NCBI RefSeq assembly: GCF_030733745.1
Contig: NZ_JASHIK010000011.1
Span: forward strand, 62,001 to 126,000
Length of the DNA stretch: 64,000 nt
Source: Stappia sp. MMSF_3263
GTDB taxonomy: Bacteria; Pseudomonadota; Alphaproteobacteria; Rhizobiales; Stappiaceae
Direction: 5' to 3'
Position 1 is the first letter of the stretch. Each line of letters starts with the position of its first letter. Position numbers and translations under genes: made by a program. Shown in pieces: positions 1 through 64,000 of the stretch. Under the pieces are notes generated by a model. It was not told the origin of the DNA and made no database searches. It was given only the letters and a program-made list of their open reading frames with translations.

Positions 1-80
1 AGGAACATCACGGCCAGCATCAGGGCCAGAATGTTCTCCGCGCGCCGATGGAAGAACCGCGCCACGCGTTTCAGCCGCAT
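1..80 (-). CDS. TRAP transporter small permease (DctQ-like), N-terminus only
   Basis: Only the first 26 codons are inside the window. The frame starts with ATG at 80 and reads MRLKRVARFFHRRAEN followed by the hydrophobic start of a membrane helix (ILALMLAVMF). A basic N-terminus leading into a helix is usual for the four-helix DctQ subunit, and the gene sits directly downstream of a DctP-type binding protein gene. Identity therefore rests mostly on context. A GC-rich hairpin separates the two genes. The matching large permease DctM would lie beyond the left edge. Confidence 0.6.
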   Translation of the reverse strand, partial: MRLKRVARFFHRRAENILALMLAVMF

Positions 81-129
81 GTCGACCTCCGGGAGGGGAT
101 ATCGGGCGCAACCAGAGCGCCGCCAGAGG

Positions 130-165
130 GGGATTGTGACCCGCACGCGGGCGGGTCACAATCCC
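130..165 (-). repeat. 15-bp perfect hairpin between TRAP binding-protein and small-permease genes
   Basis: The arm at 130-144 (GGGATTGTGACCCGC) pairs perfectly with 151-165 across a 6-nt loop. It lies between the binding-protein stop (178) and the permease start (80). No T-run follows on the transcribed strand, so it looks like an mRNA-stabilising or attenuating element rather than a full terminator. Confidence 0.8.
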
Positions 166-177
166 GGCGTCACCGTC

Positions 178-1164
178 TCACAGCGCGTTGATGCGCTCGA
201 CGATGCCTTCCGGCCAGTCCTTTGCAAGATCCGACCCCAGATAGAGCTTCTGGGCGTGGGCGCGGAACGCGTCGACATCCGGCTTGTAGATTTCCAGTCC
301 CTGCTCCTTGAAGAAGGCGGCAAGCTCGCTCTCCCGCTTCAGGTGCTGTTCCGTGCTCCAGGCAATCGCCGCGTCGGCGGCCTCCTGGACCTTCTGCTGC
401 TGCTCCGCCGACAGCTTGTTCCAGGTCGGCAGCGAGATGGTCAGGAGATCGTAGCCGACCAGATGCGAGGTCTGAACGATCTGCTTCATCACCTCGTAGA
501 ACTTCATGTTCTGAACGTTGGGGAAGGGGTTGTCCTGGCCGTCGATGGCGCCCGTCTGCAGGGCCGTGTAGACCTCGGCATAGGCGAGCGGTACAGGATT
601 GGCCCCAAGCGCCGTGCCGAGAAACTGCCAGGCGTCGCCGCCGGGCATGCGCAACTTGACGCCGGCGAGGTCGGCGGGCGTCGTGATCTTCTTGTCGATC
701 CTGAGGCCGACCTGGCGTGAGCCGAAATAGGTCGGGCCGAGGATCTTGACGCCGAGCTGCTGCTCGACCAGTGCCGTCATTTCCTTGCCGACATCGCTGC
801 GGAAGAAGGTGGCCAGGTGCTCCGCGTCGCGGAACAGGTAGGCCGATGTCAGCACCGACCAGGCCGGGATCTGGTTGGAGACGTCCTGCGGGGCGATGTT
901 GCCCATCTCCAGGTTGCCGCGCTGCAGGGCGACAAGCTCGGTCCCCTGCTTGAACAGGGTTCCTCCATAATAGCCTTGATAGTCGAAGTCGCCGCCGATC
1001 CCTTCGGCGAACTTCTTCATCATCTCGGCGCGGATGTCCTTTTCCGAGAACACTGCCGAGAAGCGGATCTGGACCTTGTCCTGGGCTGCCGCCGGGGCGG
1101 CAAGGCCCGCGGCGAACAGGACGGCGCCCGCCGCCATCAGTGCCCGTCTGGTGAAAGTCTTCAT
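178..1164 (-). CDS. TRAP transporter periplasmic substrate-binding protein (DctP family)
   Basis: This 328-residue protein has a Sec signal peptide (MKTFTRRALMAAG... cleaved near AAAQD, residues 1-28) and the DctP fold. The family's substrate-contact region is recognisable at VKLRMPGGDAWQFLGTALGA, whose Arg usually salt-bridges a substrate carboxylate, followed by AEVYTALQTGAIDGQDNP. It would capture an organic acid in the periplasm and hand it to the DctQM permease encoded downstream on the same strand. The start ATG at 1164 follows a purine-rich GGGAGGAC stretch. The divergent neighbour is a GntR regulator, the likely controller. The AroE-family gene nearby makes a shikimate- or quinate-like acid possible, but nothing in the protein fixes the ligand. 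Confidence 0.88.
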   Translation of the reverse strand: MKTFTRRALMAAGAVLFAAGLAAPAAAQDKVQIRFSAVFSEKDIRAEMMKKFAEGIGGDFDYQGYYGGTLFKQGTELVALQRGNLEMGNIAPQDVSNQIPAWSVLTSAYLFRDAEHLATFFRSDVGKEMTALVEQQLGVKILGPTYFGSRQVGLRIDKKITTPADLAGVKLRMPGGDAWQFLGTALGANPVPLAYAEVYTALQTGAIDGQDNPFPNVQNMKFYEVMKQIVQTSHLVGYDLLTISLPTWNKLSAEQQQKVQEAADAAIAWSTEQHLKRESELAAFFKEQGLEIYKPDVDAFRAHAQKLYLGSDLAKDWPEGIVERINAL

Positions 1165-1267
1165 GATAGTCCTCCCTTACCAACATGACGCGACGGCTCC
1201 CGTGTAGAAGCCTGCCTCCCCGGACTCATGCCACTAGACAGATGACGGATCAATAGGCATTAGAAAA

Positions 1268-1280
1268 AATATCGGATATT
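1268..1280. promoter_or_regulatory. Candidate GntR operator in divergent TRAP/GntR promoter
   Basis: AATATC-G-GATATT is a perfect 13-bp palindrome in the AT-rich part of the 194-bp gap between the TRAP binding-protein gene and the first GntR gene. Its position and symmetry suit an FCD-type GntR dimer, but no second copy is obvious. Confidence 0.35.
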
Positions 1281-1358
1281 ATAAGTTATGTCATTTAATC
1301 TGACGTGCCGCTTGCCCGGAGACGGGGCAGGCGGGGTGAGCAGGAGGAGGCAGGACGA

Positions 1359-2045
1359 ATGCCGGCAGCCGGGGTAGCGGGCGACACTGCGGGCGAAACG
1401 GCCTATCGGCGCATTCGCCACGACATCCTGTTCGGCGCCCTGCAGCCGGGCGCCCGTTTGCGGCCCGAACGGTTGCGCGGCCCCTACGGAGCCAGTACCA
1501 GCACCCTGCGGGAGATCCTCTATCGCCTGTCGTCGGAGGGGCTGGTGGTCGCCGAAGGGCAGAAGGGTTTCGGGGTCTCCCCCGTTTCCGTGCAGAATTT
1601 CCGGGAAATCGCGGGCATGCGGCAGCTTCTGGAGAGCCATGCGATCCGGGAATCCTTTCGCCAGGGCGATGTGGACTGGGAAGCAGATGTCGTTTGCGCG
1701 CACCACAAGCTCGCCCGACTGGAGCGTCGGATGCTCTCGGGCGAGCACGGCATTTCGCAGGACTGGAAGCACTATGATCTGGAGTTCCACAAGGCGCTGA
1801 TCTCGGCCTGCGGTTCGCAGGCCCTGATGGACGTCCACGCGCAGGTGCTCGATCACTACCTGCGTTATCAGGTGATCGCGGTGATCTTTCGGGGCGAGGC
1901 GGCTTGCGAGGAGCACCGGCAGCTGCGTGACATGGCGCTGGCGCGCGATGCGGATCGCGCTGCCGCGGTCCTGCATGGGCATGTCGAGGCCTGTGTCGAG
2001 CATGCGATGCAGGCCGGGCGACTGGCCGGACCTTGCGGGGATTAG
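1359..2045 (+). CDS. GntR-family transcriptional regulator, FCD (FadR) subfamily, copy 1
   Basis: The 228-residue product has an N-terminal winged helix (about residues 15-80, with STLREILYRLSSEGLVVAEG as the recognition and wing region) and an all-helical FCD ligand domain. Metal-ligand-like residues are present (D in YDLEFH, H in EEHR, H in HGHVEA). I chose ATG 1359 because AGGAGG lies about 12 nt upstream; an in-frame GTG at 1305 would add 18 Arg-rich residues. It is divergent from the TRAP genes and is followed 37 bp later by a paralogue of identical length. FCD regulators usually respond to small organic acids, so it probably controls the TRAP transporter and adjacent catabolic genes. 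Confidence 0.9.
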   Translation: MPAAGVAGDTAGETAYRRIRHDILFGALQPGARLRPERLRGPYGASTSTLREILYRLSSEGLVVAEGQKGFGVSPVSVQNFREIAGMRQLLESHAIRESFRQGDVDWEADVVCAHHKLARLERRMLSGEHGISQDWKHYDLEFHKALISACGSQALMDVHAQVLDHYLRYQVIAVIFRGEAACEEHRQLRDMALARDADRAAAVLHGHVEACVEHAMQAGRLAGPCGD

Positions 2046-2082
2046 CGTTGCTTCGGGGGCTCGCCGACAGTATCACTTGGCC

Positions 2083-2769
2083 ATGAAAACCGACGATTCC
2101 GCCGCAAACGACACCGCACCCGCCACGATCGGAGAAAACGCCTATCGTCGGATCAGGACGGACATCGTCTTCGGTCGCCTTACGCCGGGCCAGAAGCTGA
2201 GGCTCGAGAAGCTGCGGGACACGTACGAGGCCAGCATCAGCACGCTGCGCGAGATCCTGAACCGGCTCTCGTCGGAGGGACTGGTGGTGGCGGAGGGGCA
2301 GCGCGGCTTCGAGGTCGCGCCGGTTTCCGTTGAAAACCTTCGTGAAATCGCGGCCCTGCGAACGCTTCTGGAAACACATGCGCTGGAGCAGTCCTTCGAG
2401 GCGGGCGATATCGAGTGGGAGGGCCGCGTCGTGTCGGCCCATCACAAGCTGGCGACGCTGGAGCGCCGCATGCGCGAGGGCGATCGCAGCGAAACCGAGC
2501 TGTGGAAGCGCTACGACTGGGAGTTCCATCAGGCGCTGATCTCGGCCTGCGGCTCGCGCGTCCTGATGGACACCCACGCCGCTGTCTTCGACAAGTATCT
2601 GCGCTACCAGATGATCGCGCTTTCCTTCCGCGGAGACATCGCCGCCGAGGAGCACCGGATCCTGCATGATTGCGCGCTGGAGCGCGATGCAGGGTGCGCG
2701 CGCGAGGTGCTGGTGCGTCACATCGAGGGCGGCGTCGAGCACGCCCTGGCGACCGGTACGATCAGGTGA
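2083..2769 (+). CDS. GntR-family transcriptional regulator, FCD subfamily, copy 2
   Basis: This 228-residue regulator is a close paralogue of the upstream gene. Long blocks match, for example STLREIL.RLSSEGLVVAEG, ALISACGS, and the YDWEFH / EEHR metal-site region, while the N-terminal arm and C-terminus differ. I chose ATG 2083 because the helix-turn-helix starts about 18 residues later as in copy 1; the frame is open further upstream, overlapping copy 1. The tandem arrangement indicates a local duplication with divergence, and may reflect related effectors or heterodimer formation. It is followed by an AT-rich gap containing a palindrome and then the AroE-like gene. Confidence 0.9.
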   Translation: MKTDDSAANDTAPATIGENAYRRIRTDIVFGRLTPGQKLRLEKLRDTYEASISTLREILNRLSSEGLVVAEGQRGFEVAPVSVENLREIAALRTLLETHALEQSFEAGDIEWEGRVVSAHHKLATLERRMREGDRSETELWKRYDWEFHQALISACGSRVLMDTHAAVFDKYLRYQMIALSFRGDIAAEEHRILHDCALERDAGCAREVLVRHIEGGVEHALATGTIR

Positions 2770-2788
2770 TTCTCGTATTTTGAATGAT

Positions 2789-2800
2789 GTTTTTAAAAAC
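2789..2800. promoter_or_regulatory. AT-rich palindrome upstream of AroE-like gene
   Basis: GTTTTTAAAAAC is a perfect 12-bp palindrome in the short gap between the second GntR gene and the AroE-family gene. It could be a regulator site or the AT-rich part of a promoter, and nothing else identifies it. Confidence 0.25.
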
Positions 2801-2890
2801 GTATGATGAAAATTAAAATGTGTGTTGCGGAATTTCAGGCCGCTCACTACCCTGTGGCGCATTATCGGTGAACCAGCAGGAAGTGTGCAG

Positions 2891-3745
2891 ATGGCCCGCG
2901 TGCGGCTCGGCCTGATCGGCGACAACATCACCCGGTCGCAATCGCCCAGGCTTCATGTCGAGGCGGGGCGGCTGAGCGGCATCGATGTTTCCTATGAGCG
3001 GCTGATCCCCCTGGACCTTGGCCTGGATTTCGACGCCGTCTTCGACCGGTGCGCGGCCGAAGGGTTTCGCGGCATCAATGTCACTTATCCCTACAAGGAG
3101 CAGGTGGTGCCACGCCTCGACATGCCCGACCCGCTGATCGCGGGGATCCGGGCCTGCAACACGGTTCTGTTCTCCTCACCCCGGCCGGAAGGGCACAACA
3201 CCGATTATTCCGGCTTCGTCGCCGCCTTTCGCGCCCGCTTCCCCGGCGAGACGCCGGGCAGGGTCGCGATGGCGGGTGCCGGCGGTGTCGGAAAGGCCGT
3301 CGCCTTTGCGCTGGCCGGCCTCGGGGCGGTGGAACTGCGCGTTTACGACAGGGATCCGGGGCGGGTGCGCGGACTGGCGGAGGCTCTCGCCGCCGCCGGC
3401 ATCGCCATGCCGGTGGTCTCATGCACCTCGATGAATGAAGCGGCGGAGAGCATCGAGGGGCTCGTCAATTGCACCCCGCTCGGGATGGTCGGTTATCCCG
3501 GAAGCGCAATGACCTTGCAGCAGATGCGTGGTGCCGCCTGGGCCTTTGACGCGGTCTATACCCCCGTCGACACCCAGTTCCTGCAGCAGGCGGAGCGGGT
3601 CGGGGCCCGGACGCTGAGCGGCTACGACCTCTTCTTCCACCAGGGCGTGGATGCCTTCCGCCATTTCACCGGCATCGACGTCGATGCCGGCGCCCTGCAA
3701 GGGGCGCTTTCCGGCGACATGCGCGAGGGAGCGCGGCAAGGGTAG
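2891..3745 (+). CDS. Shikimate/quinate dehydrogenase family oxidoreductase (AroE-like)
   Basis: The 284-residue enzyme has the two-domain AroE layout. The N-terminal substrate domain carries SQSPRLH (substrate serines), INVTYPYKEQ with the catalytic Lys, and HNTDYSGF with the paired catalytic Asp. The NAD(P) domain carries GAGGVGKA and later NCTPLGM and GYDLFFHQG. It would interconvert 3-dehydroshikimate/shikimate or quinate-type substrates in the cytoplasm. Placement beside two GntR genes and a TRAP system suggests a catabolic rather than biosynthetic copy. I chose ATG 2891, with AGGAAG eight bases upstream; a GTG at 2822 would add 23 atypical residues. Confidence 0.85.
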   Translation: MARVRLGLIGDNITRSQSPRLHVEAGRLSGIDVSYERLIPLDLGLDFDAVFDRCAAEGFRGINVTYPYKEQVVPRLDMPDPLIAGIRACNTVLFSSPRPEGHNTDYSGFVAAFRARFPGETPGRVAMAGAGGVGKAVAFALAGLGAVELRVYDRDPGRVRGLAEALAAAGIAMPVVSCTSMNEAAESIEGLVNCTPLGMVGYPGSAMTLQQMRGAAWAFDAVYTPVDTQFLQQAERVGARTLSGYDLFFHQGVDAFRHFTGIDVDAGALQGALSGDMREGARQG

Positions 3746-3767
3746 GAGGACGGGACCCGCCTCCGGT

Positions 3768-4454
3768 TCACCCTGCAGGAGAAGCGGCGACCAGGAGCAT
3801 CGGCTGTGTCAGGCGGAACCCGTTTTCGGCAGGCGCGGCGCGTTCCTTCAGCAGGGCGTCGAGTTCTTCCCGCAGCGCCTCGGCGATCGCGCGGCGCGCC
3901 GGATCGACCGCCACCAGATAGTCGATGAAACCGTCGACCGAGGCGAAATCGGTGAAGCGGTCATACTGCTGTTCCTGGATCCGCGACCAATGCCCCTCGG
4001 CGATGTCGGCGCGAAGCGCGACGAGTGCCTCGCGGCGGATGTCGGTCTCGTCCTCGACCGGGCGCATGACGTCGAAGAAGCTGCCTTCCGCCAGCGGCTC
4101 GACGACGATCAGCGTGCCGCCCGGGCGCAGCACCCGTCGTACCTCGGCAAGAGCCTGGCGCATCAGCGGCACCGGCACATGGTGCAGGGCATTCAGGAAG
4201 ATCGCGGCATCCAGGCTGGCATCGGCAAAAGGCAATGCCTCGGCCGTCGCCCGCTCGAACCGCACCTGCGGCACGCCCTCGCGGGCGCGGGAAGCGGCAT
4301 CCGCGTCCGGATCGATGCCGGTCACCGTGTGGCCGTGGGCGGCGAGCACCCGCGAGAGGGCTCCGCTGCCGCAACCGATATCGGCGACGGTGCGGGCGCC
4401 GGCGCCGGCCAGGATCGAGAGGATCCGTTCGGGTGTCTGCATGATGTCAGGCAT
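3768..4454 (-). CDS. Class I SAM-dependent methyltransferase
   Basis: This roughly 228-residue protein has the Rossmann-type motif I VADIGCGSGALSRVLA, motif II acidic residue in GIDPDADA, and the ALPFADASLDAAIFLNALHHV and RVLRPGGTL segments of Methyltransf_11 proteins. The acceptor is unknown. ATG 4454 overlaps the stop of the upstream CoA-transferase gene by 8 bp; ATG 4442 is an alternative. Either implies translational coupling. Co-expression with a CoA-transferase is unusual: it may methylate a small acid in the same pathway or protect a carboxylate. Confidence 0.85.
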   Translation of the reverse strand: MPDIMQTPERILSILAGAGARTVADIGCGSGALSRVLAAHGHTVTGIDPDADAASRAREGVPQVRFERATAEALPFADASLDAAIFLNALHHVPVPLMRQALAEVRRVLRPGGTLIVVEPLAEGSFFDVMRPVEDETDIRREALVALRADIAEGHWSRIQEQQYDRFTDFASVDGFIDYLVAVDPARRAIAEALREELDALLKERAAPAENGFRLTQPMLLVAASPAG

Positions 4455-5598
4455 CGATCCGTGAAAACTCCGCGCGCACTTTTTCCGTCTGCTCGCCAAG
4501 TGCCGGCACGGGTCCGAATTCCGGCGACTTGCCATCGACCAGCGCGCCGGGGGCGAGCAGGCGGACGGGGCCGGTCGGCGTGTTAGCCTCGACATGACGG
4601 TTCTGCGGGTGGCGGACGAGATCTTCCATCGTGCTGACCCGCCCGAAGGCAATGCGGGCATCGCGCAACTTGTCGGCGAGCGTGTCGCGCGGATGTTCGG
4701 CGAAGACCTCGCCGATGATCGCATCGAGTTCCGCGCGATGGGCGACGCGGCGCGAATTGCTGGTGAAGCGGGTGTCGGTGGCGACTTCCGGCCGGCCGAG
4801 CACGCCGCTGCAGAAGTTGACCCATTCGCGCTCGTTCTGGATGGAGAACAGCACTTCCTTGCCATCGTTTCCCGAATAGGCGCCATAAGGGGCGATGGTC
4901 GGATGGTTGAGGCCGTTGCGCTCCGGGTCCTTGCCGCCATAGGCATATTGCAGATACGGCACGTTCATCCAGTCGGCGAGCGCGTGGAACAGCGAGACCG
5001 CGATATGCCGGCCTTCGCCGCTGCGTTCGCGGGCAAACAGCGCCTGCAGCACCGCCTGGTGCGCGGTCATCCCCGCGGCGATGTCACAGACGGAGACGCC
5101 GACGCGCGCCGGGCCTTGCGCATTTCCGGTAATCGCGGAGAGGCCGCTTTCCGCCTGCACCAGGAGGTCGTAGGCCTTCAGGTCGCGGAACGGACCCTCG
5201 TCGCCATAGCCGGAAATCGACACCGTGATGAGGCGCGGATTGGCCTCGCGCAGCCGGTCGGGGGCAAAGCCCAGACGGTCGATGGCGCCGGGCGCCAGGT
5301 TCTGGATGAAAACGTCCGCCTTGAGGATCATCGTTTCCAGCAGGGCCTTGTCCTCGTCCTGGCGCAGGTCGAGGCAGACGGATTCCTTGCCGCGGTTGAG
5401 CCAGACGAAATAGGCGCTCTCGCCATGCACGAGGTGGTCATAGGCGCGGGCGAAATCGCCTTCCGGGCGCTCGACCTTGATGACGCGGGCGCCAGCCTCG
5501 GCCAGTCGCCCGGACAGATAGGGCGCGGCGACGGCCTGCTCCACGGAAACCACAAAAAGACCGGACAGATCACCCTGCATCGTCGACGCATCTCCCAT
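4447..5598 (-). CDS. Class III (CaiB/BaiF/Frc family) acyl-CoA transferase
   Basis: The 383-residue protein matches the formyl-CoA-transferase family. VKVERPEGDFAR and WLNRGKESVCLDL lie near the N-terminus, the expected catalytic Asp is in VSVCDIAAGM, and the C-terminal NRHVEANTPTGPVRLLAPG block is typical. Such enzymes move CoA between an acyl-CoA donor and a carboxylic acid, often a dicarboxylate such as itaconate, malate or mesaconate. The start is ATG 5598; ATG 5580 is an alternative. It is divergent from a CitE-like lyase and overlaps the methyltransferase gene. Together with the lyase and the MaoC-like hydratase at 17.2 kb it could make up an itaconate/mesaconate-type pathway. Confidence 0.88.
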   Translation of the reverse strand: MGDASTMQGDLSGLFVVSVEQAVAAPYLSGRLAEAGARVIKVERPEGDFARAYDHLVHGESAYFVWLNRGKESVCLDLRQDEDKALLETMILKADVFIQNLAPGAIDRLGFAPDRLREANPRLITVSISGYGDEGPFRDLKAYDLLVQAESGLSAITGNAQGPARVGVSVCDIAAGMTAHQAVLQALFARERSGEGRHIAVSLFHALADWMNVPYLQYAYGGKDPERNGLNHPTIAPYGAYSGNDGKEVLFSIQNEREWVNFCSGVLGRPEVATDTRFTSNSRRVAHRAELDAIIGEVFAEHPRDTLADKLRDARIAFGRVSTMEDLVRHPQNRHVEANTPTGPVRLLAPGALVDGKSPEFGPVPALGEQTEKVRAEFSRIDA

Positions 5599-5825
5599 TT
5601 GATTGCGGCCAGTATGCCCCATGGCCCCGGCAAGGGGTAATAGAGGCGATGCCGCGCAGCTATTGCAGGAGGCTATGTCTCCGCTCCCGCCCACGGTTTC
5701 ATCTGTCGTCCGCGCTGCCCGCCATAGACCGGGGCAATGGAGCCACGCCAAAATCGCTATTGGCCATCGTCTCCGTGTACGCGCAGGCTGGGGGGAACGG
5801 CTCTTTACACCAATGGACGGACGCG

Positions 5826-6665
5826 ATGAAAGACAAGACGGAAAAAGATCAAGCCGGGGCGATCGACCGCATCACATTGCCGCTTTTCGTTCCCGGCGAC
5901 CGACCGGAGCGATTTGCCAAGGCGATGGCCGCCGGCGCGGACGCGGTGATCGTCGACCTGGAGGATGCGGTTGCACCCGATGCCAAGGAGCGTGCACGCG
6001 CCGGGCTTGCCGAAGCGCTCGCCCCGGTGACTGGAACGGTGCCGGTGCTTGTGCGGATCAACGCGCGCGGCACGCCCTGGCACGCGGGCGATCTTGCCGC
6101 CTGCGCCGGGCTGCCGCTTGCCGGCCTCGTCCTGCCCAAGGCGGAGAGCGGAGCCGATTGCGTTGCCGTGCGGGAGGAGACCGGCCTGTCCGTGGTGGCG
6201 CTGGTGGAAAGCGCCAGAGGCCTGCGCAACGCGGAGGAGATCGCCATGGCAAGTCGCCGGCTCGCCTTCGGCTCCATCGATTTCGCCGCCGACCTCGGCA
6301 TCGCCCATGAGCGCGATGTCCTGCTGCCGGCGCGGTTCGCGCTGGCCATGGCGGCGCGGCTCGCCGGTCAGGCCGCGCCCATCGACGGGGTGACGACGGC
6401 GCTGCGCGAGGAGGATGTCATCGCTGACGATTGCCGCCATGCGGTTGCCATGGGTTTTGGTGGAAAGCTGATCATCCATCCGGCGCAGATCGAAGCCGCC
6501 CGCAAGGGCTGCGCCCCCTCCCAGGGTGAATGCGACTGGGCGCGGCGGGTGCTTTCCGCGGTGGAGGGCGGCGCGGCCGCAATCGCTGTCGACGGCGCGA
6601 TGGTCGATGCGCCGGTGATCGCGCGGGCAAGGCGCATCCTGGAGCGCGCCGCCGCCACCGTGTGA
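5826..6665 (+). CDS. HpcH/HpaI aldolase / citrate-lyase beta family protein (CitE-like acyl-CoA lyase)
   Basis: This 279-residue TIM-barrel protein has the CitE signature LFVPGDRPERFAKAM and VIVDLEDAVAP, the metal-binding Glu in VALVESARGL and the Asp in FGSIDFAADLG. Family members cleave 3-hydroxy-acyl-CoA thioesters such as citramalyl-CoA, malyl-CoA or beta-methylmalyl-CoA into acetyl- or propionyl-CoA and a 2-oxoacid. ATG 5826 is chosen because the conserved domain begins about 18 residues later; the open frame upstream has no family similarity. The gene faces the CoA-transferase across a 227-bp divergent promoter region. Confidence 0.87.
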   Translation: MKDKTEKDQAGAIDRITLPLFVPGDRPERFAKAMAAGADAVIVDLEDAVAPDAKERARAGLAEALAPVTGTVPVLVRINARGTPWHAGDLAACAGLPLAGLVLPKAESGADCVAVREETGLSVVALVESARGLRNAEEIAMASRRLAFGSIDFAADLGIAHERDVLLPARFALAMAARLAGQAAPIDGVTTALREEDVIADDCRHAVAMGFGGKLIIHPAQIEAARKGCAPSQGECDWARRVLSAVEGGAAAIAVDGAMVDAPVIARARRILERAAATV

Positions 6666-6684
6666 CAGGCTTTCGCCTGGCGAC

Positions 6685-6713
6685 AAAAAACGCCCGTGCC
6701 ACTGGCACGGGCG
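6685..6713 (-). terminator. Intrinsic terminator of the SDR/ALDH/Liv operon
   Basis: On the minus strand a 10-bp perfect stem (CGCCCGTGCC / GGCACGGGCG) with a 3-nt loop is followed by six T residues (6685-6690 read as A on the plus strand). It lies 29 bp beyond the stop of the SDR gene. It also sits in the convergent gap after the CitE-like gene, but has no U-tract in that direction. Confidence 0.9.
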
Positions 6714-6741
6714 CTGAAGTTGATGGGGCTGCGCAAAATCG

Positions 6742-7491
6742 TCAGATGGTTCTTCCGCCGTCGACCTCAAGGATCACGCCGGTGATGAAGTCGGCTTCGT
6801 CCGAGGCGAGGTAGAGCGATGCATTGGCGATGTCACGCGGCTCCGACAGCCGGCCCATCGGGATCGTGGCGATGAATTTCGCCCGGTTCTCCGGCGTGTC
6901 GGGCACGCCCATGAACTGCTCCAGCAGGCCGGTCGCACCCATCACCGGGGCGATGCCGTTGACGCGAATCCGGTCCGGCGCAAGCTCGACGGCGAGGCTG
7001 CGGGTCATCAGGTTCACCGCGCCCTTCGACGAGTTGTACCAGGTCAGGCCGGGGCGCGGGCGGATGCCGGCGGTCGAGCCGACATTGATCATCACGCCGC
7101 CGCCTTGCGCCCGCCAGACCGGCACGCAGGTCTTGGTCATGTGGAAGATCGACAGCACGTTGATGTCGTAGATCTTGCGGAAGGTCGCCTCGTCCGTCTC
7201 CATCAGAGGCCGGTTGGGGTTGGTCCAGCCGGCATTGTTGACGACAATGTCGAGTGAACCGAAGGCCTTGACCGTCGCCTCGACGGCGGCCTGCACGTCG
7301 TCCGCCTTCGAGACGTCGCACTTGATGGCGATGGCCGCGTCGCCCAGTTCGGCGGCAACTGCCTTCGCGCCCTCCTCGTTGAGGTCGACGATGGCGACCT
7401 TCGCGCCCTCGCGCACATAGGTCTCGGCGATGCCCTTGCCGAAGCCGGAGGCGGCGCCGGTGACGAGGGTGGTCTTTCCTTGAAGTCGCAT
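6742..7491 (-). CDS. SDR-family NAD(P)-dependent oxidoreductase
   Basis: The 249-residue classical short-chain dehydrogenase has the cofactor motif TGAASGFGKG (residues about 11-20), NNAG, the catalytic Ser in NVGSTAG, the YNSSK active site and a C-terminal ITGVILEVDGG. It resembles FabG-type and glucose-1-dehydrogenase-type enzymes, and the substrate is unknown. It is the last gene of the operon with the aldehyde dehydrogenase and the LivKHMGF importer, so it probably oxidises an alcohol or reduces a ketone derived from the imported compound. A strong terminator follows. Confidence 0.87.
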   Translation of the reverse strand: MRLQGKTTLVTGAASGFGKGIAETYVREGAKVAIVDLNEEGAKAVAAELGDAAIAIKCDVSKADDVQAAVEATVKAFGSLDIVVNNAGWTNPNRPLMETDEATFRKIYDINVLSIFHMTKTCVPVWRAQGGGVMINVGSTAGIRPRPGLTWYNSSKGAVNLMTRSLAVELAPDRIRVNGIAPVMGATGLLEQFMGVPDTPENRAKFIATIPMGRLSEPRDIANASLYLASDEADFITGVILEVDGGRTI

Positions 7492-7500
7492 TGTCTGTCC

Positions 7501-8955
7501 TTAGCCGTGATTGTTGACGACGGTCTTGATGCGGGAGAATTCGTGCAGCGCCGCGAAGCCCTTCTCGCGGCCGTGGCCGGACTTGCGGATGCCGCCGAAG
7601 GGCAGCTCAATACCGCCGCCCGCGCCGTAGCCGTTGATGAAGACCTGACCGCAATGCATCGCCTTGGCCATGCGCTGCTGGCGGCCGCCATTGCTCGTCC
7701 AGATGCCGGCGACGAGGCCGTAATCGGTGCCGTTGGCGATGCGGATCGCATCCGCCTCGTCGTCGAAGGGAATGGCGCAGAGAACCGGGCCGAAGACTTC
7801 TTCCTGGGCAATCTTCGAGCCCGGCTCGCAGGGACCGAACAGGGCGGCGGCGACGTAGTAGCCGCCTTCCGGCGAGCCTTGCGCGATGGAGCCACGGGCG
7901 ACCAGCGGTGCGTCGGCCTCGGCGATGTAGGTCTCGACGCGCTTTTTCTGGCGGGCGGAGATCAGCGGGCCGAGCACGGCATCCTCGCCGGAATCGGAGG
8001 CGGTGACCGCCTCGAAACGGGCCTTCAGCTCGGCCATCACCTTGTCATAGACGCCGCGCTGGATGAGCACGCGCGAGCCGGCCGAACAGGTCTGGCCGCC
8101 ATTCTGGATGATGGCGTTGACGAGCACCGGATAGACGGCCTCGAGATCGGCGTCGTCGAAGACGATCTGCGGTGACTTGCCGCCGAGCTCCAGGGTGCAG
8201 CCGATGAAGTTCTTCGCCGCCGCCACCTGGATCATCACGCCGACTTCCGGCGATCCGGTGAAGGACATGAAGTCGACGCCGGGATGCTCGGAGAGCGCCT
8301 TGCCGGCGACTTCGCCGCGTCCGGTCACGATGTTGATCGCGCCGGCCGGGAAGCCGACTTCCGTGGCCAGTTCGCCGATGCGCAGGGCGGACAGGCAGGC
8401 GTCCTCGGCCGGCTTCAGCACCGTCGCATTGCCCATCGCGAGCGCCGGAGCGATGGAGCGGCCGAACATCTGCGCGGGATAGTTCCAGGGAATGATGTGG
8501 CCGGTGACGCCGTGCGGCTCGCGTCGCACCTCGGCATGATAGCCGCTGAGGAAGGGAATGACCTCGCCATGCACCTTGTCGGCACCGCCGCCGTAATATT
8601 CGAAGTAGCGGGCGGTGGCGATCATGTCGGCGCGCGCCTGTTTGATCGGCTTGCCGTTGTCCATGGTCTCCAGCCGGGCAAGCTCCTCCGCCTCCTCCAG
8701 GATACGGTTGCCGAGGCGCAGCATCAGACGGCCGCGTTCGGCCGCCGTCAGCTTCGACCAGGGACCACCATCGAAGGCCGCGCGCGCGGCCGCAACGGCC
8801 GCGTCGACGTCCTCGGGACCGCTGTCGGCAATCCGGGTGAAGACCTCGCCGTCGATGGGGGAACGGACGTCCATCTCCCTGCCGGAGGCCGCTGCCACCC
8901 ATGCGCCGTCGATCAGGTTCAGCGGGCGCGGCAGGCGGATGCTGTCAGCTTTCAT
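7501..8955 (-). CDS. Aldehyde dehydrogenase family protein
   Basis: The 484-residue NAD(P)+-dependent aldehyde dehydrogenase has ITGHIIPWNYP-type cofactor contacts, the general base Glu in LELGGKSPQIV and the nucleophile Cys in GGQTCSAGSRVL, with the C-terminal PFGGIRKSGHGREKG block. It oxidises an aldehyde to its acid in the cytoplasm. Its ATG (8955-8953) overlaps the stop of the livF-like gene as TGATG, so it is translationally coupled to the transporter, and the SDR follows 9 bp later. An alcohol/aldehyde oxidation pair locked to an importer suggests direct catabolism of the transported molecule. Confidence 0.9.
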   Translation of the reverse strand: MKADSIRLPRPLNLIDGAWVAAASGREMDVRSPIDGEVFTRIADSGPEDVDAAVAAARAAFDGGPWSKLTAAERGRLMLRLGNRILEEAEELARLETMDNGKPIKQARADMIATARYFEYYGGGADKVHGEVIPFLSGYHAEVRREPHGVTGHIIPWNYPAQMFGRSIAPALAMGNATVLKPAEDACLSALRIGELATEVGFPAGAINIVTGRGEVAGKALSEHPGVDFMSFTGSPEVGVMIQVAAAKNFIGCTLELGGKSPQIVFDDADLEAVYPVLVNAIIQNGGQTCSAGSRVLIQRGVYDKVMAELKARFEAVTASDSGEDAVLGPLISARQKKRVETYIAEADAPLVARGSIAQGSPEGGYYVAAALFGPCEPGSKIAQEEVFGPVLCAIPFDDEADAIRIANGTDYGLVAGIWTSNGGRQQRMAKAMHCGQVFINGYGAGGGIELPFGGIRKSGHGREKGFAALHEFSRIKTVVNNHG

Positions 8956-9632
8956 CAGTCAGTCCTTTCGTGCTCAAGCGAGCTTTCGGAAACTTCCCCG
9001 CGCTCGATCAGGAGCGTGCGGTCGGCAAAGCCGCGCAGCAGGGAGGGATTGGATTCGGTGATGATCAGGGTGACGTTGCGGTCGGTGTCGCGCAGCGCCT
9101 TGAGCGCGTCGGCGTAGCGCATCGCCAGTGCGGGAGCCAGGCCCTGGAAGGGTTCGTCGAGCATCACCAGCTTGGTGCCGAGCATCAGGGCGCGGCCGAG
9201 CGCCACCATCTTGCCCTGTCCACCGGAGACGTTGCCGGCCGGGCGGCCGGCCATCTCCTTCAACTCGGGCAGGATGTGGTAGACGCGCTCGATCCGCCGC
9301 TTCGTCTCGGCGGCGTCAAGACGGGCGACCTGGGCCGGCAGGAGGATGTTCTCCTCCACCGTGAAGGCGGAAAAGAGACGCCGGTCCTCCGGCGCATAGC
9401 CGATGCCAAGGCCCGGGCGTTTCGCCGGGGCGAGCCCGGTGATGTCCTCGCCCTCGAAGCGGATTGCGCCGCTGACGGCAGTGAAGCCCATTACCGAGCG
9501 CAGGAAGGTGGTCTTTCCCGCGCCGTTGCGGCCGATCAGGGCCACGGTCTCCGCCGCGTCAACCGAGAAGTCCAGGTTGCGCAGGATCGGGATGATCCCG
9601 ATCGAGGCGCCGACATTGCGGAACTCGAGCAT
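8955..9632 (-). CDS. Branched-chain amino-acid-type ABC transporter ATPase (LivF-like)
   Basis: The 225-residue ATPase has Walker A GRNGAGKTTF, the signature NVSGGQGKM (the usual SGGQQQ is altered to SGGQGK), Walker B LVMLDEPFQGLAP and a late ESN in the switch region where His is more common (IITESNPSLL). LivF energises the inner-membrane permease with LivG. ATG 9632 overlaps the livG stop (TGATG). The His-to-Ser/Asn change in the H-loop is a curiosity but occurs in LivF subfamilies. Confidence 0.9.
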   Translation of the reverse strand: MLEFRNVGASIGIIPILRNLDFSVDAAETVALIGRNGAGKTTFLRSVMGFTAVSGAIRFEGEDITGLAPAKRPGLGIGYAPEDRRLFSAFTVEENILLPAQVARLDAAETKRRIERVYHILPELKEMAGRPAGNVSGGQGKMVALGRALMLGTKLVMLDEPFQGLAPALAMRYADALKALRDTDRNVTLIITESNPSLLRGFADRTLLIERGEVSESSLEHERTD

Positions 9633-10381
9633 CACACGGCCTCCCCGATCACGTCGCGGATCACGTCCGGATGTTGCAGGATCTCCTCGGGCGAGCCGCG
9701 CATCTGCACGTTGCCGGCAGCCCACACGGCGACTTCGTCGGCGTAGCGCGAGACGATGCCCATGTCGTGCTCGACGAAGACGCTGGTCACCTTTGCCTCG
9801 GCGAGCGCCTTCACCAGGATTTCCATGATCTTGAATTTCTCCGAGGAGGCGACACCCGATGTCGGCTCATCCATCAGCAGCAGCTTCGGCTTCAGGGCCA
9901 GCGCCACGGCAATGTCGATCAGCTTGCGCTGGCCTTCCGACAGCTCCACCACCGGCCGGTCGGCGACGTCGGCGCAACCGACCATGTCGAGCAGGTGAAG
10001 CATCTCCCCGCGCTGGCGGATCGTGTGCATGTCCTGCAGGGGATGGCGCAGCCTTTCGCGGGCCGAGACCGAGATCAGCAGGTTTTCCAGCGCCGTGTGC
10101 TCGGTGAAGAGCTGCGGGATCTGGAAGGCGCGGGCAACGCCCAGCCGCACGATCCGGCGCGGGGCGAGCGAGGTGACGTCGCGCCCCTCGAACAGCACCG
10201 TGCCTTTGGCCGGCTTCAGCCAGCCGGTGCAGATGTTGAGGAAGGTGGTCTTGCCGGCGCCGTTCGGGCCGATGATCGCCATGTTCTTGCCGCGCTCGAT
10301 GGTGAGCGACACGTTGTCGGCGGCGATCACGCCGCCGAAGCGGATCTGCAGGTTGCGGGCCTCGAGAAGTATCTCGCTCAT
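9632..10381 (-). CDS. Branched-chain amino-acid-type ABC transporter ATPase (LivG-like)
   Basis: The 249-residue ATPase has Walker A GPNGAGKTTFLN, signature LSEGQRKLIDIA, Walker B LLLMDEPTSGV and H-loop VFVEHDMG, the classic LivG pattern. It begins with MSEILLEARNLQIRFGG at ATG 10381; the frame is open upstream inside livM but this start gives the usual family length and a 4-bp ATGA overlap with the livM stop. It pairs with LivF in the importer. Confidence 0.92.
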   Translation of the reverse strand: MSEILLEARNLQIRFGGVIAADNVSLTIERGKNMAIIGPNGAGKTTFLNICTGWLKPAKGTVLFEGRDVTSLAPRRIVRLGVARAFQIPQLFTEHTALENLLISVSARERLRHPLQDMHTIRQRGEMLHLLDMVGCADVADRPVVELSEGQRKLIDIAVALALKPKLLLMDEPTSGVASSEKFKIMEILVKALAEAKVTSVFVEHDMGIVSRYADEVAVWAAGNVQMRGSPEEILQHPDVIRDVIGEAV

Positions 10382-11346
10382 TTGCGCGTCTCCCCGTCGT
10401 TCGCCCGGGTGCCGGTCAGGCGGGCAAGGGTTGCGTCGTAGATGCCGATGACGCCTTTCGGGGCGAAGATGACGATGACAAGCAGGAATCCGCCGAGCAG
10501 CATCTGCCAGATGTCGCCGGCGAAGGCGGAGGCGTAGGTGCGCACGATCTCGTAGATCGCGGCGCCGACAAAGGCGCCGGCAACCGATCCGGCGCCGCCG
10601 AGAACGGCGATGAAGACCATTTCGCCCGAGCGTATCCACCAGGCGAATTCGGGCGTCACGACGCCCTGGACAATGCCCATTATGACGCCGCCGACGCCGC
10701 AAAGCGCGGCGGACAGGACGTAGCCGGTGAGCAGCGCGCGCTGCGGCGAGACGCCGAGATACTGGAGCCGCGTCTCGTTGGTCTTGATGGTCTGGAAGAG
10801 CTGGCCGGAGGGCGAGGCGAACCAGCGCACGGTGAACCAGCCGAGGAGGATCACCAGCGCCAGCGAGAGGTAGAACATGATCAGTTCGAACGGCCCGCGT
10901 TCCAGCGCCATGCCGAAGACGGTCGGGCGCGGCAGGCGGATGCCGTCGGCACCGCCCGTGTAGTGGTAGAACTTCTCCAGGATCGACCAGAAGATCATCG
11001 AGAAGGCAAGGTTCAGCATGCCGAAGAAGATGCCGCGATAGCGCACCACGAAGAGGCCGACGAGAACGCCGGAGATGGCCGCACCGGCGACGGCGACGAC
11101 AAGCACCAGAACGAGGTCCGCCCCCGGCATCGAGGCCGAGAGGAATGCGGCCGCATAGGCGGCGATGGCGAAGAACAGGGCATGTCCGAAGGACACCTGT
11201 CCGGCGCGCAAGAGCACGGTGACGCCGACGACGGCGATGCCCTTGGCGAGCGCCAGGTTCATCAGCAGTTGCAGCGAGGGCGCGGCGAAGGGGATCGCGG
11301 CGACGGCGAGGAGGATCAGGGCCGGGATGGCCAGTCGGACGGTCAT
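10378..11346 (-). CDS. Branched-chain amino-acid-type ABC permease (LivM-like)
   Basis: This 322-residue integral membrane protein has about nine hydrophobic segments and the LivM landmarks GQVSFGHALFFAIAAYAAA near the N-terminus and GAGSVAGAFVGAAIYE near the C-terminus, where the ATPase contacts. It forms the translocation pore with LivH. The start ATG 11346 is 10 bp after the livH stop, and its stop overlaps livG by 4 bp. Confidence 0.92.
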   Translation of the reverse strand: MTVRLAIPALILLAVAAIPFAAPSLQLLMNLALAKGIAVVGVTVLLRAGQVSFGHALFFAIAAYAAAFLSASMPGADLVLVLVVAVAGAAISGVLVGLFVVRYRGIFFGMLNLAFSMIFWSILEKFYHYTGGADGIRLPRPTVFGMALERGPFELIMFYLSLALVILLGWFTVRWFASPSGQLFQTIKTNETRLQYLGVSPQRALLTGYVLSAALCGVGGVIMGIVQGVVTPEFAWWIRSGEMVFIAVLGGAGSVAGAFVGAAIYEIVRTYASAFAGDIWQMLLGGFLLVIVIFAPKGVIGIYDATLARLTGTRANDGETRK

Positions 11347-11356
11347 CTCTGGCTCC

Positions 11357-12262
11357 TCAGATCTTGCGCGCGGTCGGGCTGCCGAACAGCCCTTCGGGCC
11401 GCACCAGCAGGACGATCAGCATGATCAGGTAGGGGACCAGAACGGCGGTCTCCGGCCAGACGTAGACCGCGAAGGAGCGGCCGAGGCCGATCAGCAGGGC
11501 GGTGAAGGCGGCGCCTTCGATCTGGCCGAGGCCGGCGGTCGCCACCACGGCGAAGGAGAGCACGATCATGTCGGCGCCCATGCCGGGCAGGATCGAGGTG
11601 GTCGGCGAGGCGAGGGCGCCGCCGAGGCCGGCAAGCGCCGCGCCGACGATGAAGGTGAGCAGGAACACCTTGTCCGCGTCGATGCCGATCGACTGGGCGG
11701 CCTCGCGATCCTCGGTGGTGGCGAGGATCAGCTTGCCTAGAATGGTGTGGCGCAGGAAGAAGCGCAGGCCGACGAGCAGCACGAGGGCAACAAGCGGCAG
11801 GATGATGAGCTGGTAGACGGTGTAGTTGACGCCGAAGACCCGGATCATGCCCATCGCCTGCAGCGCGGAGGCCTGGAAATAGGGTTGCGTTCCCCACACG
11901 AGCCGCTGCACGTCCTCCAGGATCATGAAGACCGCGAAGGTGACGAGAAGCTGCAGCACTTCCGGCTTGTTGTAGATGCGCCTGAGCAGCAGCCACTCGA
12001 TCGGCCCGCCGATAAGGACGCCGACAAGCACGGCCGAGACGATCATCATGGGAAAGGCGAGGACCGGCGCGAAGCCGAGTGCCAGGATATAACCCGTCAG
12101 GGACACGGTCAGATAGGCGCCTACCGCGTAGAGCGAGCCATGCGCCACGTTGAGGATGCGCATGACGCCGAAGATCAGCGTCAGTCCAACGGCGACGCTG
12201 AAGACGAGGGCCGCATAGGCGATGCCGTCGAACAGGGCCAGGAGGAAGATTGTGAGGTTCAT
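11357..12262 (-). CDS. Branched-chain amino-acid-type ABC permease (LivH-like)
   Basis: This 301-residue permease has the LivH features ILNVAHGSLYAVGAYL near the N-terminus and GLGQIEGAAFTALLIG near the C-terminus, with eight or so membrane segments. It is separated from the binding-protein gene by 142 bp containing a strong hairpin, then runs head to tail with livM, livG and livF. The transported compound is unknown. Liv-type systems in this group also carry aromatic and dicarboxylic acids and amides, not only leucine. Confidence 0.92.
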   Translation of the reverse strand: MNLTIFLLALFDGIAYAALVFSVAVGLTLIFGVMRILNVAHGSLYAVGAYLTVSLTGYILALGFAPVLAFPMMIVSAVLVGVLIGGPIEWLLLRRIYNKPEVLQLLVTFAVFMILEDVQRLVWGTQPYFQASALQAMGMIRVFGVNYTVYQLIILPLVALVLLVGLRFFLRHTILGKLILATTEDREAAQSIGIDADKVFLLTFIVGAALAGLGGALASPTTSILPGMGADMIVLSFAVVATAGLGQIEGAAFTALLIGLGRSFAVYVWPETAVLVPYLIMLIVLLVRPEGLFGSPTARKI

Positions 12263-12343
12263 GGGCGTCCATTCAGCTCAAAGGGCGGAGGCACGGGCGG
12301 CAATCTGCCTGTCGTGACGGGCCTGTCGTGGTCGCGTAGAGAT

Positions 12344-12370
12344 CGCCCCGGGCGACAGGCGCCCGGGGCG
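12344..12370 (-). repeat. 11-bp perfect GC hairpin between livK-like and livH-like genes
   Basis: CGCCCCGGGCG (12344-12354) pairs with 12360-12370 over a 5-nt loop. It lies about 35 bp past the binding-protein stop and no T-run follows, so it fits a processing or stability element giving excess binding-protein mRNA. Confidence 0.8.
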
Positions 12371-12404
12371 TGGGAGGAAGCGGGACGTCAGGTCCCGGCT
12401 TCGA

Positions 12405-13694
12405 TTACCGGTCGTAGCTGTCGACCTTGACGCTGGCCGCGTAGTCCGGCGTCAGCTTGCTGACCCACTCGACGGATTCCTGGCCGACCGGGGTCGTCAG
12501 TGCCGCGCCGTCGAAGATCATGATGTTTTCCAGGGTGGCGAAGGGATAGTCGCCGGTCTGGACGCTGGTGCCCAGAAGCTGTGCCTCGACACCCTGGTTG
12601 TCCTCGCGGATCGTCACTTCACGGCCGAGGCCCTGGAAGGTCAGGCCCTCGAACGCCGCTATCACCTCGTCCTCGCTGGGCCACTCGCCGCCCTTGGCTG
12701 CGACCGCCTTGTCGTAAGCGGCCTCGAGCGCGGCCAGCGCCTGGCTCATGTGGAAGACGGGATAGATCGCATGCGCGCCGGTCTTTTCCTCGAATGCCGC
12801 CATGAACTCCTTGAAGTCGGCATCGTCGCGGCGCTCGGGATGCAGGAAGTAGTGGTCGCCGCGCGCGCCGACGATATGGCCGGCCGGCAGGGTCGAGCCG
12901 AGACGCTCGAGCGAGCTTTCGGCGAGCGGGATGACGAAGGTCGAGGAGTTCATCAGGCCGCGCTGGGCCGCCTGCTGGATGAACGTGTCGAGATCGCCGC
13001 CCCAGGAGGTCGACAGGATCACGTCGGGCTGCATCGCCTGCAGGCGGGAGATCTCGGTCGAGAAGTCGGCGGCGCCGAATTTCGGGAAGAACTCGCCGAC
13101 CACCTCGGCATCCGGCTTCAGGGCCTTCAGCGCGGTGGAGAAGATCTGCCAGCTGTCACGGCCCCAGGCGTAGTCCTGGTTGACCACGGCGATGGTCTTG
13201 AAGTCCGGCTTGACCTTGAGCAGGTAGAGCACCGTCGCCAGCATTTCCGGGGTCGCGTTGGCCTGGGTGCGGAAGACGTACTTGTAGTCGTTCTTCTCGA
13301 AGATCTGCTGCGTGCCGCAGTCCCACATCAGGTTGAGGACCTTGAGATCCTCGGCAAGCGGGGCGAGCGTCTGGCAGTTGCCGGAGGAGATCGCGCCCAT
13401 CATCGCATGCGCGCCCTCGGATTCCACCTGGCGGCGGAACTCGGAGGTCAGCGCCTCGGCGCCGGCGCCTTCGTCGATGAAGGAGAGCTTGAGCGGAACG
13501 CCGGCGATGCCGCCGTCGGCGTTGATCTTCTCGACGAGGATCTCGGCCGCATCGCGGGCCGGGACGCCGAAGACCGAGGCCGGGCCGGTGAGGAAGGTGG
13601 TGACACCCACCTTCAGTTCGGCCGGCTTGTCGGCGGCAAGCGCCGCAAGCGGCGCCGCAATGAGCGCGGCGGTGGTCAGAAGCAGTTTTTTCAT
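12405..13694 (-). CDS. ABC transporter substrate-binding protein (LivK-like, Peripla_BP_6 family)
   Basis: The 429-residue protein has a cleavable Sec signal (MKKLLLTTAALIAAPLAALAAD) and then the LivK-type fold beginning LKVGVTTFLTGPASVFGVPARDAAEIL. At over 400 residues it is longer than leucine-binding proteins and resembles binding proteins for aromatic or amide compounds. It delivers ligand to the LivHM permease. It is the first gene of the transporter operon and follows a secreted cyclase-family gene on the same strand by 59 bp, which may generate or act on the ligand. Confidence 0.9.
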   Translation of the reverse strand: MKKLLLTTAALIAAPLAALAADKPAELKVGVTTFLTGPASVFGVPARDAAEILVEKINADGGIAGVPLKLSFIDEGAGAEALTSEFRRQVESEGAHAMMGAISSGNCQTLAPLAEDLKVLNLMWDCGTQQIFEKNDYKYVFRTQANATPEMLATVLYLLKVKPDFKTIAVVNQDYAWGRDSWQIFSTALKALKPDAEVVGEFFPKFGAADFSTEISRLQAMQPDVILSTSWGGDLDTFIQQAAQRGLMNSSTFVIPLAESSLERLGSTLPAGHIVGARGDHYFLHPERRDDADFKEFMAAFEEKTGAHAIYPVFHMSQALAALEAAYDKAVAAKGGEWPSEDEVIAAFEGLTFQGLGREVTIREDNQGVEAQLLGTSVQTGDYPFATLENIMIFDGAALTTPVGQESVEWVSKLTPDYAASVKVDSYDR

Positions 13695-13753
13695 GGTTTC
13701 ACTCCCTGGTTCGCCGCGGGCGATTTCTTGCCGCCCGCGTGTCCGTTTCCCGA

Positions 13754-14716
13754 TCAGCGAATGGCGATCGGATTGATGATCATCTGGACCGCGCCCTTCA
13801 GGCGGGCCTGGCCGAGCACGAAGAGGAACTCGTAGGCCTCGTCTTTCGCGAGTTCGCGCGTGTCCATGTTCTCGAGGATGTAGATGCCGTTTTCCGGCTG
13901 CAGGATCTGGTGGGCGCGGAACGCCTCGCCTTCCTTCTCCGCCGGCACGACCTCCATGCCCCAGGTGTCAGCGCCCACCGCCATCACGCCGAGTTCGGCG
14001 AGATATTCGGCGCCGCTGACGCCGAGGCCCGGTTCCGCCGCACCGAAGCGCTTGGGATCGGGGTTGGCGCCGTCGAGCAGGTTCATCCAGTTGGAGTTGA
14101 AGAGAACGACGTCGCCCTCGCGCAACTCGACACCCTGCTTGGCGGCTGCCGCCTTGACGTCGTCGGCGGTGTAGGCCTTGCCTTCCTCGACCATGTCGAC
14201 GCCGTAGAATTTCGCCATGTCGAGCAGCACGCCGCGGCCGACGAGACCGGGCAGGTTGTGCAGGCCGAGTTCCGTCAGGCCGGCCGCCTTGGCGAAGTCG
14301 CTGTCCTTGTGGCCGTTGTAGTAGACATGGTCGACGCCCGCATGGCCGAGGCCGTCGATCTGGGGGCCGATGCCCAGCCATCCCATGAAGATGTCGTCAT
14401 TGTAGGTGAAGGCGTTGTTGCCCAGGCCACTGTTGGAGATCTGGTTCGGCTGGAGCACCGTCACCGAGAGGCTGCGCGGGGGAAAGGCCGGCGTGTCGCT
14501 GCCGACGATCATGCCGAGGCTGTAGACCTTGCCGGTGGTGACGAGGCTGCTTGCCGCCTTGACGCGCTCGGGCGTCATCAGGTTGGCCGAGCCGATCTGG
14601 TCGTCCGGACCCCAGCGGGACTTGGTCCAGTCATGGGCTCCGTCGGCCTGCGCAAGGCAGGTCGAGGCGGCAAGCGCCAGTCCGGCGATCAGTTTCATGC
14701 TGAAGACGTTCCTCAT
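13754..14716 (-). CDS. Secreted cyclase-family (PF04199) hydrolase
   Basis: The 320-residue protein begins with a Sec-type signal (MRNVFSMKLIAGLALAAST...AQADG). The cyclase/kynurenine-formamidase fold is recognisable from WGPDDQIGSANLMTPERV, the metal-site segment GIGPQIDGLGHAG, which stands where family members have HxGTHxDxxxH, and the later VGADTWGMEVVP. These proteins are metal-dependent amide, lactone or isatin-type hydrolases; here the first His-x-Gly-Thr-His element is altered to a GPQxDGxGH form known in a longer subfamily. An exported location next to an importer suggests it hydrolyses an external substrate before uptake. ATG 14716 follows AGGAAG. Confidence 0.78.
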   Translation of the reverse strand: MRNVFSMKLIAGLALAASTCLAQADGAHDWTKSRWGPDDQIGSANLMTPERVKAASSLVTTGKVYSLGMIVGSDTPAFPPRSLSVTVLQPNQISNSGLGNNAFTYNDDIFMGWLGIGPQIDGLGHAGVDHVYYNGHKDSDFAKAAGLTELGLHNLPGLVGRGVLLDMAKFYGVDMVEEGKAYTADDVKAAAAKQGVELREGDVVLFNSNWMNLLDGANPDPKRFGAAEPGLGVSGAEYLAELGVMAVGADTWGMEVVPAEKEGEAFRAHQILQPENGIYILENMDTRELAKDEAYEFLFVLGQARLKGAVQMIINPIAIR

Positions 14717-14772
14717 AGCTTCCTCCCAGAGCATTCGAGATATCGAAGCCTAGGTATTGCTGCGAGGGTGCA

Positions 14773-14784
14773 CCAATAAATTGG
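14773..14784. promoter_or_regulatory. Candidate operator in divergent cyclase/ADH promoter
   Basis: CCAAT-AA-ATTGG is a perfect 12-bp palindrome in the AT-rich part of the 212-bp gap between the cyclase gene and the divergent alcohol dehydrogenase gene. The LysR regulator encoded just after the dehydrogenase is a candidate binder. Confidence 0.3.
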
Positions 14785-14928
14785 GCCGTACCCGGTTATT
14801 GAAAAAATCTATGACTGAGGGTCAAATGCAAACTCCGGCCTGTCATCGGTCCCGTTTGCCGTTAGCATCGGGTGCAGGGAGACGTCCGGTATGTCGGACA
14901 GGCAGGAACCTTGAGGGATGGAAGGCGC

Positions 14929-16053
14929 ATGAAGATTACCGCTGCCGTGCTTGAACGCGGAGGGATCACCTCCGGCTATGCCGAGGAAAAGGCCCTCACG
15001 GTCCGTCAGGTGGATCTCGATCCGCCGGGGCCGGGCGAGGTGCTGATCCGGCTGGCGGCGGCCGGCGTGTGCCATTCGGACCTGTCGGTGATCAACGGCA
15101 CCCGGCCGCGGCCGTTGCCCATGGTGCTCGGCCACGAGGCTTCCGGCTATGTCGAGGAGGTCGGGGCCGGCGTCGACGATCTTTCGCCGGGCGATCACGT
15201 CGTGTGCATCTTCGCGCCCGGTTGCGGGCGCTGCACGCCCTGCGCCGAAGGCCGTCCGGCGCTTTGCGAAAAGGCCGCGCAGCATCATGGCGTCGGCGAG
15301 CTGATCACCGGGCACAGGCGGTTGTCGATGGATGGTCGCCCGGTGAACCACCATGTCGGCATCTCGGCATTCGCCAGCCATGCGGTGGTGGCGCGGCAGT
15401 CGCTGGTCAAGGCCGACGACGACATCCCGCCGCATATCTCGACGCTGTTTTCCTGCGCCATGCTGACGGGCGCGGGTGCGGTGTTCAACACCGCACATAT
15501 CAAGGCCGGGGCCAAGGTCGCGGTCGTGGGCATCGGCGGTGTCGGCATGGCCGCGATCCTGGGCGCGGCGGCGGCCGGCGCGGGCCAGATCGTTGCCATC
15601 GACCCGTTCGAGAACAAGCTCGAGGTGGGACTCAGGATGGGCGCCACCCACGCGATCAAGGCCGATGCGGAGACGGTCGCCGAGGTGCGCGACATCACCG
15701 GCGGTGGGGTCGATTATGCGTTTGAGCTGGCGGGCTCCGTGCGGGCGCTGGAAACCGCCTATGACGTGACACGTCGCGGCGGCACGACGGTGACCGCCGG
15801 CCTGCCGCATCCCGATGCGCGCATGCCGCTCAACGCGTTGAGGCTGGTTGCCGAGGAGCGCTCGCTGAAGGGCAGCTTCATCGGTTCCTGCGTGCCGCAA
15901 CGCGACCTGCCGCGCATGTTCGCCCTCTATCGGCGCGGGCTCTTGCCGGTAGAGAAGATGCTGACCCACCGGTTGCCGCTTGCCGACATCAACGTGGCGA
16001 TGGACCGCCTCGACGACGGTTCCGCCATCCGCCAGGTCGTCGATCTGGGCTGA
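14929..16053 (+). CDS. Zinc-dependent alcohol dehydrogenase (MDR family)
   Basis: The 374-residue medium-chain dehydrogenase has catalytic zinc ligands in GVCHSDLS and GHEASGYVEEVG, a structural zinc loop CGRCTPCAEGRPALC, and the NAD(P) motif VVGIGGVGMAAILG. Length and the two-zinc layout resemble class III/aryl alcohol dehydrogenases. It oxidises an alcohol or reduces an aldehyde, substrate unknown. ATG 14929 was chosen from family alignment; the frame is open 57 nt upstream. It is divergent from the cyclase/Liv operon and followed by an inverted repeat and a LysR gene. Confidence 0.88.
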   Translation: MKITAAVLERGGITSGYAEEKALTVRQVDLDPPGPGEVLIRLAAAGVCHSDLSVINGTRPRPLPMVLGHEASGYVEEVGAGVDDLSPGDHVVCIFAPGCGRCTPCAEGRPALCEKAAQHHGVGELITGHRRLSMDGRPVNHHVGISAFASHAVVARQSLVKADDDIPPHISTLFSCAMLTGAGAVFNTAHIKAGAKVAVVGIGGVGMAAILGAAAAGAGQIVAIDPFENKLEVGLRMGATHAIKADAETVAEVRDITGGGVDYAFELAGSVRALETAYDVTRRGGTTVTAGLPHPDARMPLNALRLVAEERSLKGSFIGSCVPQRDLPRMFALYRRGLLPVEKMLTHRLPLADINVAMDRLDDGSAIRQVVDLG

Positions 16054-16080
16054 CTGGGGCGAGTAAGCACCGCCTTCGCG

Positions 16081-16116
16081 CGAACCGGAGGGAGCCATGC
16101 CGCTTCCTCCGGTTCG
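16081..16116 (+). terminator. Candidate terminator after alcohol dehydrogenase
   Basis: An 11-bp perfect inverted repeat (CGAACCGGAGG / CCTCCGGTTCG) with a 14-nt loop is followed a few bases later by TCCTGTTTTC. The weak T-run makes termination likely but not certain. Confidence 0.55.
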
Positions 16117-16161
16117 CCGTCCTGTTTTCACGCGTGCCACGGGAGACGCTGCCGGCCAGCC

Positions 16162-17100
16162 ATGGACATTCGTCATCTTCGCTACTTCATCGCCATTTCC
16201 GAGGCGCCATCCCTTTCGGCGGCGGCGCAGGTGCTGGGCGTCGCGCAGCCCTCGCTGTCGCAATACGTGCAGCGCATGGAGCAGGAACTCGGCGTCCAGC
16301 TCGTCGACCGCTCGCCGCGCGGTACTGTTCTCACCGAGGAGGGGCACCTGCTCGTGCGCCACGCCCGCGAGATCTGCGGCAGCATGGAGCATTGCATCGC
16401 GGAGATGCGCGATCTTGGCGGCGGCGTTCGCGGCAAAGTCGGCTTCGGCATGCCGCCGTCGGTTTCCATGGTGATGTCCGTGCCGCTGGCCGAGACCGTG
16501 CGGGTCGAGCTTCCCGACGTGCGGCTGCGCGCCATCGAGGCGATGAGCGGCTATATCAAGAGCTGGATCGAGGACGAGACGGTCGATATCGGCTTTCTCT
16601 ATGATCTGGAGAAGGTCGAGCATTTCCGCATCATCCATGTGCTGGACGAGCAGCTTTTCTTCTTTTCCGCGCCGGATACCTGGCCGCTCGACACGCCTCC
16701 GGGCGCGCCGGTGCCGATGCGCGCGCTGGAAAAGCTGGAGATGATCCTGCCGGGCGTCTCGCACGGTCTGCGCAAGACCATCGAGCGCCATGCGGCGGCC
16801 TGCGACGTCAATCTCAACGTCGTCATCGAGATGGACGCGATGACCCAGATCAAGGAACTGGTGGCGCGCGGCTCAGGTCATACGATCTTCGCCCCGGCGG
16901 CGGTGCACGACTTCGTCGCGCGCGGCGAGTTGCTCAAGGCGCCGATCATCGAGCCGACGATTTCGCGCCCCGTCTATCTCGTCAGCAAGCCGACCCGGGT
17001 GATGAGCCGCGCCTGCCGGGCGGTCGAGGACATCACGCTGGAGGTTGCCCGCGACCTGGTGCGGCGGAACATCTGGGAAGGCCGGCTGATCGAGAGCTGA
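16162..17100 (+). CDS. LysR-family transcriptional regulator
   Basis: The 312-residue regulator has an N-terminal winged helix with MDIRHLRYFIAISEAPSLS, AAQVLGVAQPSLSQYVQRME and LVDRSPRGTVLTEEG, then a two-lobe periplasmic-binding-fold effector domain. It resembles the CynR/Nac-like LysR group. It lies downstream of the alcohol dehydrogenase and faces the MaoC/MmgE/acyl-CoA dehydrogenase operon convergently, so it is a reasonable controller of either set. The effector is unknown. Confidence 0.9.
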   Translation: MDIRHLRYFIAISEAPSLSAAAQVLGVAQPSLSQYVQRMEQELGVQLVDRSPRGTVLTEEGHLLVRHAREICGSMEHCIAEMRDLGGGVRGKVGFGMPPSVSMVMSVPLAETVRVELPDVRLRAIEAMSGYIKSWIEDETVDIGFLYDLEKVEHFRIIHVLDEQLFFFSAPDTWPLDTPPGAPVPMRALEKLEMILPGVSHGLRKTIERHAAACDVNLNVVIEMDAMTQIKELVARGSGHTIFAPAAVHDFVARGELLKAPIIEPTISRPVYLVSKPTRVMSRACRAVEDITLEVARDLVRRNIWEGRLIES

Positions 17101-17160
17101 CCGCCGGATGCCTTGCATGTTTTTGAAAGCCCGCTCCGGCGCGTCGAAGCAGGACCTGGC

Positions 17161-17985
17161 TCAGCCAGGCGTCGTTGCCTGCATGGTCACGACCCCGTCC
17201 TCGTCCCGGCGCACGCGCAACTCCAGGCCGCCGCCTTCCGCTTCGCGCGCCTCCACGCTTACCGGTCGGTCGCAGGTCAGTGGCGACAGGCCGCGATAGG
17301 AGAAGCTCTCCGGCAGCCGGCCGAGGATCGAGGCGGCAAGGTTCTGCATCCAGATCGACTGCAGCGGCCCGTGGACGACGAGGCCGTCATAGCCCTCGAC
17401 GCCGGTCGCATAAGGGTGGTCGTAATGGATGCGGTGGCCGTTGAAGGTCAGGGCCGAATAGCGGAAGAGCAGCGTCGGCGTCGGGGCGATCTTCCAGCTG
17501 GCGAGCGGCGACCAGTCCTCGGCGGGCTTTGCCGCAACGGCGCTGCCGGGCTTGGGGTCCTCGCGATAGACGATGTCGTGGCGCTCGACGATCTTCGCCT
17601 CTCCGCCCGCCTCATAGACGTGATCGACGGTGACGAAGCCGAGCGGGCCGCTGCGGCCCTGCTTGAAGGTGACGTCTCGAATGGTCGAGATACGGGTTAC
17701 CGTGTCGCCCGGCATCAGCGGCGCGCGGTATTCGAGCGCGCCGCCGGCCCACATGCGACGCGGCAGCGGCAGCGCCGGCAGGAAGATGCCGGTGCGCGGA
17801 TGGCCGTCGCGCCCGAGTTCAGCCGGTTCGACCACGTCGGGGGCCAGGCACCAGTGGAAGCCGGCGGGAACCTCGCCGGGGCCGAGCATGCCGGCAAGCG
17901 TTGCCCGGTATTGCGTCAGAAGCCGCTCGCCAATCTCCTCGGTGACCCGCCGCTCGCGGCCGATCCAGTCGGAATAATCGCTCAT
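17161..17985 (-). CDS. MaoC-like / FAS1-type dehydratase-domain acyl-CoA hydratase
   Basis: The 274-residue protein has a double hot-dog layout with an N-terminal FAS1-dehydratase-like half (IGRERRVTEEIGERL..., GFHWCLAPDV) and a C-terminal half carrying the hydratase signature RYSALTFNGHRIHYD and LVVHGPLQ. This form is typical of mesaconyl-C4-CoA or itaconyl-CoA hydratases and HTD2-like enzymes. It would add water across a branched enoyl-CoA. ATG 17985 directly abuts the MmgE/PrpD gene (its stop is at 17987-17989). With the CoA-transferase (4.4 kb) and CitE-like lyase (5.8 kb) it completes an activation, hydration and cleavage set. Confidence 0.85.
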   Translation of the reverse strand: MSDYSDWIGRERRVTEEIGERLLTQYRATLAGMLGPGEVPAGFHWCLAPDVVEPAELGRDGHPRTGIFLPALPLPRRMWAGGALEYRAPLMPGDTVTRISTIRDVTFKQGRSGPLGFVTVDHVYEAGGEAKIVERHDIVYREDPKPGSAVAAKPAEDWSPLASWKIAPTPTLLFRYSALTFNGHRIHYDHPYATGVEGYDGLVVHGPLQSIWMQNLAASILGRLPESFSYRGLSPLTCDRPVSVEAREAEGGGLELRVRRDEDGVVTMQATTPG

Positions 17986-17986
17986 G

Positions 17987-19303
17987 TCAGGCTCCCGTGT
18001 GGCGGCCGAGGTCGCGGGCGGAGAGCGTGGCGAGGCCTTCCAGCCCCTGCCACAGGACCTCACCCCCGTTGCCGAGCAGGGCGCGGGCCTTGTTGCGCAG
18101 CCCGGTCGCAAGCTCATCCTCCGGCAGCCGCCGGCCAAGATCGTGGCCGATCGGAAGTTGCGTGCCGTCGGCGAGTTTCAGCAGGCCCTGCGCCTGCATG
18201 TCGGTGAGCGACGCATCGCCCTCCACCGTGATCCACCCGGCGAAAGCGCCAAGCTCTGGATCGGCGGCAAGCGCGTCGGAATAAGTGTCGTCGCGGGCGG
18301 TGTCCTTGCCCGACAGCACCATGCCGGCAAGCCAGTTGTAGCTGAACTTGACCTCCAGCCCGGTGCGCGGTGTCTTGATGTCGCAGACCGCCAGCCAGCG
18401 CGGATTGGTGCGCAGGTGCAGACTTTCGATACCGTCGAGCGACAGATCAGGCCTCTCGCGCCGGGCCGTCAGAAGTGCCTCGATCATCGCATGGGTGCCG
18501 TGGCAGCAGGCATGCAGCTTGTACTTGATGTCCTCGAAGAGGAAGGTTTCCGGCGGCGGCCGGTCCCAGCCGGCCTGCGCATCCGGAGCATCGGAATGGG
18601 TCGGCAGGAAGCCCTGCGCACCGGCAAGTCCGTCATCGGCGGAGGTGAAGCCGAGTTTCGCGAGCTTGGCGCATTCGACCCCGTTGGAGGCGGCGATGCC
18701 GGCATTGTAGGGCTTGCCCATCGTGCCGAACTGCGACTTGAGGCCGGAGGCGCGTGTTGCGCAAAGTCCGATGGCGGCGCGCATCTCCTCGCGCGTCAAT
18801 CCCAGGATCTTCCCCGCCGCGATGGTGGCGCCGAAGGCGCCTGCCGTTGCCGTCTGGTGGAAGCCGCGATTGTAGTGGACCGCGCCGAGCGCCATGCCGA
18901 TGCGCACGGACGCTTCCGCGCCGACGAGGAAGGCCTCGACCACCGCCTGGGCGCTGGCGTCGACCTCTTCCGCAGTCGCGAGTGCCGCCGGGAAGATCGC
19001 CACGGAAGGGTGGCCGACATGGCCGAAATGGGTGTCGTCATAGTCGAGCGCATGGCTTGTCGCGCCGTTGACGAGCGCGGCCATGCGCGCCGGTGCCGGT
19101 GCGCCGCCAAAGACCGAGGCCGTGCTGGTTCCTGCCTCTGCTTGCGCCAGTTGGCGAAGTTTGCCCGAGAGCGGCTCACCGGTGCCGGCGCGGCCGCAGA
19201 CCAGCCAGTCGAACAGCGAGAGGCGGGCCATGGCGAGTGCCGGTGCCGGCAGGTCACTGGCGGGAAGCGCGGCAAGGTCGAGAATGCGGTCGATCAGGCT
19301 CAT
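17987..19303 (-). CDS. MmgE/PrpD family protein
   Basis: The 438-residue protein shows the MmgE/PrpD fold with the active-site HALDYDDTH motif, GHPSVAIFPAALA, and YKLHACCHGTHAMIEALL. Known members are 2-methylcitrate dehydratase, cis-aconitate decarboxylase and iminodisuccinate epimerase, so it probably acts on a branched di- or tricarboxylic acid, but the reaction cannot be fixed. The start ATG 19303 overlaps the acyl-CoA dehydrogenase stop by 4 bp (ATGA), giving a coupled operon with the MaoC-like hydratase. Confidence 0.87.
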   Translation of the reverse strand: MSLIDRILDLAALPASDLPAPALAMARLSLFDWLVCGRAGTGEPLSGKLRQLAQAEAGTSTASVFGGAPAPARMAALVNGATSHALDYDDTHFGHVGHPSVAIFPAALATAEEVDASAQAVVEAFLVGAEASVRIGMALGAVHYNRGFHQTATAGAFGATIAAGKILGLTREEMRAAIGLCATRASGLKSQFGTMGKPYNAGIAASNGVECAKLAKLGFTSADDGLAGAQGFLPTHSDAPDAQAGWDRPPPETFLFEDIKYKLHACCHGTHAMIEALLTARRERPDLSLDGIESLHLRTNPRWLAVCDIKTPRTGLEVKFSYNWLAGMVLSGKDTARDDTYSDALAADPELGAFAGWITVEGDASLTDMQAQGLLKLADGTQLPIGHDLGRRLPEDELATGLRNKARALLGNGGEVLWQGLEGLATLSARDLGRHTGA

Positions 19304-20481
19304 GCCTTCGGCGCTCCGTAGGATTTCGGCAGGCCGAGCACCTGCTCGGCGATGAAGCAGAGGATCAGGTTGGTGGAGATCGGCGCCACCTGGTAGAGCC
19401 GCGCCTCGCGGAACTTGCGTTCCACGTCGTATTCCTCGGCAAAGCCGAAGCCGCCATGGGTCTGCAGGCAGGCCTCGGCCGCCTCCCAACTGGCATCGGC
19501 GGCAAGCATCTTGGCGCTGTTGGCTTCGACGCCCGGATTGTGGCCGGCATCGTACATGGCGGCAGCCCGGTAGACGATCGCCTCGGCCGCCATCATGTGG
19601 GCATAGGCGCGCGCCAGCGGAAACTGGACGCCCTGGTTCTTGCCGATCGGCGTGCCGAAGATCACCCGCTCCTTGGCGTAAGCGGAGCCCTTCTCGATGA
19701 ACCACTTGGCATCGCCGATGCACTCGGCGGCGATCAGGATGCGTTCGGAATTCATGCCCGACAGGATGTAGCGGAAGCCCTTGCCTTCCTCGCCGATCAG
19801 GCTGGAGGCGGGAATGCGCGCATTGTCGAAGAAGATCTCCGTCGTCGCGTGATTGATCATCGTCCGGATCGGGCGGATCTCGACGCCGTTGCCCTTGAGC
19901 TCGCGCAGGTCGATGAGGAAGACGGAAAGCCCGTCGGTCTTCGACTTTACCTGGTCGCGCGGCGTCGTGCGGGCGAGCAGCACCATCAGGTCCGAATGCT
20001 CGGCGCGGGAGATCCAGATCTTCTGGCCGTTGACGACGTAGTCGTCGCCGTCGCGCCGCGCGGTCGTCTTCAGCGCCAGCGTGTCGGTGCCGCTTGTCGG
20101 CTCGGTGACGCCGAAGGCCTGCAGGCGCAGCGTGCCATCGGCGATGCCCGGCAGGTACTGCGCCTTCTGCTCCGGGCTGCCGTGCCGCAGGACGGTGCCC
20201 ATCGTATACATTTGCGCATGGCAGGCGGCGGCGTTGCAGCCGTTGCGATGGATTTCCTCAAGGATGACGGCGGAGGCGGAAAGGTTGAGGCCGGATCCGC
20301 CATATTCCTCCGGGATCATCGCTGCGAGGTAGCCTTCGCGGATGAGCGCGTCGACGAAGTCCTTCGGGTAGGCGCGCTGCGCATCGAGGTCGCGCCAGTA
20401 CTCGCCGGGAAACTCCGCGCAAACCCTGGCGACACCGTCGCGGATCGGGGCGTATTCTGCGGTCGGGTCGAAAGCGTTCAT
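19300..20481 (-). CDS. Acyl-CoA dehydrogenase
   Basis: The 393-residue flavoenzyme has VTEPTSGTDTLALKTTA and GQKIWISRAEHSDLM (FAD contacts), the helix around NSERILIAAECIGDA, and the C-terminal QTHGGFGFAEEYDVERKFREARL with the likely catalytic Glu. It introduces an alpha-beta double bond into an acyl-CoA, passing electrons to ETF. It is the first gene of the operon with MmgE/PrpD and the MaoC-like hydratase. The oxidised product is a logical substrate for the hydratase. Confidence 0.9.
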   Translation of the reverse strand: MNAFDPTAEYAPIRDGVARVCAEFPGEYWRDLDAQRAYPKDFVDALIREGYLAAMIPEEYGGSGLNLSASAVILEEIHRNGCNAAACHAQMYTMGTVLRHGSPEQKAQYLPGIADGTLRLQAFGVTEPTSGTDTLALKTTARRDGDDYVVNGQKIWISRAEHSDLMVLLARTTPRDQVKSKTDGLSVFLIDLRELKGNGVEIRPIRTMINHATTEIFFDNARIPASSLIGEEGKGFRYILSGMNSERILIAAECIGDAKWFIEKGSAYAKERVIFGTPIGKNQGVQFPLARAYAHMMAAEAIVYRAAAMYDAGHNPGVEANSAKMLAADASWEAAEACLQTHGGFGFAEEYDVERKFREARLYQVAPISTNLILCFIAEQVLGLPKSYGAPKA

Positions 20482-20718
20482 TGGGGCCCCTGTCGGTTGT
20501 CTCCGGCCAAAATCGCAGGTCCGCCGCCTTGCGGGAAATATCTTTGCATGCACGGAGCTATTGGCGGTTCTTATAGCACTGCACGTGTCACCAGGGATGC
20601 CGGCATGCATAACCGTTTGCACAAGTGAGCGTCTGAAAAGTTGGGTTTAACCGTGGGCCGCTTGCCGTCATTATCGCAGGCACATGAAGACACGTGGGGC
20701 AGGCAGGGGGAGGCCGCC

Positions 20719-21042
20719 ATGGTGAAGGTCACATATATTTCCGTAAGCGGTGTGGAGACAACCGTGGACGGGCGCGAGGGCGACAGCGTCATGGCGACCG
20801 CGGTCGCCAACAACATTGACGGCATTGTCGGCGAATGCGGAGGGTCGATGGCCTGCGCCACCTGCCATGTCTATGTCGATCCCGCCTTCGCCGGCCGGTT
20901 GTCGCCGCGCAGCGATGATGAGGAGGCGATGCTGGAGGGCGCGGCCTCCGATCCGCGTCCCGAAAGCCGCCTGTCCTGCCAGATCCGGCTTTCTGCCGAT
21001 CTCGACGGACTTGTCGTGCGCATGCCGGAAGAGCAGATGTAG
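20719..21042 (+). CDS. [2Fe-2S] ferredoxin, adrenodoxin/putidaredoxin type
   Basis: The 107-residue ferredoxin has the cluster ligands CGGSMACATC (C-x5-C-x2-C) and a fourth Cys in RLSCQI, the spacing of P450-partner ferredoxins. It carries electrons from a ferredoxin reductase to the cytochrome P450 encoded 88 bp downstream. ATG 20719 is chosen because the beta-grasp fold starts at once (VKVTYISVSGVE). No ferredoxin reductase gene is visible in the window, so a reductase from elsewhere must serve. Confidence 0.93.
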   Translation: MVKVTYISVSGVETTVDGREGDSVMATAVANNIDGIVGECGGSMACATCHVYVDPAFAGRLSPRSDDEEAMLEGAASDPRPESRLSCQIRLSADLDGLVVRMPEEQM

Positions 21043-21129
21043 CCACGCCGAGGCAGGGGCCGGTGCCGCGTGCCGGATGGTCGTACGGGAAGGCCGGTGG
21101 GCGGGCAGCCGGTGCGGGAGGAGAGATAC

Positions 21130-22317
21130 GTGTCGGACACCATTGAGCTGGCGCCGCTGGACGAGGCGATCACCATCGCCGCGCTGACGGCCGATCCTTA
21201 TCCGATCTACAAGCGGCTGCGCGCGGAGAGCCCGGTGCTTCGGGTGAAATCGGTCGGCCGCACCTTCCTGACCAAGGCGTCCGATACGAAGCTGGTCAAG
21301 GACAACGCGGCGCTGTTCAGTTCCGACGACCCCAACACGCCGATGAAGCGGGCCTTTCTCGCCCACACATTGATGCGCAAGGACGGCAAGGAACACATGC
21401 GCGAGCGCATGGCGATGCTGCCGGCCCTGATGCCCAAGACCATCTCCGCCCACTGGGCGCCGCTCTACGAGCGCCTTGCCGCCGAGTATGTCGGGAGGCT
21501 GCCGCGCGGCGAGGTGGTCGACCTTTTCCCAACGCTGGCGGGCCCGCTCGCGGCCCGCATCCTCGCCCATATCATGGGCATTCCCGATGCCAGCGACGAG
21601 GAGATGCAGCGCTGGTCGCAGGTGCTGATCGACGGGGCCGGCAATTTCGGCTGGCGACCGGAGCCTTTCGCGGATTCGGATCTGGCCAATGCCGAGATGG
21701 ATGCATGCCTTGAGAGGAATGCCGAGCGGCTTCGCGCCGAGCCGGACGCCTCGGCGCTGTCCATCATGGTCAATTCGCAAAACCCGATTCCCTGGAGCCA
21801 GATCGTCGCCAATGTGAAGATCGCCATCGGCGGGGGCATCAACGAGCCGCGCGACGCGGCTCTGACCATCCTTTACGGGCTCTTGAGCGAACGCGACCAG
21901 CTTGCCGAGGTGCAGCGCCGCGAGGCCTGGGCGGAGGCATTCGAGGAAGGGGGGCGCTGGTGTGCGCCGATCCAGGCAAGTTCGCGCCTGGTCATGGAGG
22001 ACACCGAGATCCGCGGCTACCGCATCCCCAAGGGCGACACGGTGATGACGATCCAGGCCTCGGCCAACCATGACGAGGAGTTATACGAGGATCCCGACCG
22101 CTTCATTGTCTTCCGCGAGCGCAACCCGCATCAGGCCTTCGGCTCGGGCCCGCATCACTGCGCCGGCGCGCATGTGTCGCGGCGCACGGTCGGGGCGATC
22201 CTGCTGCCGATGCTGTTCGATCGTTTCCCGGACATGGAGATCGTCGATCCGGGCTCCGTCGTCTGGCACGGCTTCGGGTTTCGCGGTCCGCTCAACCTGG
22301 CCGTCCGGCTGAAATAG
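21130..22317 (+). CDS. Cytochrome P450 (bacterial class I)
   Basis: The 395-residue soluble P450 has the heme-thiolate loop FGSGPHHCAGAHVSR, the ExxR helix at EEGGRW and the usual bacterial length. The I-helix reads AIGGGINEPRDAAL, so Asn-Glu-Pro stands where most P450s have an acidic residue followed by Thr for oxygen activation. The start is GTG 21130, preceded by GGGAGGAGA. It is transcribed with the ferredoxin and divergently from the acyl-CoA dehydrogenase operon, so it may hydroxylate a hydrophobic acid or terpenoid entering that pathway. The substrate is unknown. Confidence 0.92.
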   Translation: MSDTIELAPLDEAITIAALTADPYPIYKRLRAESPVLRVKSVGRTFLTKASDTKLVKDNAALFSSDDPNTPMKRAFLAHTLMRKDGKEHMRERMAMLPALMPKTISAHWAPLYERLAAEYVGRLPRGEVVDLFPTLAGPLAARILAHIMGIPDASDEEMQRWSQVLIDGAGNFGWRPEPFADSDLANAEMDACLERNAERLRAEPDASALSIMVNSQNPIPWSQIVANVKIAIGGGINEPRDAALTILYGLLSERDQLAEVQRREAWAEAFEEGGRWCAPIQASSRLVMEDTEIRGYRIPKGDTVMTIQASANHDEELYEDPDRFIVFRERNPHQAFGSGPHHCAGAHVSRRTVGAILLPMLFDRFPDMEIVDPGSVVWHGFGFRGPLNLAVRLK

Positions 22318-22350
22318 ATCCTGCGGCTGACGGCTTCACTCGGGCCGGGA

Positions 22351-23412
22351 TCACTCCGGAATGACGGCGATGCCGTGGCCTTTCGGCGTGAGCCGTACAT
22401 CGTCGCCGACGCCGCATTCGCCGGCATCGGCCGGCGCGGTGACGAAGAGATCGCCGAGCGCCGTGCGGATCTCGTATTCCATGTACTTGCCCAGATAGCT
22501 TGCCGTGCCGATCGTGCCGGCGATGCCGCTGCTGCCATCGCCCGTGTCGCGCATGACTTTCAGGGCGTCAGGGCGGATCGCCACCTTCACCGGGCCCTTG
22601 ACCAGGCCGCGCGCCGGGGCGCTGGCCCGGGCGCCGTCAAGCTCCAGCGTCGCGACATCGCCGTCGAGCGCTGTGATGGTGCCGTCGACCACATTTGCAT
22701 CGCCGATGAAATCGGCGACGAAGAGATTGGCGGGCGCTTCCCACAATTCGCGCGGGCTTGCCTTCTGGGCGATGCGGGCATTGGACATGACGATGACCTC
22801 GTCGGAGACGGCAAGTGCCTCCTCCTGGTCGTGGGTGACATAGACCACTGTCAGGCCGAGATCCTTCTGCAGCGCGCGGATGTCCTCGCGCACCTTGCGC
22901 CGCAGCCGTGCGTCGAGATTGGAGAGCGGCTCGTCGAAGAGCAGGATCGAGGGCTCGAGCACCAGCGCCCTCGCCACCGCGACCCGTTGCTGCTGGCCGC
23001 CGGACAGTTCCGAGGGCAGGCGCGTGTCGAAGCCGGCGAGGCCCAGAAGCCCGAGCTTCTCCCGCGCCATTTCCGCCGACTGCTCCTTGCCGATCCCCGA
23101 GGAGCGCGGTCCGTACATGACGTTTTCCAGCACGTTCATATGCGGGAACAGCGCATAGGACTGGAACACCATGGTCACGTCGCGCTCGGCCGCCGACAGG
23201 TGGGTGACGTCACGCCCGTCGATCAGGATCTGTCCCTCGCTGGCAAGCTCCAGCCCGGCAATCATCCTGAGCGTTGTCGTCTTGCCGCAGCCCGAGGGGC
23301 CGAGCAGCGTGGTCAGGCTGCCTGCCTCGCAGCGGAACGAGACGTTGTCGACGGCGGTGACGGCGCCGTAGCGCTTGATGACGTTGACGAAGTCGAGGCT
23401 CGCCGGTCCCAT
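22351..23412 (-). CDS. ABC transporter ATPase (PotA/FbpC-like)
   Basis: The 353-residue ATPase has Walker A GPSGCGKTTTLR, signature LSGGQQQRVAVA, Walker B ILLFDEPLSNLD, H-loop VYVTHDQEEAL and a C-terminal TOBE-like regulatory domain. It powers the two-domain permease encoded upstream. ATG 23412 overlaps the permease stop (TGATG). The sequence does not discriminate iron, polyamine, thiamine or phosphorylated-compound systems; the binding protein and phosphatase in the operon are more informative. Confidence 0.9.
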   Translation of the reverse strand: MGPASLDFVNVIKRYGAVTAVDNVSFRCEAGSLTTLLGPSGCGKTTTLRMIAGLELASEGQILIDGRDVTHLSAAERDVTMVFQSYALFPHMNVLENVMYGPRSSGIGKEQSAEMAREKLGLLGLAGFDTRLPSELSGGQQQRVAVARALVLEPSILLFDEPLSNLDARLRRKVREDIRALQKDLGLTVVYVTHDQEEALAVSDEVIVMSNARIAQKASPRELWEAPANLFVADFIGDANVVDGTITALDGDVATLELDGARASAPARGLVKGPVKVAIRPDALKVMRDTGDGSSGIAGTIGTASYLGKYMEYEIRTALGDLFVTAPADAGECGVGDDVRLTPKGHGIAVIPE

Positions 23413-25532
23413 CAGTTTCCTCCAGAGACGATTTCGCCCGAACCGCGGCGGCCGAGACGGGCCTCGCCGACGACGAGGCGGATGGTGGCGATGGCGGCAA
23501 TCATGAAGACGATCATGAAGGCGCAATAGGCGATGGCGAGCGAGTATTCACCCGCCTCCACCCGGCCGACGATATAGGCCGTTGCCATGTTGTAGCGCGC
23601 GGTCACCAGGAAGATGATCGCCGAGACGGCCGTCATCGCATGGACGAAGGAGAAGACCAGCGTCGCGACGATGGCCGGTTTCATCAAGGGCAGGACCACC
23701 GCCACCAGCGTTCGTCCGGTGCTGGCCCGCAAGGTGGCCGATGCCTCGTCAAGCGAGGGGTCGATCTGCGACAGCGCCGCGATGCCGGCGCGCACGCCGA
23801 CCGGCATGTTGCGGAAGACGAAGCAGGCGATGAGGATGAAGCCGGTACCGGTGATCTCCACCGGCGGCACGTTGAAGGCCAGGATATAGGCAACGCCGAT
23901 CACCGTGCCGGGTATGGCGAAGGACAGCATGGTCAGGAATTCCAGCGACCTCCGGCCACGAAAGTGCTGGCGGGCCAGCACATAGGCGGTGAGCAGGCCG
24001 ATGATCGTCGTCAGCGGCGCGGCCGCGGCGGAGACCAGCACTGTTGTCCAGAACGAGTCCCAGGCCGAGCCTGCCCAGAACAATCCGTTGTCGGTCCACT
24101 CGACGAGGAAGCCGGTGCGCAGGTGGTCGAGCGTCGGCGTCATGTCGAAGCGGCCGATATCCTTCACGAAACCGCCGATCAGCACGATCGTGTAGACGGC
24201 GACGGTCAGCGCGATCCAGGGCACGATAATGCCCCAAAGGCCTGCCGGAAGCCCTTTCGGCAGTTCCGTCGGCACGCCGCTGTCGCCCTTGCCGGAGACG
24301 GTGACGAAGGACGTCTTGCCGAGCAGGCGCATCTGCAGGACGAAGGCGGCGAGGGTGAAGGCGAGCAGCACCATGGCGAGCACGGCGGCGCGACCGGGCT
24401 CGTGCTGGGCACCGACCACGGCGAAGAAGATCTTGGTCGACAGCACCTCGAAATTGCCGCCGAGCACCAGCGGATTGCCGAAATCGGCGAGGCTCTCGAC
24501 GAAGGCGAGCAGGTAGGTGTTGGCGATCGCCGGCAGCAGCAGGGGCAGCGTCACGGTCATCAGGATGCGGGTGCGGGTGGCGCGCAGGGTCTGCGCGGCC
24601 TCCTCGAGCGTCGGCGACAGCGCCTTGAGCGCCCCGACCAGGATCAGGAAGGAGAGCGGCACCTGCGACAGCACCTGGGCGAGCAGCACGCCCGGCAATC
24701 CGTAGAGCCAGCGCGAACGCGGTATGCCGAACAGGTCCCACATCGCGGTGGTGATGATGCCGGTGCGCCCGAACAGCACGATGAGCGCCAGGCCGATGAC
24801 GAAGGGCGGAGTGATGATCGGCAGGATCGCCAGCGCATCGAAGGCGCGGGGGAAGCGCACGTTTGTGCGTACCGCGATCAGCGCCAGTCCCAGCGCCAGC
24901 GAGGTGGAGAAGAAGGCCGCGAGAATGCCGAGAATGACCGTATTCGGGGCAACGCCGCAGCGCGCGGTCGACCACAGGCAGGCAAGCGACCAGATGTCGC
25001 CCTGCAGAAGCCGGTCGATGAAGACCCGGGCGGCGACGTCGCTCTCGCCGTAAAACGCCTCGGACAGCATCCGCACAACGGGCCAGAAGACGAAGAGCAC
25101 GACGAGCGCGCCGATCGTGATGACGCTGACGGAGACGAAGCGATCGTTGCGGAAGGCGCCGAAACGGGCGATCGAGCCGGCGAAGAGCGCGACCAGCGCG
25201 CCCGCCATGACGGCGGCACCGGGACCGAGCGGGCGCGCGATCTCGCCGGCGGCAAGGCCGATGGCGGTGGCCAGAGCCGGCAGGAAGCCGGCGATGATGA
25301 CAAGGGCGAGCGCCAGCAGGCTGCCAAAGGCCCCGACAAGGGCCCCCGCCCGCGTGGCGCCGGCAAGGGAGGCGGCGCCGGTTGCCGCGAATACCAGCGC
25401 GGCAAGGGCGGGCACCACATGACCGGCGGCAAGGACGCCGGCAAGGCCCGCCGGGTCGTCCGCGTGAAAGGCAAGCACCGCCGGACAGAGGAGCCCGGCG
25501 GCGGTGACGAATACCGGAAAACGGTCGATCAT
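23412..25532 (-). CDS. ABC transporter permease, fused two-domain FbpB-like
   Basis: The 706-residue membrane protein contains two binding-protein-dependent transport domains, each with an EAA-type loop (EEAAQTLRATRTRILMTVTL in the first half and DEASATLRASTGRTLVAVVL in the second), plus an extended hydrophobic N-terminus of several helices. Fused FbpB-like permeases are found in ferric, 2-aminoethylphosphonate and sugar-phosphate systems. ATG 25532 was chosen; the frame is open 57 nt further. A hairpin lies in the 136-bp gap after the binding-protein gene. Confidence 0.88.
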   Translation of the reverse strand: MIDRFPVFVTAAGLLCPAVLAFHADDPAGLAGVLAAGHVVPALAALVFAATGAASLAGATRAGALVGAFGSLLALALVIIAGFLPALATAIGLAAGEIARPLGPGAAVMAGALVALFAGSIARFGAFRNDRFVSVSVITIGALVVLFVFWPVVRMLSEAFYGESDVAARVFIDRLLQGDIWSLACLWSTARCGVAPNTVILGILAAFFSTSLALGLALIAVRTNVRFPRAFDALAILPIITPPFVIGLALIVLFGRTGIITTAMWDLFGIPRSRWLYGLPGVLLAQVLSQVPLSFLILVGALKALSPTLEEAAQTLRATRTRILMTVTLPLLLPAIANTYLLAFVESLADFGNPLVLGGNFEVLSTKIFFAVVGAQHEPGRAAVLAMVLLAFTLAAFVLQMRLLGKTSFVTVSGKGDSGVPTELPKGLPAGLWGIIVPWIALTVAVYTIVLIGGFVKDIGRFDMTPTLDHLRTGFLVEWTDNGLFWAGSAWDSFWTTVLVSAAAAPLTTIIGLLTAYVLARQHFRGRRSLEFLTMLSFAIPGTVIGVAYILAFNVPPVEITGTGFILIACFVFRNMPVGVRAGIAALSQIDPSLDEASATLRASTGRTLVAVVLPLMKPAIVATLVFSFVHAMTAVSAIIFLVTARYNMATAYIVGRVEAGEYSLAIAYCAFMIVFMIAAIATIRLVVGEARLGRRGSGEIVSGGN

Positions 25533-25609
25533 CCTGACGCTTTCACTCCGGACCAGCGGGCGCCCGGCCGAAACCGGTCGAACCCCCACGGGCCGATCTT
25601 TTCCGAAAC

Positions 25610-25655
25610 GCCGGGGCAGGACGCCTGAGCCCGGGAAGGCTCAGGGTGCCCCGGC
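25610..25655 (-). repeat. Long two-part hairpin between binding-protein and permease genes
   Basis: GCCGGGGCA (25610-25618) pairs with 25647-25655, and CCTGAGCC (25624-25631) pairs with 25638-25645 inside it, separated by a small asymmetric internal loop. No U-run follows in the direction of transcription. Confidence 0.75.
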
Positions 25656-25668
25656 AACGTCAAGGGTG

Positions 25669-26712
25669 TCACTTCGGCGCGGCGCCGACCTCGGCATCCC
25701 ACTTCGAAAGAAGGCGGGTGCGCTCGTCCTTGGAGCCGTATTTGGCGAAGTCGTAGTCGATCAGCTTGATCGTGGAGAGGTCCGGCGCCTCCTTCGGCGC
25801 CTTGGCCCCCTTGTTGGACGGCACCTGGAAGGAGTTCGCCGCCGCGCCCAGTTCCTGTGCCGCCGGTGTCAGGGCCCAGTCGTACCACTTCTTCGCGTTG
25901 TCCGGGTTCGGGCCGCCCTTGATGATCGACATGGAGCCGATCTCGTAGCCGGTTCCCTCGCAAGGGGAGACGACCCTGACCGGGGCACCCTGCACCGCCT
26001 GGGTGACCGCGTCATGCTGGAAGGTGATGCCGATCAGTGTCTCGCCGGTGGCCGCCGCCCGGGCCGGGGCCGCGCCCGACTTGGTGTACTGGTTGACGTT
26101 CTTGTGCATGCCCTTCATGAACTCGAACGCCTTGTCCTCGCCCATCAGTTGCACCAGCGTCGCGACCATCGTGTAGGCCGTGCCCGAGGAATTCGGATTG
26201 GCGACCTGGATCTCGTCGCGGAACTCCTCCTTCAGAAGGTCGGCCCAGCAGGCGGGCTCGGCCGCACCGGTGGAGGCAAGCATCTCGGTGTTGAAGGAAT
26301 ACCCGAGCGCGCCGGCATAGATGCCGACCGTCTTGTAGCCGGACTGCTCCGCCTGGCTCGCCGCCCAGGGCTGGAGTTCCGCCAGCATCGGCGACTTGTA
26401 CTCGACCGTGAGCCCTTCCTCGGCCGCCTGCAGATGCGGATCGCCGGTGCCGCCCCACCACACGTCGCCGCGCGGATTGGCGGCTTCCGCCTTGACCTGG
26501 GCCAGCGTCTCGCCGGAGGACTTGCGGGTCATGTTGACCTTGATACCGGTCTCGCGCTCGAAGGCCTGGACCATCGGCCGGCACCATTCCTCCTGGACCG
26601 AGCAATAGACGGTGAGTTCGCCATCGGCAGCGGCCGGCAACGACCAGAGCAGCCCGGCAAGGCCGAGCGTTGCTCCGGATGCAAGTGCCCGCAGGCTTGT
26701 CGAGATCTTCAT
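25669..26712 (-). CDS. ABC transporter periplasmic binding protein (AfuA/FbpA-like; ligand probably not ferric iron)
   Basis: The 347-residue protein has a Sec signal (MKISTSLRALASGATLGLAG..., cleavage near AAADG) and the FbpA/AfuA-type fold (LTVYCSVQEEWCRPMVQAFE, GDVWWGGTGDPHLQAAEEG). It has a Cys pair in YCSVQEEWC. Ferric-binding FbpA proteins carry two adjacent Tyr as iron ligands; no Tyr-Tyr pair occurs anywhere here. Some AfuA-like proteins bind sugar phosphates, and the next gene is a sugar/inositol-phosphate phosphatase homologue. I infer an organophosphate ligand. The stop is 137 bp from the permease start. Confidence 0.82.
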   Translation of the reverse strand: MKISTSLRALASGATLGLAGLLWSLPAAADGELTVYCSVQEEWCRPMVQAFERETGIKVNMTRKSSGETLAQVKAEAANPRGDVWWGGTGDPHLQAAEEGLTVEYKSPMLAELQPWAASQAEQSGYKTVGIYAGALGYSFNTEMLASTGAAEPACWADLLKEEFRDEIQVANPNSSGTAYTMVATLVQLMGEDKAFEFMKGMHKNVNQYTKSGAAPARAAATGETLIGITFQHDAVTQAVQGAPVRVVSPCEGTGYEIGSMSIIKGGPNPDNAKKWYDWALTPAAQELGAAANSFQVPSNKGAKAPKEAPDLSTIKLIDYDFAKYGSKDERTRLLSKWDAEVGAAPK

Positions 26713-26789
26713 GCAGTCCTCCCTTTAACGTGCTGTTTTGCACAGCTGTTCATTAGTTGGCTGATCTTGAACGCTGGAAGGGGCGTCCG

Positions 26790-27605
26790 TCAATCTGTTC
26801 CGCTCGCGGCCGGGGACAGGGCGATGCCGGACACCTCCGCGACCGCGTCGGCAACGCCGGGGGCCGCGACGATGATCGGGTTGCCCGAGGTCCAGTCGCC
26901 GGCGAAGAAATCGCTGACCCGCGCGCCCGCCTCGGCGGCAATGACGACGCCGCCGGCGACGTCCCAGGAATTGATGTGCCCCTCGACATATCCGTCCGTG
27001 CGTCCGCAGGCGACGGCGGCAACGCCGAGCGCGCCGGAAGCGGACCGTTTCACATTGGCGCCGGCGCCGAAGAGCCGTGCGACGGTCGCCAGATACTGCT
27101 CTACCGGCAGGCGCGGCGACCAGCCGTGCTCCAGGGTGGAGCGGGCAATGTCGTTGGTCGCCGCCGCGCGGATCGGCTTGCCGTTGAGGGTCGCGCCGTG
27201 GCCCTTGCGGGCCAGGTAGATCTCGCCGAGAGCCGGAGCTGCGATGCAGCCGAGTTCGGGGGTGCCGTTCATCATGAAGCCGATGGAGACGCACCACGTG
27301 CGGTCGCCATGGGCGAAATTGGCGGTGCCGTCGATCGGGTCGACGATCCACAGCCTGTCGGCGACCGCGCCGCCGCCTTCCTCGCCCAGGACCCCGTCAT
27401 CGGGAAAGGCTTCGGCCACCCGCTGGCGGATGAGGGTCTCAACGGCGCCGTCGGCCTCGGTGAGCCAGTCCTGCGCGCCTTTCAGCGAAATGGCGAGCGA
27501 ATCACGGTCCTCGAAGTAGCGCATCGCCAGTGCCGCAGCTTCCGCGGCGATGCCTTGAAGTGCCAGAAAACGCTGCGTCAATTCCATGTCGCGACTGCTG
27601 CTCAT
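26790..27605 (-). CDS. Inositol-monophosphatase-family phosphatase
   Basis: The 271-residue protein has the family metal sites EEGGG, IVDPIDGTANFAHG and INSWDVAGG. It dephosphorylates small sugar or inositol phosphates (or histidinol phosphate or PAP in other branches) with Mg2+. ATG 27605 is the first start; ATG 27587 is possible. It is the first gene of the ABC operon, 77 bp from the binding-protein gene, so it plausibly removes phosphate from the imported compound in the cytoplasm. Confidence 0.88.
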   Translation of the reverse strand: MSSSRDMELTQRFLALQGIAAEAAALAMRYFEDRDSLAISLKGAQDWLTEADGAVETLIRQRVAEAFPDDGVLGEEGGGAVADRLWIVDPIDGTANFAHGDRTWCVSIGFMMNGTPELGCIAAPALGEIYLARKGHGATLNGKPIRAAATNDIARSTLEHGWSPRLPVEQYLATVARLFGAGANVKRSASGALGVAAVACGRTDGYVEGHINSWDVAGGVVIAAEAGARVSDFFAGDWTSGNPIIVAAPGVADAVAEVSGIALSPAASGTD

Positions 27606-27912
27606 GCTCGCCTCTTACTTAGCCGACAAATATCTGTCATCATTGTTTTTCCACGTATTCGGCGGATGTGAAAGTCACCGGCCGGCACGTCGACGCCATC
27701 TTTCGGTCCTAGAATGCGGCCATCTGAACTGCCGCGCCGCCAGCATCTTGCCGCGACGCGGGAATGACAAGCCGATTTCGAGGGCGTTTTGGAAACGTAT
27801 CCAGAGCTGCCGATCGCAGCTCCGGCCATGGCCGGCGTGATCCGGCCCGCTTCAGGTAATTGCAACAGGTTCCGGCGATACTGAGCCCGCCCTGTATGGA
27901 GGTCTAGAGACG
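27606..27912. other. 307-bp divergent intergenic region with one hairpin
   Basis: This gap separates the phosphatase/ABC operon from the Na/Pi cotransporter gene and must hold both promoters. The only clear structure is GAGCTGC-CGATC-GCAGCTC (27804-27822), a perfect 7-bp inverted repeat that could be an operator or leader hairpin. I see no convincing open frame. Confidence 0.5.
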
Positions 27913-29631
27913 ATGATGAGTGCGAGTGCGGTCTTCGTGCATCTGATCGGCGGCGTTGCCCTGCTGATCTGGGCTGTGCGGATGGTGCGGACGGGGGTCG
28001 TGCGGGCGTTCGGGTCGTCGCTGCGCTCGGTGCTGGCTTCGGCGACGCGCAACCGCGTCACCGCCGTTCTCGCCGGGGCGGGTGTCACGGTCCTGATGCA
28101 GAGCGCCACCGCGACGGCGATGCTGCTGACCTCCTTCTCCCGGCGCGGTCTGGTGCCGCTGGCGATGGCGCTTGCGGTGGTGCTGGGAGCCGATGTCGGG
28201 TCGGCGGTCGCCGCCCAGATCCTGTCGCTCAATGTCTCGCATCTGTGGCCGGTCTTCGTTGCCGCCGGCGTTGTCACCTTCCTGGTTTCCGATGCCGACC
28301 GGCCGCAATGCGTCGGCCGCGCCCTGATCGGCCTCGGCCTTCTGACCCTTTCGCTGCAGCACCTGCGCGCGACCGTGGTGCCGCTGGCGGAATCCGAGAC
28401 GTTTGGCCTGGTGCTCGCGGCGCTCGCCGGCGAGCCGATCCTTGCCGCGATCCTGGCCGCCGGCATCACCTGGGCCGCGCATTCCTCGCTTGCCGTCGTC
28501 CTGGTGATCGCGACGCTGGCGCTTACCGGCGCGGTGACGCCGACACTGGCCATCGCCGCGGTTCTGGGCGCCAATGTCGGTGCGGCGGCCGCGCCGCTTT
28601 CCGCCAACTGGGGGGCGGCGGCCGAGACCAAGCGCGTGCCCTTCGGCAACCTGATCATGCGCGGTACCGTTGCCGCGGTGCTCATTCCCTTTGCCGGGTT
28701 CCTGGCAGATTTGGCCACGTCCTTCGGGCTCGACGGCGCGCGGCTGACGGTCGATGCGCATCTGGCGTTCAACATCGTGGTCGCGTTGATCTTCGTGCCG
28801 CTGGTCGGACCCGTCTCGCGGCTGCTGGAACGTATCGTGCCGGCGACGCCGCAACCGGCCGACCCCGCCCGTCCGCGCTATCTGGCAAGCGTTCCGACCG
28901 ATGTCTCGTCCGAGTCGCTCGCCGCCGCCCATCGCGAGGCGCTGGCGCTGGGCGACCGGGTCGAGGCGATGCTGGTCAAGTCGATGGAGGCGCTGGAAAG
29001 CGGCGATCCGAAGCTCATTCGCGAGCTGCGTTCGGCCGACGACGCGGTCGACGCGGTCAACGAGGCGATCAAGCTGCATCTGGTGCGCATGTCGCGCAAG
29101 GGCATGTCGGAGGAGGATTCCCGACGTTTCATGGAGATCCTCTCCTTCACCACCAACCTGGAGCATATCGGCGATGTCATCGACAAGCAGCTGCTCGAGA
29201 TGGCGGAGAAGAAGGGGCGGGCGCATCTGGCGTTCTCCAGCGAGGGATTGGCCGACCTGAAGGCCTTCCATGCTCGCGTGGCGTCGAACTTCTCGACCGC
29301 GCTCAACGTCTTCGCCACCGGCGACCCCGACCTTGCGCGCCGGCTGTTCGCCGAGAAGACGGCGATCCGCGACCTGGAGCGCCACTTCGCCGAGCGGCAC
29401 TATGCGCGGCTGCGCGCTGGCGTCACCTTGTCGATGGAGACGACCTCGATCCACATGGACGTGCTGCGCGACCTGAAGCGGATCCACGGTCACTTCGTCA
29501 TCGTCGCGCAACCGATCCTGGAGGCCTGCGGCGAGCTGTCGGACACGCGGCTGCGGTCGGGCGGGCAAGCTGGCGGCGGTGGCCCCGCATCCTATCGTCA
29601 GGGTGAAACCGACCGGGCCCAGCCCGCGTGA
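27913..29631 (+). CDS. Na/Pi cotransporter family protein (NptA-like) with PhoU-like C-terminal domain
   Basis: The 572-residue protein has two repeated membrane modules, with the QSATATAM element (residues about 57-64) and the HSSLAVVL element (about 194-201) as the paired phosphate/Na+ site motifs. A helical PhoU-like region spans from about residue 330 to the end (LEHIGDVIDKQLLEM). It should exchange phosphate across the inner membrane. GGAGG sits just upstream of ATG 27913. It stands alone between an organophosphate-type importer and the arsenic operon. Because arsenate mimics phosphate, a role in arsenate entry or exit is possible but untested. Confidence 0.88.
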   Translation: MMSASAVFVHLIGGVALLIWAVRMVRTGVVRAFGSSLRSVLASATRNRVTAVLAGAGVTVLMQSATATAMLLTSFSRRGLVPLAMALAVVLGADVGSAVAAQILSLNVSHLWPVFVAAGVVTFLVSDADRPQCVGRALIGLGLLTLSLQHLRATVVPLAESETFGLVLAALAGEPILAAILAAGITWAAHSSLAVVLVIATLALTGAVTPTLAIAAVLGANVGAAAAPLSANWGAAAETKRVPFGNLIMRGTVAAVLIPFAGFLADLATSFGLDGARLTVDAHLAFNIVVALIFVPLVGPVSRLLERIVPATPQPADPARPRYLASVPTDVSSESLAAAHREALALGDRVEAMLVKSMEALESGDPKLIRELRSADDAVDAVNEAIKLHLVRMSRKGMSEEDSRRFMEILSFTTNLEHIGDVIDKQLLEMAEKKGRAHLAFSSEGLADLKAFHARVASNFSTALNVFATGDPDLARRLFAEKTAIRDLERHFAERHYARLRAGVTLSMETTSIHMDVLRDLKRIHGHFVIVAQPILEACGELSDTRLRSGGQAGGGGPASYRQGETDRAQPA

Positions 29632-29787
29632 CAGCGCTCACGCAGGGCTGACCATTCCCGGATTGGGGATTCGGGCCCGCGAGGGCGCGGGTCCTTGGTC
29701 CGCGAACTGCCCTGAAGTGGTCGTTCGCCACCTTCGGGATATCCCTGGCCTTGCAGCCTGGCGTATCCGGGCAGGCGCTATCCGTGC

Positions 29788-29822
29788 TTGCATCTTCATT
29801 TATATCTAGTATTCTTGATATA
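29788..29822 (+). promoter_or_regulatory. ars promoter with overlapping ArsR operator; predicted leaderless start
   Basis: TTGCAT (29788-29793) and TATTCT (29810-29815) form a -35/-10 pair with a 16-bp spacer. A perfect inverted repeat TATATC-N10-GATATA (29801-29822) covers the -10 and ends on the first base of the arsR ATG. No Shine-Dalgarno sequence fits upstream of the start, and the expected transcription start is at or next to the ATG, which suggests a leaderless arsR mRNA repressed by its own product. Confidence 0.6.
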
Positions 29823-30154
29823 TGGATAAAAGAATCGCGCTTGAAGCCTTCGCGGCACTTTCACAGGAAACCCGGCTCGACGTGTTGCGCCTGCTCATCC
29901 GCGCCGGCGGCGAGGGGATGCTCGCGGGAGACATCGCCGTTGCCCTCGACGTGCGGCAGAACACGATGTCGACCAATCTCGCGGTGCTGCACCGGGCCGG
30001 GCTCGTGCGCAACGAGCGGCAGGGCAGGGCGGTGCGCTATTTCGCCGACATGGCGGGACTGCGGTCGCTCCTTTCCTTCCTGATGGAGGACTGCTGTGGC
30101 GGTGCGCCGGACCTTTGCCGGCCGGTGCTTGATGCCCTTGTCTGCGATTGTTGA
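29822..30154 (+). CDS. arsR: ArsR-family arsenic-responsive repressor
   Basis: The 110-residue winged-helix repressor has a recognition region VRQNTMSTNLAVLHRAGLV and NERQGRAVRYFA. The C-terminus MEDCCGGAPDLCRP places two adjacent Cys and a third seven residues later, an As(III) site of the type seen in the Acidithiobacillus ArsR, with two more Cys at the extreme end (VCDC). Binding of arsenite should release it from the overlapping operator. It is the first gene of a tight operon with two arsenate reductases and ArsH. Confidence 0.92.
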   Translation: MDKRIALEAFAALSQETRLDVLRLLIRAGGEGMLAGDIAVALDVRQNTMSTNLAVLHRAGLVRNERQGRAVRYFADMAGLRSLLSFLMEDCCGGAPDLCRPVLDALVCDC

Positions 30155-30165
30155 GGAGAGATCCG

Positions 30166-30672
30166 ATGCTTGGAAAGACCTACAATGTGCTGTTTCTGTG
30201 CACCGGAAATTCGGCGCGCTCGATCATGGCCGAGGCGATCATGAACCGGTTTGACGGCTTTCGCGCCTTTTCCGCGGGCTCCCGGCCAAAGGGCGCACCG
30301 CATCCGATGACGCTCGACCTGTTGCGCGGGCTCGATATCGACACCTCCTTCGCCCGCTCCAAGAGCTGGGAAGAATTCGGCGGCGACAACGCTCCCGAGC
30401 TCGATTTCGTTTTCACCGTTTGCGACGACGCGGCCGGCGAATCCTGTCCCGTGTGGCCGGGCCAGCCGATGAGCGCGCATTGGGGCGTGCCGGATCCGGC
30501 TGCCGTGGAAGGCAGCGAGGCGGAGCGCCGCCTTGCCTTTTCCGAGGCCTACCGGATGCTGAATGCCCGCATCACCGCCTTTGCCAGCCTGCCGCTGGCC
30601 AGCATCGATTCGCTCTCCCTGCAGGGGCGTCTCGACGAGATCGGCCGCAAGGACAGGCAGGAGAGCGCCTGA
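30166..30672 (+). CDS. arsC: Arsenate reductase, low-molecular-weight phosphatase type
   Basis: The 168-residue protein has the LMW-phosphatase P-loop LFLCTGNSARS (Cys-x5-Arg) and the further redox pair in VCDDAAGESCPVWPG, the arrangement used by thioredoxin-coupled ArsC enzymes. It reduces arsenate to arsenite in the cytoplasm. ATG 30166 follows GAGGAG. Its stop overlaps the start of the second arsC as TGATG. Two unrelated reductases in one operon is unusual. Confidence 0.9.
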   Translation: MLGKTYNVLFLCTGNSARSIMAEAIMNRFDGFRAFSAGSRPKGAPHPMTLDLLRGLDIDTSFARSKSWEEFGGDNAPELDFVFTVCDDAAGESCPVWPGQPMSAHWGVPDPAAVEGSEAERRLAFSEAYRMLNARITAFASLPLASIDSLSLQGRLDEIGRKDRQESA

Positions 30673-31088
30673 TGAGCATTGTCATCCACCACAATCCCGA
30701 CTGCGGCACCTCGCGCAACGTGCTGGAGATGATCCGTGCCTCGGGCGAGGAGCCGGTCGTCATCGAATACCTGAAGACCGGCTGGACGCGGCCGCAGCTT
30801 CTGGCGCTCTTCGCCGGGGCCGGGCTGACGCCGCGCGAGGCGCTGCGCGTTTCCAAGTCGCCGGCGGAGGAGCTCGGCCTCACCGACCCGTCGGTCGATG
30901 ACGAGACGATCCTCGCCGCCATGCTGGAGCATCCGGTGCTGGTCAACCGGCCGATCGTGGTGACGGAGAAGGGCATCCGCCTTTGCCGGCCGTCGGAGAC
31001 AGTGCTGGAGATCCTTCCCGCCCCGCTCGCCGGCACCTTCGTCAAGGAGGACGGCGAGGTGGTGACGGCCACGGGAGGCGGATCGTGA
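30672..31088 (+). CDS. arsC: Arsenate reductase, glutaredoxin-dependent (R773 ArsC type)
   Basis: The 138-residue protein matches plasmid R773 ArsC closely in [15 protein letters not shown] (catalytic Cys near residue 11), [18 protein letters not shown] and [18 protein letters not shown], including the Arg residues that bind arsenate. It uses glutathione and glutaredoxin rather than thioredoxin. The start overlaps the upstream arsC stop (TGATG) and its own stop overlaps the arsH start (GTGA), so the three are translationally coupled. Confidence 0.94.
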
Positions 31089-31816
31089 CCGTGCGGCCCG
31101 ATCCCCTTGCCGACCTGCCGAACATCGATGCCGCGCAGATGCGGCCTGTCGACCCGGACCTTTATGCCGCAAACGAGGATCCCGGCCACGCGCCGCGCAT
31201 CCTGCTGCTTTACGGTTCGCTCCGGGCGCGCTCGTTCTCCCGGTTGGTGGCCGAGGAGGCGCAGCGGCTGCTGGCCTGGCACGGTTGCCAGACACGGGTT
31301 TTCGATCCGCGCGGATTGCCGCTTGCCGATGCCGAGCCGGCCGAGCACCCGAAGGTGCGCGAATTGCGCGAGGCGGCGATGTGGTCGGAAGGCATGGTCT
31401 GGGTCTCTCCGGAGCGCCATGGCGCGATGACCGGCATCATGAAGACACAGATCGACTGGTTGCCGCTGTCGCTTGGCGGGGTGCGCCCCACCCAGGGCAA
31501 GACGCTGGCCGTGATGCAGGTCTGCGGCGGATCACAGAGCTTCAACGCCGTCAACCAGATGCGTATTCTCGGCCGCTGGATGCGGATGGTGACCATCCCC
31601 AACCAGTCGTCGGTGGCGCGCGCCTTTGCCGAGTTCGGCGAGGATGACCGCATGAAGCCCTCGCCCTACTACAACCGCATCGTCGATGTGGTCGAGGAAC
31701 TGGTGAAGTTCACCTGGATGGTGCGTGGCCGCGCCGGGCCGCTGGTCGACCGCTATTCGGAGCGGGTCGAAAGCGTGGCGAAGACCTCCGCCCGGGTCAA
31801 TCAGCGGTCGATCTAG
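31085..31816 (+). CDS. arsH: ArsH, NADPH-dependent FMN reductase
   Basis: The 243-residue flavodoxin-like protein has the phosphate loop [19 protein letters not shown] and [20 protein letters not shown], which are hallmark ArsH segments. ArsH oxidises trivalent methylated or aromatic arsenicals and reduces quinones. GTG 31085 overlaps the arsC stop by 4 bp. It ends the operon. No ArsB, Acr3 or AqpS-type arsenite exporter is present before or after it. Confidence 0.93.
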
Positions 31817-31962
31817 GGCATGTGCCAGGTGCCGGCATGTCGCGGAGATGCCGGGGTGCGCCGTTTTACGCCCGTGTCCGCCCCGTGAAAATCGACTAGA
31901 CTCCTCAACGGGTTCACATCGAGGCGGCGGGCATGCCTGCCCCGCCTGTGGTATCAACGGGC

Positions 31963-32850
31963 ATGATCGACAAGCTTGAAATGTTCATCGCGCTGGTCCG
32001 CGAGCGTCACTTCGGACGTGCTGCGGAGAGCATCGGCATCACGCAGCCGACACTGTCCTCCGCCATCCGGCAGTTGGAGGACCAGCTCAACGTGCAGCTC
32101 GTGCATCGCGGGTCGCGGTTCCAGGGACTGACGCCGGAGGGCGAGCGGGTGCATGCGCTGGCGCTTCGGATCGTCGGCGACATGCGGGCGCTGCGCGAGG
32201 AGATGCGGGCGGTGCGCTCCGACCTGGAAGGCACGCTGCGCATCGGCGTCGTGCCGACGGCGCTGCCGATGGTGGCCGAACTCGTGTCGCCCTACGCGGT
32301 GCGTCATCCCGGCGTCCGCTTCCAGATCCTGTCGCGAACCTCGGCGGAGATTCTCGACCAGATCGACCGGCTCGATCTCGATGCGGGGATCACCTATCTG
32401 GATGCCGACGCGATGCGCCGGCGCACGCGCTTCCCGCTCTACGAGGAGCGCTATTGCCTGCTCGTTTCCGTGTCGGACCCGCTTTCGGCGCGCGAGACGG
32501 TGAGCTGGCAGGAAGCAGGAAGCGAGCAATTGTGCCTGTTGACGCCGGACATGCAGAACCGGGCCATTGTCGACCGGCACCTGGCCGCTGCCGGGATCAC
32601 GGCGCGGGCGCGGGTGGAATCGAACTCCATCATCGCCCTTGTTGCCCATGTGATGACCGGCAAATGGGCGTCCGTGGTGCCCGAGAAGCTTGGCGCCATG
32701 TTCGTGTCGGGCGGGCTGCTGGCTGCGGTGCCGATCCGGGATGACGGCGTGGAGGGCGCCCGTACCATCGCCATCGTGGTGGCGCAGCGCGAACCGCTGA
32801 CCCCGCTGCTCTCGGCACTTGTCGACATAGCCGGCGGCCGGCGCGGCTGA
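31963..32850 (+). CDS. LysR-family transcriptional regulator
   Basis: The 295-residue regulator begins MIDKLEMFIALVRERHFGRA, with helix-turn-helix GITQPTLSSAIRQLEDQL and LVHRGSRFQGLTPEGERV, followed by a standard effector domain. By recollection this N-terminus resembles LysR proteins that accompany NAD-dependent formate dehydrogenase (fds) operons, but no such operon is in the window. ATG 31963 is chosen; an ATG at 31933 would add ten Pro-rich residues. Transcriptional targets are unknown. Confidence 0.87.
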   Translation: MIDKLEMFIALVRERHFGRAAESIGITQPTLSSAIRQLEDQLNVQLVHRGSRFQGLTPEGERVHALALRIVGDMRALREEMRAVRSDLEGTLRIGVVPTALPMVAELVSPYAVRHPGVRFQILSRTSAEILDQIDRLDLDAGITYLDADAMRRRTRFPLYEERYCLLVSVSDPLSARETVSWQEAGSEQLCLLTPDMQNRAIVDRHLAAAGITARARVESNSIIALVAHVMTGKWASVVPEKLGAMFVSGGLLAAVPIRDDGVEGARTIAIVVAQREPLTPLLSALVDIAGGRRG

Positions 32851-33077
32851 CCGGCCCAGCTGCGTTGACGCATATCGGCGTTCGGTAGAAGTCCGGTCAA
32901 TTCTTGCAGGTTTTGCGTCCGGCTTTCGCGAAGGCTGGCGCGTGCGAGCACCCGCTGGATGCCCTGACAACACCGCCGCTTGTTCTTCCGGTTACCTCGC
33001 GCCCTTCCCGCCGGCCTTGCCCTCCTGCCCGTTGCCTTCGCGGTCGCGGCCGCCACGTCATTGTTGCAGTCGCTGGC
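32851..33077. other. Non-coding gap upstream of the TetR promoter
   Basis: The stretch after the LysR stop contains no convincing coding frame. Its last part leads into the clear TetR promoter and operators (33078-33143). Together with the 5-prime leader up to 33214 the gene-free stretch is 364 bp. Confidence 0.5.
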
Positions 33078-33143
33078 ATACCCACCAGTTGGTATTGACA
33101 ACATACCTACTAGTGGGTATGTTTTCTTCATACTGGTTGGTAT
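33078..33143 (+). promoter_or_regulatory. TetR operon promoter with two full operators and a third half-site
   Basis: A consensus -35 TTGACA (33095-33100) and -10 TATGTT (33118-33123) are spaced 17 bp. Operator 1 is ATACC-N8-GGTAT at 33078-33095, just upstream of and touching the -35. Operator 2 is ATACC-N8-GGTAT at 33103-33120, filling the spacer; within it ACTAGT is central. A third GGTAT half-site with an ATAC partner at shorter spacing lies at 33130-33143, near the start point. The layout is a textbook repressible promoter. Confidence 0.85.
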
Positions 33144-33214
33144 GGAAGCTGGAACTGCGAAGCGCTATTGCAACGGATGGCAGTTTCACCAGCCATGGAA
33201 AGGGGGCCTGAACG

Positions 33215-33979
33215 ATGGCAAAGGATGCGGCGACGACCGGATCGCACATGGGCAAAGGCTCAAGGTCGCGAACGAGGGGCGGGGTGCAGACTGGTGCACA
33301 GGCGTCTTCTGCCGAGAAATCCGCCGAAGGATCCGGCAACGGCCCGGCCACGCGTGCGGCGGCGAAGGCCGAGGAGCGTCATCGCTCCAAGACCCGACTT
33401 CTGGAGGCGGCGCTGAGCGTCATCCGCGCGAAGGGCTATACCGCGACCCGTGTCGAGGATGTGTGTGAGGCGGCGGACCTGACAAAGGGCAGCTTCTTTC
33501 ATCACTTCAAAAGCAAGGAGGAGCTGGCGGTGGCTGCGGCCGACTACTGGTCGCAGACGACGGATGCCCTCTTTGCCGCCGCGCCCTACCACGCCCCGTC
33601 CGACCCGCTGGAGCGGGTGCTGGCCTATGTCGATTTCCGCAAGGAGATCCTGGCGGGCGAGGTGCCGGAGTTCACTTGCCTTGTCGGCACGATGGTGCAG
33701 GAGGTCTACGAGACCGTGCCCGCGATCCGCGATGCCTGCGACCGTTCGATCTCCGGCCATGCGGCCGAGGTGGAAAAGGACATTGCCGCGGCCAAGGCGC
33801 TCTACGCACCGGACGCGACGTGGACGCCGGAAAGCCTGGCCCTGCACACCCAGGCGGTGATCCAGGGCAGCTTCATCCTGGCCAAGGCGCGCATGGGCGC
33901 GGAGGTCGCGGCGCAGTCGCTCGACCATCTGCGGGCCTATGTCGAGATGCTGTTCGCGCAACCACGAAAGGGAGACTGA
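33215..33979 (+). CDS. TetR/AcrR-family transcriptional repressor
   Basis: The 254-residue protein has an unusual N-terminal extension of about 55 residues rich in Gly, Ser, Lys and Ala, then a standard TetR DNA-binding domain (LLEAALSVIRAKGYTATRVE, TKGSFFHHFKSKEEL) and a ligand domain. AGGGGG lies ahead of ATG 33215; ATG 33248 is a possible alternative. It begins an operon with a DHFR-like reductase (2 bp downstream), a SnoaL-like protein and a VOC protein, and almost certainly represses its own promoter at the three ATACC/GGTAT sites. Confidence 0.92.
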   Translation: MAKDAATTGSHMGKGSRSRTRGGVQTGAQASSAEKSAEGSGNGPATRAAAKAEERHRSKTRLLEAALSVIRAKGYTATRVEDVCEAADLTKGSFFHHFKSKEELAVAAADYWSQTTDALFAAAPYHAPSDPLERVLAYVDFRKEILAGEVPEFTCLVGTMVQEVYETVPAIRDACDRSISGHAAEVEKDIAAAKALYAPDATWTPESLALHTQAVIQGSFILAKARMGAEVAAQSLDHLRAYVEMLFAQPRKGD

Positions 33980-33981
33980 CC

Positions 33982-34644
33982 ATGCGCAGGATCAAGGCGA
34001 CCGTCTTCCTGACGCTTGATGGCGTCATGCAGGCGCCGGGCGGACCGGAGGAGGACCGGGAAGGAGGCTTTGCCCATGGCGGCTGGAGCGTGCCGCACTG
34101 GACGGACGCGATGATGGCGGAGATCAACCGGCGTTTCGCCGAACCGCTGGAGCTGCTGCTCGGCCGGCGCACCTACGACATCTTCGCCGCCCACTGGCCG
34201 CATGCCGGCGACGATGCGCTGGCGCTCAAGATCAACACGGTCACCAAATACGTGGCGACGTCGCAGCCCGAGGGGCTTGACTGGCACAACAGCGTGAGCC
34301 TCGGCGAAGACGCGGCCTGTGCGCTGAAGCCGGTGCTCGCAAGTAAGGGCCCGGACCTGCTGCTGCAGGGCAGCAGCGTGCTGGCGCAGACGCTTCTTGC
34401 CCAGGACATGATCGACGAGTTGAGCCTGTGGACCTTTCCGGTCTCCACGGGAAGCGGCAAGCGCTTCTTCGGCAGCGGGGCGATCCCGGCCAGCTTCCGG
34501 CTGGTCGACGTGTCGCAGTCCGAAAGCGGCGTGCTGATGACGACCTACCGGCGCGCCGGCGAGATCGCCACCGGATCCTTCGCGATCGATCCGCCAAGCG
34601 AGGCGGAGCTGGCGCGGCGGCGGGTACACGCGGCCGTCACCTGA
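33982..34644 (+). CDS. Dihydrofolate-reductase-like (RibD C-terminal domain) family protein
   Basis: The 220-residue protein matches the RibD_C/DHFR-like family: it opens RRIKATVFLTLDGVMQAPGG, has LLLGRRTYDIFAAHWP and the GPDLLLQGSSVLAQTLL nucleotide-binding segment, and ends with VSQSESGVLMTTYRRAG. Members are NADPH-dependent reductases of unknown substrate, common in bacterial stress operons with VOC and SnoaL-like proteins. It starts 2 bp after the TetR stop, so co-translation is likely. Confidence 0.85.
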   Translation: MRRIKATVFLTLDGVMQAPGGPEEDREGGFAHGGWSVPHWTDAMMAEINRRFAEPLELLLGRRTYDIFAAHWPHAGDDALALKINTVTKYVATSQPEGLDWHNSVSLGEDAACALKPVLASKGPDLLLQGSSVLAQTLLAQDMIDELSLWTFPVSTGSGKRFFGSGAIPASFRLVDVSQSESGVLMTTYRRAGEIATGSFAIDPPSEAELARRRVHAAVT

Positions 34645-34799
34645 GCCTGTCGGGCATGGCCCGCAGGAAGAGGCTCTAAACGGGACACACGAACACCAGC
34701 GCTATGCAAGACGCCGGGGCGGGCGCGCCGCCGGCAACGGGAGAACTCTGTCCGGCATCAGGCCGGCGGTGTCCCGTTCCACCCAAGGAGGAGTGAGAG

Positions 34800-35261
34800 A
34801 TGAACACGCATGTGAAGCTGGATGCCAACCCGAACCTGTCGGCGGAGGCCGAGATCCGGGCACTGGTCGCCGAATGGTCGGCGGCGCTGGAGGCCCGCGA
34901 CACCGAGCGGCTGACGGTCGCCTATACGGAAGAGACGGTGCTTTACGACGCGATCCCGCCCTGGCGCACCGTCGGCCGCGCGGCGATCAAGGCGGCGTGG
35001 GACAGTTGTATGCCGCACCTGCCGGAGCGCTTCGCCTCCCGCCACGACGAGCTGGACATCAAGGTCTTCGGCGAGGTGGCGCTTGTCCACGGTCTGCACA
35101 GGATGGTGCCGGAGGATGGCGAGCATCCCTGCGGCATGACCCATATCCGCATCACCTCGGTGTTCCGCCGGGTGAACGGGCGCTGGCAGGTGGAGCACGA
35201 ACATGTGTCCGTGCCGTTCGATCCGATGACCGGCCAGGTCGCCGCCATCACCGAAGTCTGA
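34800..35261 (+). CDS. SnoaL-like / NTF2-fold protein
   Basis: The 153-residue protein has the cone-shaped NTF2 fold pattern of SgcJ/DUF4440 proteins: an N-terminal helix EAEIRALVAEWSAALEARDTER, then alternating strands ending WQVEHEHVSVPFDP. These may be isomerases, hydrolases or small-molecule binders, and the role is not defined here. AAGGAGG lies just ahead of ATG 34800. It is the third gene of the TetR operon, after a 155-bp gap. Confidence 0.8.
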   Translation: MNTHVKLDANPNLSAEAEIRALVAEWSAALEARDTERLTVAYTEETVLYDAIPPWRTVGRAAIKAAWDSCMPHLPERFASRHDELDIKVFGEVALVHGLHRMVPEDGEHPCGMTHIRITSVFRRVNGRWQVEHEHVSVPFDPMTGQVAAITEV

Positions 35262-35316
35262 CGTTTGAGGAGAATCCTGCCCGAAACCGGCGGGACATGA
35301 AAAGAGGAGAAAGACA

Positions 35317-35805
35317 ATGACAAGCGTGATCGAAAAGGCCGCCGAAAAGGGTGTTCACAGCCTCAGCCCGCATCTCGTGTGCAAGGGAGCGGCCAATGCG
35401 ATGGAGTTCTACAAGAAGGCCTTCGGAGCGACAGAGCTGATGCGGATTGCCGGCGAGGACGGGCGCATCCTGCATGGCTGCATGTCGATCAACGGCTCGT
35501 CGGTGATGCTGGTCGAAGAGGTGCCGGACTGGGGCATTTCCGGTCCGACCACGCTTGGCGGCACGCCGGTGACGATGCATCTCGTCGTCGAGGACGCGGA
35601 TGCGGCAGCGCAGCGCGCGATCGATGCGGGCGCGACACTGGTCATGCCGGTCGCCGACGCTTTCTGGGGCGATCGCTACGGCCTTGTCGAGGATCCGTTC
35701 GGCCATCGCTGGTCCGTCTCCACCCCGGTGCGCGAGATGACCGCCGAGGAGATCCACGCGGCGGCGAAGGATGCCATGTGCGGCGAGGCAGCTGCGCCCG
35801 CGTGA
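35317..35805 (+). CDS. VOC-family (glyoxalase/PhnB-like) protein
   Basis: The 162-residue protein has the PhnB/YdhR-like VOC fold: SPHLVCKGAANAMEFYKKAF at the start, ILHGCMSINGSSVMLVEEVP, and the late FWGDRYGLVEDPFGHRWSV typical of this subgroup. VOC proteins bind a metal and act in glyoxalase, dioxygenase or drug-sequestration roles. It ends the TetR operon and is followed by a terminator. A detoxification role fits the operon but is inferred. Confidence 0.87.
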   Translation: MTSVIEKAAEKGVHSLSPHLVCKGAANAMEFYKKAFGATELMRIAGEDGRILHGCMSINGSSVMLVEEVPDWGISGPTTLGGTPVTMHLVVEDADAAAQRAIDAGATLVMPVADAFWGDRYGLVEDPFGHRWSVSTPVREMTAEEIHAAAKDAMCGEAAAPA

Positions 35806-35825
35806 CGCCTCAATGACCTGACGAA

Positions 35826-35876
35826 CCGAGGGGCGGGCGGAATGCGGTCCGCCCCTCGGCTTTGCGCTTTATTTTT
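35826..35876 (+). terminator. Terminator of the TetR operon
   Basis: CCGAGGGGCGG (35826-35836) pairs with 35849-35859, with a 12-nt loop, followed by a T-rich tail ending TTTATTTTT (35868-35876). It lies 20 bp past the VOC gene stop. Confidence 0.75.
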
Positions 35877-36063
35877 CGCAACTGCCTTGTTTTGACCATG
35901 CTTCAGGTCTATATGTCGCTCATCGATCTTGCATGTCGAACTTTGTTCTCTGGCGCTTTATGCGCCGTCGGCGATCTTCCTCTATCAAAATCGATCTGAA
36001 CCGTTTGCCGCGCGTTCCGCGCAGCAGGCTTTTTTTCGTTCGCGATGTGACAAGGAAATCGTC

Positions 36064-36273
36064 ATGAACACTGGTACCGTCAAGTTTTTCAATTCGGCCA
36101 AGGGCTTCGGCTTCATCGAGCAGGGCAATGGCCAGCCGGACGTCTTCGTCCATATCTCCGCTGTCGAGCGCGCTGGCATGCACAGCCTCGTCGAAGGCCA
36201 GAAGGTCAGCTTCGAGATCGTCAAGGACAGCCGCAGCGGCAAGAGCGCTGCCGAGAACCTTCAGGACGCATAA
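36064..36273 (+). CDS. Cold-shock-domain protein (CspA family)
   Basis: The 69-residue protein is a single cold-shock domain with RNP1 KGFGFIEQ and RNP2 VFVHIS. It binds single-stranded RNA and DNA, melting mRNA structure or acting as an antiterminator. ATG 36064 is the conserved start ([10 protein letters not shown]); an open frame extends upstream but is not conserved. The preceding terminator leaves up to 187 bp for promoter plus a long 5-prime leader, as usual for cold-shock genes. Confidence 0.95.
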
Positions 36274-36353
36274 GGCGCAAGCCGCGTTCATGAAATCGCG
36301 CTTCTGATGCCTGACCACGGATGTACTGGCAGGGATCATTGAGGCGCAGGAGA

Positions 36354-36377
36354 AGGCCGGGTTCGCCCGGCCTTTTT
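36354..36377 (+). terminator. Terminator after the cold-shock gene
   Basis: AGGCCGGG (36354-36361) pairs with CCCGGCCT (36366-36373) around a TTCG tetraloop, followed by five T. It separates the cold-shock gene from the convergent uronate operon. Confidence 0.92.
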
Positions 36378-36422
36378 GCGTTTGGGGGACAGGCACGAAT
36401 GACGGATGTCATTCGTTCAACC

Positions 36423-37616
36423 TTACCCCCACCCCACGTTTTCATGCGACAGGGCCTTGATGACGCCGCGCAGCTCGGCAAGGCCGCGCATGCGGCCGAT
36501 CAGCGGGTAGCCGGGATGGGTGTCGCGACCAAGATCCGACAGCAGCGCGTGACCGTGGTCGGGGCGGAAGGGGATCTGCGCGTCGCGCCGACCCTGGTCC
36601 CTGCGGCGGCGTTCCTCGGCCAGCAGCACGGCGACAAGCGCCACCATGTCGGTGTCGCCGGCAAGATGCGCGGCTTCCTCGAAACTGCCGTCCGGATCCT
36701 TCGCCACGTTGCGCAAATGGGCGAAATGGATGCGCTCCGCAAAGCGGGCGGCGATCGCCGGCACATCGTTTTGCGGATTGGCGCCGAGCGAGCCGGAGCA
36801 CAGCGTCAGGCCGTTTTCCGGCACGGGCAGGCAGTCGAGGATCCACGCGATGTCGTCTTCATCGGAGACGATACGCGGCAGGCCGAGAATGTCTCGCGGC
36901 GGATCGTCGGGATGGACGCAGAGCCGCATGCCGAGTTCCTGTGCGACCGGTACCACCTCCTTCAGGAAGCGGGCGTAATTGGCGCGGAGCGCGTCGGCGT
37001 CGATGCCCTCGTAGAGGGTCAGCGCCGCGCGCAGGGCCGGGATGTCGTAGCGATCATAGGCGCCGGGCAATCCAGCCATGATGGCATGAGTCAGCCGGTC
37101 GCGGGCGGCCTTGTCCGAGGCCTCGAACCAGGCCCGGGCGCGGGCGCGCAGTTCCGGCGGGTGGTCGTCCTCGGCGCCTTCGCGCTCCAGCATGAAGAGA
37201 TCGAGCGCGCAGATATGGACGGCCTCGAAGCGCAGGCAGGTTCCGCCGCCCGCAACCGGGCTTTCAAGCTCGGTACGGGTCCAGTCGAGCAGCGGCATGA
37301 AATTGTAGCAGATGGTGGTGATGCCCTCGGCCGCCAGGTTGGCGAGGGACTGCCGGTAGTTGGCGAAAAGCGAGGACAGATCGCCCTCGCCGCGCTTGAT
37401 CCGCTCGTGCACGGGCAGGCTTTCCACCACATTCCAGGCAAGGTCGAGGCGGGAGGAGGCAATCAGCCCCTTGCGCGCGGCGATGGCCTCGCGCGTCCAG
37501 ACCTCGCCATAGGGCACCTCGTGCAGGGCGGTGACGATGCCGTGTGCTCCCGTCTGTGCGATCTCTTCGAGCCCGATGCGGTCGAGCGGTCCGTACCAGC
37601 GCCAGCTTTCAAGCAT
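36423..37616 (-). CDS. uxuA: Mannonate dehydratase
   Basis: The 397-residue enzyme converts D-mannonate to 2-keto-3-deoxy-D-gluconate (KDG). It begins MLESWRWYGPLDRIGLEEIAQ and contains the family blocks ICYNFMPLLDWTRTELE, CVHPDDPPRDILGLPRIVS, CSGSLGANPQNDV and FAHLRNV. ATG 37616 overlaps the uxuB stop by 8 bp. It is the last gene of the uronate operon. Together with UxaC and UxuB it completes the glucuronate-to-KDG branch. Confidence 0.95.
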   Translation of the reverse strand: MLESWRWYGPLDRIGLEEIAQTGAHGIVTALHEVPYGEVWTREAIAARKGLIASSRLDLAWNVVESLPVHERIKRGEGDLSSLFANYRQSLANLAAEGITTICYNFMPLLDWTRTELESPVAGGGTCLRFEAVHICALDLFMLEREGAEDDHPPELRARARAWFEASDKAARDRLTHAIMAGLPGAYDRYDIPALRAALTLYEGIDADALRANYARFLKEVVPVAQELGMRLCVHPDDPPRDILGLPRIVSDEDDIAWILDCLPVPENGLTLCSGSLGANPQNDVPAIAARFAERIHFAHLRNVAKDPDGSFEEAAHLAGDTDMVALVAVLLAEERRRRDQGRRDAQIPFRPDHGHALLSDLGRDTHPGYPLIGRMRGLAELRGVIKALSHENVGWG

Positions 37617-39066
37617 GTGCGACCTCGACCATGTGGCGCGCGCCGTGGCGACCAAGCCCGGCATGGGCCTCCACCAGGGACGTGCGGAAGGTTTCGTTGC
37701 CGGCAAGCCCGGCCGGGAAGATCTCGCTGAAGGCGAGAAGGGCGGCGATCTTTGCGGAACTGTCCGGGGCGGCGTCCAGCGCGGCGCGCAACCGGGGTCC
37801 GAGCGGATCGCGCACGTCGATGGGTTTGCCAAAGAGATCCGTGCCGCCGACATAGGTCATCCAGGCGGCGACGGCGAGGACGAGCCCGGACATCGGCCGA
37901 CCGGCGGCAAACCCTTCGGCGATTTGGGACAGGATGCGCTGCGGCAGTTTCTGCGAGCCGTCCATGGCGATCTGCCAGGTACGGTGACGGATTGCCGGGT
38001 TTGCGTAGCGGGCCTTCAGCGCCATCGTGTAGGCGGCAAGATCAGTGCCGGGCGGCGGGGTGAGGCCGGGAACGATCTCGTCGGTCCAGACCCTGTCGGC
38101 GAAGCGCGAGAAGGCAGGGTCGGCGATCGTGTCGGCAATGGTCTCGTGGCCGGCGAGATAGCCCAGATAGGCAAGCGCCGAGTGGGTGCCGTTGAGGCAG
38201 CGCAGCTTCATCAGTTCATACGGGGCGACATCGGCGACAAGCTCGACACCGGCGGCGGCAAGGTCGGGCCGCGTGCCGCCGACGAAATCGTCCTCCACCA
38301 CCCATTGGCGGAACGGTTCGTGCAGCACCGGGCTTTCGTCGCGCCGACCGGTGATCTCGGCGACGCGGTCGAGATCCTCCGGTGTCGTTGCCGGGACGAT
38401 GCGGTCGACCATGGTGGAGGGAAAGCGGGCCTCCTCCGCGATCCATTCGGCAAGGGTCGGGTCCATAAGGCCTGCAAGCTCCAGAACGAGGCCCTTCACC
38501 AGATGGCCGTTGTCGGGAAGGTTGTCGCAGGTGAGCACGGTGACGGGCGGGATCCCGGCGGCGCGACGGCGGGCCAGCGCCGCGACAAGGAAGCCGATGG
38601 CCGAGGCGGGCCGGGCCGGGTCTGCGAGATCGGCGAGGATGTCGGGATGGGCACGATCGAGCCGGCCGGTGGCCGGTTCATGGCAGTAGCCCTTCTCGGT
38701 GACGGTCAGCGTGACGACCTTCACGCCCGCATCGGCCATCAACGCGACGACGGCTTCCGGATCTTCCGGCGCCACCAGCACATCGGTCAGCACTTCGACC
38801 GTGCGGGCGGTGCGGCACTCGGGGTGGAGCTCGAGTGCGGTATAGGCGAAGCCCTGGGGAGCGAGCCGGTCGCGCTGGTCGGGCCGCTTCAAGGACACGC
38901 CGGCAATGCCCCAGTCGCCGCCAGAGGCGGCCATCGCCTCGGCGATGTAGAGGGCGCCGTGAGCGCGGAAGAAGGCGCCAAGGCCGAGATGGACGATGCC
39001 GGTGCCAGGTTTCGGCGCGGGCGACCTGGAAAGGCGCAGAAGATCAGCGGGCAAGCCAGCCTCCAT
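37609..39066 (-). CDS. uxuB: D-mannonate oxidoreductase (fructuronate reductase), mannitol dehydrogenase family
   Basis: The 485-residue polyol dehydrogenase-family enzyme reduces D-fructuronate to D-mannonate with NADH. It shows IVHLGLGAFFRAHGALY (dinucleotide site), LTVTEKGYCHEP, PVTVLTCDNLPDNG, and the catalytic region LKLRCLNGTHSALAYLG. Its ATG overlaps the kduD stop by 23 bp and its stop overlaps uxuA by 8 bp. Mannitol dehydrogenase specificity is the alternative, but the UxuA/UxaC neighbours favour UxuB. Confidence 0.9.
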   Translation of the reverse strand: MEAGLPADLLRLSRSPAPKPGTGIVHLGLGAFFRAHGALYIAEAMAASGGDWGIAGVSLKRPDQRDRLAPQGFAYTALELHPECRTARTVEVLTDVLVAPEDPEAVVALMADAGVKVVTLTVTEKGYCHEPATGRLDRAHPDILADLADPARPASAIGFLVAALARRRAAGIPPVTVLTCDNLPDNGHLVKGLVLELAGLMDPTLAEWIAEEARFPSTMVDRIVPATTPEDLDRVAEITGRRDESPVLHEPFRQWVVEDDFVGGTRPDLAAAGVELVADVAPYELMKLRCLNGTHSALAYLGYLAGHETIADTIADPAFSRFADRVWTDEIVPGLTPPPGTDLAAYTMALKARYANPAIRHRTWQIAMDGSQKLPQRILSQIAEGFAAGRPMSGLVLAVAAWMTYVGGTDLFGKPIDVRDPLGPRLRAALDAAPDSSAKIAALLAFSEIFPAGLAGNETFRTSLVEAHAGLGRHGARHMVEVAHA

Positions 39067-39802
39067 CGACCGGGATCACCGCGCCGTGGATGTAGCGGGC
39101 GGCGGGGGAGGCGAGGAAGACGGCGGTGCCGGCAATGTCCTGCGGATCGCCCCAGCGGCCGGCGGGAATGCGCTCCAGGATGGCGGCGTTGCGGGCCGTG
39201 TCCTCGCGCAGCGCCCTGGTGTTGGCGGTGGCGATGTAACCGGGGGCGATGGCGTTGACGTTGATATTCTTCGCCGCCCATTCGTTGGCGAGGATCTTGG
39301 TGACGCCGGCGACGCCATGCTTGGCTGCGGTGTAGGACGGCACGCGGATGCCGCCCTGGAAGGACAGCAGCGAGGCGATGTTGACGATGGCGCCGCTGCC
39401 GCCCGTGGCCAGCAGCTCGCGGCCGAAGGCCTGGGCGGTGAAGAACAGCGCCTTCAGGTTGGTGTCCATCACCGCGTCCCAGTCGGCCTCGGTGAAGTCG
39501 GCGCTGTCGGCGCGGCGGATGATGCCGGCATTGTTGACGAGGATGGTGTAGCCGGCGCCCGTGAAGGTGTCGGTTGCTGCCATCGGGTCGGCGAAGTCCA
39601 GGATCAGGCTGTCGGCCGATCCGCCTGCGGCCGTGATTGCCGCGACGGTCTCGTCAGAGGTGCGGCGACCGGCACAGGTGACGCTGGCTCCGGCAGCGGC
39701 GAGCGCCACCGCGATGGCCTGGCCGATGCCGGCATTGGCGCCGGTCACCAGCGCCTTGCGCCCGGCAAGCGAAAAAGGGGAGGCGGGGTTTGCGGCGGTC
39801 AT
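39044..39802 (-). CDS. kduD: 2-dehydro-3-deoxy-D-gluconate 5-dehydrogenase
   Basis: The 252-residue SDR has TGANAGIGQAIA, NNAGIIRRADS, the active-site region NIASLLSFQGGIRVPSYTAAK and the C-terminal VDGGWLAR, all near-matching enterobacterial KduD. It reduces 2,5-diketo-3-deoxygluconate to KDG with NADH, the step after KduI in unsaturated-uronate breakdown. Its start overlaps the kduI stop (ATGA) and its end overlaps uxuB. Confidence 0.94.
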   Translation of the reverse strand: MTAANPASPFSLAGRKALVTGANAGIGQAIAVALAAAGASVTCAGRRTSDETVAAITAAGGSADSLILDFADPMAATDTFTGAGYTILVNNAGIIRRADSADFTEADWDAVMDTNLKALFFTAQAFGRELLATGGSGAIVNIASLLSFQGGIRVPSYTAAKHGVAGVTKILANEWAAKNINVNAIAPGYIATANTRALREDTARNAAILERIPAGRWGDPQDIAGTAVFLASPAARYIHGAVIPVDGGWLAR

Positions 39803-40623
39803 TTCATGTCCGCCATGCTGACGAAGTCCATGTCGGTATAGTCGACATTGTCGCCGGCCATCGCCCAGATGAACGTGTAGGAGCCGGTTCCCGCGCCCGA
39901 ATGGATCGACCAGGGGGGCGATAACGCGCCTTCCTCGTTGGCGACGACGAGATGACGGGTCTCCTGCGGCTCGCCCATCAGGTGCAGCACGCGCTGTTCC
40001 TGCGACATGTCGAAATAGAGATAGGCTTCCATCCGCCGGTCGTGGACATGGGCGGGCATGGTGTTCCAGACCGAACCGTCCTCCAGCGTGGTGTAGCCGA
40101 GCACGAGCTGGCAGCTTTCCATGACAAGCGGGTGGACGAACTGGTTGATGGTGCGCTTGTTGGAGGTCTCGACGGCGCCGAGCTTGACGCAGTTGGAATC
40201 CGACAGGCGGATGAGCCGCGCCGGCAGGGCCCGGTGCGCCGGGGCGGAGGTGATGTAGAAGCGGCCCGCGCCGGAGAAGCTGACCGGGCCCGAGCCCATG
40301 CCGAGATAGAGCACGTCGCCACGCTCCAGCGTCCAGCTTTCGCTCCCCGTCGCGATCTTGCCGGTCTCGCCGATGTTGACGATCGCCATCTCGCGCCGCT
40401 CGAGGAAGGTCGCGGTGCGGGTCTCCTCGACCTTGTCCAGCGTCAGCGTGCCGGCGCCCGGCACGGCACCGCCCATGACGAAGCGATCATAGTGGGTGTA
40501 GACGAGGCGGATCTCGCCCTCGCGGAACAGGCCGCCGACATGGAAGTGGCGGCGCAACTCGTCCGTGCCCATGGTCTTCGCATGGTCCTGGTGAATGGCG
40601 TGGCGGGTTTCAACGCTCAGCAT
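39799..40623 (-). CDS. kduI: 5-dehydro-4-deoxy-D-glucuronate isomerase
   Basis: The 274-residue double-cupin enzyme isomerises 5-keto-4-deoxyuronate to 2,5-diketo-3-deoxygluconate. The metal-binding segment PAHVHDRRMEAYLYFDM and the following GEPQETRHLVV and SPPWSIHSGAGTGSYTFIWA match KduI well. It lies between the KdgF-like cupin and kduD. It is the hallmark of pectin- or alginate/GAG-derived unsaturated uronate catabolism. Confidence 0.95.
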   Translation of the reverse strand: MLSVETRHAIHQDHAKTMGTDELRRHFHVGGLFREGEIRLVYTHYDRFVMGGAVPGAGTLTLDKVEETRTATFLERREMAIVNIGETGKIATGSESWTLERGDVLYLGMGSGPVSFSGAGRFYITSAPAHRALPARLIRLSDSNCVKLGAVETSNKRTINQFVHPLVMESCQLVLGYTTLEDGSVWNTMPAHVHDRRMEAYLYFDMSQEQRVLHLMGEPQETRHLVVANEEGALSPPWSIHSGAGTGSYTFIWAMAGDNVDYTDMDFVSMADMK

Positions 40624-40692
40624 GGCGGATCCTCGAAACGGGGTGAATGCGGCTGGCGGGGGTGCCGGCCGCGAAACGTGGAGCGCGGGCGA

Positions 40693-41010
40693 TCAGAGAA
40701 AATCGTCGCGGCGGGGGGTGAAGCCGTCGACCAGACGGCCGCCTTCCAGGCAGCGGCAGCCATGCACCGCGCCGGAGGGAATGACGAAACTGTCGCCCGG
40801 GCCGACCTCGAACTCCTCGCCGTCCAGCGAGAAGACAAAGCGGCCGCTCTCGACATAGGTCGACTGAATATGCGGATGGCTGTGCAGCCGGCCTTCGGCG
40901 CCGGCCTCGAAATCGAAGGCGACGACCATCAGCTGCGGACTGTCGGAAAGCACCCGGCGGGTGACGCCCGTGTCGGCGGCAATGGCGGGAAAGGTCTGGA
41001 GGGCCGGCAT
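40693..41010 (-). CDS. kdgF: Cupin protein, KdgF-like (unsaturated uronate linearisation)
   Basis: The 105-residue single cupin has the metal motif HSHPHIQSTYVESGRFVF and the C-terminal GDSFVIPSGAVHGCRCLEGG, which is the KdgF pattern. KdgF opens 4,5-unsaturated galacturonate or mannuronate to the linear keto acid that KduI uses. ATG 41010 is the conserved start. It lies between the TRAP permease and kduI, the expected place. The gene symbol is a family-based assignment. Confidence 0.82.
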   Translation of the reverse strand: MPALQTFPAIAADTGVTRRVLSDSPQLMVVAFDFEAGAEGRLHSHPHIQSTYVESGRFVFSLDGEEFEVGPGDSFVIPSGAVHGCRCLEGGRLVDGFTPRRDDFL

Positions 41011-41026
41011 GGTGAAGGCTCCCGGA

Positions 41027-42307
41027 TCAGCGGAACAGGGCCGGCAGCCACAGCGACAGACCCGGCACATAGGTGACGAGCAGCAGCGTGCCGACGGCGG
41101 CGAAATAGAACGGCCAGATGGTGCGCACCGCCTGCCAGACGGTGATGCGGCCGACGGCGCAGCCGACGAAGAGCACCGCGCCGACCGGCGGGGTGCACAG
41201 GCCGATGCCCAGGTTGAGGATCAGGATGACGCCGAAATGGACGGGGTCGACGCCGAAGGCCTGGGCGACAGGCAGGAAGATCGGCGTGGTGATGACGATC
41301 AGCGGGCTCATGTCCATGAAGGTGCCAAGCAGCAGCAGCAGCACGTTGATCAGCAGCAGGACGAGGATCGGGTTCTGCGAGACGTCCTGCATGAAGGCGA
41401 CGAGGGCCGCCGGCACCTTCAGATAGGCGAGCAGCCAGCCGAAGGCGGCGGCGCAGCCGATGACGAGCAGCACCATGGCTGTGGTGCGTACCGCCGCCGT
41501 CGTGGCGGCGACGAAGCCGGCCCAGCTCATCGTGCGATAGGCGATCGCCGTGACGAAGAGCGCGTAGACGACGGCGATGCAGGAGCTTTCCGATGCCGTG
41601 AAAATCCCGGATCGGACGCCGCCGAAGATGATGGCGATTAACAGGATGCCGGGGATGGCGTTGACGAAGAGGTAGCCGATCGCGCCCCAGCCCTGGAACT
41701 TGTCGATCGGGTAGCCGCGCTTCCTGGCGACATACCAGGCGGCGACCATCAGGGCGAGCGCCAGCAGCAACCCCGGAATGATGCCGGCGGTGAACAGGTC
41801 GGCGATGGAGATGCGCCCGCCGGCGGAGATCGAATAGATGATCATGTTGTGCGAGGGCGGCAGCATCAAGGCGATGATCGAGGAGACGACGGTGACGTTG
41901 ACGCCGTAGTCGACGTCGTAGCCGCGTTCCTTCATCTGCGGGATCATCAGACCGCCGATGGCCGAGGCGTCGGCGGCGGCCGAGCCGGAAATTCCGCCGA
42001 AGAGGACGGATGCGGTGATGTTGACCTGGCCGAGACCGCCGCGCAGGTGGCCGACAAGCGCGCCGGCCAGCGCCACCAGACGCCGCGCGATATCGCCGCG
42101 CACCATCAGTTCTCCGGCGAAGATGAAGAAGGGGATGGCCATCAGCGCGAAGACGGAGACGCCGGAGTTCAGCCGCTGGAAGACGACGACGGGGGGCAGT
42201 CCGAGAGAGAGTATGGCGGCGAAGGACGCAACGCCCAGGCAGAAGGCGACCGGCGTGCCGATCAAGAGCAGGAAGGTGAAGGTTCCGAAGAGGATCCAGA
42301 GCTCCAT
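41027..42307 (-). CDS. TRAP transporter large permease (DctM family)
   Basis: The 426-residue membrane protein has the DctM landmarks IPFFIFAGELMVRGDIARRL, FGGISGSAAADASAIGGLMIP, LMLPPSHNMIIY and a C-terminal LCTPPVGAVLFVGCAVG, with about 12 membrane segments. It forms the Na+-coupled translocation subunit for a hexuronate or oligouronate. ATG 42307 follows the small permease stop by 5 bp. The DctM, cupin, KduI and KduD series is close-packed. Confidence 0.94.
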   Translation of the reverse strand: MELWILFGTFTFLLLIGTPVAFCLGVASFAAILSLGLPPVVVFQRLNSGVSVFALMAIPFFIFAGELMVRGDIARRLVALAGALVGHLRGGLGQVNITASVLFGGISGSAAADASAIGGLMIPQMKERGYDVDYGVNVTVVSSIIALMLPPSHNMIIYSISAGGRISIADLFTAGIIPGLLLALALMVAAWYVARKRGYPIDKFQGWGAIGYLFVNAIPGILLIAIIFGGVRSGIFTASESSCIAVVYALFVTAIAYRTMSWAGFVAATTAAVRTTAMVLLVIGCAAAFGWLLAYLKVPAALVAFMQDVSQNPILVLLLINVLLLLLGTFMDMSPLIVITTPIFLPVAQAFGVDPVHFGVILILNLGIGLCTPPVGAVLFVGCAVGRITVWQAVRTIWPFYFAAVGTLLLVTYVPGLSLWLPALFR

Positions 42308-42312
42308 TGAGG

Positions 42313-42834
42313 TCAATCCTCCAGTTCGGTTTCGCCGAAGCGGGCGGTCGGCAAGCCGGCGGCCCGGCGGGCCAGGCGCTCCAGCGAGAACAGCACGACG
42401 AGCACGCCGCCGGCGACGAGGGGCAGGAAGTCGAACGCGCCGGAAATGCCGAGCGAGGGCAGCTTGTTGGCGGCGGTCTTCTCGGCGAGTTGGGCGCCGA
42501 ACCAGATCATGCCGCAGCCGAAGGCGACGACGACCGCGTCGGAGATCGAGTGCAGGACCAGCTTGACGCGGTCGGGCAACACGTAGAGCAGCACGTCGAA
42601 GGAGAGATGATAGCCCTCGCGGATGCCGACGGCGGCGCCGAGAAAGATGAACCAGCCCATGATCATCACCGAGGCGGGCTCGGTCCATGACTGGCTGTCG
42701 TTGAGCACGTAGCGGAAGAACACCTGCACGGCGATGAAGGCGGTCATCAGCACCAGCCCGGTGCCCGAAAGCCACAGGGCGATCCGGGCCATGACGGCGG
42801 TGGTTCGGGCAATGCCCTTCAGTGTGTCCTGCAA
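42313..42834 (-). CDS. TRAP transporter small permease (DctQ family)
   Basis: The 173-residue protein has four membrane helices and the DctQ consensus features VFFRYVLNDSQSWTEPASVMI and GIREGYHLSFDVL. It joins DctM in the membrane. It starts 69 bp after the binding-protein stop, across a 12-bp hairpin. Confidence 0.93.
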   Translation of the reverse strand: MQDTLKGIARTTAVMARIALWLSGTGLVLMTAFIAVQVFFRYVLNDSQSWTEPASVMIMGWFIFLGAAVGIREGYHLSFDVLLYVLPDRVKLVLHSISDAVVVAFGCGMIWFGAQLAEKTAANKLPSLGISGAFDFLPLVAGGVLVVLFSLERLARRAAGLPTARFGETELED

Positions 42835-42858
42835 GATCCCGTCCTCCCGGCGTGAAAC

Positions 42859-42887
42859 GGCCCGCGGCGGTGGCTCCGCCGCGGGCC
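42859..42887 (-). repeat. 12-bp perfect GC hairpin between dctP- and dctQ-like genes
   Basis: GGCCCGCGGCGG (42859-42870) pairs with 42876-42887 over a 5-nt loop in the 69-bp gap. The downstream RNA reads GUUUCACG, too few U for an efficient terminator. Confidence 0.82.
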
Positions 42888-42903
42888 CTTGCCTACAAGC
42901 AGG

Positions 42904-43884
42904 TTATTTCGTCGCCTGAATGCGCGCGACCATGTCCTTCAGCTTGTCGGAGGTCACGTATTTCTCGTAGACTGGCTTCATCGCATCGATGAAGGGCGTC
43001 TTGTCGATATCGGTGATGATCTCGACGCCGGCCTCGCGAACCTTGGCCTCTGAGGCGGCCTCGCGCTCGGCCCACAGCTTGCGCATGTGCGGGACGGAGT
43101 CCTTCGCCGCCTGGCGGACGATCGCCTGGTCCTCTGCCGAGAGCTTTTCCCAGGACTTCTTCGACATGACGAGGACTTCCGGCACGATCAGGTGCTGGTC
43201 GAGCGTGTAGTACTTGGCGACCTCGAAATGACCGGAGCTCTCGAAGGACGGCCAGTTGTTCTCGGCACCGTCGATGACGCCGGTCTGGATCGAGGAATAG
43301 ACCTCGCCATAGGGCATCGGCGTGGCGTTGGCACCGAGGGCGCTGACCATGTCGACGAAGAGGTCCGACTGCATGACGCGGAACTTCATGCCGGAGAGAT
43401 CGGCCATGGACGCGATCGGCTTTTGGCTGTTGTAGAAGGAGCGCGAGCCGCCGTCATAGAAGGCGAGGCCGATCAGGTCGTGATCGGCGAAGGCTGCGAG
43501 GATCTCCTCGCCGACGGGGCCGTCCATGACCTTGTGCATGTGCTCGACCGAGCGGAAGATATAGGGCAGCGAGGGGATCTGGGTCTCCTCGATGATGTTG
43601 TTGAACGGCCCGAGCGACACGCGGTTCATGTCGATGACGCCGAACTGGGTCTGTTCGATCGTGTCCTTCTCCTGGCCGAGCTGGGCGGAGTGGAACACCT
43701 CGATGCCGAGGCGGCCGTTGGTGCGCTCCTCGAGCAGCTTGCCCATATGCTTGACGGCCTCCACCGTCGGGTAGCCGTCCGGATGGGTGTCGGACGACCG
43801 CAGCACCATGTCCGCGGCCTGCGCGGACAGCGCGGATGCGGCAAGCAGCGTGACCGCCGCCGTCAGGTTCTTCCAATGTTTCAT
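42904..43884 (-). CDS. TRAP transporter periplasmic binding protein for uronates (DctP family)
   Basis: The 326-residue protein has a Sec signal ([17 protein letters not shown]...SAQAAD) and the DctP fold with [20 protein letters not shown] (binding Arg) and [22 protein letters not shown]. The latter resembles TRAP proteins for hexuronates. ATG 43884 is chosen; ATG 43911 would add nine residues before the signal. It lies between uxaC and the permease genes, so a galacturonate/glucuronate-type ligand is likely. Confidence 0.92.
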
Positions 43885-43916
43885 GCTCGTTCCTCCCTTG
43901 AGCAGTGACAACCGGG

Positions 43917-45323
43917 TCAGAGCTTGTAGGCGGCCTTGACCAGGGTATAGGTGAGGTCGCGGGCGACCTCATATGCCTCGCTTTCGCCAAGCCGTCCCGA
44001 GACGACGAGGCTGGCGAGGAAAGCGGCATCGACCCGACGCGCCACGTCATGGCGGGCGGGGATGGAACAGAAGGCGCGGGTGTCGTCGTTGAAGCCGACC
44101 GTGTTGTAGAAGCCGGCGGTTTCCGTCGCCATCTCGCGAAACCGGCGCATCCCTTCCGGGCTGTCGTGGAACCACCAGGGCGGGCCGAGGCGCAGCGCGG
44201 GATAGACGCCGGCAAGCGGCGCCAGTTCGCGGGCGTAGGACGTCTCGTCCAGGGTGAAGAGGATGATCGTCAGGCCGGCTTCCAGACCGACAGCGTCAAG
44301 CAGCGGCCTCAGCGCGTGCACGTAGTCGGTGCGGGTGGGGATGTCGAAGCCCTTGTCGCGGCCGTGGCGGGCCATGATGGCATGCGAGTGGTTGCGCAAG
44401 GCGCCCGGATGGATCTGCATCACCAGCCCGTCGTCGAGGCTCATGCGGGCCATCTCGGTGAGCATGTGGGCACGGAAGCAGTCGGCTTCCTCCGCATCGC
44501 AGCGACCGGCAAGGGCCTTGTCGAATAGCGCGGCGGCGGCCGCCTGCGACAGGTTCTCGGTGCGTGCGTTCGGCACGCCATGGTCGGTCGAGGTGGCGCC
44601 GTGAGCCTTGAAGAAGCCGCGCCTGGTCCGGTGCGCGGCGAGATAGCCGGTCCAGGTCGCGCCGTCCTCGCCGGTCAGTTCGCCGAGGCGGGCGACGTTG
44701 TCGGCAAATCCCTCGAATTGCGGGTCGATGACGGCGTCGGGCCGGTAGGTGGTGATGACGCGTCCCGACCAATTACCCTCGCGAATGACACGGTGGTGGT
44801 CGAGCGGATCGAGGGCGGATTCCGTGGTGGCGATGACCTCGATGTTGAAACGCTCGAACAGCGCCCGCGGACGGAATTCGGGCCGGGCGAGACAATCGGC
44901 GATGTGGTCGTAGCTGGCATCGGCCGTTGCCGCCGACAGGGGCGCGTCAATACCGAAGACGTCCTGGAAGGCGTGGTTGATCCACATCGCCGAGGGGGTG
45001 CCGCGGAACAGGTGGAAGTTCTGCGCGAAGAGGCGCCAGATCCGGCGCGGGTCCTGCTCGGTGTCGCCGCCGTCGGCGCGGGGCACGCCAAGATCGGTGA
45101 GCGTGATCCCTTGTGAGCACAGCATGCGGAAGACGTAGTGGTCGGGCACCACGAAGAGGCGCGCGGGATCGGGAAAGGGCGTGTTCAGCGCGAACCAGGC
45201 CGGATCGGTGTGGCCATGGGGACTGACGATCGGCAGGTCGCGGATCGAACGGTAGAGCGTGCGGGCAAGGCCGCGCGTCCGCTCATCCGCCGGGAACAGC
45301 CGGTCATCGTCCAGTAACGGCAT
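43917..45323 (-). CDS. uxaC: Uronate isomerase
   Basis: The 468-residue amidohydrolase-fold enzyme isomerises D-glucuronate to D-fructuronate and D-galacturonate to D-tagaturonate. Family marks are [16 protein letters not shown] (metal His pair), [45 protein letters not shown] and [16 protein letters not shown] 45323 is preceded by GGGAGGAC. It is the first gene of the minus-strand operon, divergent from the GntR regulator. Confidence 0.96.
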
Positions 45324-45387
45324 TCCAGTCCTCCCGGAAGGTGTTGCCGAGGCCACCTTCTTTTTGGGTGGCGATCAAGCTAGTAAT

Positions 45388-45399
45388 CTAATATGTTAG
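45388..45399. promoter_or_regulatory. Candidate GntR operator upstream of uxaC
   Basis: CTAA-TATG-TTAG is an inverted repeat in the only AT-rich part of the 276-bp gap between uxaC and the GntR gene. It may be the regulator site for the uronate operon, and may also overlap promoter hexamers. Confidence 0.4.
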
Positions 45400-45599
45400 T
45401 CCGCAAGTTGAGTCAACGCCCTCCCGGCCGGCTACGACGAATTGTCAAACCGGTGGCCAGTCTGTAGGACGAGGCGTCCGCGGAGGCTGCGGGGAGGCGA
45501 CACCTCGGCTCCCGTTCCCGGCATCGGGCCGGGAGCAGGGCGGACACGGGCGGAACCCGCCGCACAAGACGGGGCCGCGCCACAGGGAGAGACAGGCGG

Positions 45600-46301
45600 A
45601 TGACGGAACAGATCAAGCTTCGGGCGCTCGACATGTCGCGCGTGCCGTCCGTGACCGATCTCGTCTTCGCCGAGCTCTACAACCGGGTTGTCGATCTCGA
45701 CCTTCTGCCCGGGACCAAGCTGTCGGAGGCGGAGGTTGCCAAGCGCATGGGGGTCAGCCGCCAGCCGGTGCGCGATGCCTTCTACCGACTGTCGCAGCAA
45801 GGGTTCGTCTCGATCCGCCCGCAACGGGCGACGGTGGTGACCCCGATCTCCATCGAGGCGGTGCACCGGGCGCGCTTCATTCGCACCGCGCTGGAGCTTG
45901 AGACGGTGCGCGCGGCGATGGCGAGGATGGTGGCGAGCGACATTGCGGAACTCGAGGTGCTGCTAGGCGAGCAGAAGAAGGCAGTCGACCGGGACGATCG
46001 TTCCGGGTTCCACGCGCTTGACGACGCCTTCCACAACCGCATCTGCGAGATCGCCGGCCACGGCCATGTCTGGGCGCTGATCCGAGATCACAAGGCTCAT
46101 ATGGACAGGGTGCGCTACCTGTCGCTGCAGAACGGCGCGCAGCTGGCGCTGGACGACCACATCGAGATTCTCGGTGCGCTGCGATCGGGCGACGAGGAGG
46201 CCGCGATCGTGCGCATGCGGGCGCATCTGGGGCGCATCGCCGGGATCATCGAGGAGATCCGGGCGGCGCATTCGGAGTATTTCGATCCGGACGAAGTCTG
46301 A
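45600..46301 (+). CDS. GntR-family regulator (FCD), probable uronate-operon repressor
   Basis: The 233-residue regulator has a winged helix (LPGTKLSEAEVAKRMGVSRQ, PVRDAFYRLSQQGFVSIRPQ) and an FCD effector domain with the metal-site residues in HALDDAFHNRI and a later HIEIL. It is divergent from uxaC and the kdu/uxu operon, the position expected for a UxuR/KdgR-type repressor relieved by a uronate intermediate. It also resembles other FCD regulators of sugar acids, so the ligand is inferred. Confidence 0.9.
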   Translation: MTEQIKLRALDMSRVPSVTDLVFAELYNRVVDLDLLPGTKLSEAEVAKRMGVSRQPVRDAFYRLSQQGFVSIRPQRATVVTPISIEAVHRARFIRTALELETVRAAMARMVASDIAELEVLLGEQKKAVDRDDRSGFHALDDAFHNRICEIAGHGHVWALIRDHKAHMDRVRYLSLQNGAQLALDDHIEILGALRSGDEEAAIVRMRAHLGRIAGIIEEIRAAHSEYFDPDEV

Positions 46302-46339
46302 GGCGCGGTCCCGCTTCTCCCGTTCGGAGCCCGCGCCAG

Positions 46340-46358
46340 GCGACCGGCTTCCGGTCGC
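46340..46358. terminator. Hairpin in convergent gap (weak terminator candidate)
   Basis: GCGACCGG-CTT-CCGGTCGC is a perfect 8-bp stem with a 3-nt loop, placed between the converging GntR and ABM-domain genes. It lacks a T-run on either side. Confidence 0.45.
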
Positions 46359-46646
46359 TCAGACCTGGCGGAAGTAGCCCGAGACGGGCGCGCTCGCGAG
46401 AAGGCTCTTAATCCTCGCCCATGTGCCGTCCGCGACCAGCGCTTCCACATGGGTCTGGTGGTTGTCGCGGCTCTCCCATGTTTCGATGAGCGTGAAGCTG
46501 CCCGGCTCCTCGGTGTGCTGCAGAATGGTAACCCCGAGGCATCCGGGTACGTTGGGCAGATCGGTTTTCACACCCTCCATGACAGCCTGAAACGCGTCAC
46601 GGCTTTCGGGGGCGGCGGTGAACTGGACGACGACGCTGACGGGCAT
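46359..46646 (-). CDS. Antibiotic-biosynthesis-monooxygenase (ABM) domain protein
   Basis: The 95-residue ferredoxin-like-fold protein starts MPVSVVVQFTAAPESRDAFQ and has SFTLIETWESRDNHQTHV, the standard ABM/YgiN pattern. Such small dimers act as quinol or heme-free monooxygenases, or as aldehyde- and lactoyl-type detoxifiers. ATG 46646 gives the usual length. It follows the AraC gene on the same strand by 122 bp and may be its target. Substrate unknown. Confidence 0.85.
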   Translation of the reverse strand: MPVSVVVQFTAAPESRDAFQAVMEGVKTDLPNVPGCLGVTILQHTEEPGSFTLIETWESRDNHQTHVEALVADGTWARIKSLLASAPVSGYFRQV

Positions 46647-46768
46647 TGGTTTCCTTCCGGTTTGCAAGGGGCAGATCCGGAATTGCAGGTACGGCGGACC
46701 GCCGCCCATGAACAGGCCGTTTCCTGCGAAAGACCGACCCGATTCTGCGGAACCGGATGCTTCGCGGT

Positions 46769-47677
46769 TCAGGATCGGCCAGGCCGGCTCGTGAGCGCCT
46801 GCATGTGGCGCGCATAGGCACGAGGGGAAAGTCCGAAGACCTCCCTGAAGTCGCGCGTGAAATGCGCATCGCTGGCATAGCCTGCCGCGTCGGCGGCCAT
46901 GGACACGGTGGCGGTCGTGTCGATCAGCAACAGACGCGCCTGCTCCAGGCGGAGCTGCTTGCGATAGCGCATCGGGGAAACGCCGAGAAAGGCACGAAAC
47001 CGGTGCGCGAAATGAGACGGGCTCATCGCCGCCTGGGCGGCTATTTCCACGATCGTCAGTTGGCGCATGGCGTTGGCCTCGATGAAGCGCATGGCTGCCA
47101 CAAGGCGGCTGTCCTGGCGTGTGACGGAGGTGCGCAGGATCCCGGCGGCCTCGCAGCGCAGCAGCCTGTAGCAGATTTCGCGCAGGCAGGCGGGCGCCAG
47201 CATTTCGCGGTCGGCCGGATCGTCGAGACATTGAAGCAGACGCAGCAATGCCGCCGCGAGATCGCCGGTGACGTCACCGCAAAAGACAGCCGGTTCCGGC
47301 ATGCGCGCGGCTTCGGCACCTGCGTGCCCGGCCTCGGTGAGCTCGATCAGCGTTCTTGCCACCAGATCCGGTGGCAGTTGCAGCTTGAGCGCGACATAGG
47401 GATCGGACGCGGAGGCCTCGACGAGGGCGTCGTAGGGACGTTCGCCATGAAGGACAAGGAAGCGGCGCGGGTCGTTCACCAGCCGTTGCCCACCGACCGA
47501 GACGGACTTGCTGCCGGAGGCGGCGACCGCCACGGACATGCCCGCGTTGCGACCGCGATGGTAGGGCAGTGGCCTGTCGACGCGCATGACCCAGACGCCA
47601 GGCAGGGGCGTCAGCGTCACACCTTCCTCCCTGGCGAGGCCGCGGATCGTCTGCAACAGGGGGGCGATGTCGTGCAA
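46769..47677 (-). CDS. AraC-family transcriptional regulator (AraC_N type)
   Basis: The C-terminus holds two helix-turn-helix units (RQLTIVEIAAQAAMSPSHFA and VSMAADAAGYASDAHFTRDF followed by GLSPRAYARH). The N-terminal half is an AraC_N cupin-like domain (VAVAASGSKSVSVGGQRLVN, DPYVALKLQLP). There is no ATG near the expected start; the frame is open to an ATG at 47956 that would run into the divergent gene. I place the start at TTG 47677 because homologous domains begin there, but the N-terminus is uncertain by tens of residues. Likely regulates the ABM gene and possibly itself. Confidence 0.8.
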   Translation of the reverse strand: MHDIAPLLQTIRGLAREEGVTLTPLPGVWVMRVDRPLPYHRGRNAGMSVAVAASGSKSVSVGGQRLVNDPRRFLVLHGERPYDALVEASASDPYVALKLQLPPDLVARTLIELTEAGHAGAEAARMPEPAVFCGDVTGDLAAALLRLLQCLDDPADREMLAPACLREICYRLLRCEAAGILRTSVTRQDSRLVAAMRFIEANAMRQLTIVEIAAQAAMSPSHFAHRFRAFLGVSPMRYRKQLRLEQARLLLIDTTATVSMAADAAGYASDAHFTRDFREVFGLSPRAYARHMQALTSRPGRS

Positions 47678-47907
47678 GGCGCTGAAACCGATATGCCAGG
47701 TGGGGGGAAGCGGACGGTCAACGCTTAGAGCGGGCGGTGCGGTTTTACAATCTTGTGGCGGTACCCGGGCAACGTGGTTCCTGCCATCCTGCCACGGCGC
47801 ATTGCGGTCCCAAGCGGGGCGATTTGCCCCCCTGTACTGTGGACAGACGGGCCAAATGCGGTCAGATTGCACCACTTTCCGAAGGTTGCATATTACGGGA
47901 AACAGCA

Positions 47908-49623
47908 ATGGTCGACAAAGCGGGCGCGCGACACGGTTCGGTGGTGTCCGAGGCACTGCGGTCCCTGAGGGCGGCGCTTGCGGGCACCGGTGGCCTCAGC
48001 CTCCTGATCAACCTGCTGATGCTGACCGGCCCGCTGTTCATGCTTCAGGTCTATGACCGGGTTCTGGCCAGCGGGTCCGTGCCGACACTGGTGGTGCTCG
48101 GCGGGCTGACGGCGGTGCTGTTCATCTTCTTCGGCCTGTTGGAAATGCTGCGCGGCCGCATCCTCGCCCGCCTCGGGCAAAGGGTCGATGCCAGGCTCTC
48201 GGCCATTGCCTACCGGGTGTCGAACCGCCTGCCGTTGATGCTCGGCCAGCGCGGCGAGGTGGTGCGCCCGGTCCAGGATCTCGACGCGCTGCGCCATTTC
48301 CTGTCCGGCGCCGGCCCTTCTGCGATCTTCGATCTGCCCTGGATGCCGGTCTACCTGGCGATCGTCTATCTGTTCCACCCCGTGCTCGGCTATGTGGCGA
48401 TTGCCGGTGCGCTGGTGATCTGCGCGTTGATCGCGCTCAACGAGGCCTTTTCGCGCGGGCCCGCTGCGGAGGCTGCGCGCGAGGGCGCGCTGAGGTCCGC
48501 CCATGTGGAGACAGGCCGGCGCAATGCCGAAGCCGTGCGCGCCATGGGCATGGGTGAGGCGCTGAAGACGCGCTGGGAGGAGGCGAACGACCGTTTCCTG
48601 GTCAAGCAGCGTATCGCGACCGACCGGATGACGCTGTTCGGCTCCACCATCAAGGCCTTCCGCTTCCTGCTTCAATCGACAATTCTCGGTGTCGGCGCCT
48701 GGCTTGCCATCGGCCAGGAGATCACGCCGGGCGTGATGATCGCCGCCTCGATCCTGACCTCGCGGGCGCTGGCGCCGGTCGAACAGGCAGTCGGTCACTG
48801 GCGCGGTTTCGTGACCGCACGGCAAGGGCTTGCCCGCCTGCGCCAGACGCTTGGCGACGAGACGCTGGCGGAACCGCGCCTGGCCCTGCCGCTGCCGGAG
48901 AAGAGCCTGAAGCTGGAGCAGGTCTTCTGCGCGCCGGTGGGCCTGCGCGAGCCGCTGGTGCACGGGGTGAGCTTTGTGCTCAATGCCGGCGACGGGCTCG
49001 GCATCATCGGCCCCTCGGGCTCTGGCAAGTCGACGCTGGCTCGGGCCATTGTCGGCGTTGTGCCGGCGATGCGCGGGGCGATCCGGCTGGACGGGGCCGA
49101 GCTTTCCCAGTGGCCGGACGAGCGTATCGCCCGTTTCATCGGCTATCTGCCGCAGGACATCCAGCTGTTTGACGGCACGATCGCGGAAAACATCGCCCGC
49201 TTCGATCCGCAGGCGCGCGACGAGGACGTGATCGAGGCGGCGAAGCTGGCCCAGGTGCACGAGATGATCGTTGGGTTGCCGGACGGCTACAACATGCCGA
49301 TCGGCGGTGCCGGACTGACGCTGTCGGGGGGGCAACGGCAGCGGATCGCGCTCGCCCGCGCGCTGTACCGCAATCCTTTCCTCGTGGTGCTCGACGAGCC
49401 GAACTCGAATCTCGACGCGGACGGCGAGGCGGCCCTGACCCAGGCGGTCGCGGCTTTGCGCCAGAAGGGTTCGATTGTCATTGTCATCGCCCACCGGCCG
49501 AGCGCGATCGCCGCCGTCGATACGATCCTGCTGCTCCAGGAGGGACGCGTCGTTGCCCTCGGACCGAAGAGCGAGATCCTGAAGCAGGTGATTGCGCCGG
49601 CGCGGCAGCAGGGGGTGGCCTGA
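47908..49623 (+). CDS. Type I secretion system ABC transporter (PrtD/HlyB family, no peptidase domain)
   Basis: The 571-residue protein has a six-helix membrane domain (LINLLMLTGPLFMLQVYDRV at the start) and a nucleotide-binding domain with [33 protein letters not shown] and the IAHRP H-loop. Lack of an N-terminal C39 peptidase places it in the PrtD-like subgroup that exports RTX-type proteins with a C-terminal signal. ATG 47908 gives the usual N-terminus. The partner fusion protein starts 1 bp after its stop. Confidence 0.93.
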   Translation: MVDKAGARHGSVVSEALRSLRAALAGTGGLSLLINLLMLTGPLFMLQVYDRVLASGSVPTLVVLGGLTAVLFIFFGLLEMLRGRILARLGQRVDARLSAIAYRVSNRLPLMLGQRGEVVRPVQDLDALRHFLSGAGPSAIFDLPWMPVYLAIVYLFHPVLGYVAIAGALVICALIALNEAFSRGPAAEAAREGALRSAHVETGRRNAEAVRAMGMGEALKTRWEEANDRFLVKQRIATDRMTLFGSTIKAFRFLLQSTILGVGAWLAIGQEITPGVMIAASILTSRALAPVEQAVGHWRGFVTARQGLARLRQTLGDETLAEPRLALPLPEKSLKLEQVFCAPVGLREPLVHGVSFVLNAGDGLGIIGPSGSGKSTLARAIVGVVPAMRGAIRLDGAELSQWPDERIARFIGYLPQDIQLFDGTIAENIARFDPQARDEDVIEAAKLAQVHEMIVGLPDGYNMPIGGAGLTLSGGQRQRIALARALYRNPFLVVLDEPNSNLDADGEAALTQAVAALRQKGSIVIVIAHRPSAIAAVDTILLLQEGRVVALGPKSEILKQVIAPARQQGVA

Positions 49624-49624
49624 A

Positions 49625-50947
49625 ATGACACGCGGTGACACGGTGTCCGAAGCGACCAGCGACCGCATGCTGACGCGTAGCATTCGCCGGCATCTCCTGG
49701 TGGCACTGGTGCTTGCCTTCCTGCTCGTTGGCGGCGTCGGGGCCTGGGCGGCGCTGACGGAAATTTCCGGCGCCGTGGTGGCGAGCGGTACGGTGGTGGT
49801 GGAAAGCAACGTCAAGGATGTGCAGCACCGCGAGGGCGGCATCGTCGCCGAGGTGCTGGTGCGCGACGGCGACAGGGTCGCGGCGGGCGACCTGCTGGTG
49901 CGTCTCGACGACACGGTGACGCGCGCCAATCTGGCGGTGATCACCCGCCAGCTTGTCGAGCTTGGCGCGCGCCAGGCGCGGCTGGTGGCCGAGCAGACCG
50001 GCGAGGGGGGAGTGGATTTTTCGACCGGCGGTTATGACGGGCCGGGCCGGGCGGAGATCGAGGAGAGCCAGCAGGCCCTGTTCGCGGCACGGAGCAGCAC
50101 GCTTGCCGGTCGCAAGCAGCAGCTCGGCGAGCAGATCGTCCAGTTCGAGCGCCAGATCGAGGGCTTCGCCGCGCAGCGCGACGGAAAGGGCGAGGAAATC
50201 CGGCTGATCGAGGATGAGCTGCGCGACCTGGAGGACCTGTTCGCCAGAAAGCTGATTTCCCGCAACCGGGTGACGGCGCTGCGGCGCGACCGGGCACGGC
50301 TGATCGGCGAGCGCGGCGGCTACGTGGCGCAGATCGCGCAGGCGCGGGAGGCGATGAGCGAGCGGCGCATCCAGGTGCTGCAGCTGGACGACGAGCGCCG
50401 CGCCGAGGTCTTGCAGGAACTCCAGGAGGTGCGTGCCCGTATCGCCCAGCTGGAGGAGCAGAAGATCGCCGCCGAAGACCAGCTCAGCCGCATCGAGATC
50501 CGCGCGCCGCGCGGCGGCTACGTGCACCAGCTTGCCGTGCACACGATCGGCGGCGTGGTGGCGCCGGGCGAAACGGTGATGCGCATCGTCCCCCAGGCCG
50601 ACCAGCTTGTCGTCGAGGCGCAGATCCCGCCGATCAGCATCGACCAGATCGGTACCGGACAGAAGGCGCGGATCCGCTTTCCGAGCTTCGACCAGCGGGT
50701 GACGCCCGAGGTGCTGGCGCATCTGGCCAGTATCGCGCCCGACCTCAGCCGGGACGAGCGCACAGGCACGGACTACTACACCGCCCGGCTGACCATCGAC
50801 GAGGGAGAGCTTGCCAAGCTCGACGGCAAGGCGCTCCTGCCCGGCATGCCGGTGGAGGTTTTCGTGGAGACCCAGGAGCGCACCGTGCTCTCCTATCTGG
50901 TCAAGCCGCTCGGCGACCAGATCGCGCATGCCATGCGCGAGCGCTGA
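49625..50947 (+). CDS. Type I secretion membrane fusion protein (HlyD/PrtE family)
   Basis: The 440-residue protein has a short cytoplasmic tail, one membrane helix (LLVALVLAFLLVGGVGAWAAL, here split at its ends), a lipoyl-like half (VQHREGGIVAEVLVRDGDRV), a long coiled coil (about residues 115-280) and the closing lipoyl half and beta-barrel (IRAPRGGYVHQLAV). It bridges the ABC transporter to a TolC-type channel. Neither TolC nor an RTX substrate is encoded nearby, so both must come from elsewhere in the genome. Confidence 0.93.
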   Translation: MTRGDTVSEATSDRMLTRSIRRHLLVALVLAFLLVGGVGAWAALTEISGAVVASGTVVVESNVKDVQHREGGIVAEVLVRDGDRVAAGDLLVRLDDTVTRANLAVITRQLVELGARQARLVAEQTGEGGVDFSTGGYDGPGRAEIEESQQALFAARSSTLAGRKQQLGEQIVQFERQIEGFAAQRDGKGEEIRLIEDELRDLEDLFARKLISRNRVTALRRDRARLIGERGGYVAQIAQAREAMSERRIQVLQLDDERRAEVLQELQEVRARIAQLEEQKIAAEDQLSRIEIRAPRGGYVHQLAVHTIGGVVAPGETVMRIVPQADQLVVEAQIPPISIDQIGTGQKARIRFPSFDQRVTPEVLAHLASIAPDLSRDERTGTDYYTARLTIDEGELAKLDGKALLPGMPVEVFVETQERTVLSYLVKPLGDQIAHAMRER

Positions 50948-50980
50948 GCGACGCTCTTCCGCCGTTCTTGCGAAAACGGC

Positions 50981-52063
50981 TCAGGTCACGCGGCCGCGCG
51001 CGGGAATGGCGATCTCCTCGATGGTGCCGTCGGGCCTTTTCAGGAAGGCGGTGTCGAAGAGGTTGGAGACCACGCAGACATGGTTCGGCACGATATGGAC
51101 ACGGTCGCCGACCGCAAGGCTGCCGGCGGGTGTCTCGATGGTGCCATGCTCCTCGCTGAGCGCGACGATCCTGGCCTGCGGATGGCCGATGAGGCTCCCG
51201 TGATCGGTCAGGCCTAGAAGATCCGAGGACAGGGCCTTGGACCCGGCGTCGACGATGGCGCGGGTCGGCGTCGGTAGGCTGACCACGGTGGCCTCGACGA
51301 CGAGGGCGCAGTCCTCAAGCGTGCAGGCGCCGCGTTCCACCAGCGAGCGGTCATTGTAAATATAGGTGCCGGCCCGGTACTCGGTCACAAGGCTCTTTTC
51401 GCCGTTCGGTGCGCCTGCCGACCACATGTCGGGCGAGCCGCCCGAGGAGATTTCCGGACAGGCAATGCCGCGCTCCGCCAGAGCCGCAAGTGTTACGCCC
51501 ATGAAGCGCTCGACATCGGCCGCCCCGCCGGGGGCAGGGTAGGTCATCAGTCCGGCGAAGACGAGGCCGGCAGCGGTGTCGATCCGCGCGGCCAGCGCCG
51601 CGGCCTCTTCCGGCGTCTGCACACCGCAGCGCCCGGCGCCGGTGTCGCACTCGACCATCACGTGAAGTTTTGCGGGCCCGTCGGCGAAAGCCGCGGCGAG
51701 ACCGTCGACGGTGACCGTGCTGTCGGCGACGACCGCAAGGCGCTTCAGTCGACCGGCCAGCGCCTTGAGGCGGGCAAGCTTGGAGGCCCCGAGAATGTTG
51801 AAGGTGATGAGGATGTCGTCGAGCCCGGCATCGGCCATCACCTCGGCCTCGCCGATCTTCTGGCAGGTGATGCCCCGGGCGCCGGCCTCGATCTGAGCCT
51901 TGGCGAAGAGCGGCAGCTTGTGCGTCTTGATATGCGGGCGCGACTTGACGCCATGGCCTTCGAGATGAGCCTGGAAGCGTGCGATGTTGCGCCGGGCGAC
52001 GGCTTCGTCGATGACGACGGCCGGCGTTTCGGCGATGGGGCTTTCGGGCGCTTCAGCGCGCAT
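50981..52063 (-). CDS. DSD1 / D-threonine aldolase-fold PLP enzyme
   Basis: The 360-residue protein is a fold-type III PLP enzyme. The Schiff-base Lys lies in SRPHIKTHKLP, and a metal site His-x-Cys is visible in HIVPNHVCVVSN. These are the marks of the D-serine dehydratase/D-threonine aldolase family. It would dehydrate or cleave D-3-hydroxyamino acids. ATG 52063 overlaps the MlrC-like gene by 11 bp and it is the last gene of the dpp operon. A dehydratase would release an enamine, the substrate of RidA encoded at the other side of the divergon. Aldolase and dehydratase cannot be told apart by eye. Confidence 0.86.
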   Translation of the reverse strand: MRAEAPESPIAETPAVVIDEAVARRNIARFQAHLEGHGVKSRPHIKTHKLPLFAKAQIEAGARGITCQKIGEAEVMADAGLDDILITFNILGASKLARLKALAGRLKRLAVVADSTVTVDGLAAAFADGPAKLHVMVECDTGAGRCGVQTPEEAAALAARIDTAAGLVFAGLMTYPAPGGAADVERFMGVTLAALAERGIACPEISSGGSPDMWSAGAPNGEKSLVTEYRAGTYIYNDRSLVERGACTLEDCALVVEATVVSLPTPTRAIVDAGSKALSSDLLGLTDHGSLIGHPQARIVALSEEHGTIETPAGSLAVGDRVHIVPNHVCVVSNLFDTAFLKRPDGTIEEIAIPARGRVT

Positions 52064-53564
52064 GGAGGCGTTCCTGTCCGGTGTCGTTCGCATGCGGGTC
52101 CTCGACGCGCGGCCAGATGGCGCGGGTGAGGTTGCGGTACTCGTTTTTCGCCGGATCGCTCGGATAGGGTCCGTCGACAGCCGCGTAGAGGATGTCGGAG
52201 GCGATCCGCGAGAACGCATCGTGGAAGTGATTGGTCGACTTCACAACCAGGATTTTCTTCGAAAGCGGATCGATCCCCATGTTGGAAAAGGCGTCCGGGC
52301 TGAAGATCTGCGAACGCACGGTGTTGAGCACGACGGCGATGCCGGCGACGCGGATGGTGACGGAATCGCCGAGCGGGACGACGCTTGTGCCGAAGCTCTG
52401 CACCGCGTCGCGCATGACCTTTTCCACGTGCACCTGGGCATCGATCGGCTCGCCCGCGGCGGCCGACATCTTGCCGCCGAAGCGCAGCGGCAGGTGGGCA
52501 TCCTCGCCGGCGGAAATGCAGGTGCGCACGGCAATTGGATCCCAGATCGAGGCAAGCGCCGCGTCGGAGACGCCGCGCGCGATCATCTCGCGCAGGACAA
52601 TGGTGGAATCGCCGGGCACGCCGCCGCCGGGATTGTCCCAAACGTCGGCGATGACGACGGGTGCGCCGCCGCCGTTGGCGGCAAGGGCCGCCGCCGTGTC
52701 AAGGGCTTCGGCGGGGGTGAGGAACTCCGGCCGCGTGCGACCGCGGAAGGAGTAGAGCTCCATGCCGAGGCGTTCCGCCAGCCGGTCCCCGGCGGGCGCA
52801 TCGTCATCGCTGACGACGACGATGCGGGAACCGAGATCAGGCACATCGGCGGCCATGAAGCCGTGAATGGCGGAGACGGAGAGGATGCCGTCATGCCCTT
52901 CAAGCGCCTTCATCCGGTCGACGAAACCACGCATCGGCTGGCGGCTGGTCGGCAACACCTCGATCATGCGGCAGTCGAAGACGGAGATGCGCGGGCGAAT
53001 CTCGCCGGTCGAGGCACGATGGGCGAGATCGACGAGGCTTTCCGCCGCGATGACGAAATCGGTGTGCGGGAATTCCTTGAAGACAACGACGATGTCGGCG
53101 TTGTCGGTGCGTTTCGCGCTCAGGTGGCTGTGCGGATCGAAGGTAACCCCGACGATGGCGTTCGGGCCGACGATGCGGCGCACGCCCTCGATGATCTCGC
53201 CCTCGCAGTCGAGGCAGTTCTCCGCCACCATGGCGCCGTGCAGGCCGAGCAGAACGATGTCGAGCGGCATGGCCGCGCGCACTTCCTCGAGCATCTGGTC
53301 CCTCAGGAACTCCCAGGTGCGGCCGTTGACGATGCCGCCGGGTTCGGCCCAGGTGGCGGTGCCCTCGATCACCTGCCAGTCGTATTGGCGGGCACGTTCG
53401 CGTGCGACCGGGAAGACGGCGCTGCACAGCGTCGGCGTCGGCGGATGTGCGCCCGGAGGAGCATAGAAGCTGTCCTTGAAGTCCTGCAGGTCCGTGCGGA
53501 GCGGCGAGAAGGTGTTGGTCTCCGTTGCGAGAGATCCGACGAAGACACGTTTAGGCGCGGCCAT
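52053..53564 (-). CDS. M81-family metallopeptidase (MlrC-like)
   Basis: The 503-residue protein matches MlrC/DUF1485: KRVFVGSLATETNTFSPL at the start, the metal-site segments IVLLGLHGAMVAE and TFDPHSHLS, and ADVWDNPGGGVPGDST later. MlrC from microcystin degraders cleaves small linear peptides containing D-amino and beta-amino acids; most homologues act on unknown substrates. ATG 53564 overlaps the dppF-like stop (TGATG). Its place between a peptide importer and a D-amino-acid enzyme points to cytoplasmic cleavage of an imported peptide-like amide with D-residues. Confidence 0.9.
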   Translation of the reverse strand: MAAPKRVFVGSLATETNTFSPLRTDLQDFKDSFYAPPGAHPPTPTLCSAVFPVARERARQYDWQVIEGTATWAEPGGIVNGRTWEFLRDQMLEEVRAAMPLDIVLLGLHGAMVAENCLDCEGEIIEGVRRIVGPNAIVGVTFDPHSHLSAKRTDNADIVVVFKEFPHTDFVIAAESLVDLAHRASTGEIRPRISVFDCRMIEVLPTSRQPMRGFVDRMKALEGHDGILSVSAIHGFMAADVPDLGSRIVVVSDDDAPAGDRLAERLGMELYSFRGRTRPEFLTPAEALDTAAALAANGGGAPVVIADVWDNPGGGVPGDSTIVLREMIARGVSDAALASIWDPIAVRTCISAGEDAHLPLRFGGKMSAAAGEPIDAQVHVEKVMRDAVQSFGTSVVPLGDSVTIRVAGIAVVLNTVRSQIFSPDAFSNMGIDPLSKKILVVKSTNHFHDAFSRIASDILYAAVDGPYPSDPAKNEYRNLTRAIWPRVEDPHANDTGQERLHAR

Positions 53565-54558
53565 CAGGCGGCCTCCCCGAGAAGCTGGCCGGCGTGATGG
53601 CAGGCGGTGGATTGGCCCTCGCCCATGTCCGCGATTTCCGGCCGGGTGGTGCGGCAGATATCGGTGGCGAAGGGGCAGCGGGGATGGAAGGCGCAGCCCG
53701 GCGGCGGGGCGGCGGCATTGCCCGGCTCGCCGAGGTCGGCGGCAGGCTGGCGTCCCGGGCGGATGCGCGGGATCGAGGCGAGCAGCAGGCGCGTATAGGG
53801 ATGCGCCGGCCGGCTGAACAGGAGGGATTTTGGCGCCGTCTCGACGATGCGCCCGAGATACATGACCGCAACCCGGTCGGAAATGTGCCGGACGACGCCA
53901 AGATCGTGCGAGATGAACAGCATGGAGATGCCGCTTTCGCGCTGCAGGTCCTTGATCAGGTTGAGCACCTGCGCCTGGATCGAGACGTCGAGGGCGGAGA
54001 CGGCCTCGTCGGCGATGACGAGGCGCGGCTCGACGATCATCACCCGTGCGATGCCGATGCGCTGGCGCTGGCCGCCGGAGAATTCGTGCGGATGGCGGTG
54101 CATCACCTTCGGATCGAGGCCGACCTTGGTGAGCGTGTCGGCGATGCGGGCGCGGATCGCCTCGCGCCCCTTCGCCAGGCCGTGGATGCGCACCGGCTCG
54201 GCCAGGGTCTGCTCGATGGTCAGGCGCGGGTTGAGCGAGGCGAAGGGATCCTGGAAGATCATCTGGATGTCACGGCGCAATGGCCGGAAGGCCGAGGCCG
54301 AGAGAGGCAGGATGTCACGTCCTTCAAGCAGAGCCTTGCCCGCGGTGGCCGGTTCCAGCTTCGTCAGGGTGCGCCCGACCGTCGACTTGCCGCAGCCGCT
54401 CTCGCCGACAATGCCGAGCACCTCGCCTTTCGCAAGGTCGAAGGAGACGCCGTCGACGGCCTTCAGAACGCGCGCCTTGCCGCCGAACAGTCCGGCCTTG
54501 CGCAGGGAGAAGTGGGTCTTCAGGTCACGGACCTGAAGGAGGGGTGTCGCGGTGTCGC

Positions 54559-54562
<4 letters not shown>
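53564..54562 (-). CDS. Dipeptide/oligopeptide ABC ATPase (DppF-like)
   Basis: The 332-residue ATPase has GESGCGKSTVGRT, the signature FSGGQRQRIGIARV, Walker B LVIADEAVSALD (Ala for the usual Pro/Thr after Glu), H-loop LFISHDLGVV and the C-terminal oligopeptide-type extension with four Cys-like ligand positions (GCAFHPRCPFATDICR). It pairs with DppD. Its start overlaps dppD (ATGA) and its stop overlaps mlrC. Confidence 0.93.
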
Positions 54563-55548
<986 letters not shown>

Positions 55549-55552
55549 CGCT

Positions 55553-56404
55553 TCAGACCCCCTTGATGTCGTTCTTGAAGCGCGGGTCGATGCTGTCGCG
55601 CAGTGCGTCGCCGACCAGGTTCATGGAGAACACCGAGAGGATGATCAGCGCACCGGGGAAGAGCAGCAGCCAGGAGGCGCGGGTCACGTAGATGCGCGAT
55701 TCCGACAGCATGTTGCCCCAGCTCGGGACCTCGGGCGGCAGGCCGAGGCCGAGGAAGTCGAGGGCGGCCGCCTGGAGCTGGGCGAAGGCGAAGATGAAGC
55801 TTGCCTGGACGAGCAGAGGCGAGACCAGGTTGGGCAGGATGTGGCGGAACAGGATGCTGGCATTGCCGGCGCCCGAACAGGTGGCGGCGTCGACGAAGAC
55901 CTCTCCCTTCAGCTTCAGCGTCATGCCGAACAGGATGCGGGCGGTGGTCGTCGCATAGACGATGCCGATGACCAGCACCGTGTTGACGACGCTGCGCTCC
56001 AGAAGCGTCATCAGCACCAGGGCGAGCAGCAGCGCGGGAAAGGCCATGAGAACGTCGACGACGCGCATCAGGACATTGCCGAGCCGGGTGAAATAGGCCG
56101 ACAGCATGCCGGTGAGCCCACCCGCGACGAGCGCCACGAAGACGGAGCCGATGCCGATGACGATCGCCATGCGCGCGCCGTAGATGCTGCGCGAGAAGGT
56201 GTCGCGGCCGAAGTGGTCGGTGCCGAACAGGTGTTCGGCGCCGGGCGGGGTAAGGCGCACGACCGGATCGATCTCGAGCGGATCGTAAGGCACGATCAGC
56301 GGCGCGAAGACGGCGGCGAGGACGACGAGGCAGAGCCAGGCGAGGCCGAGGCTCGCCAGCGGGCGGCCCTTGAAGATGCGTCCCGTGACGGCGAGCGCGG
56401 TCAT
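55553..56404 (-). CDS. Dipeptide/oligopeptide ABC permease (DppC-like)
   Basis: The 283-residue permease has the DppC N-terminal soluble extension and helix, the HLFGTDHFGRDTFSRSIYGAR segment (quoted in part) and the EAA-type loop VDAATCSGAGNASILFRHIL, with six membrane segments. It forms the pore with DppB. Confidence 0.93.
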   Translation of the reverse strand: MTALAVTGRIFKGRPLASLGLAWLCLVVLAAVFAPLIVPYDPLEIDPVVRLTPPGAEHLFGTDHFGRDTFSRSIYGARMAIVIGIGSVFVALVAGGLTGMLSAYFTRLGNVLMRVVDVLMAFPALLLALVLMTLLERSVVNTVLVIGIVYATTTARILFGMTLKLKGEVFVDAATCSGAGNASILFRHILPNLVSPLLVQASFIFAFAQLQAAALDFLGLGLPPEVPSWGNMLSESRIYVTRASWLLLFPGALIILSVFSMNLVGDALRDSIDPRFKNDIKGV

Positions 56405-56462
56405 GCCGAGCCTCCTTGCGCGACGGTTGAAGGGGCGAGTGCGAGGGGTGCGCGCGGACCGT

Positions 56463-57410
56463 TCATTTCAGCGACACCCGCGGGTCGAGCCAGGCGTAGG
56501 CGAGGTCGACGAGAAGATTGATGACCATGTAGAGCACCACGATGATCAGGATGACGCCCTGGATGACGGGGTAGTCGCGCCGCAGGATCGACTGGACGAC
56601 GAGGCGGCCGATGCCGGGCAGGGAGAAGACGGTCTCCGTCACCACGGCCTCCGAGACGAGGGCGGCGAAGGTGAAACCGAAGGCGGCCGCGACCGCGATC
56701 AGCGCGTTGCGGAAGACATGCTTCGTCGCGACCTTCCAGGGGGCGAGGCCCTTGGCGCGGGCGGTGCGTACATGATCCTCGCGCTGCACGTCGAGCATGG
56801 AGGCACGTACCAGGCGGATGATCAGCGCCGCATTGGGGGCGGCCAGCGTGAAGCTCGGCAGCAGCAGGTAGCGCAGGTTGGCGAGCCCGCCGTCGTCGGA
56901 AACGGAGGGATAGCCGGACGAGGGCAGCCAGCCGAGCGTCACGGAGAAGATCAGGATCAGGTAGAGGCCGAGCCAGAAGGTCGGCACCGAGGCGAAGAGC
57001 ATGGCGCCGCCGGAGGTGATCTGGTCGACCCAGGTGCCGTGGCGAGTGGCGGCGACGACGCCGATCGGCACGCCGAGAAGGACGATCCAGACCATCGTCA
57101 TGACGGCCAGCAGGATCGAGGTTTCCGCGCCGTCGGCAATGACGCCCGTCACCGGCGTGCGGAAGAAGATCGAGGTGCCGAAATCGCCCTGCAGCACGTT
57201 GCCCAGCCATAGCAGGTACTGCTGGTAGAGCGGCTGGTCGAGACCCATTTCGCGGGTCAGCGCGTCGATCTCCTCCGGTGTCGCGCTGTCGCCGAGCAAC
57301 ACCGCTGCCGGGTCGCCGGGGATCAGGTGAACGAAGAGGAAGACGAGCAGGGAGGCGGCCAGCAGCGTCGGCACGAGCGCCAGCAGTCTCCGCGTCGCAT
57401 ATCCGAGCAT
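56463..57410 (-). CDS. Dipeptide/oligopeptide ABC permease (DppB-like)
   Basis: The 315-residue permease starts MLGYATRRLLALVPTLLAAS and has LGLDQPLYQQYLLWLGNVLQ, then the EAA loop HVRTARAKGLAPWKVATKHV and IVLYMVINLLVDLAYAWLDP at the end, classic DppB. It is separated from the binding-protein gene by 117 bp with a hairpin and from dppC by 58 bp. Confidence 0.94.
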   Translation of the reverse strand: MLGYATRRLLALVPTLLAASLLVFLFVHLIPGDPAAVLLGDSATPEEIDALTREMGLDQPLYQQYLLWLGNVLQGDFGTSIFFRTPVTGVIADGAETSILLAVMTMVWIVLLGVPIGVVAATRHGTWVDQITSGGAMLFASVPTFWLGLYLILIFSVTLGWLPSSGYPSVSDDGGLANLRYLLLPSFTLAAPNAALIIRLVRASMLDVQREDHVRTARAKGLAPWKVATKHVFRNALIAVAAAFGFTFAALVSEAVVTETVFSLPGIGRLVVQSILRRDYPVIQGVILIIVVLYMVINLLVDLAYAWLDPRVSLK

Positions 57411-57433
57411 GAGCGTATCTTTCCGCGATGTGT

Positions 57434-57459
57434 CCGGGGGCGGCCAAGTCCGCCCCCGG
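57434..57459 (-). repeat. 10-bp perfect GC hairpin between dppA- and dppB-like genes
   Basis: CCGGGGGCGG (57434-57443) pairs with 57450-57459 over a 6-nt loop. There is no downstream U-run. It sits about 68 bp after the binding-protein stop. Confidence 0.8.
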
Positions 57460-57527
57460 CCCTTGCGTTCAGTGTCGTCCGACGGACGGCGTTTCGCAAA
57501 GGCCGGAGGGGACCGGGAGGACGTCTG

Positions 57528-59069
57528 TTACTTGGAGACGTTCCAGAAGTGCGGCCAGATCAGGGTCGCTTCCCCGAGGCCTTCAAGACGGGGCGAGGCG
57601 ATGTTGTAGGTGTAGATGTCGCCCGTCTTCATTGTCGGCACCTGCTCGTAGATCAGGGCCTGGATCTCGGACCAGAGCTTCTGCCGCTCGGCCGGGTCGG
57701 AAGAAGCGGTGAACTTTGCCTTCAGGGCCGCCTTTTCCGGGGTTGCCCACCAGCCGGGGTAATTGTCGTTCATGACCGAGATCAGGATCGGGTCGGGAAC
57801 GAAGCCGTGATGGGTGAAGAACAGGTCCCACTGGTCCGGCTGGGAGCGCTTCTTGATCAGCGTCGCCCAGTCATAGACCTGCAGGTCGATGTTGAAACCG
57901 GCCTGGGCGAGCTGCTTGGTGTAAACGATCGCCGTGTCGTAGTGGAAGGCGTAGTTGGTCGACACCATGAACTTGATCGGTTCGCCATTGTAGCCGGCCT
58001 CGGCCGCCAGCGACTTGGCGGCTGCCGCGTCGCCCTTGCTGAAATTGTCCGTACCTGCGTCGGTGTACCAGACATTGCCTTCGGGCTGGAACGAGCCGTT
58101 GGCGCGCCACAGCTTTTCCGGGCCAATGGCGACCTGAAGGGCCGGGGTCTTGTTCAGTGCGGTCTGGATGGCGCGGCGAAGGGCGAAGTTCTCCTTCAGC
58201 GGGCCGTCCTTGGAGTTCAGGAATACGAGGCCGAAGATCGGGCCGCCATTGAGGATCGTCTTCACGTCCGGGTTGGCGTCGAGATCGGCGAAGAGATCGC
58301 CGGGGATGTTCTCGGCATAGTCGTAGTCGCCGGCCTGCAGGCCGCTGACACGGGTGCCGACGTCGGGAACCGGGATGAAGCGCAGGGCATCGAACTCGGC
58401 CTTGCGCGCGCCGCCATAGCCGCTCGGCTCGCCGGAGGGCGAATCGTAGTCGTCGAAGCGGACGAGTTCGACGTGACGGTTCGGCTGCCATTCGCCAAAG
58501 CGGTAGGGGCCGGTGCCGATATACTGTTCGGGTGCGATCGGCTCCTTGCCGGCGCCTGAAGCGACGGATGCCGGATAGATCGCCGGGCCGCCGTTGATGA
58601 AGGCCATCAGGTTCTTCCAGGGGCCGAAAGGCTCCTTCAGGCGGATGGTGACCTCATGGTCGCCGGTTGCCTCGACGCTCTCGACATTGGCGAACAGCAG
58701 GCTGCCGCGCGAGCCGTGCTCGCCCCAGCGCTGCAGGGAGGCGACGACGTCGGCGGAGGTCATGTCCTCGCCATTGTGGAAGGTGACGTCCTTGCGCAGG
58801 GTGATGACGATGGTCTTGCCGCCGTCCTCGATGCGGTCGCTCTCGGCCAGCAGCGGCACGGGCGCATTGCTCGCATCGAACGTGTAGAGCCCCTCGAACA
58901 TGTGATGGGCGATGGTGGTCGCGAGATCCGAGGTGACCACGTGCTGGTCAAGGCTGGGCGGCTCGCCGATCGTGGCGTAGCGCAGGGTGCCGGCGGCGAA
59001 CGCCGTGCTGGCCATCGACGTCGCAAGGGCGGCGGCGAGCACCGTTTTCCAACGATTCTTCCGAAACAT
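57528..59069 (-). CDS. Dipeptide/oligopeptide-type ABC binding protein (DppA-like, SBP_bac_5)
   Basis: The 513-residue protein has a Sec signal (MFRKNRWKTVLAAALATSMAS..., cleavage near AFAAG) and the SBP_bac_5 fold: LRYATIGEPPSLDQHVVTSD, VTFHNGEDMTSADVVASLQR, GTGPYRFGEWQPN. It binds a peptide or peptide-like ligand in the periplasm. ATG 59069 follows CTGGAGGAGTG. It is the first gene of the operon dppA-B-C-D-F, mlrC and dsd1-like, divergent from ridA and rpiR. Confidence 0.92.
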   Translation of the reverse strand: MFRKNRWKTVLAAALATSMASTAFAAGTLRYATIGEPPSLDQHVVTSDLATTIAHHMFEGLYTFDASNAPVPLLAESDRIEDGGKTIVITLRKDVTFHNGEDMTSADVVASLQRWGEHGSRGSLLFANVESVEATGDHEVTIRLKEPFGPWKNLMAFINGGPAIYPASVASGAGKEPIAPEQYIGTGPYRFGEWQPNRHVELVRFDDYDSPSGEPSGYGGARKAEFDALRFIPVPDVGTRVSGLQAGDYDYAENIPGDLFADLDANPDVKTILNGGPIFGLVFLNSKDGPLKENFALRRAIQTALNKTPALQVAIGPEKLWRANGSFQPEGNVWYTDAGTDNFSKGDAAAAKSLAAEAGYNGEPIKFMVSTNYAFHYDTAIVYTKQLAQAGFNIDLQVYDWATLIKKRSQPDQWDLFFTHHGFVPDPILISVMNDNYPGWWATPEKAALKAKFTASSDPAERQKLWSEIQALIYEQVPTMKTGDIYTYNIASPRLEGLGEATLIWPHFWNVSK

Positions 59070-59197
59070 TTCACTCCTCCAGTGCAAGGGACCTCTGGCG
59101 GCTCCTATGGTGTCAGGCCGGATGATCCGCGGTCGCGCGCAATGTGGCGGGACGGCGAGCATCCAACGATCGCCGACTCTCTGGTCGGTTGCTCGTT

Positions 59198-59214
59198 ATG
59201 TAAAAAATTTTCAT
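59198..59214. promoter_or_regulatory. Candidate RpiR operator A
   Basis: ATGTAAAAAATTTTCAT is a 17-bp near-palindrome on the dppA side of the divergent promoter. It matches operator B at 14 of 17 positions, with centres 73 bp apart, about seven helical turns. Confidence 0.7.
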
Positions 59215-59270
59215 AAATGTAGGAAACTGTCAAACTGGAATTTGAAAAATCCGCTAAACTGCGGTAGATA

Positions 59271-59287
59271 ATGAAAGAAACTTTCAT
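59271..59287. promoter_or_regulatory. Candidate RpiR operator B
   Basis: ATGAAAG-AAA-CTTTCAT is a perfect 17-bp inverted repeat ending 18 bp before the ridA ATG. It overlaps the end of a possible -10 (GATAAT, 59267-59272), so binding should block ridA-rpiR transcription. RpiR family operators are commonly of the TGAAA/TTTCA type. Confidence 0.75.
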
Positions 59288-59305
59288 ATCGAATGGAGAG
59301 ACAGC

Positions 59306-59695
59306 ATGACCCTAGGCATTATTCGCTATGATACGGCCGATCTGGCGGCGGGCGGACAGAAGCGGCCCTTCGCCAAGGCGGTGCGCGCCGGCGACTTTGT
59401 CTATGTCTCCGGCCAGGTGCCGGCGGACGGGGGGGAGATCATCACCGGCGGCATCGTGGCGCAAACGGAAAAGGTGGTGGAAAACATCAAGGCCGTTCTG
59501 GCGCTGGCCGGCTGCGGGCTGGAGCATGTGGTCAAGGTCAATGTCTGGCTCGACGATGCCCGCGACTTCTCCAGCTTCAACGCCGTGTTCGAGCGGCATT
59601 TCATCGACAATCCTCCCGCCCGCTCGACGGTCCAGTCGCCGCTGATGGTGGATGCCAAGGTCGAGATGGATGTCATCGCCTACAAACCCGAATAA
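59306..59695 (+). CDS. RidA family imine/enamine deaminase
   Basis: The 129-residue Rid protein has the fold and motifs KRPFAKAVRAGDFVYVSGQV, VENIKAVLALAGCGLEHVVK and the C-terminal RSTVQSPLMVDAKVEMDVIA. In RidA proper an Arg in the R-S/T segment contacts the substrate carboxylate; PARSTVQ keeps that Arg. It hydrolyses reactive 2-aminoacrylate-type imines. It is divergent from the operon holding the DSD1/D-threonine-aldolase-fold enzyme, which could generate that intermediate. ATG 59306 follows GGAGAG. Confidence 0.9.
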   Translation: MTLGIIRYDTADLAAGGQKRPFAKAVRAGDFVYVSGQVPADGGEIITGGIVAQTEKVVENIKAVLALAGCGLEHVVKVNVWLDDARDFSSFNAVFERHFIDNPPARSTVQSPLMVDAKVEMDVIAYKPE

Positions 59696-59747
59696 CCTTG
59701 CACGCGACGCGCGCCGCTCCGGCGTGCGGCAAGAGGGCGGGGAGGCC

Positions 59748-60626
59748 GTGGCCAAGGTCATCGACATCATTGCGCAGCTGCGGCGGCTGGATGGTGCGTT
59801 CCCCAAGCGCGAGCAGCGGGTGGCGGACTATGTGCTCGCGAACCTGGAGACCATCGCCTATCAGCGGCAGAGCGAGATCGCGGCCGGGGCAGGCGTTTCG
59901 GACGCCACCGTAAACCGTTTCTGCCAGACGCTCGGCTGCGACGGGTTCAAGGACTTCAAGATCCGCTTCGCGCAAAGCGTCGCGGTCTCCTTGCAGTATC
60001 TGGGCGGGCCGGGCAATGACAGCTCGGTCTCCGACCAGCTGGTGGCGCAGGTCTTCGGGGCGCTGGTCGATACGCTCAACACGGCACGCGGGCAGCTCGA
60101 CAGCGCGGCGATACAGGCCGCCATCGATCTGCTTGCCGGAGCGCGGCGCATCATCTTCTTCGGCGTTGGCGGCGGTTCGGCCAACGTGGCCCGGGAAGGG
60201 GCGAACCGCTTCTTCCGTCTCGGCATCCCGGCCGAAGCGCATTCCGACGGCTACCTGCAGCGCATGCTCGCCTCGACGCTGGAGCCGGGCGATGTGGTTT
60301 TCGCGGTCTCGGCCAGCGGCTCGCCGGCGGAGCTGCTCGACAGCGTCGCCATCGCCCGGCAGTACGGAGCCCAGACCTTGAGCCTGACCAAGGCGGGCTC
60401 GGACCTGGCGCTGGCGACGGACATCACCATCGGGGTCGACCTGCCGGAGGATCAGGACATCTTCAAACCGAGCGCGTCGCGGCTGGCCTTTACCGCGATC
60501 GTCGACGTTCTTGCCGCCGGCGCTGCCCGCAAGCGGCCGGAGCGGGTGAAGGAGTACCTGCGCCGTATCCGCACTTCGCTGATGCCGCTGTCCAAGGATG
60601 TCGGGCCGAAGCCGATCGGCGACTGA
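59748..60626 (+). CDS. RpiR/MurR-family transcriptional regulator (HTH plus SIS domain)
   Basis: The 292-residue protein has an N-terminal RpiR helix-turn-helix (FPKREQRVADYVLANLETIA, SEIAAGAGVSDATVNRFCQT) and a C-terminal sugar-isomerase (SIS) domain (RIIFFGVGGGSANVA, FAVSASGSPAELLDSV). GTG 59748 is chosen for its GGGGAGG ribosome site and family start. SIS domains bind phosphosugars or amino-sugar-like ligands such as N-acetylmuramic acid 6-phosphate. It sits 52 bp after ridA and most probably controls both divergent operons at the two 17-bp sites. Confidence 0.9.
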   Translation: MAKVIDIIAQLRRLDGAFPKREQRVADYVLANLETIAYQRQSEIAAGAGVSDATVNRFCQTLGCDGFKDFKIRFAQSVAVSLQYLGGPGNDSSVSDQLVAQVFGALVDTLNTARGQLDSAAIQAAIDLLAGARRIIFFGVGGGSANVAREGANRFFRLGIPAEAHSDGYLQRMLASTLEPGDVVFAVSASGSPAELLDSVAIARQYGAQTLSLTKAGSDLALATDITIGVDLPEDQDIFKPSASRLAFTAIVDVLAAGAARKRPERVKEYLRRIRTSLMPLSKDVGPKPIGD

Positions 60627-60700
60627 GCCGGCGTTTTCCACCGGCTTGCGTTGCGTCGCAGCAAAAGCGCGATTGAACAAATTTACGGCATGCGCATAAT

Positions 60701-61294
60701 ATGGGCATGCGTGAGCCGCTTTCCATTCTCGTGATCGATGCCAACAGGATCCGCTCGTCCATCATCGAGCAGGGCCTGCGCGATGCCGGCCATGAGCGGG
60801 TGATCGTCGTCGACAACATGGACGGTCTCGTGCGGCGGATCACCGAGATCGATCCGGATGTCATCGTCATCGATCTGGAAAATCCCAACCGGGACCAGCT
60901 CGAGCACATGTTCCAGGTGTCGCGCGCCGTGCGCCGGCCGATCGCCATGTTTGTCGATCGTTCCGAGAGCGGCGCCATCGAGGCCGCGGTCGATGCGGGC
61001 GTTTCCGCCTATGTGGTGGACGGGCTCAAGCGCGAGCGGGTGAAGCCGATCCTCGACATGGCCATCAGTCGCTTCAAGGCGTTCAGCCGGCTCTCCCAGG
61101 AGCTGGAGGAGGCGCGCACGGAGCTTGCCGACCGCAAGACCATCGAGCGGGCCAAGGGCATCCTTATGCGCAATCGGGGCGTTGACGAGGACGAGGCCTA
61201 TCAACTCCTGCGCAAGGCGGCGATGAACCAGGGGCGCCGGGTTATCGACGTTGCCGAGGGCCTGGTCATTTCAAGCGGACTTTTGGAGAAGTAG
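60701..61294 (+). CDS. nasT: ANTAR-domain response-regulator antiterminator (NasT)
   Basis: The 197-residue protein has an N-terminal receiver-like domain (LSILVIDANRIRSSIIEQGL, VIVIDLENPNRDQLE) and a C-terminal ANTAR RNA-binding domain (RKTIERAKGILMRNRGVDED, AYQLLRKAAMNQGRR). NasT binds a two-hairpin leader RNA and prevents termination when NasS releases it in response to nitrate or nitrite. NasS is encoded 8 bp downstream and a fitting leader lies upstream of the nrtA-like gene. ATG 60701 and ATG 60707 are both possible. Confidence 0.93.
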   Translation: MGMREPLSILVIDANRIRSSIIEQGLRDAGHERVIVVDNMDGLVRRITEIDPDVIVIDLENPNRDQLEHMFQVSRAVRRPIAMFVDRSESGAIEAAVDAGVSAYVVDGLKRERVKPILDMAISRFKAFSRLSQELEEARTELADRKTIERAKGILMRNRGVDEDEAYQLLRKAAMNQGRRVIDVAEGLVISSGLLEK

Positions 61295-61302
61295 GACACG
61301 CG

Positions 61303-62484
61303 ATGAACCGATCCGACGGCGACACGGTGATTGCCGGCTTCATTCCGCTTCTCGACAGCGCGCTTCTGGTCGCGGCGGCCGAACGCGGCTTTGCCGCGGA
61401 GGAGCGCGTCGACCTGCGCCTGGTGCGGGAAACCTCCTGGGCGAACATCCGCGATCGCATCGCCATCGGTCATTTCGACGTTGCCCACATGCTGGCGCCG
61501 ATGCCGATTGCCGCCTCGCTCAACATCACCTCGCTGGCGGTGCCGATGCTGGCGCCGATGACGCTGGGGCTCGGGGGCAATGCCATCACGGTGTCGACAG
61601 GGTTGTGGCGTGCGATGGAGCAGGCCGGTGCGGCCGGCAACGGCGACCCGGCATCGACGGGGCAGGCACTTGCCCGGGCGATCGCGGCGCGGCCGGCGGG
61701 CGCGGCGCGCCTGCGTTTCGGCGTGGTCCATCCCTTTTCCGGGCACGCCTATGAACTGCGCTACTGGCTCGCCGCTTCGGGCATCCACCCTGATCGCGAC
61801 GTGGAAATCACCGTGCTGCCGCCACCATTGATGGCAGACGCGCTGAAGGCCGACCGGCTTGACGGCTATTGTGTCGGCGAGCCGTGGAATACGGCCGCCG
61901 CGCTTGCGGGCACCGGGCGGATTGTCACCACCAAGGCGGCGATCTGGCCAGGCAGCCCGGAAAAGGTGCTGGGCGTGACCCGCAAGTGGGCGGACGCCAA
62001 TGGCGACACGCTGGCGGCGCTCATCCGGGCGCTGGCGAAGGCCGCGATCTGGTGCGGCGATGCGACCAACCATGCGGACCTTGCCGTGCTCCTGAGCGGG
62101 CCGGACTATCTCGACTGCCCGGCCGAATGGTGCCGGCCGGCGCTGAGCGGGCTTATCGCCCTGTCGCGCGATGCCGCGCTCGCGGTGCCCGACTTCCTTT
62201 CCTTCACCGCGCCCGGCGCGCTGCAGCCCTCCACCGATCATGCGCTGTGGTTCTACAGCCAGATGCTGCGCTGGGGGCAGGTGCAGCACGACCCGGCGCG
62301 CGAGGCGATTGCCCGCGAGACATACCGCCCCGATCTCTTCGCTGCCGCCATGCCGAAGACCGGAAAGCCGAGCGCGGGCGCCCGCCCGGGCCAGGCGGGA
62401 CCGCCGCAGCGCTTCTATGACGGGGTCGAGTTCACCCCGCAGGACATTGCCGGCTACGTCGCCGGTTTCCCGATCCGCGCCTGA
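61303..62484 (+). CDS. nasS: Nitrate-sensor protein NasS (NrtA/CmpA-like, cytoplasmic)
   Basis: The 393-residue protein has the NrtA/CmpA fold ([63 protein letters not shown]) but no signal peptide, which defines NasS. It holds NasT inactive and lets it go on binding nitrate or nitrite. The same blocks recur in the NrtA-type protein further on, from which it probably derived by duplication. Confidence 0.92.
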   Translation: MNRSDGDTVIAGFIPLLDSALLVAAAERGFAAEERVDLRLVRETSWANIRDRIAIGHFDVAHMLAPMPIAASLNITSLAVPMLAPMTLGLGGNAITVSTGLWRAMEQAGAAGNGDPASTGQALARAIAARPAGAARLRFGVVHPFSGHAYELRYWLAASGIHPDRDVEITVLPPPLMADALKADRLDGYCVGEPWNTAAALAGTGRIVTTKAAIWPGSPEKVLGVTRKWADANGDTLAALIRALAKAAIWCGDATNHADLAVLLSGPDYLDCPAEWCRPALSGLIALSRDAALAVPDFLSFTAPGALQPSTDHALWFYSQMLRWGQVQHDPAREAIARETYRPDLFAAAMPKTGKPSAGARPGQAGPPQRFYDGVEFTPQDIAGYVAGFPIRA

Positions 62485-62516
62485 CGCCTGCTCGTGTGAA
62501 ATACAGCTGCCTTGTT

Positions 62517-62531
62517 TTGTGCATTGCACAA
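62517..62531. promoter_or_regulatory. NtrC-like palindrome upstream of nrtA
   Basis: TTGTGCA-T-TGCACAA is a perfect 15-bp palindrome containing the GCAC halves of NtrC sites, about 125 bp upstream of the sigma-54-like promoter. A TGCACC half-site lies at 62589-62594. Such positions suit NtrC activation under nitrogen limitation. Confidence 0.5.
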
Positions 62532-62647
62532 GGATTGGTCAGATGCCCTGTCGCTTTGCCCTGCCTTTTGGCGCTGCGCTGGCCGTCATGCACCGGAGCT
62601 GTTTCCGAAAATCCAGTTGAATCAATCCTGCGGACATTTTTCGCCAG

Positions 62648-62664
62648 TTGGCATGTCTCCTGCA
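62648..62664 (+). promoter_or_regulatory. Sigma-54-type promoter of the nitrate assimilation operon
   Basis: TTGGCATG-TCTC-CTGCA has the invariant GG (62650-62651) and GC (62662-62663) spaced exactly 10 nt, and matches the TTGGCACG-N4-TTGCA consensus except at two positions. The transcription start is expected near 62675, upstream of the hairpins and terminator. Confidence 0.65.
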
Positions 62665-62676
62665 TTGAAGTAGGCG

Positions 62677-62718
62677 GGCCGAAGATGGCCACGACATAAC
62701 GCGTCCAAGGACGGACGC
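62677..62718 (+). promoter_or_regulatory. NasT (ANTAR) two-hairpin RNA target in nrtA leader
   Basis: Hairpin P1 is GGCC-GAAGAT-GGCC (62677-62690) and hairpin P2 is GCGTCC-AAGGAC-GGACGC (62701-62718). Both have 6-nt loops. P2 has the A1 and G4 loop bases that characterise ANTAR targets; P1 has G1 and G4. They lie right after the expected sigma-54 start and before a terminator. The overall order matches NasR/NasT-regulated leaders. Confidence 0.7.
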
Positions 62719-62726
62719 TTCGGCAA

Positions 62727-62786
62727 AGCCGCCGTTGAGATCTGCCAGCGCCCTCCCGCGCCGGTGTCTCGACGGCGGCTTTTTTA
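62727..62786 (+). terminator. Leader terminator controlled by NasT
   Basis: AGCCGCCGTTGAGA (62727-62740) pairs with 62767-62780 (one G-U pair) and is followed by a run of six T (62780-62785). It stands between the ANTAR hairpins and the nrtA-like start, so it should block expression until NasT acts. The segment CGGC-AAA-GCCG (62721-62731) could form an alternative hairpin competing with the left arm. Confidence 0.85.
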
Positions 62787-62838
62787 TTGGTGACGCGGGC
62801 AGGCCTGGGGCGTGCCGCGCGCAGGAGGGAGAACAGTC

Positions 62839-64000
62839 GTGATCCAGATCCCGCTTTCCATCACGCGAACGACGATGGCCGGGCTTTTCGGCCTCGCGAT
62901 CATGGCGGCGACACCGCTTGGCGCGCAGGCCCAGACCTTGCTGCCGGAGAAGGACGAGCTGAAATTCGGCTTCATCAAGCTGACCGACATGGCGCCGCTG
63001 GCGATCGCCTACGAGAAGGGCTTCTTCGAGGACGAGGGCCTGTTCGTGACGCTGGAGCCGCAGGCCAACTGGAAGGTGCTGCTCGACCGGGTGATCACCG
63101 GTGAGCTCGACGGCGCCCACATGCTGGCCGGCCAGCCGCTTGCCGCGACCATCGGCTTCGGCACCAAGGCGCATATCGTGACGCCGTTTTCGATGGACCT
63201 GAACGGCAACGGCATCACCGTTTCCAACGAGGTCTGGGAGATGATGAAGCCGCATCTTGCCATGCAGGCCGACGGCAAGCCCGTGCATCCGATCCCGGCA
63301 AGCGCCTTGAAGCCGGTCGTCGACGGCTTCAAGGCGCAGGGGCGGCCCTTCAACATGGGCATGGTGTTCCCTGTCTCGACCCACAATTACGAGCTGCGCT
63401 ACTGGCTCGCCTCCGGCAACATCCATCCCGGCTTCTATTCGAGCTCCGACATTTCCGGGCAGATCAAGGCCGATGCGCTGCTCTCCGTCACCCCGCCACC
63501 GCAGATGCCGGCAACGCTCGAGGCCGGCACGATCAACGGCTATTGCGTTGGCGAGCCGTGGAACCAGCAGGCGGTGTTCAAGGGCATCGGCGTGCCGGTG
63601 ATCACCGATTACGAGATCTGGAAGAACAATCCGGAGAAGGTCTTCGGCCTGACCAAGGAGTTCACCGAAACCAATCCGAATACCACGCTGGCGCTGACCA
63701 AGGCGCTGATCCGCGCGGCACGCTGGCTTGACGAGAACGACAATGCCAACCGGATGGAGGCCGTCGAGATCCTGTCGCGGCCCGAATATGTCGGTGCCGA
63801 TGCGGAGGTCATCGCCAACTCGATGACCGGCACGTTCGAATACGAGAAGGGCGACACGCGCGAAGTGCCGGACTTCAACGTCTTCTACCGCTACTTCGCG
63901 ACCTATCCCTATTATTCCGATGCGGTCTGGTACCTCACCCAGATGCGCCGCTGGGGCCAGATCGGCGAGCACAAGCCCGACGACTGGTATGCCGACGTGG
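62839..64000 (+). CDS. nrtA: NrtA-type nitrate/nitrite ABC binding protein, C-terminus outside window
   Basis: The frame opens at GTG 62839, preceded by GGAGGGAG, and remains open to the window edge (387 codons, no stop). The product has a signal peptide ending near GAQAQ, then [58 protein letters not shown] and [14 protein letters not shown], the NrtA/CmpA pattern. It binds nitrate in the periplasm for an NrtBC permease that should follow. Expression is probably controlled by a sigma-54-type promoter and by NasT antitermination. An ATG at 62875 is an alternative start. Confidence 0.93.

What the first reader, a model, noticed from the sequence alone, without database searches (positions are those of the whole stretch)
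50981..60626. Divergent Dpp importer - MlrC peptidase - DSD1/D-TA enzyme with RidA and RpiR: possible uptake and breakdown of D-residue peptides
Seen: seven coupled minus-strand genes (DppA, B, C, D, F, M81/MlrC-like, PLP enzyme with PHIKTHK and NHVC motifs) face RidA and an RpiR/SIS regulator. Known: MlrC can cleave small peptides containing D-amino acids, DSD1 enzymes dehydrate D-serine or D-threonine to enamine/imine products, and RidA hydrolyses those. Inference: a self-contained route imports a peptide-like compound with D-3-hydroxyamino acids, hydrolyses it and detoxifies the imine. I know of no described pathway with exactly this set.
Basis: partly seen in the sequence, partly recalled or inferred. 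Interest (0 to 1): 0.78.

Follow-up and report, generated by a model that had tools for sequence, protein, structure and literature searches.

The report
Predicted oxidised-aminosugar uptake operon
Nine neighbouring genes in a Stappia-like bacterium look like a system for importing and breaking down an oxidised amino sugar, probably derived from chitin, rather than unusual peptides, and they seem to use a different enzyme for a key step than the pathway already described.

Summary
The genes are real and at the stated place: DSD1-family PLP enzyme, M81 protein, DppF/D/C/B/A-type importer (minus strand) facing RidA and RpiR. They form a conserved module. The D-peptide reading is not supported. 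In relatives the core M81+DSD1+RidA+RpiR recurs while the importer is exchanged (Dpp, TRAP, sugar ABC); KDG-kinase-like genes, GH20 hexosaminidases or, instead of M81, a D-aminoacylase-family gene sit near the same DSD1 in part of the loci. This parallels the gammaproteobacterial ong pathway: N-acetyl-D-glucosaminate is deacetylated, deaminated to 2-keto-3-deoxygluconate (KDG) and phosphorylated. I infer an alphaproteobacterial variant with M81 in OngB's place, a distant DSD1 clade (25-29% identical to ten OngC-like proteins) and ABC or TRAP import. The M81 clade keeps MlrC's zinc ligands but lacks its general base and two aromatic pocket residues. Two copies of a palindrome TGWAA-N5-TTWCA lie in the divergent promoter; such sites occur in 44 of 60 RpiR-bearing loci (4 of 43 without RpiR) and 91-139 bp before the sugar-ABC operon in 14 of 20. 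No substrate was tested; N-acetylglucosaminate is an inference. New variant of a known kind; moderate interest.

The parts
50981..52063 (-). DSD1/D-TA-type fold III PLP enzyme, predicted D-glucosaminate (D-3-hydroxy amino acid) dehydratase/ammonia-lyase
   Evidence: Pfam PF01168 + PF14031; RPHIKTHK and HxC invariant in 18 aligned homologues; HxC as in D-Ser and D-3-hydroxyaspartate dehydratases, HxD in three aldolases
52053..53564 (-). M81 metallohydrolase, predicted N-acetylaminosugar-acid deacetylase
   Evidence: PF07364 + PF07171; 7ylq fold match TMq 0.83; zinc ligands kept and several MlrC substrate residues replaced in 22 of 22
53564..54562 (-). DppF-type ABC ATPase
54559..55548 (-). DppD-type ABC ATPase
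55553..56404 (-). DppC-type permease
56463..57410 (-). DppB-type permease
57528..59069 (-). SBP_bac_5 solute-binding protein, predicted sugar-acid binder rather than dipeptide binder
   Evidence: DppA_dipep model 39.6 bits against cut-off 1005
59199..59213 (.). operator-like palindrome 1, TGTAAAAAATTTTCA
59272..59286 (.). operator-like palindrome 2, TGAAAGAAACTTTCA, 73 bp from the first
59306..59695 (+). RidA-family protein, predicted enamine/imine deaminase
   Evidence: PF01042; TIGR00004 103.3 bits, just under its 106.25 cut-off
59748..60626 (+). RpiR/SIS regulator (ORF opens at 59652; GTG at 59748)
   Evidence: PF01418 + PF01380; best NCBIfam match HexR, 210.9 bits against cut-off 296

Best explanation
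A RpiR-controlled system that imports an N-acetylated aminosugar acid, most likely N-acetyl-D-glucosaminate (GlcNAc1A, the end unit of LPMO-oxidised chitin) or a short oligomer carrying it. The SBP_bac_5 ABC importer takes it up; the M81 zinc enzyme removes the acetyl group to give D-glucosaminate; the DSD1 enzyme eliminates the 3-hydroxyl, giving an enamine; RidA speeds its hydrolysis to KDG and ammonia; an unlinked PfkB kinase (contig C18) and KDPG aldolase finish the route. RpiR binds two palindromes in the divergent promoter, probably as a repressor released by a pathway intermediate. Shown by sequence: families, conserved neighbourhood, metal ligands, palindromes, kinase-like and aldolase genes. 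Inferred: substrate, order of steps, M81 as the deacetylase, RpiR as the binder, repression and its effector.
For: (1) Core recurs while importers change. (2) KDG-kinase-like gene near this DSD1 in 10 of 80 named loci, 13 of all 103 (four of them checked by NCBIfam; 6 changes on the tree); 0 of 40 control stretches. (3) GH20 in 11 of 80 (18 of 103), in TRAP and sugar-ABC lineages (family checked in two proteins); 0 of 40 controls. (4) In L111 and L106 a D-aminoacylase-family gene stands near this DSD1 and M81 is absent (L111's matches PpOngB, 3e-135; L106's is 34% identical to it); L106 also has the Dpp importer and the kinase. M81 in 42 and this gene in 2 of 80, together in 0. (5) Dpp-type clusters L115, L124, L125, L129 nest inside the sugar-ABC/GH20 clade. 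(6) Polar-amino-acid importer loci (4 of 80, plus S. meliloti L133) have no M81, as expected if they import free glucosaminate. (7) Palindrome in 14 of 14 RpiR+Dpp, 9 of 17 RpiR+TRAP and 19 of 25 RpiR+sugar-ABC loci; 91-139 bp upstream of the Gfo/Idh-transporter operon in 14 of 20, elsewhere in the locus in 5, absent in 1. (8) Own genome has a kinase 54% identical to the one between DSD1 and RidA in Phaeobacter and KDPG aldolase. (9) Published ong pathway: OngB, OngC, KdgK, RidA (OngD), RpiR (OngR) (PMC9537276).
Against: No substrate shown. The M81 activity I found in print is on microcystin peptides (PMC9982164, passages), and MlrC residues N41, D341 and K464 are kept in 22 of 22. The window cluster has no kinase, GH20 or D-aminoacylase gene; own genome has no GH20 and no LPMO_10 match, so the substrate would come from others. 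38 of 80 named loci lack M81 nearby and 26 of 80 have none of M81, RidA, RpiR, kinase, GH20 or D-aminoacylase (some cut by contig ends), 18 of them a Mesorhizobium lineage beside a D-lyxose-isomerase-type gene. Kinase matches stay below NCBIfam equivalog cut-offs. 16 of 60 RpiR loci lack the palindrome. Peptide binders are among the high fold matches of the SBP.
Confidence: 0.58

Rival explanations
1. One reading: the importer takes up small peptides with D-3-hydroxy amino acids, M81 cleaves them, DSD1+RidA break down the released D-Ser or D-Thr.
For: SBP_bac_5 and M81 families include peptide binders and the peptide-cleaving MlrC; OngC itself also deaminates D-Ser and D-Thr (PMC9537276 section 13).
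Against: Importer exchanged for TRAP and sugar ABC types with the core kept; KDG-kinase-like and GH20 neighbours in part of the loci; MlrC general base and two aromatic residues lost; E. coli DppA Asp436 is Phe in 13 of 13.
Confidence: 0.1
2. N-acyl-D-3-hydroxy amino acids that are not sugars (N-acetyl-D-Ser, -D-Thr or 3-hydroxyaspartate): M81 is an N-acyl-D-amino acid amidohydrolase, DSD1+RidA give pyruvate, 2-oxobutanoate or oxaloacetate.
For: D-aminoacylase, RidA and a fold III PLP enzyme occur together in several of the 20 regions fetched around D-aminoacylase-family genes and in L111; DSD1 is nearest in the PDB to D-Thr aldolases and D-hydroxyaspartate enzymes.
Against: Does not explain KDG-kinase-like genes in several separate lineages, GH20, NagA-like genes or sugar importers under the same palindrome.
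Confidence: 0.16
3. Another aminosugar-acid substrate: muramic-acid-related, mannosaminate, galactosaminate, or a sugar-amino-acid opine such as agropinic acid.
For: RpiR/MurR family regulator; SBP fold near AgaA-agropinic acid (6hlx) and a Neu5Ac binder (5z99); GH20, second M81, Gfo/Idh and SDR in the sugar-ABC variant.
Against: KDG as product fits glucosaminate or mannosaminate best (inference); MurNAc etherase and other such genes were not searched for.
Confidence: 0.14

Closest known systems
ong pathway of oxidised chitin, Pseudoalteromonas prydzensis (PMC9537276)
   Same: RpiR regulator, RidA, fold III PLP D-amino acid deaminase, an amide-hydrolase-family enzyme and an importer; KDG-kinase-like genes and GH20 in part of the related loci
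   Different: M81 instead of the D-aminoacylase-type OngB; DSD1 25-29% identical to OngC-like proteins; Dpp ABC, TRAP or CUT1 importers instead of the SSS OngIT; kinase unlinked in this genome; no LPMO_10 or GH20 match in this genome; the paper reports the complete pathway in Gammaproteobacteria and one Achromobacter
Microcystinase C, MlrC (7ylq, M81)
   Same: Fold, zinc ligands, H133, N41, D341 and K464 equivalents
   Different: General base E70 and W59, F67, Q468 replaced in 22 of 22; F96 is Trp
DSD1 / D-threonine aldolase / D-3-hydroxyaspartate enzymes
   Same: Fold III PLP domains, PHIKTHK region, C-terminal HxC/HxD motif
   Different: Own clade; HxC as in the two dehydratases aligned
Dpp dipeptide importer of E. 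coli
   Same: ABC families and an SBP-two permeases-two ATPases order
   Different: Score far below the DppA equivalog cut-off; Asp436 equivalent is Phe

Membership tests
ong GlcNAc1A pathway | RpiR, RidA, fold III PLP enzyme, amide-hydrolase-family enzyme and importer clustered | tested here: met
ong GlcNAc1A pathway | OngB, a D-aminoacylase-type amidohydrolase | tested here: not met
   none in the window cluster; own genome no match at E<=1e-70, with 3 of 11 first-look candidates scored
ong GlcNAc1A pathway | OngC clade of PLP enzyme | tested here: not met
   25-29% identity to ten OngC-like proteins; a further one, L178a, 39%. P. prydzensis OngC itself not compared
ong GlcNAc1A pathway | KDG kinase in the cluster | tested here: not met
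   not in the window cluster; unlinked candidate at C18, 134 bits, 54% to the Phaeobacter cluster kinase
ong GlcNAc1A pathway | Acts on GlcNAc1A / glucosaminate | not testable with these tools
   needs enzyme assays
M81 peptidase family | DUF1485 + MlrC_C domains and zinc ligands | tested here: met
MlrC microcystinase | General base E70 and W59/F67 pocket | tested here: not met
   L46, A35, T43 in 22 of 22; NCBIfam MlrC 360 bits against cut-off 999
DSD1-type dehydratase rather than aldolase | HxC motif | tested here: met
   NHVC; dehydratases 3anu and 3wqc align HxC, aldolases 4v15, 7dib, 6qkb HxD; activity not tested
BhcC 3-hydroxy-D-aspartate aldolase | NCBIfam equivalog cut-off | tested here: not met
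   184.6 bits against 690
Dpp dipeptide SBP | Arg383 and Asp436 of E. coli DppA | tested here: not met
   window has T and F; over 13 sequences T in 7 and R in 6, F in 13 (distant alignment, uncertain)
RidA | Rid family domain | tested here: met
   PF01042 101 bits; TIGR00004 just under cut-off; imine deaminase activity not tested
RpiR/HexR regulators | HTH_6 + SIS domains | tested here: met
   HexR model below its cut-off; ligand not tested

The most novel reading that the evidence does not exclude
An M81 metalloenzyme is the aminosugar-acid N-deacetylase of a second, separately assembled oxidative route for chitin-derived aminosugars in Alphaproteobacteria. In rhizobial forms the GH20, Gfo/Idh, SDR and sugar importer beside the same core would let the cell make N-acetylglucosaminate itself, a non-phosphorylating GlcNAc pathway into Entner-Doudoroff metabolism that needs no LPMO.
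Probability: 0.3. Interest if true: 0.68.

Novelty: new variant of a known kind. Interest (0 to 1): 0.5.

Why it matters
If true, it gives a function to an M81 clade in a family that I know only from microcystin breakdown, extends oxidised-chitin catabolism from mainly Gammaproteobacteria to many marine and soil Alphaproteobacteria, and shows that 'dipeptide transporter', 'microcystinase' and 'D-threonine aldolase' annotations in these genomes mislead. It also offers a testable role for the RidA step, which the ong paper left open (PMC9537276, passage).

Tried and rejected
D-peptide pathway: rejected as the main reading, see rivals. DSD1 as an OngC orthologue: 25-29% identity to ten OngC-like proteins, rejected. 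Vibrio plasmid hit (H37, L136) as an ong cluster: rejected, no D-aminoacylase, RpiR or RidA match seen beside it. S. meliloti pSymB hit (L133): a polar-amino-acid importer/IclR/RidA subgroup without M81. Idea that the unlinked kinase on C18 shares the palindrome: no site in the 20-kb stretch around it, and the two exact genome-wide sites of the 16-mer are the two in the window; a third place has two mismatches, and the control pattern gave one. NRPS gene next to the Rhizobium plasmid copy (L134): not followed, seen in one record. Structure models: M81 pLDDT 85.7, SBP only 75.6, so the SBP fold ranking is weak evidence. Literature on an M81/DSD1/RidA set or an M81 deacetylase: searches listed none that I could see from titles and abstract starts; some lists were capped (40 of 73) and only open-licence PMC papers are held. 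PMC11906056 (one passage) concerns Vibrio HexR and added nothing; PMC12343721 (passages) predicts another glucosaminate route in haloarchaea.
Full report
Place. The window is contig 2, 62001-126000, of a 5.02-Mb genome. The best named DSD1 locus found is from Stappia sp. TSB10P1A (78% identity; records very near the window's genome may be left out there), so I call the host Stappia-like. The cluster lies between a type I secretion ABC/HlyD pair and an ANTAR regulator plus NMT1-like protein.

Observation. All nine genes are there and match their families. Start sites of DSD1, DppA and RpiR probably need shortening. The seven minus-strand genes overlap or are closely spaced.

Conservation. In 87 genomes of the family (69 with any match), the DSD1 search gave a group of close homologues at 49% identity or more, apart from further matches at 37% or less. 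For the best 29 matches outside the own genome I looked at about 4 kb each: M81 is beside DSD1 in 28; in L012 it was not found, nor in the 20 kb around it (L035). L049, the own genome's second M81 locus, was left out; two pairs of rows have identical DSD1 sequences, being the same genome fetched twice; some loci are cut by contig ends. Matches were tblastn hits to a panel over fixed bit scores, midpoint within 9.5 kb. In the 80 named loci: M81 42, RidA 48, RpiR 40, KDG-kinase-like 10, GH20 11, second M81 8, D-aminoacylase-family 2, SBP_bac_5 12, TRAP binding protein 9, sugar-ABC SBP 19, polar-amino-acid SBP 4, IclR 9. With M81 present, RidA is found in 38 of 42 and RpiR in 38 of 42. In 40 control stretches of ten Stappiaceae genomes, taken at round coordinates: M81 1, RpiR 1, TRAP large subunit 2, TRAP binding protein 1, and 0 for RidA, kinase, GH20, SBP_bac_5, D-aminoacylase and the other panel members.

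Exchange of importers. The DSD1 tree (105 rows, quick method, 42 of 100 inner branches starred) needs at least 22 changes of importer class (Dpp 17, TRAP 17, sugar ABC 26, polar amino acid 5, none found 39 rows; 'none' counts as a class) and 12 of M81. In 8 independent pairs that differ in M81, RpiR goes the same way in 6.3 and the other way in 0.0 on average (median p 0.03, range 0.016-0.22); RidA in 6.0 and 0.5 (median p 0.06, range 0.016-0.45). Dpp-type clusters of Rhizobium-group species (L115, L124, L125, L129) sit within the clade of sugar-ABC/GH20 clusters. The simplest reading is that Dpp-type, TRAP and sugar-ABC importers deliver the same kind of compound.

What compound. Four kinases near DSD1 were checked: three score best against 2-dehydro-3-deoxygluconokinase, the Phaeobacter one against KDG/KDGal kinase, all below the equivalog cut-offs. 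In the annotated Phaeobacter gallaeciensis plasmid the order is RpiR, TRAP, M81, D-TA enzyme, sugar kinase, RidA. GH20 was confirmed by Pfam in L134 (about 10 kb from DSD1, so outside the counts above) and in L090. A NagA-like amidohydrolase in L119 has a NagA_N match. In L111 the order is RpiR, D-aminoacylase family (matches PpOngB), RidA, SDR, DSD1. In L106 a D-aminoacylase-family gene (34% identical to L111's), the Dpp importer, IclR, DSD1 and the kinase are together. This is the logic of the ong pathway. I read its sections 13, 17 and 40 in full, and its outline, abstract and passages of others: OngB deacetylates GlcNAc1A, OngC deaminates GlcN1A to KDG and ammonia, KdgK phosphorylates, OngR (RpiR) represses, and OngD (RidA) is needed for growth with unknown role. 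OngC also takes D-Ser and D-Thr. PMC7014002 (two passages) shows a similar GH20-linked set in Paraglaciecola.

Not an orthologous copy. A D-aminoacylase search of 398 genomes of the phylum found 40 with a match at E<=1e-70, the own genome none (3 of its 11 first-look candidates were scored). I fetched 20 regions; L168 and L169 carry RpiR, a fold III PLP enzyme, OngB type, RidA, kinase and GH20. Ten such PLP enzymes are 25-29% identical to the window's; one more, L178a beside RidA, is 39%. The window's clade is 47-70% identical within a sample of ten across importer types. P. prydzensis OngC itself was not at hand. So the Stappia system is a variant with other parts, not the ong cluster itself.

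M81. The model matches 7ylq at TMq 0.83. Mapped through the alignment on 22 homologues, MlrC E39, D167, H169, H191 (zinc) and H133 are E15, D143, H145, H167, H109 in 22 of 22. The general base E70 and W59, F67, Q468 are L46, A35, T43, H446 in 22 of 22. F96 is Trp, and N41, D341 and K464 are kept, in 22 of 22; S392, S485 and R492 vary. MlrC roles are from PMC9982164 (passages; one passage prints H196 for the fourth ligand). So this clade looks like a zinc hydrolase with a changed pocket. That it is a deacetylase rests on its taking OngB's place, not on a test.

DSD1. Its HxC motif (NHVC) aligns with HxC of a D-serine and a D-threo-3-hydroxyaspartate dehydratase and with HxD in three aldolases; that the motif binds the metal is recalled. 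The OngC-like proteins also have HxC (SHPC).

Importer. The SBP model is of middling quality (pLDDT 75.6). Its best PDB matches are 8vdx (no ligand in the title) and 6hlx (AgaA with agropinic acid); a Neu5Ac binder and several peptide and nickel binders also match, so fold alone does not decide. E. coli DppA Asp436 and Arg383 (dipeptide anchors, recalled; the 8z1z title names both) are not kept in the window protein.

Regulation. The divergent promoter holds TGTAAAAAATTTTCA (59199) and TGAAAGAAACTTTCA (59272), aligned in relatives (8 sequences). The form TGWAA-N5-TTWCA occurs 60 times in 60 RpiR loci (44 of 60 with a site), 4 times in 43 loci without RpiR, and once in 800 kb of control. In the 20 loci with Gfo/Idh and sugar ABC, 14 have it 91-139 bp upstream of the aligned start of Gfo/Idh, the first gene of that operon; 5 have a site elsewhere in the locus and 1 has none. 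In the own genome the 16-mer has only these two exact sites and one with two mismatches elsewhere; the reversed control pattern gave one. RpiR as the binder is inferred; similarity to HexR sites is recalled.

Rest of the route in this genome. Two KDPG-aldolase-family matches, a kinase on contig C18 54% identical to the Phaeobacter one, no GH20 and no LPMO_10 at E<=0.001. So this host would take up soluble products made by others.

Against. 38 of 80 loci lack M81 nearby and 26 of 80 have none of the partners. Eighteen of these are a Mesorhizobium lineage with DSD1 beside a gene of one cluster, identified as D-lyxose isomerase in the one member checked (L086). Sixteen of 60 RpiR loci lack the palindrome. 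No enzyme was assayed. I put 0.58 on the aminosugar-acid reading; the mended counts did not change it.

Noticed in passing
G000 C5:119179-120063 (L001, L049): A second M81 gene in the same genome, about 31% identical to the window's, beside an SBP_bac_5-like gene; no DSD1 of this clade in the 20 kb around it.
   Followed up: partly
L134:11952-12434 and other loci of cluster c6 (27 loci): A protein of about 160 aa without a Pfam match lies before M81 in the sugar-ABC form or near DSD1; function unknown.
   Followed up: partly
L101, L112, L120, L123, L133 (S. meliloti pSymB): Same DSD1 clade with a polar-amino-acid ABC importer, IclR and RidA but no M81; could be uptake of free D-glucosaminate.
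   Followed up: partly
18 Mesorhizobium loci such as L074, L086: DSD1 of this clade stands divergent to a D-lyxose-isomerase-type gene (Pfam checked in L086), with none of the usual partners.
   Followed up: partly
L045, L119 and similar: Rhizobiales-type clusters carry GH20, a second M81, SDR, Gfo/Idh and a sugar ABC importer around the same core.
   Followed up: partly
window 60701-62484: ANTAR-domain regulator and NMT1-like binding protein follow RpiR directly, resembling a nitrate assimilation start (the resemblance is recalled).
   Followed up: no
window 47737-50947: Type I secretion-like ABC protein and HlyD-type fusion protein flank the other side.
   Followed up: no
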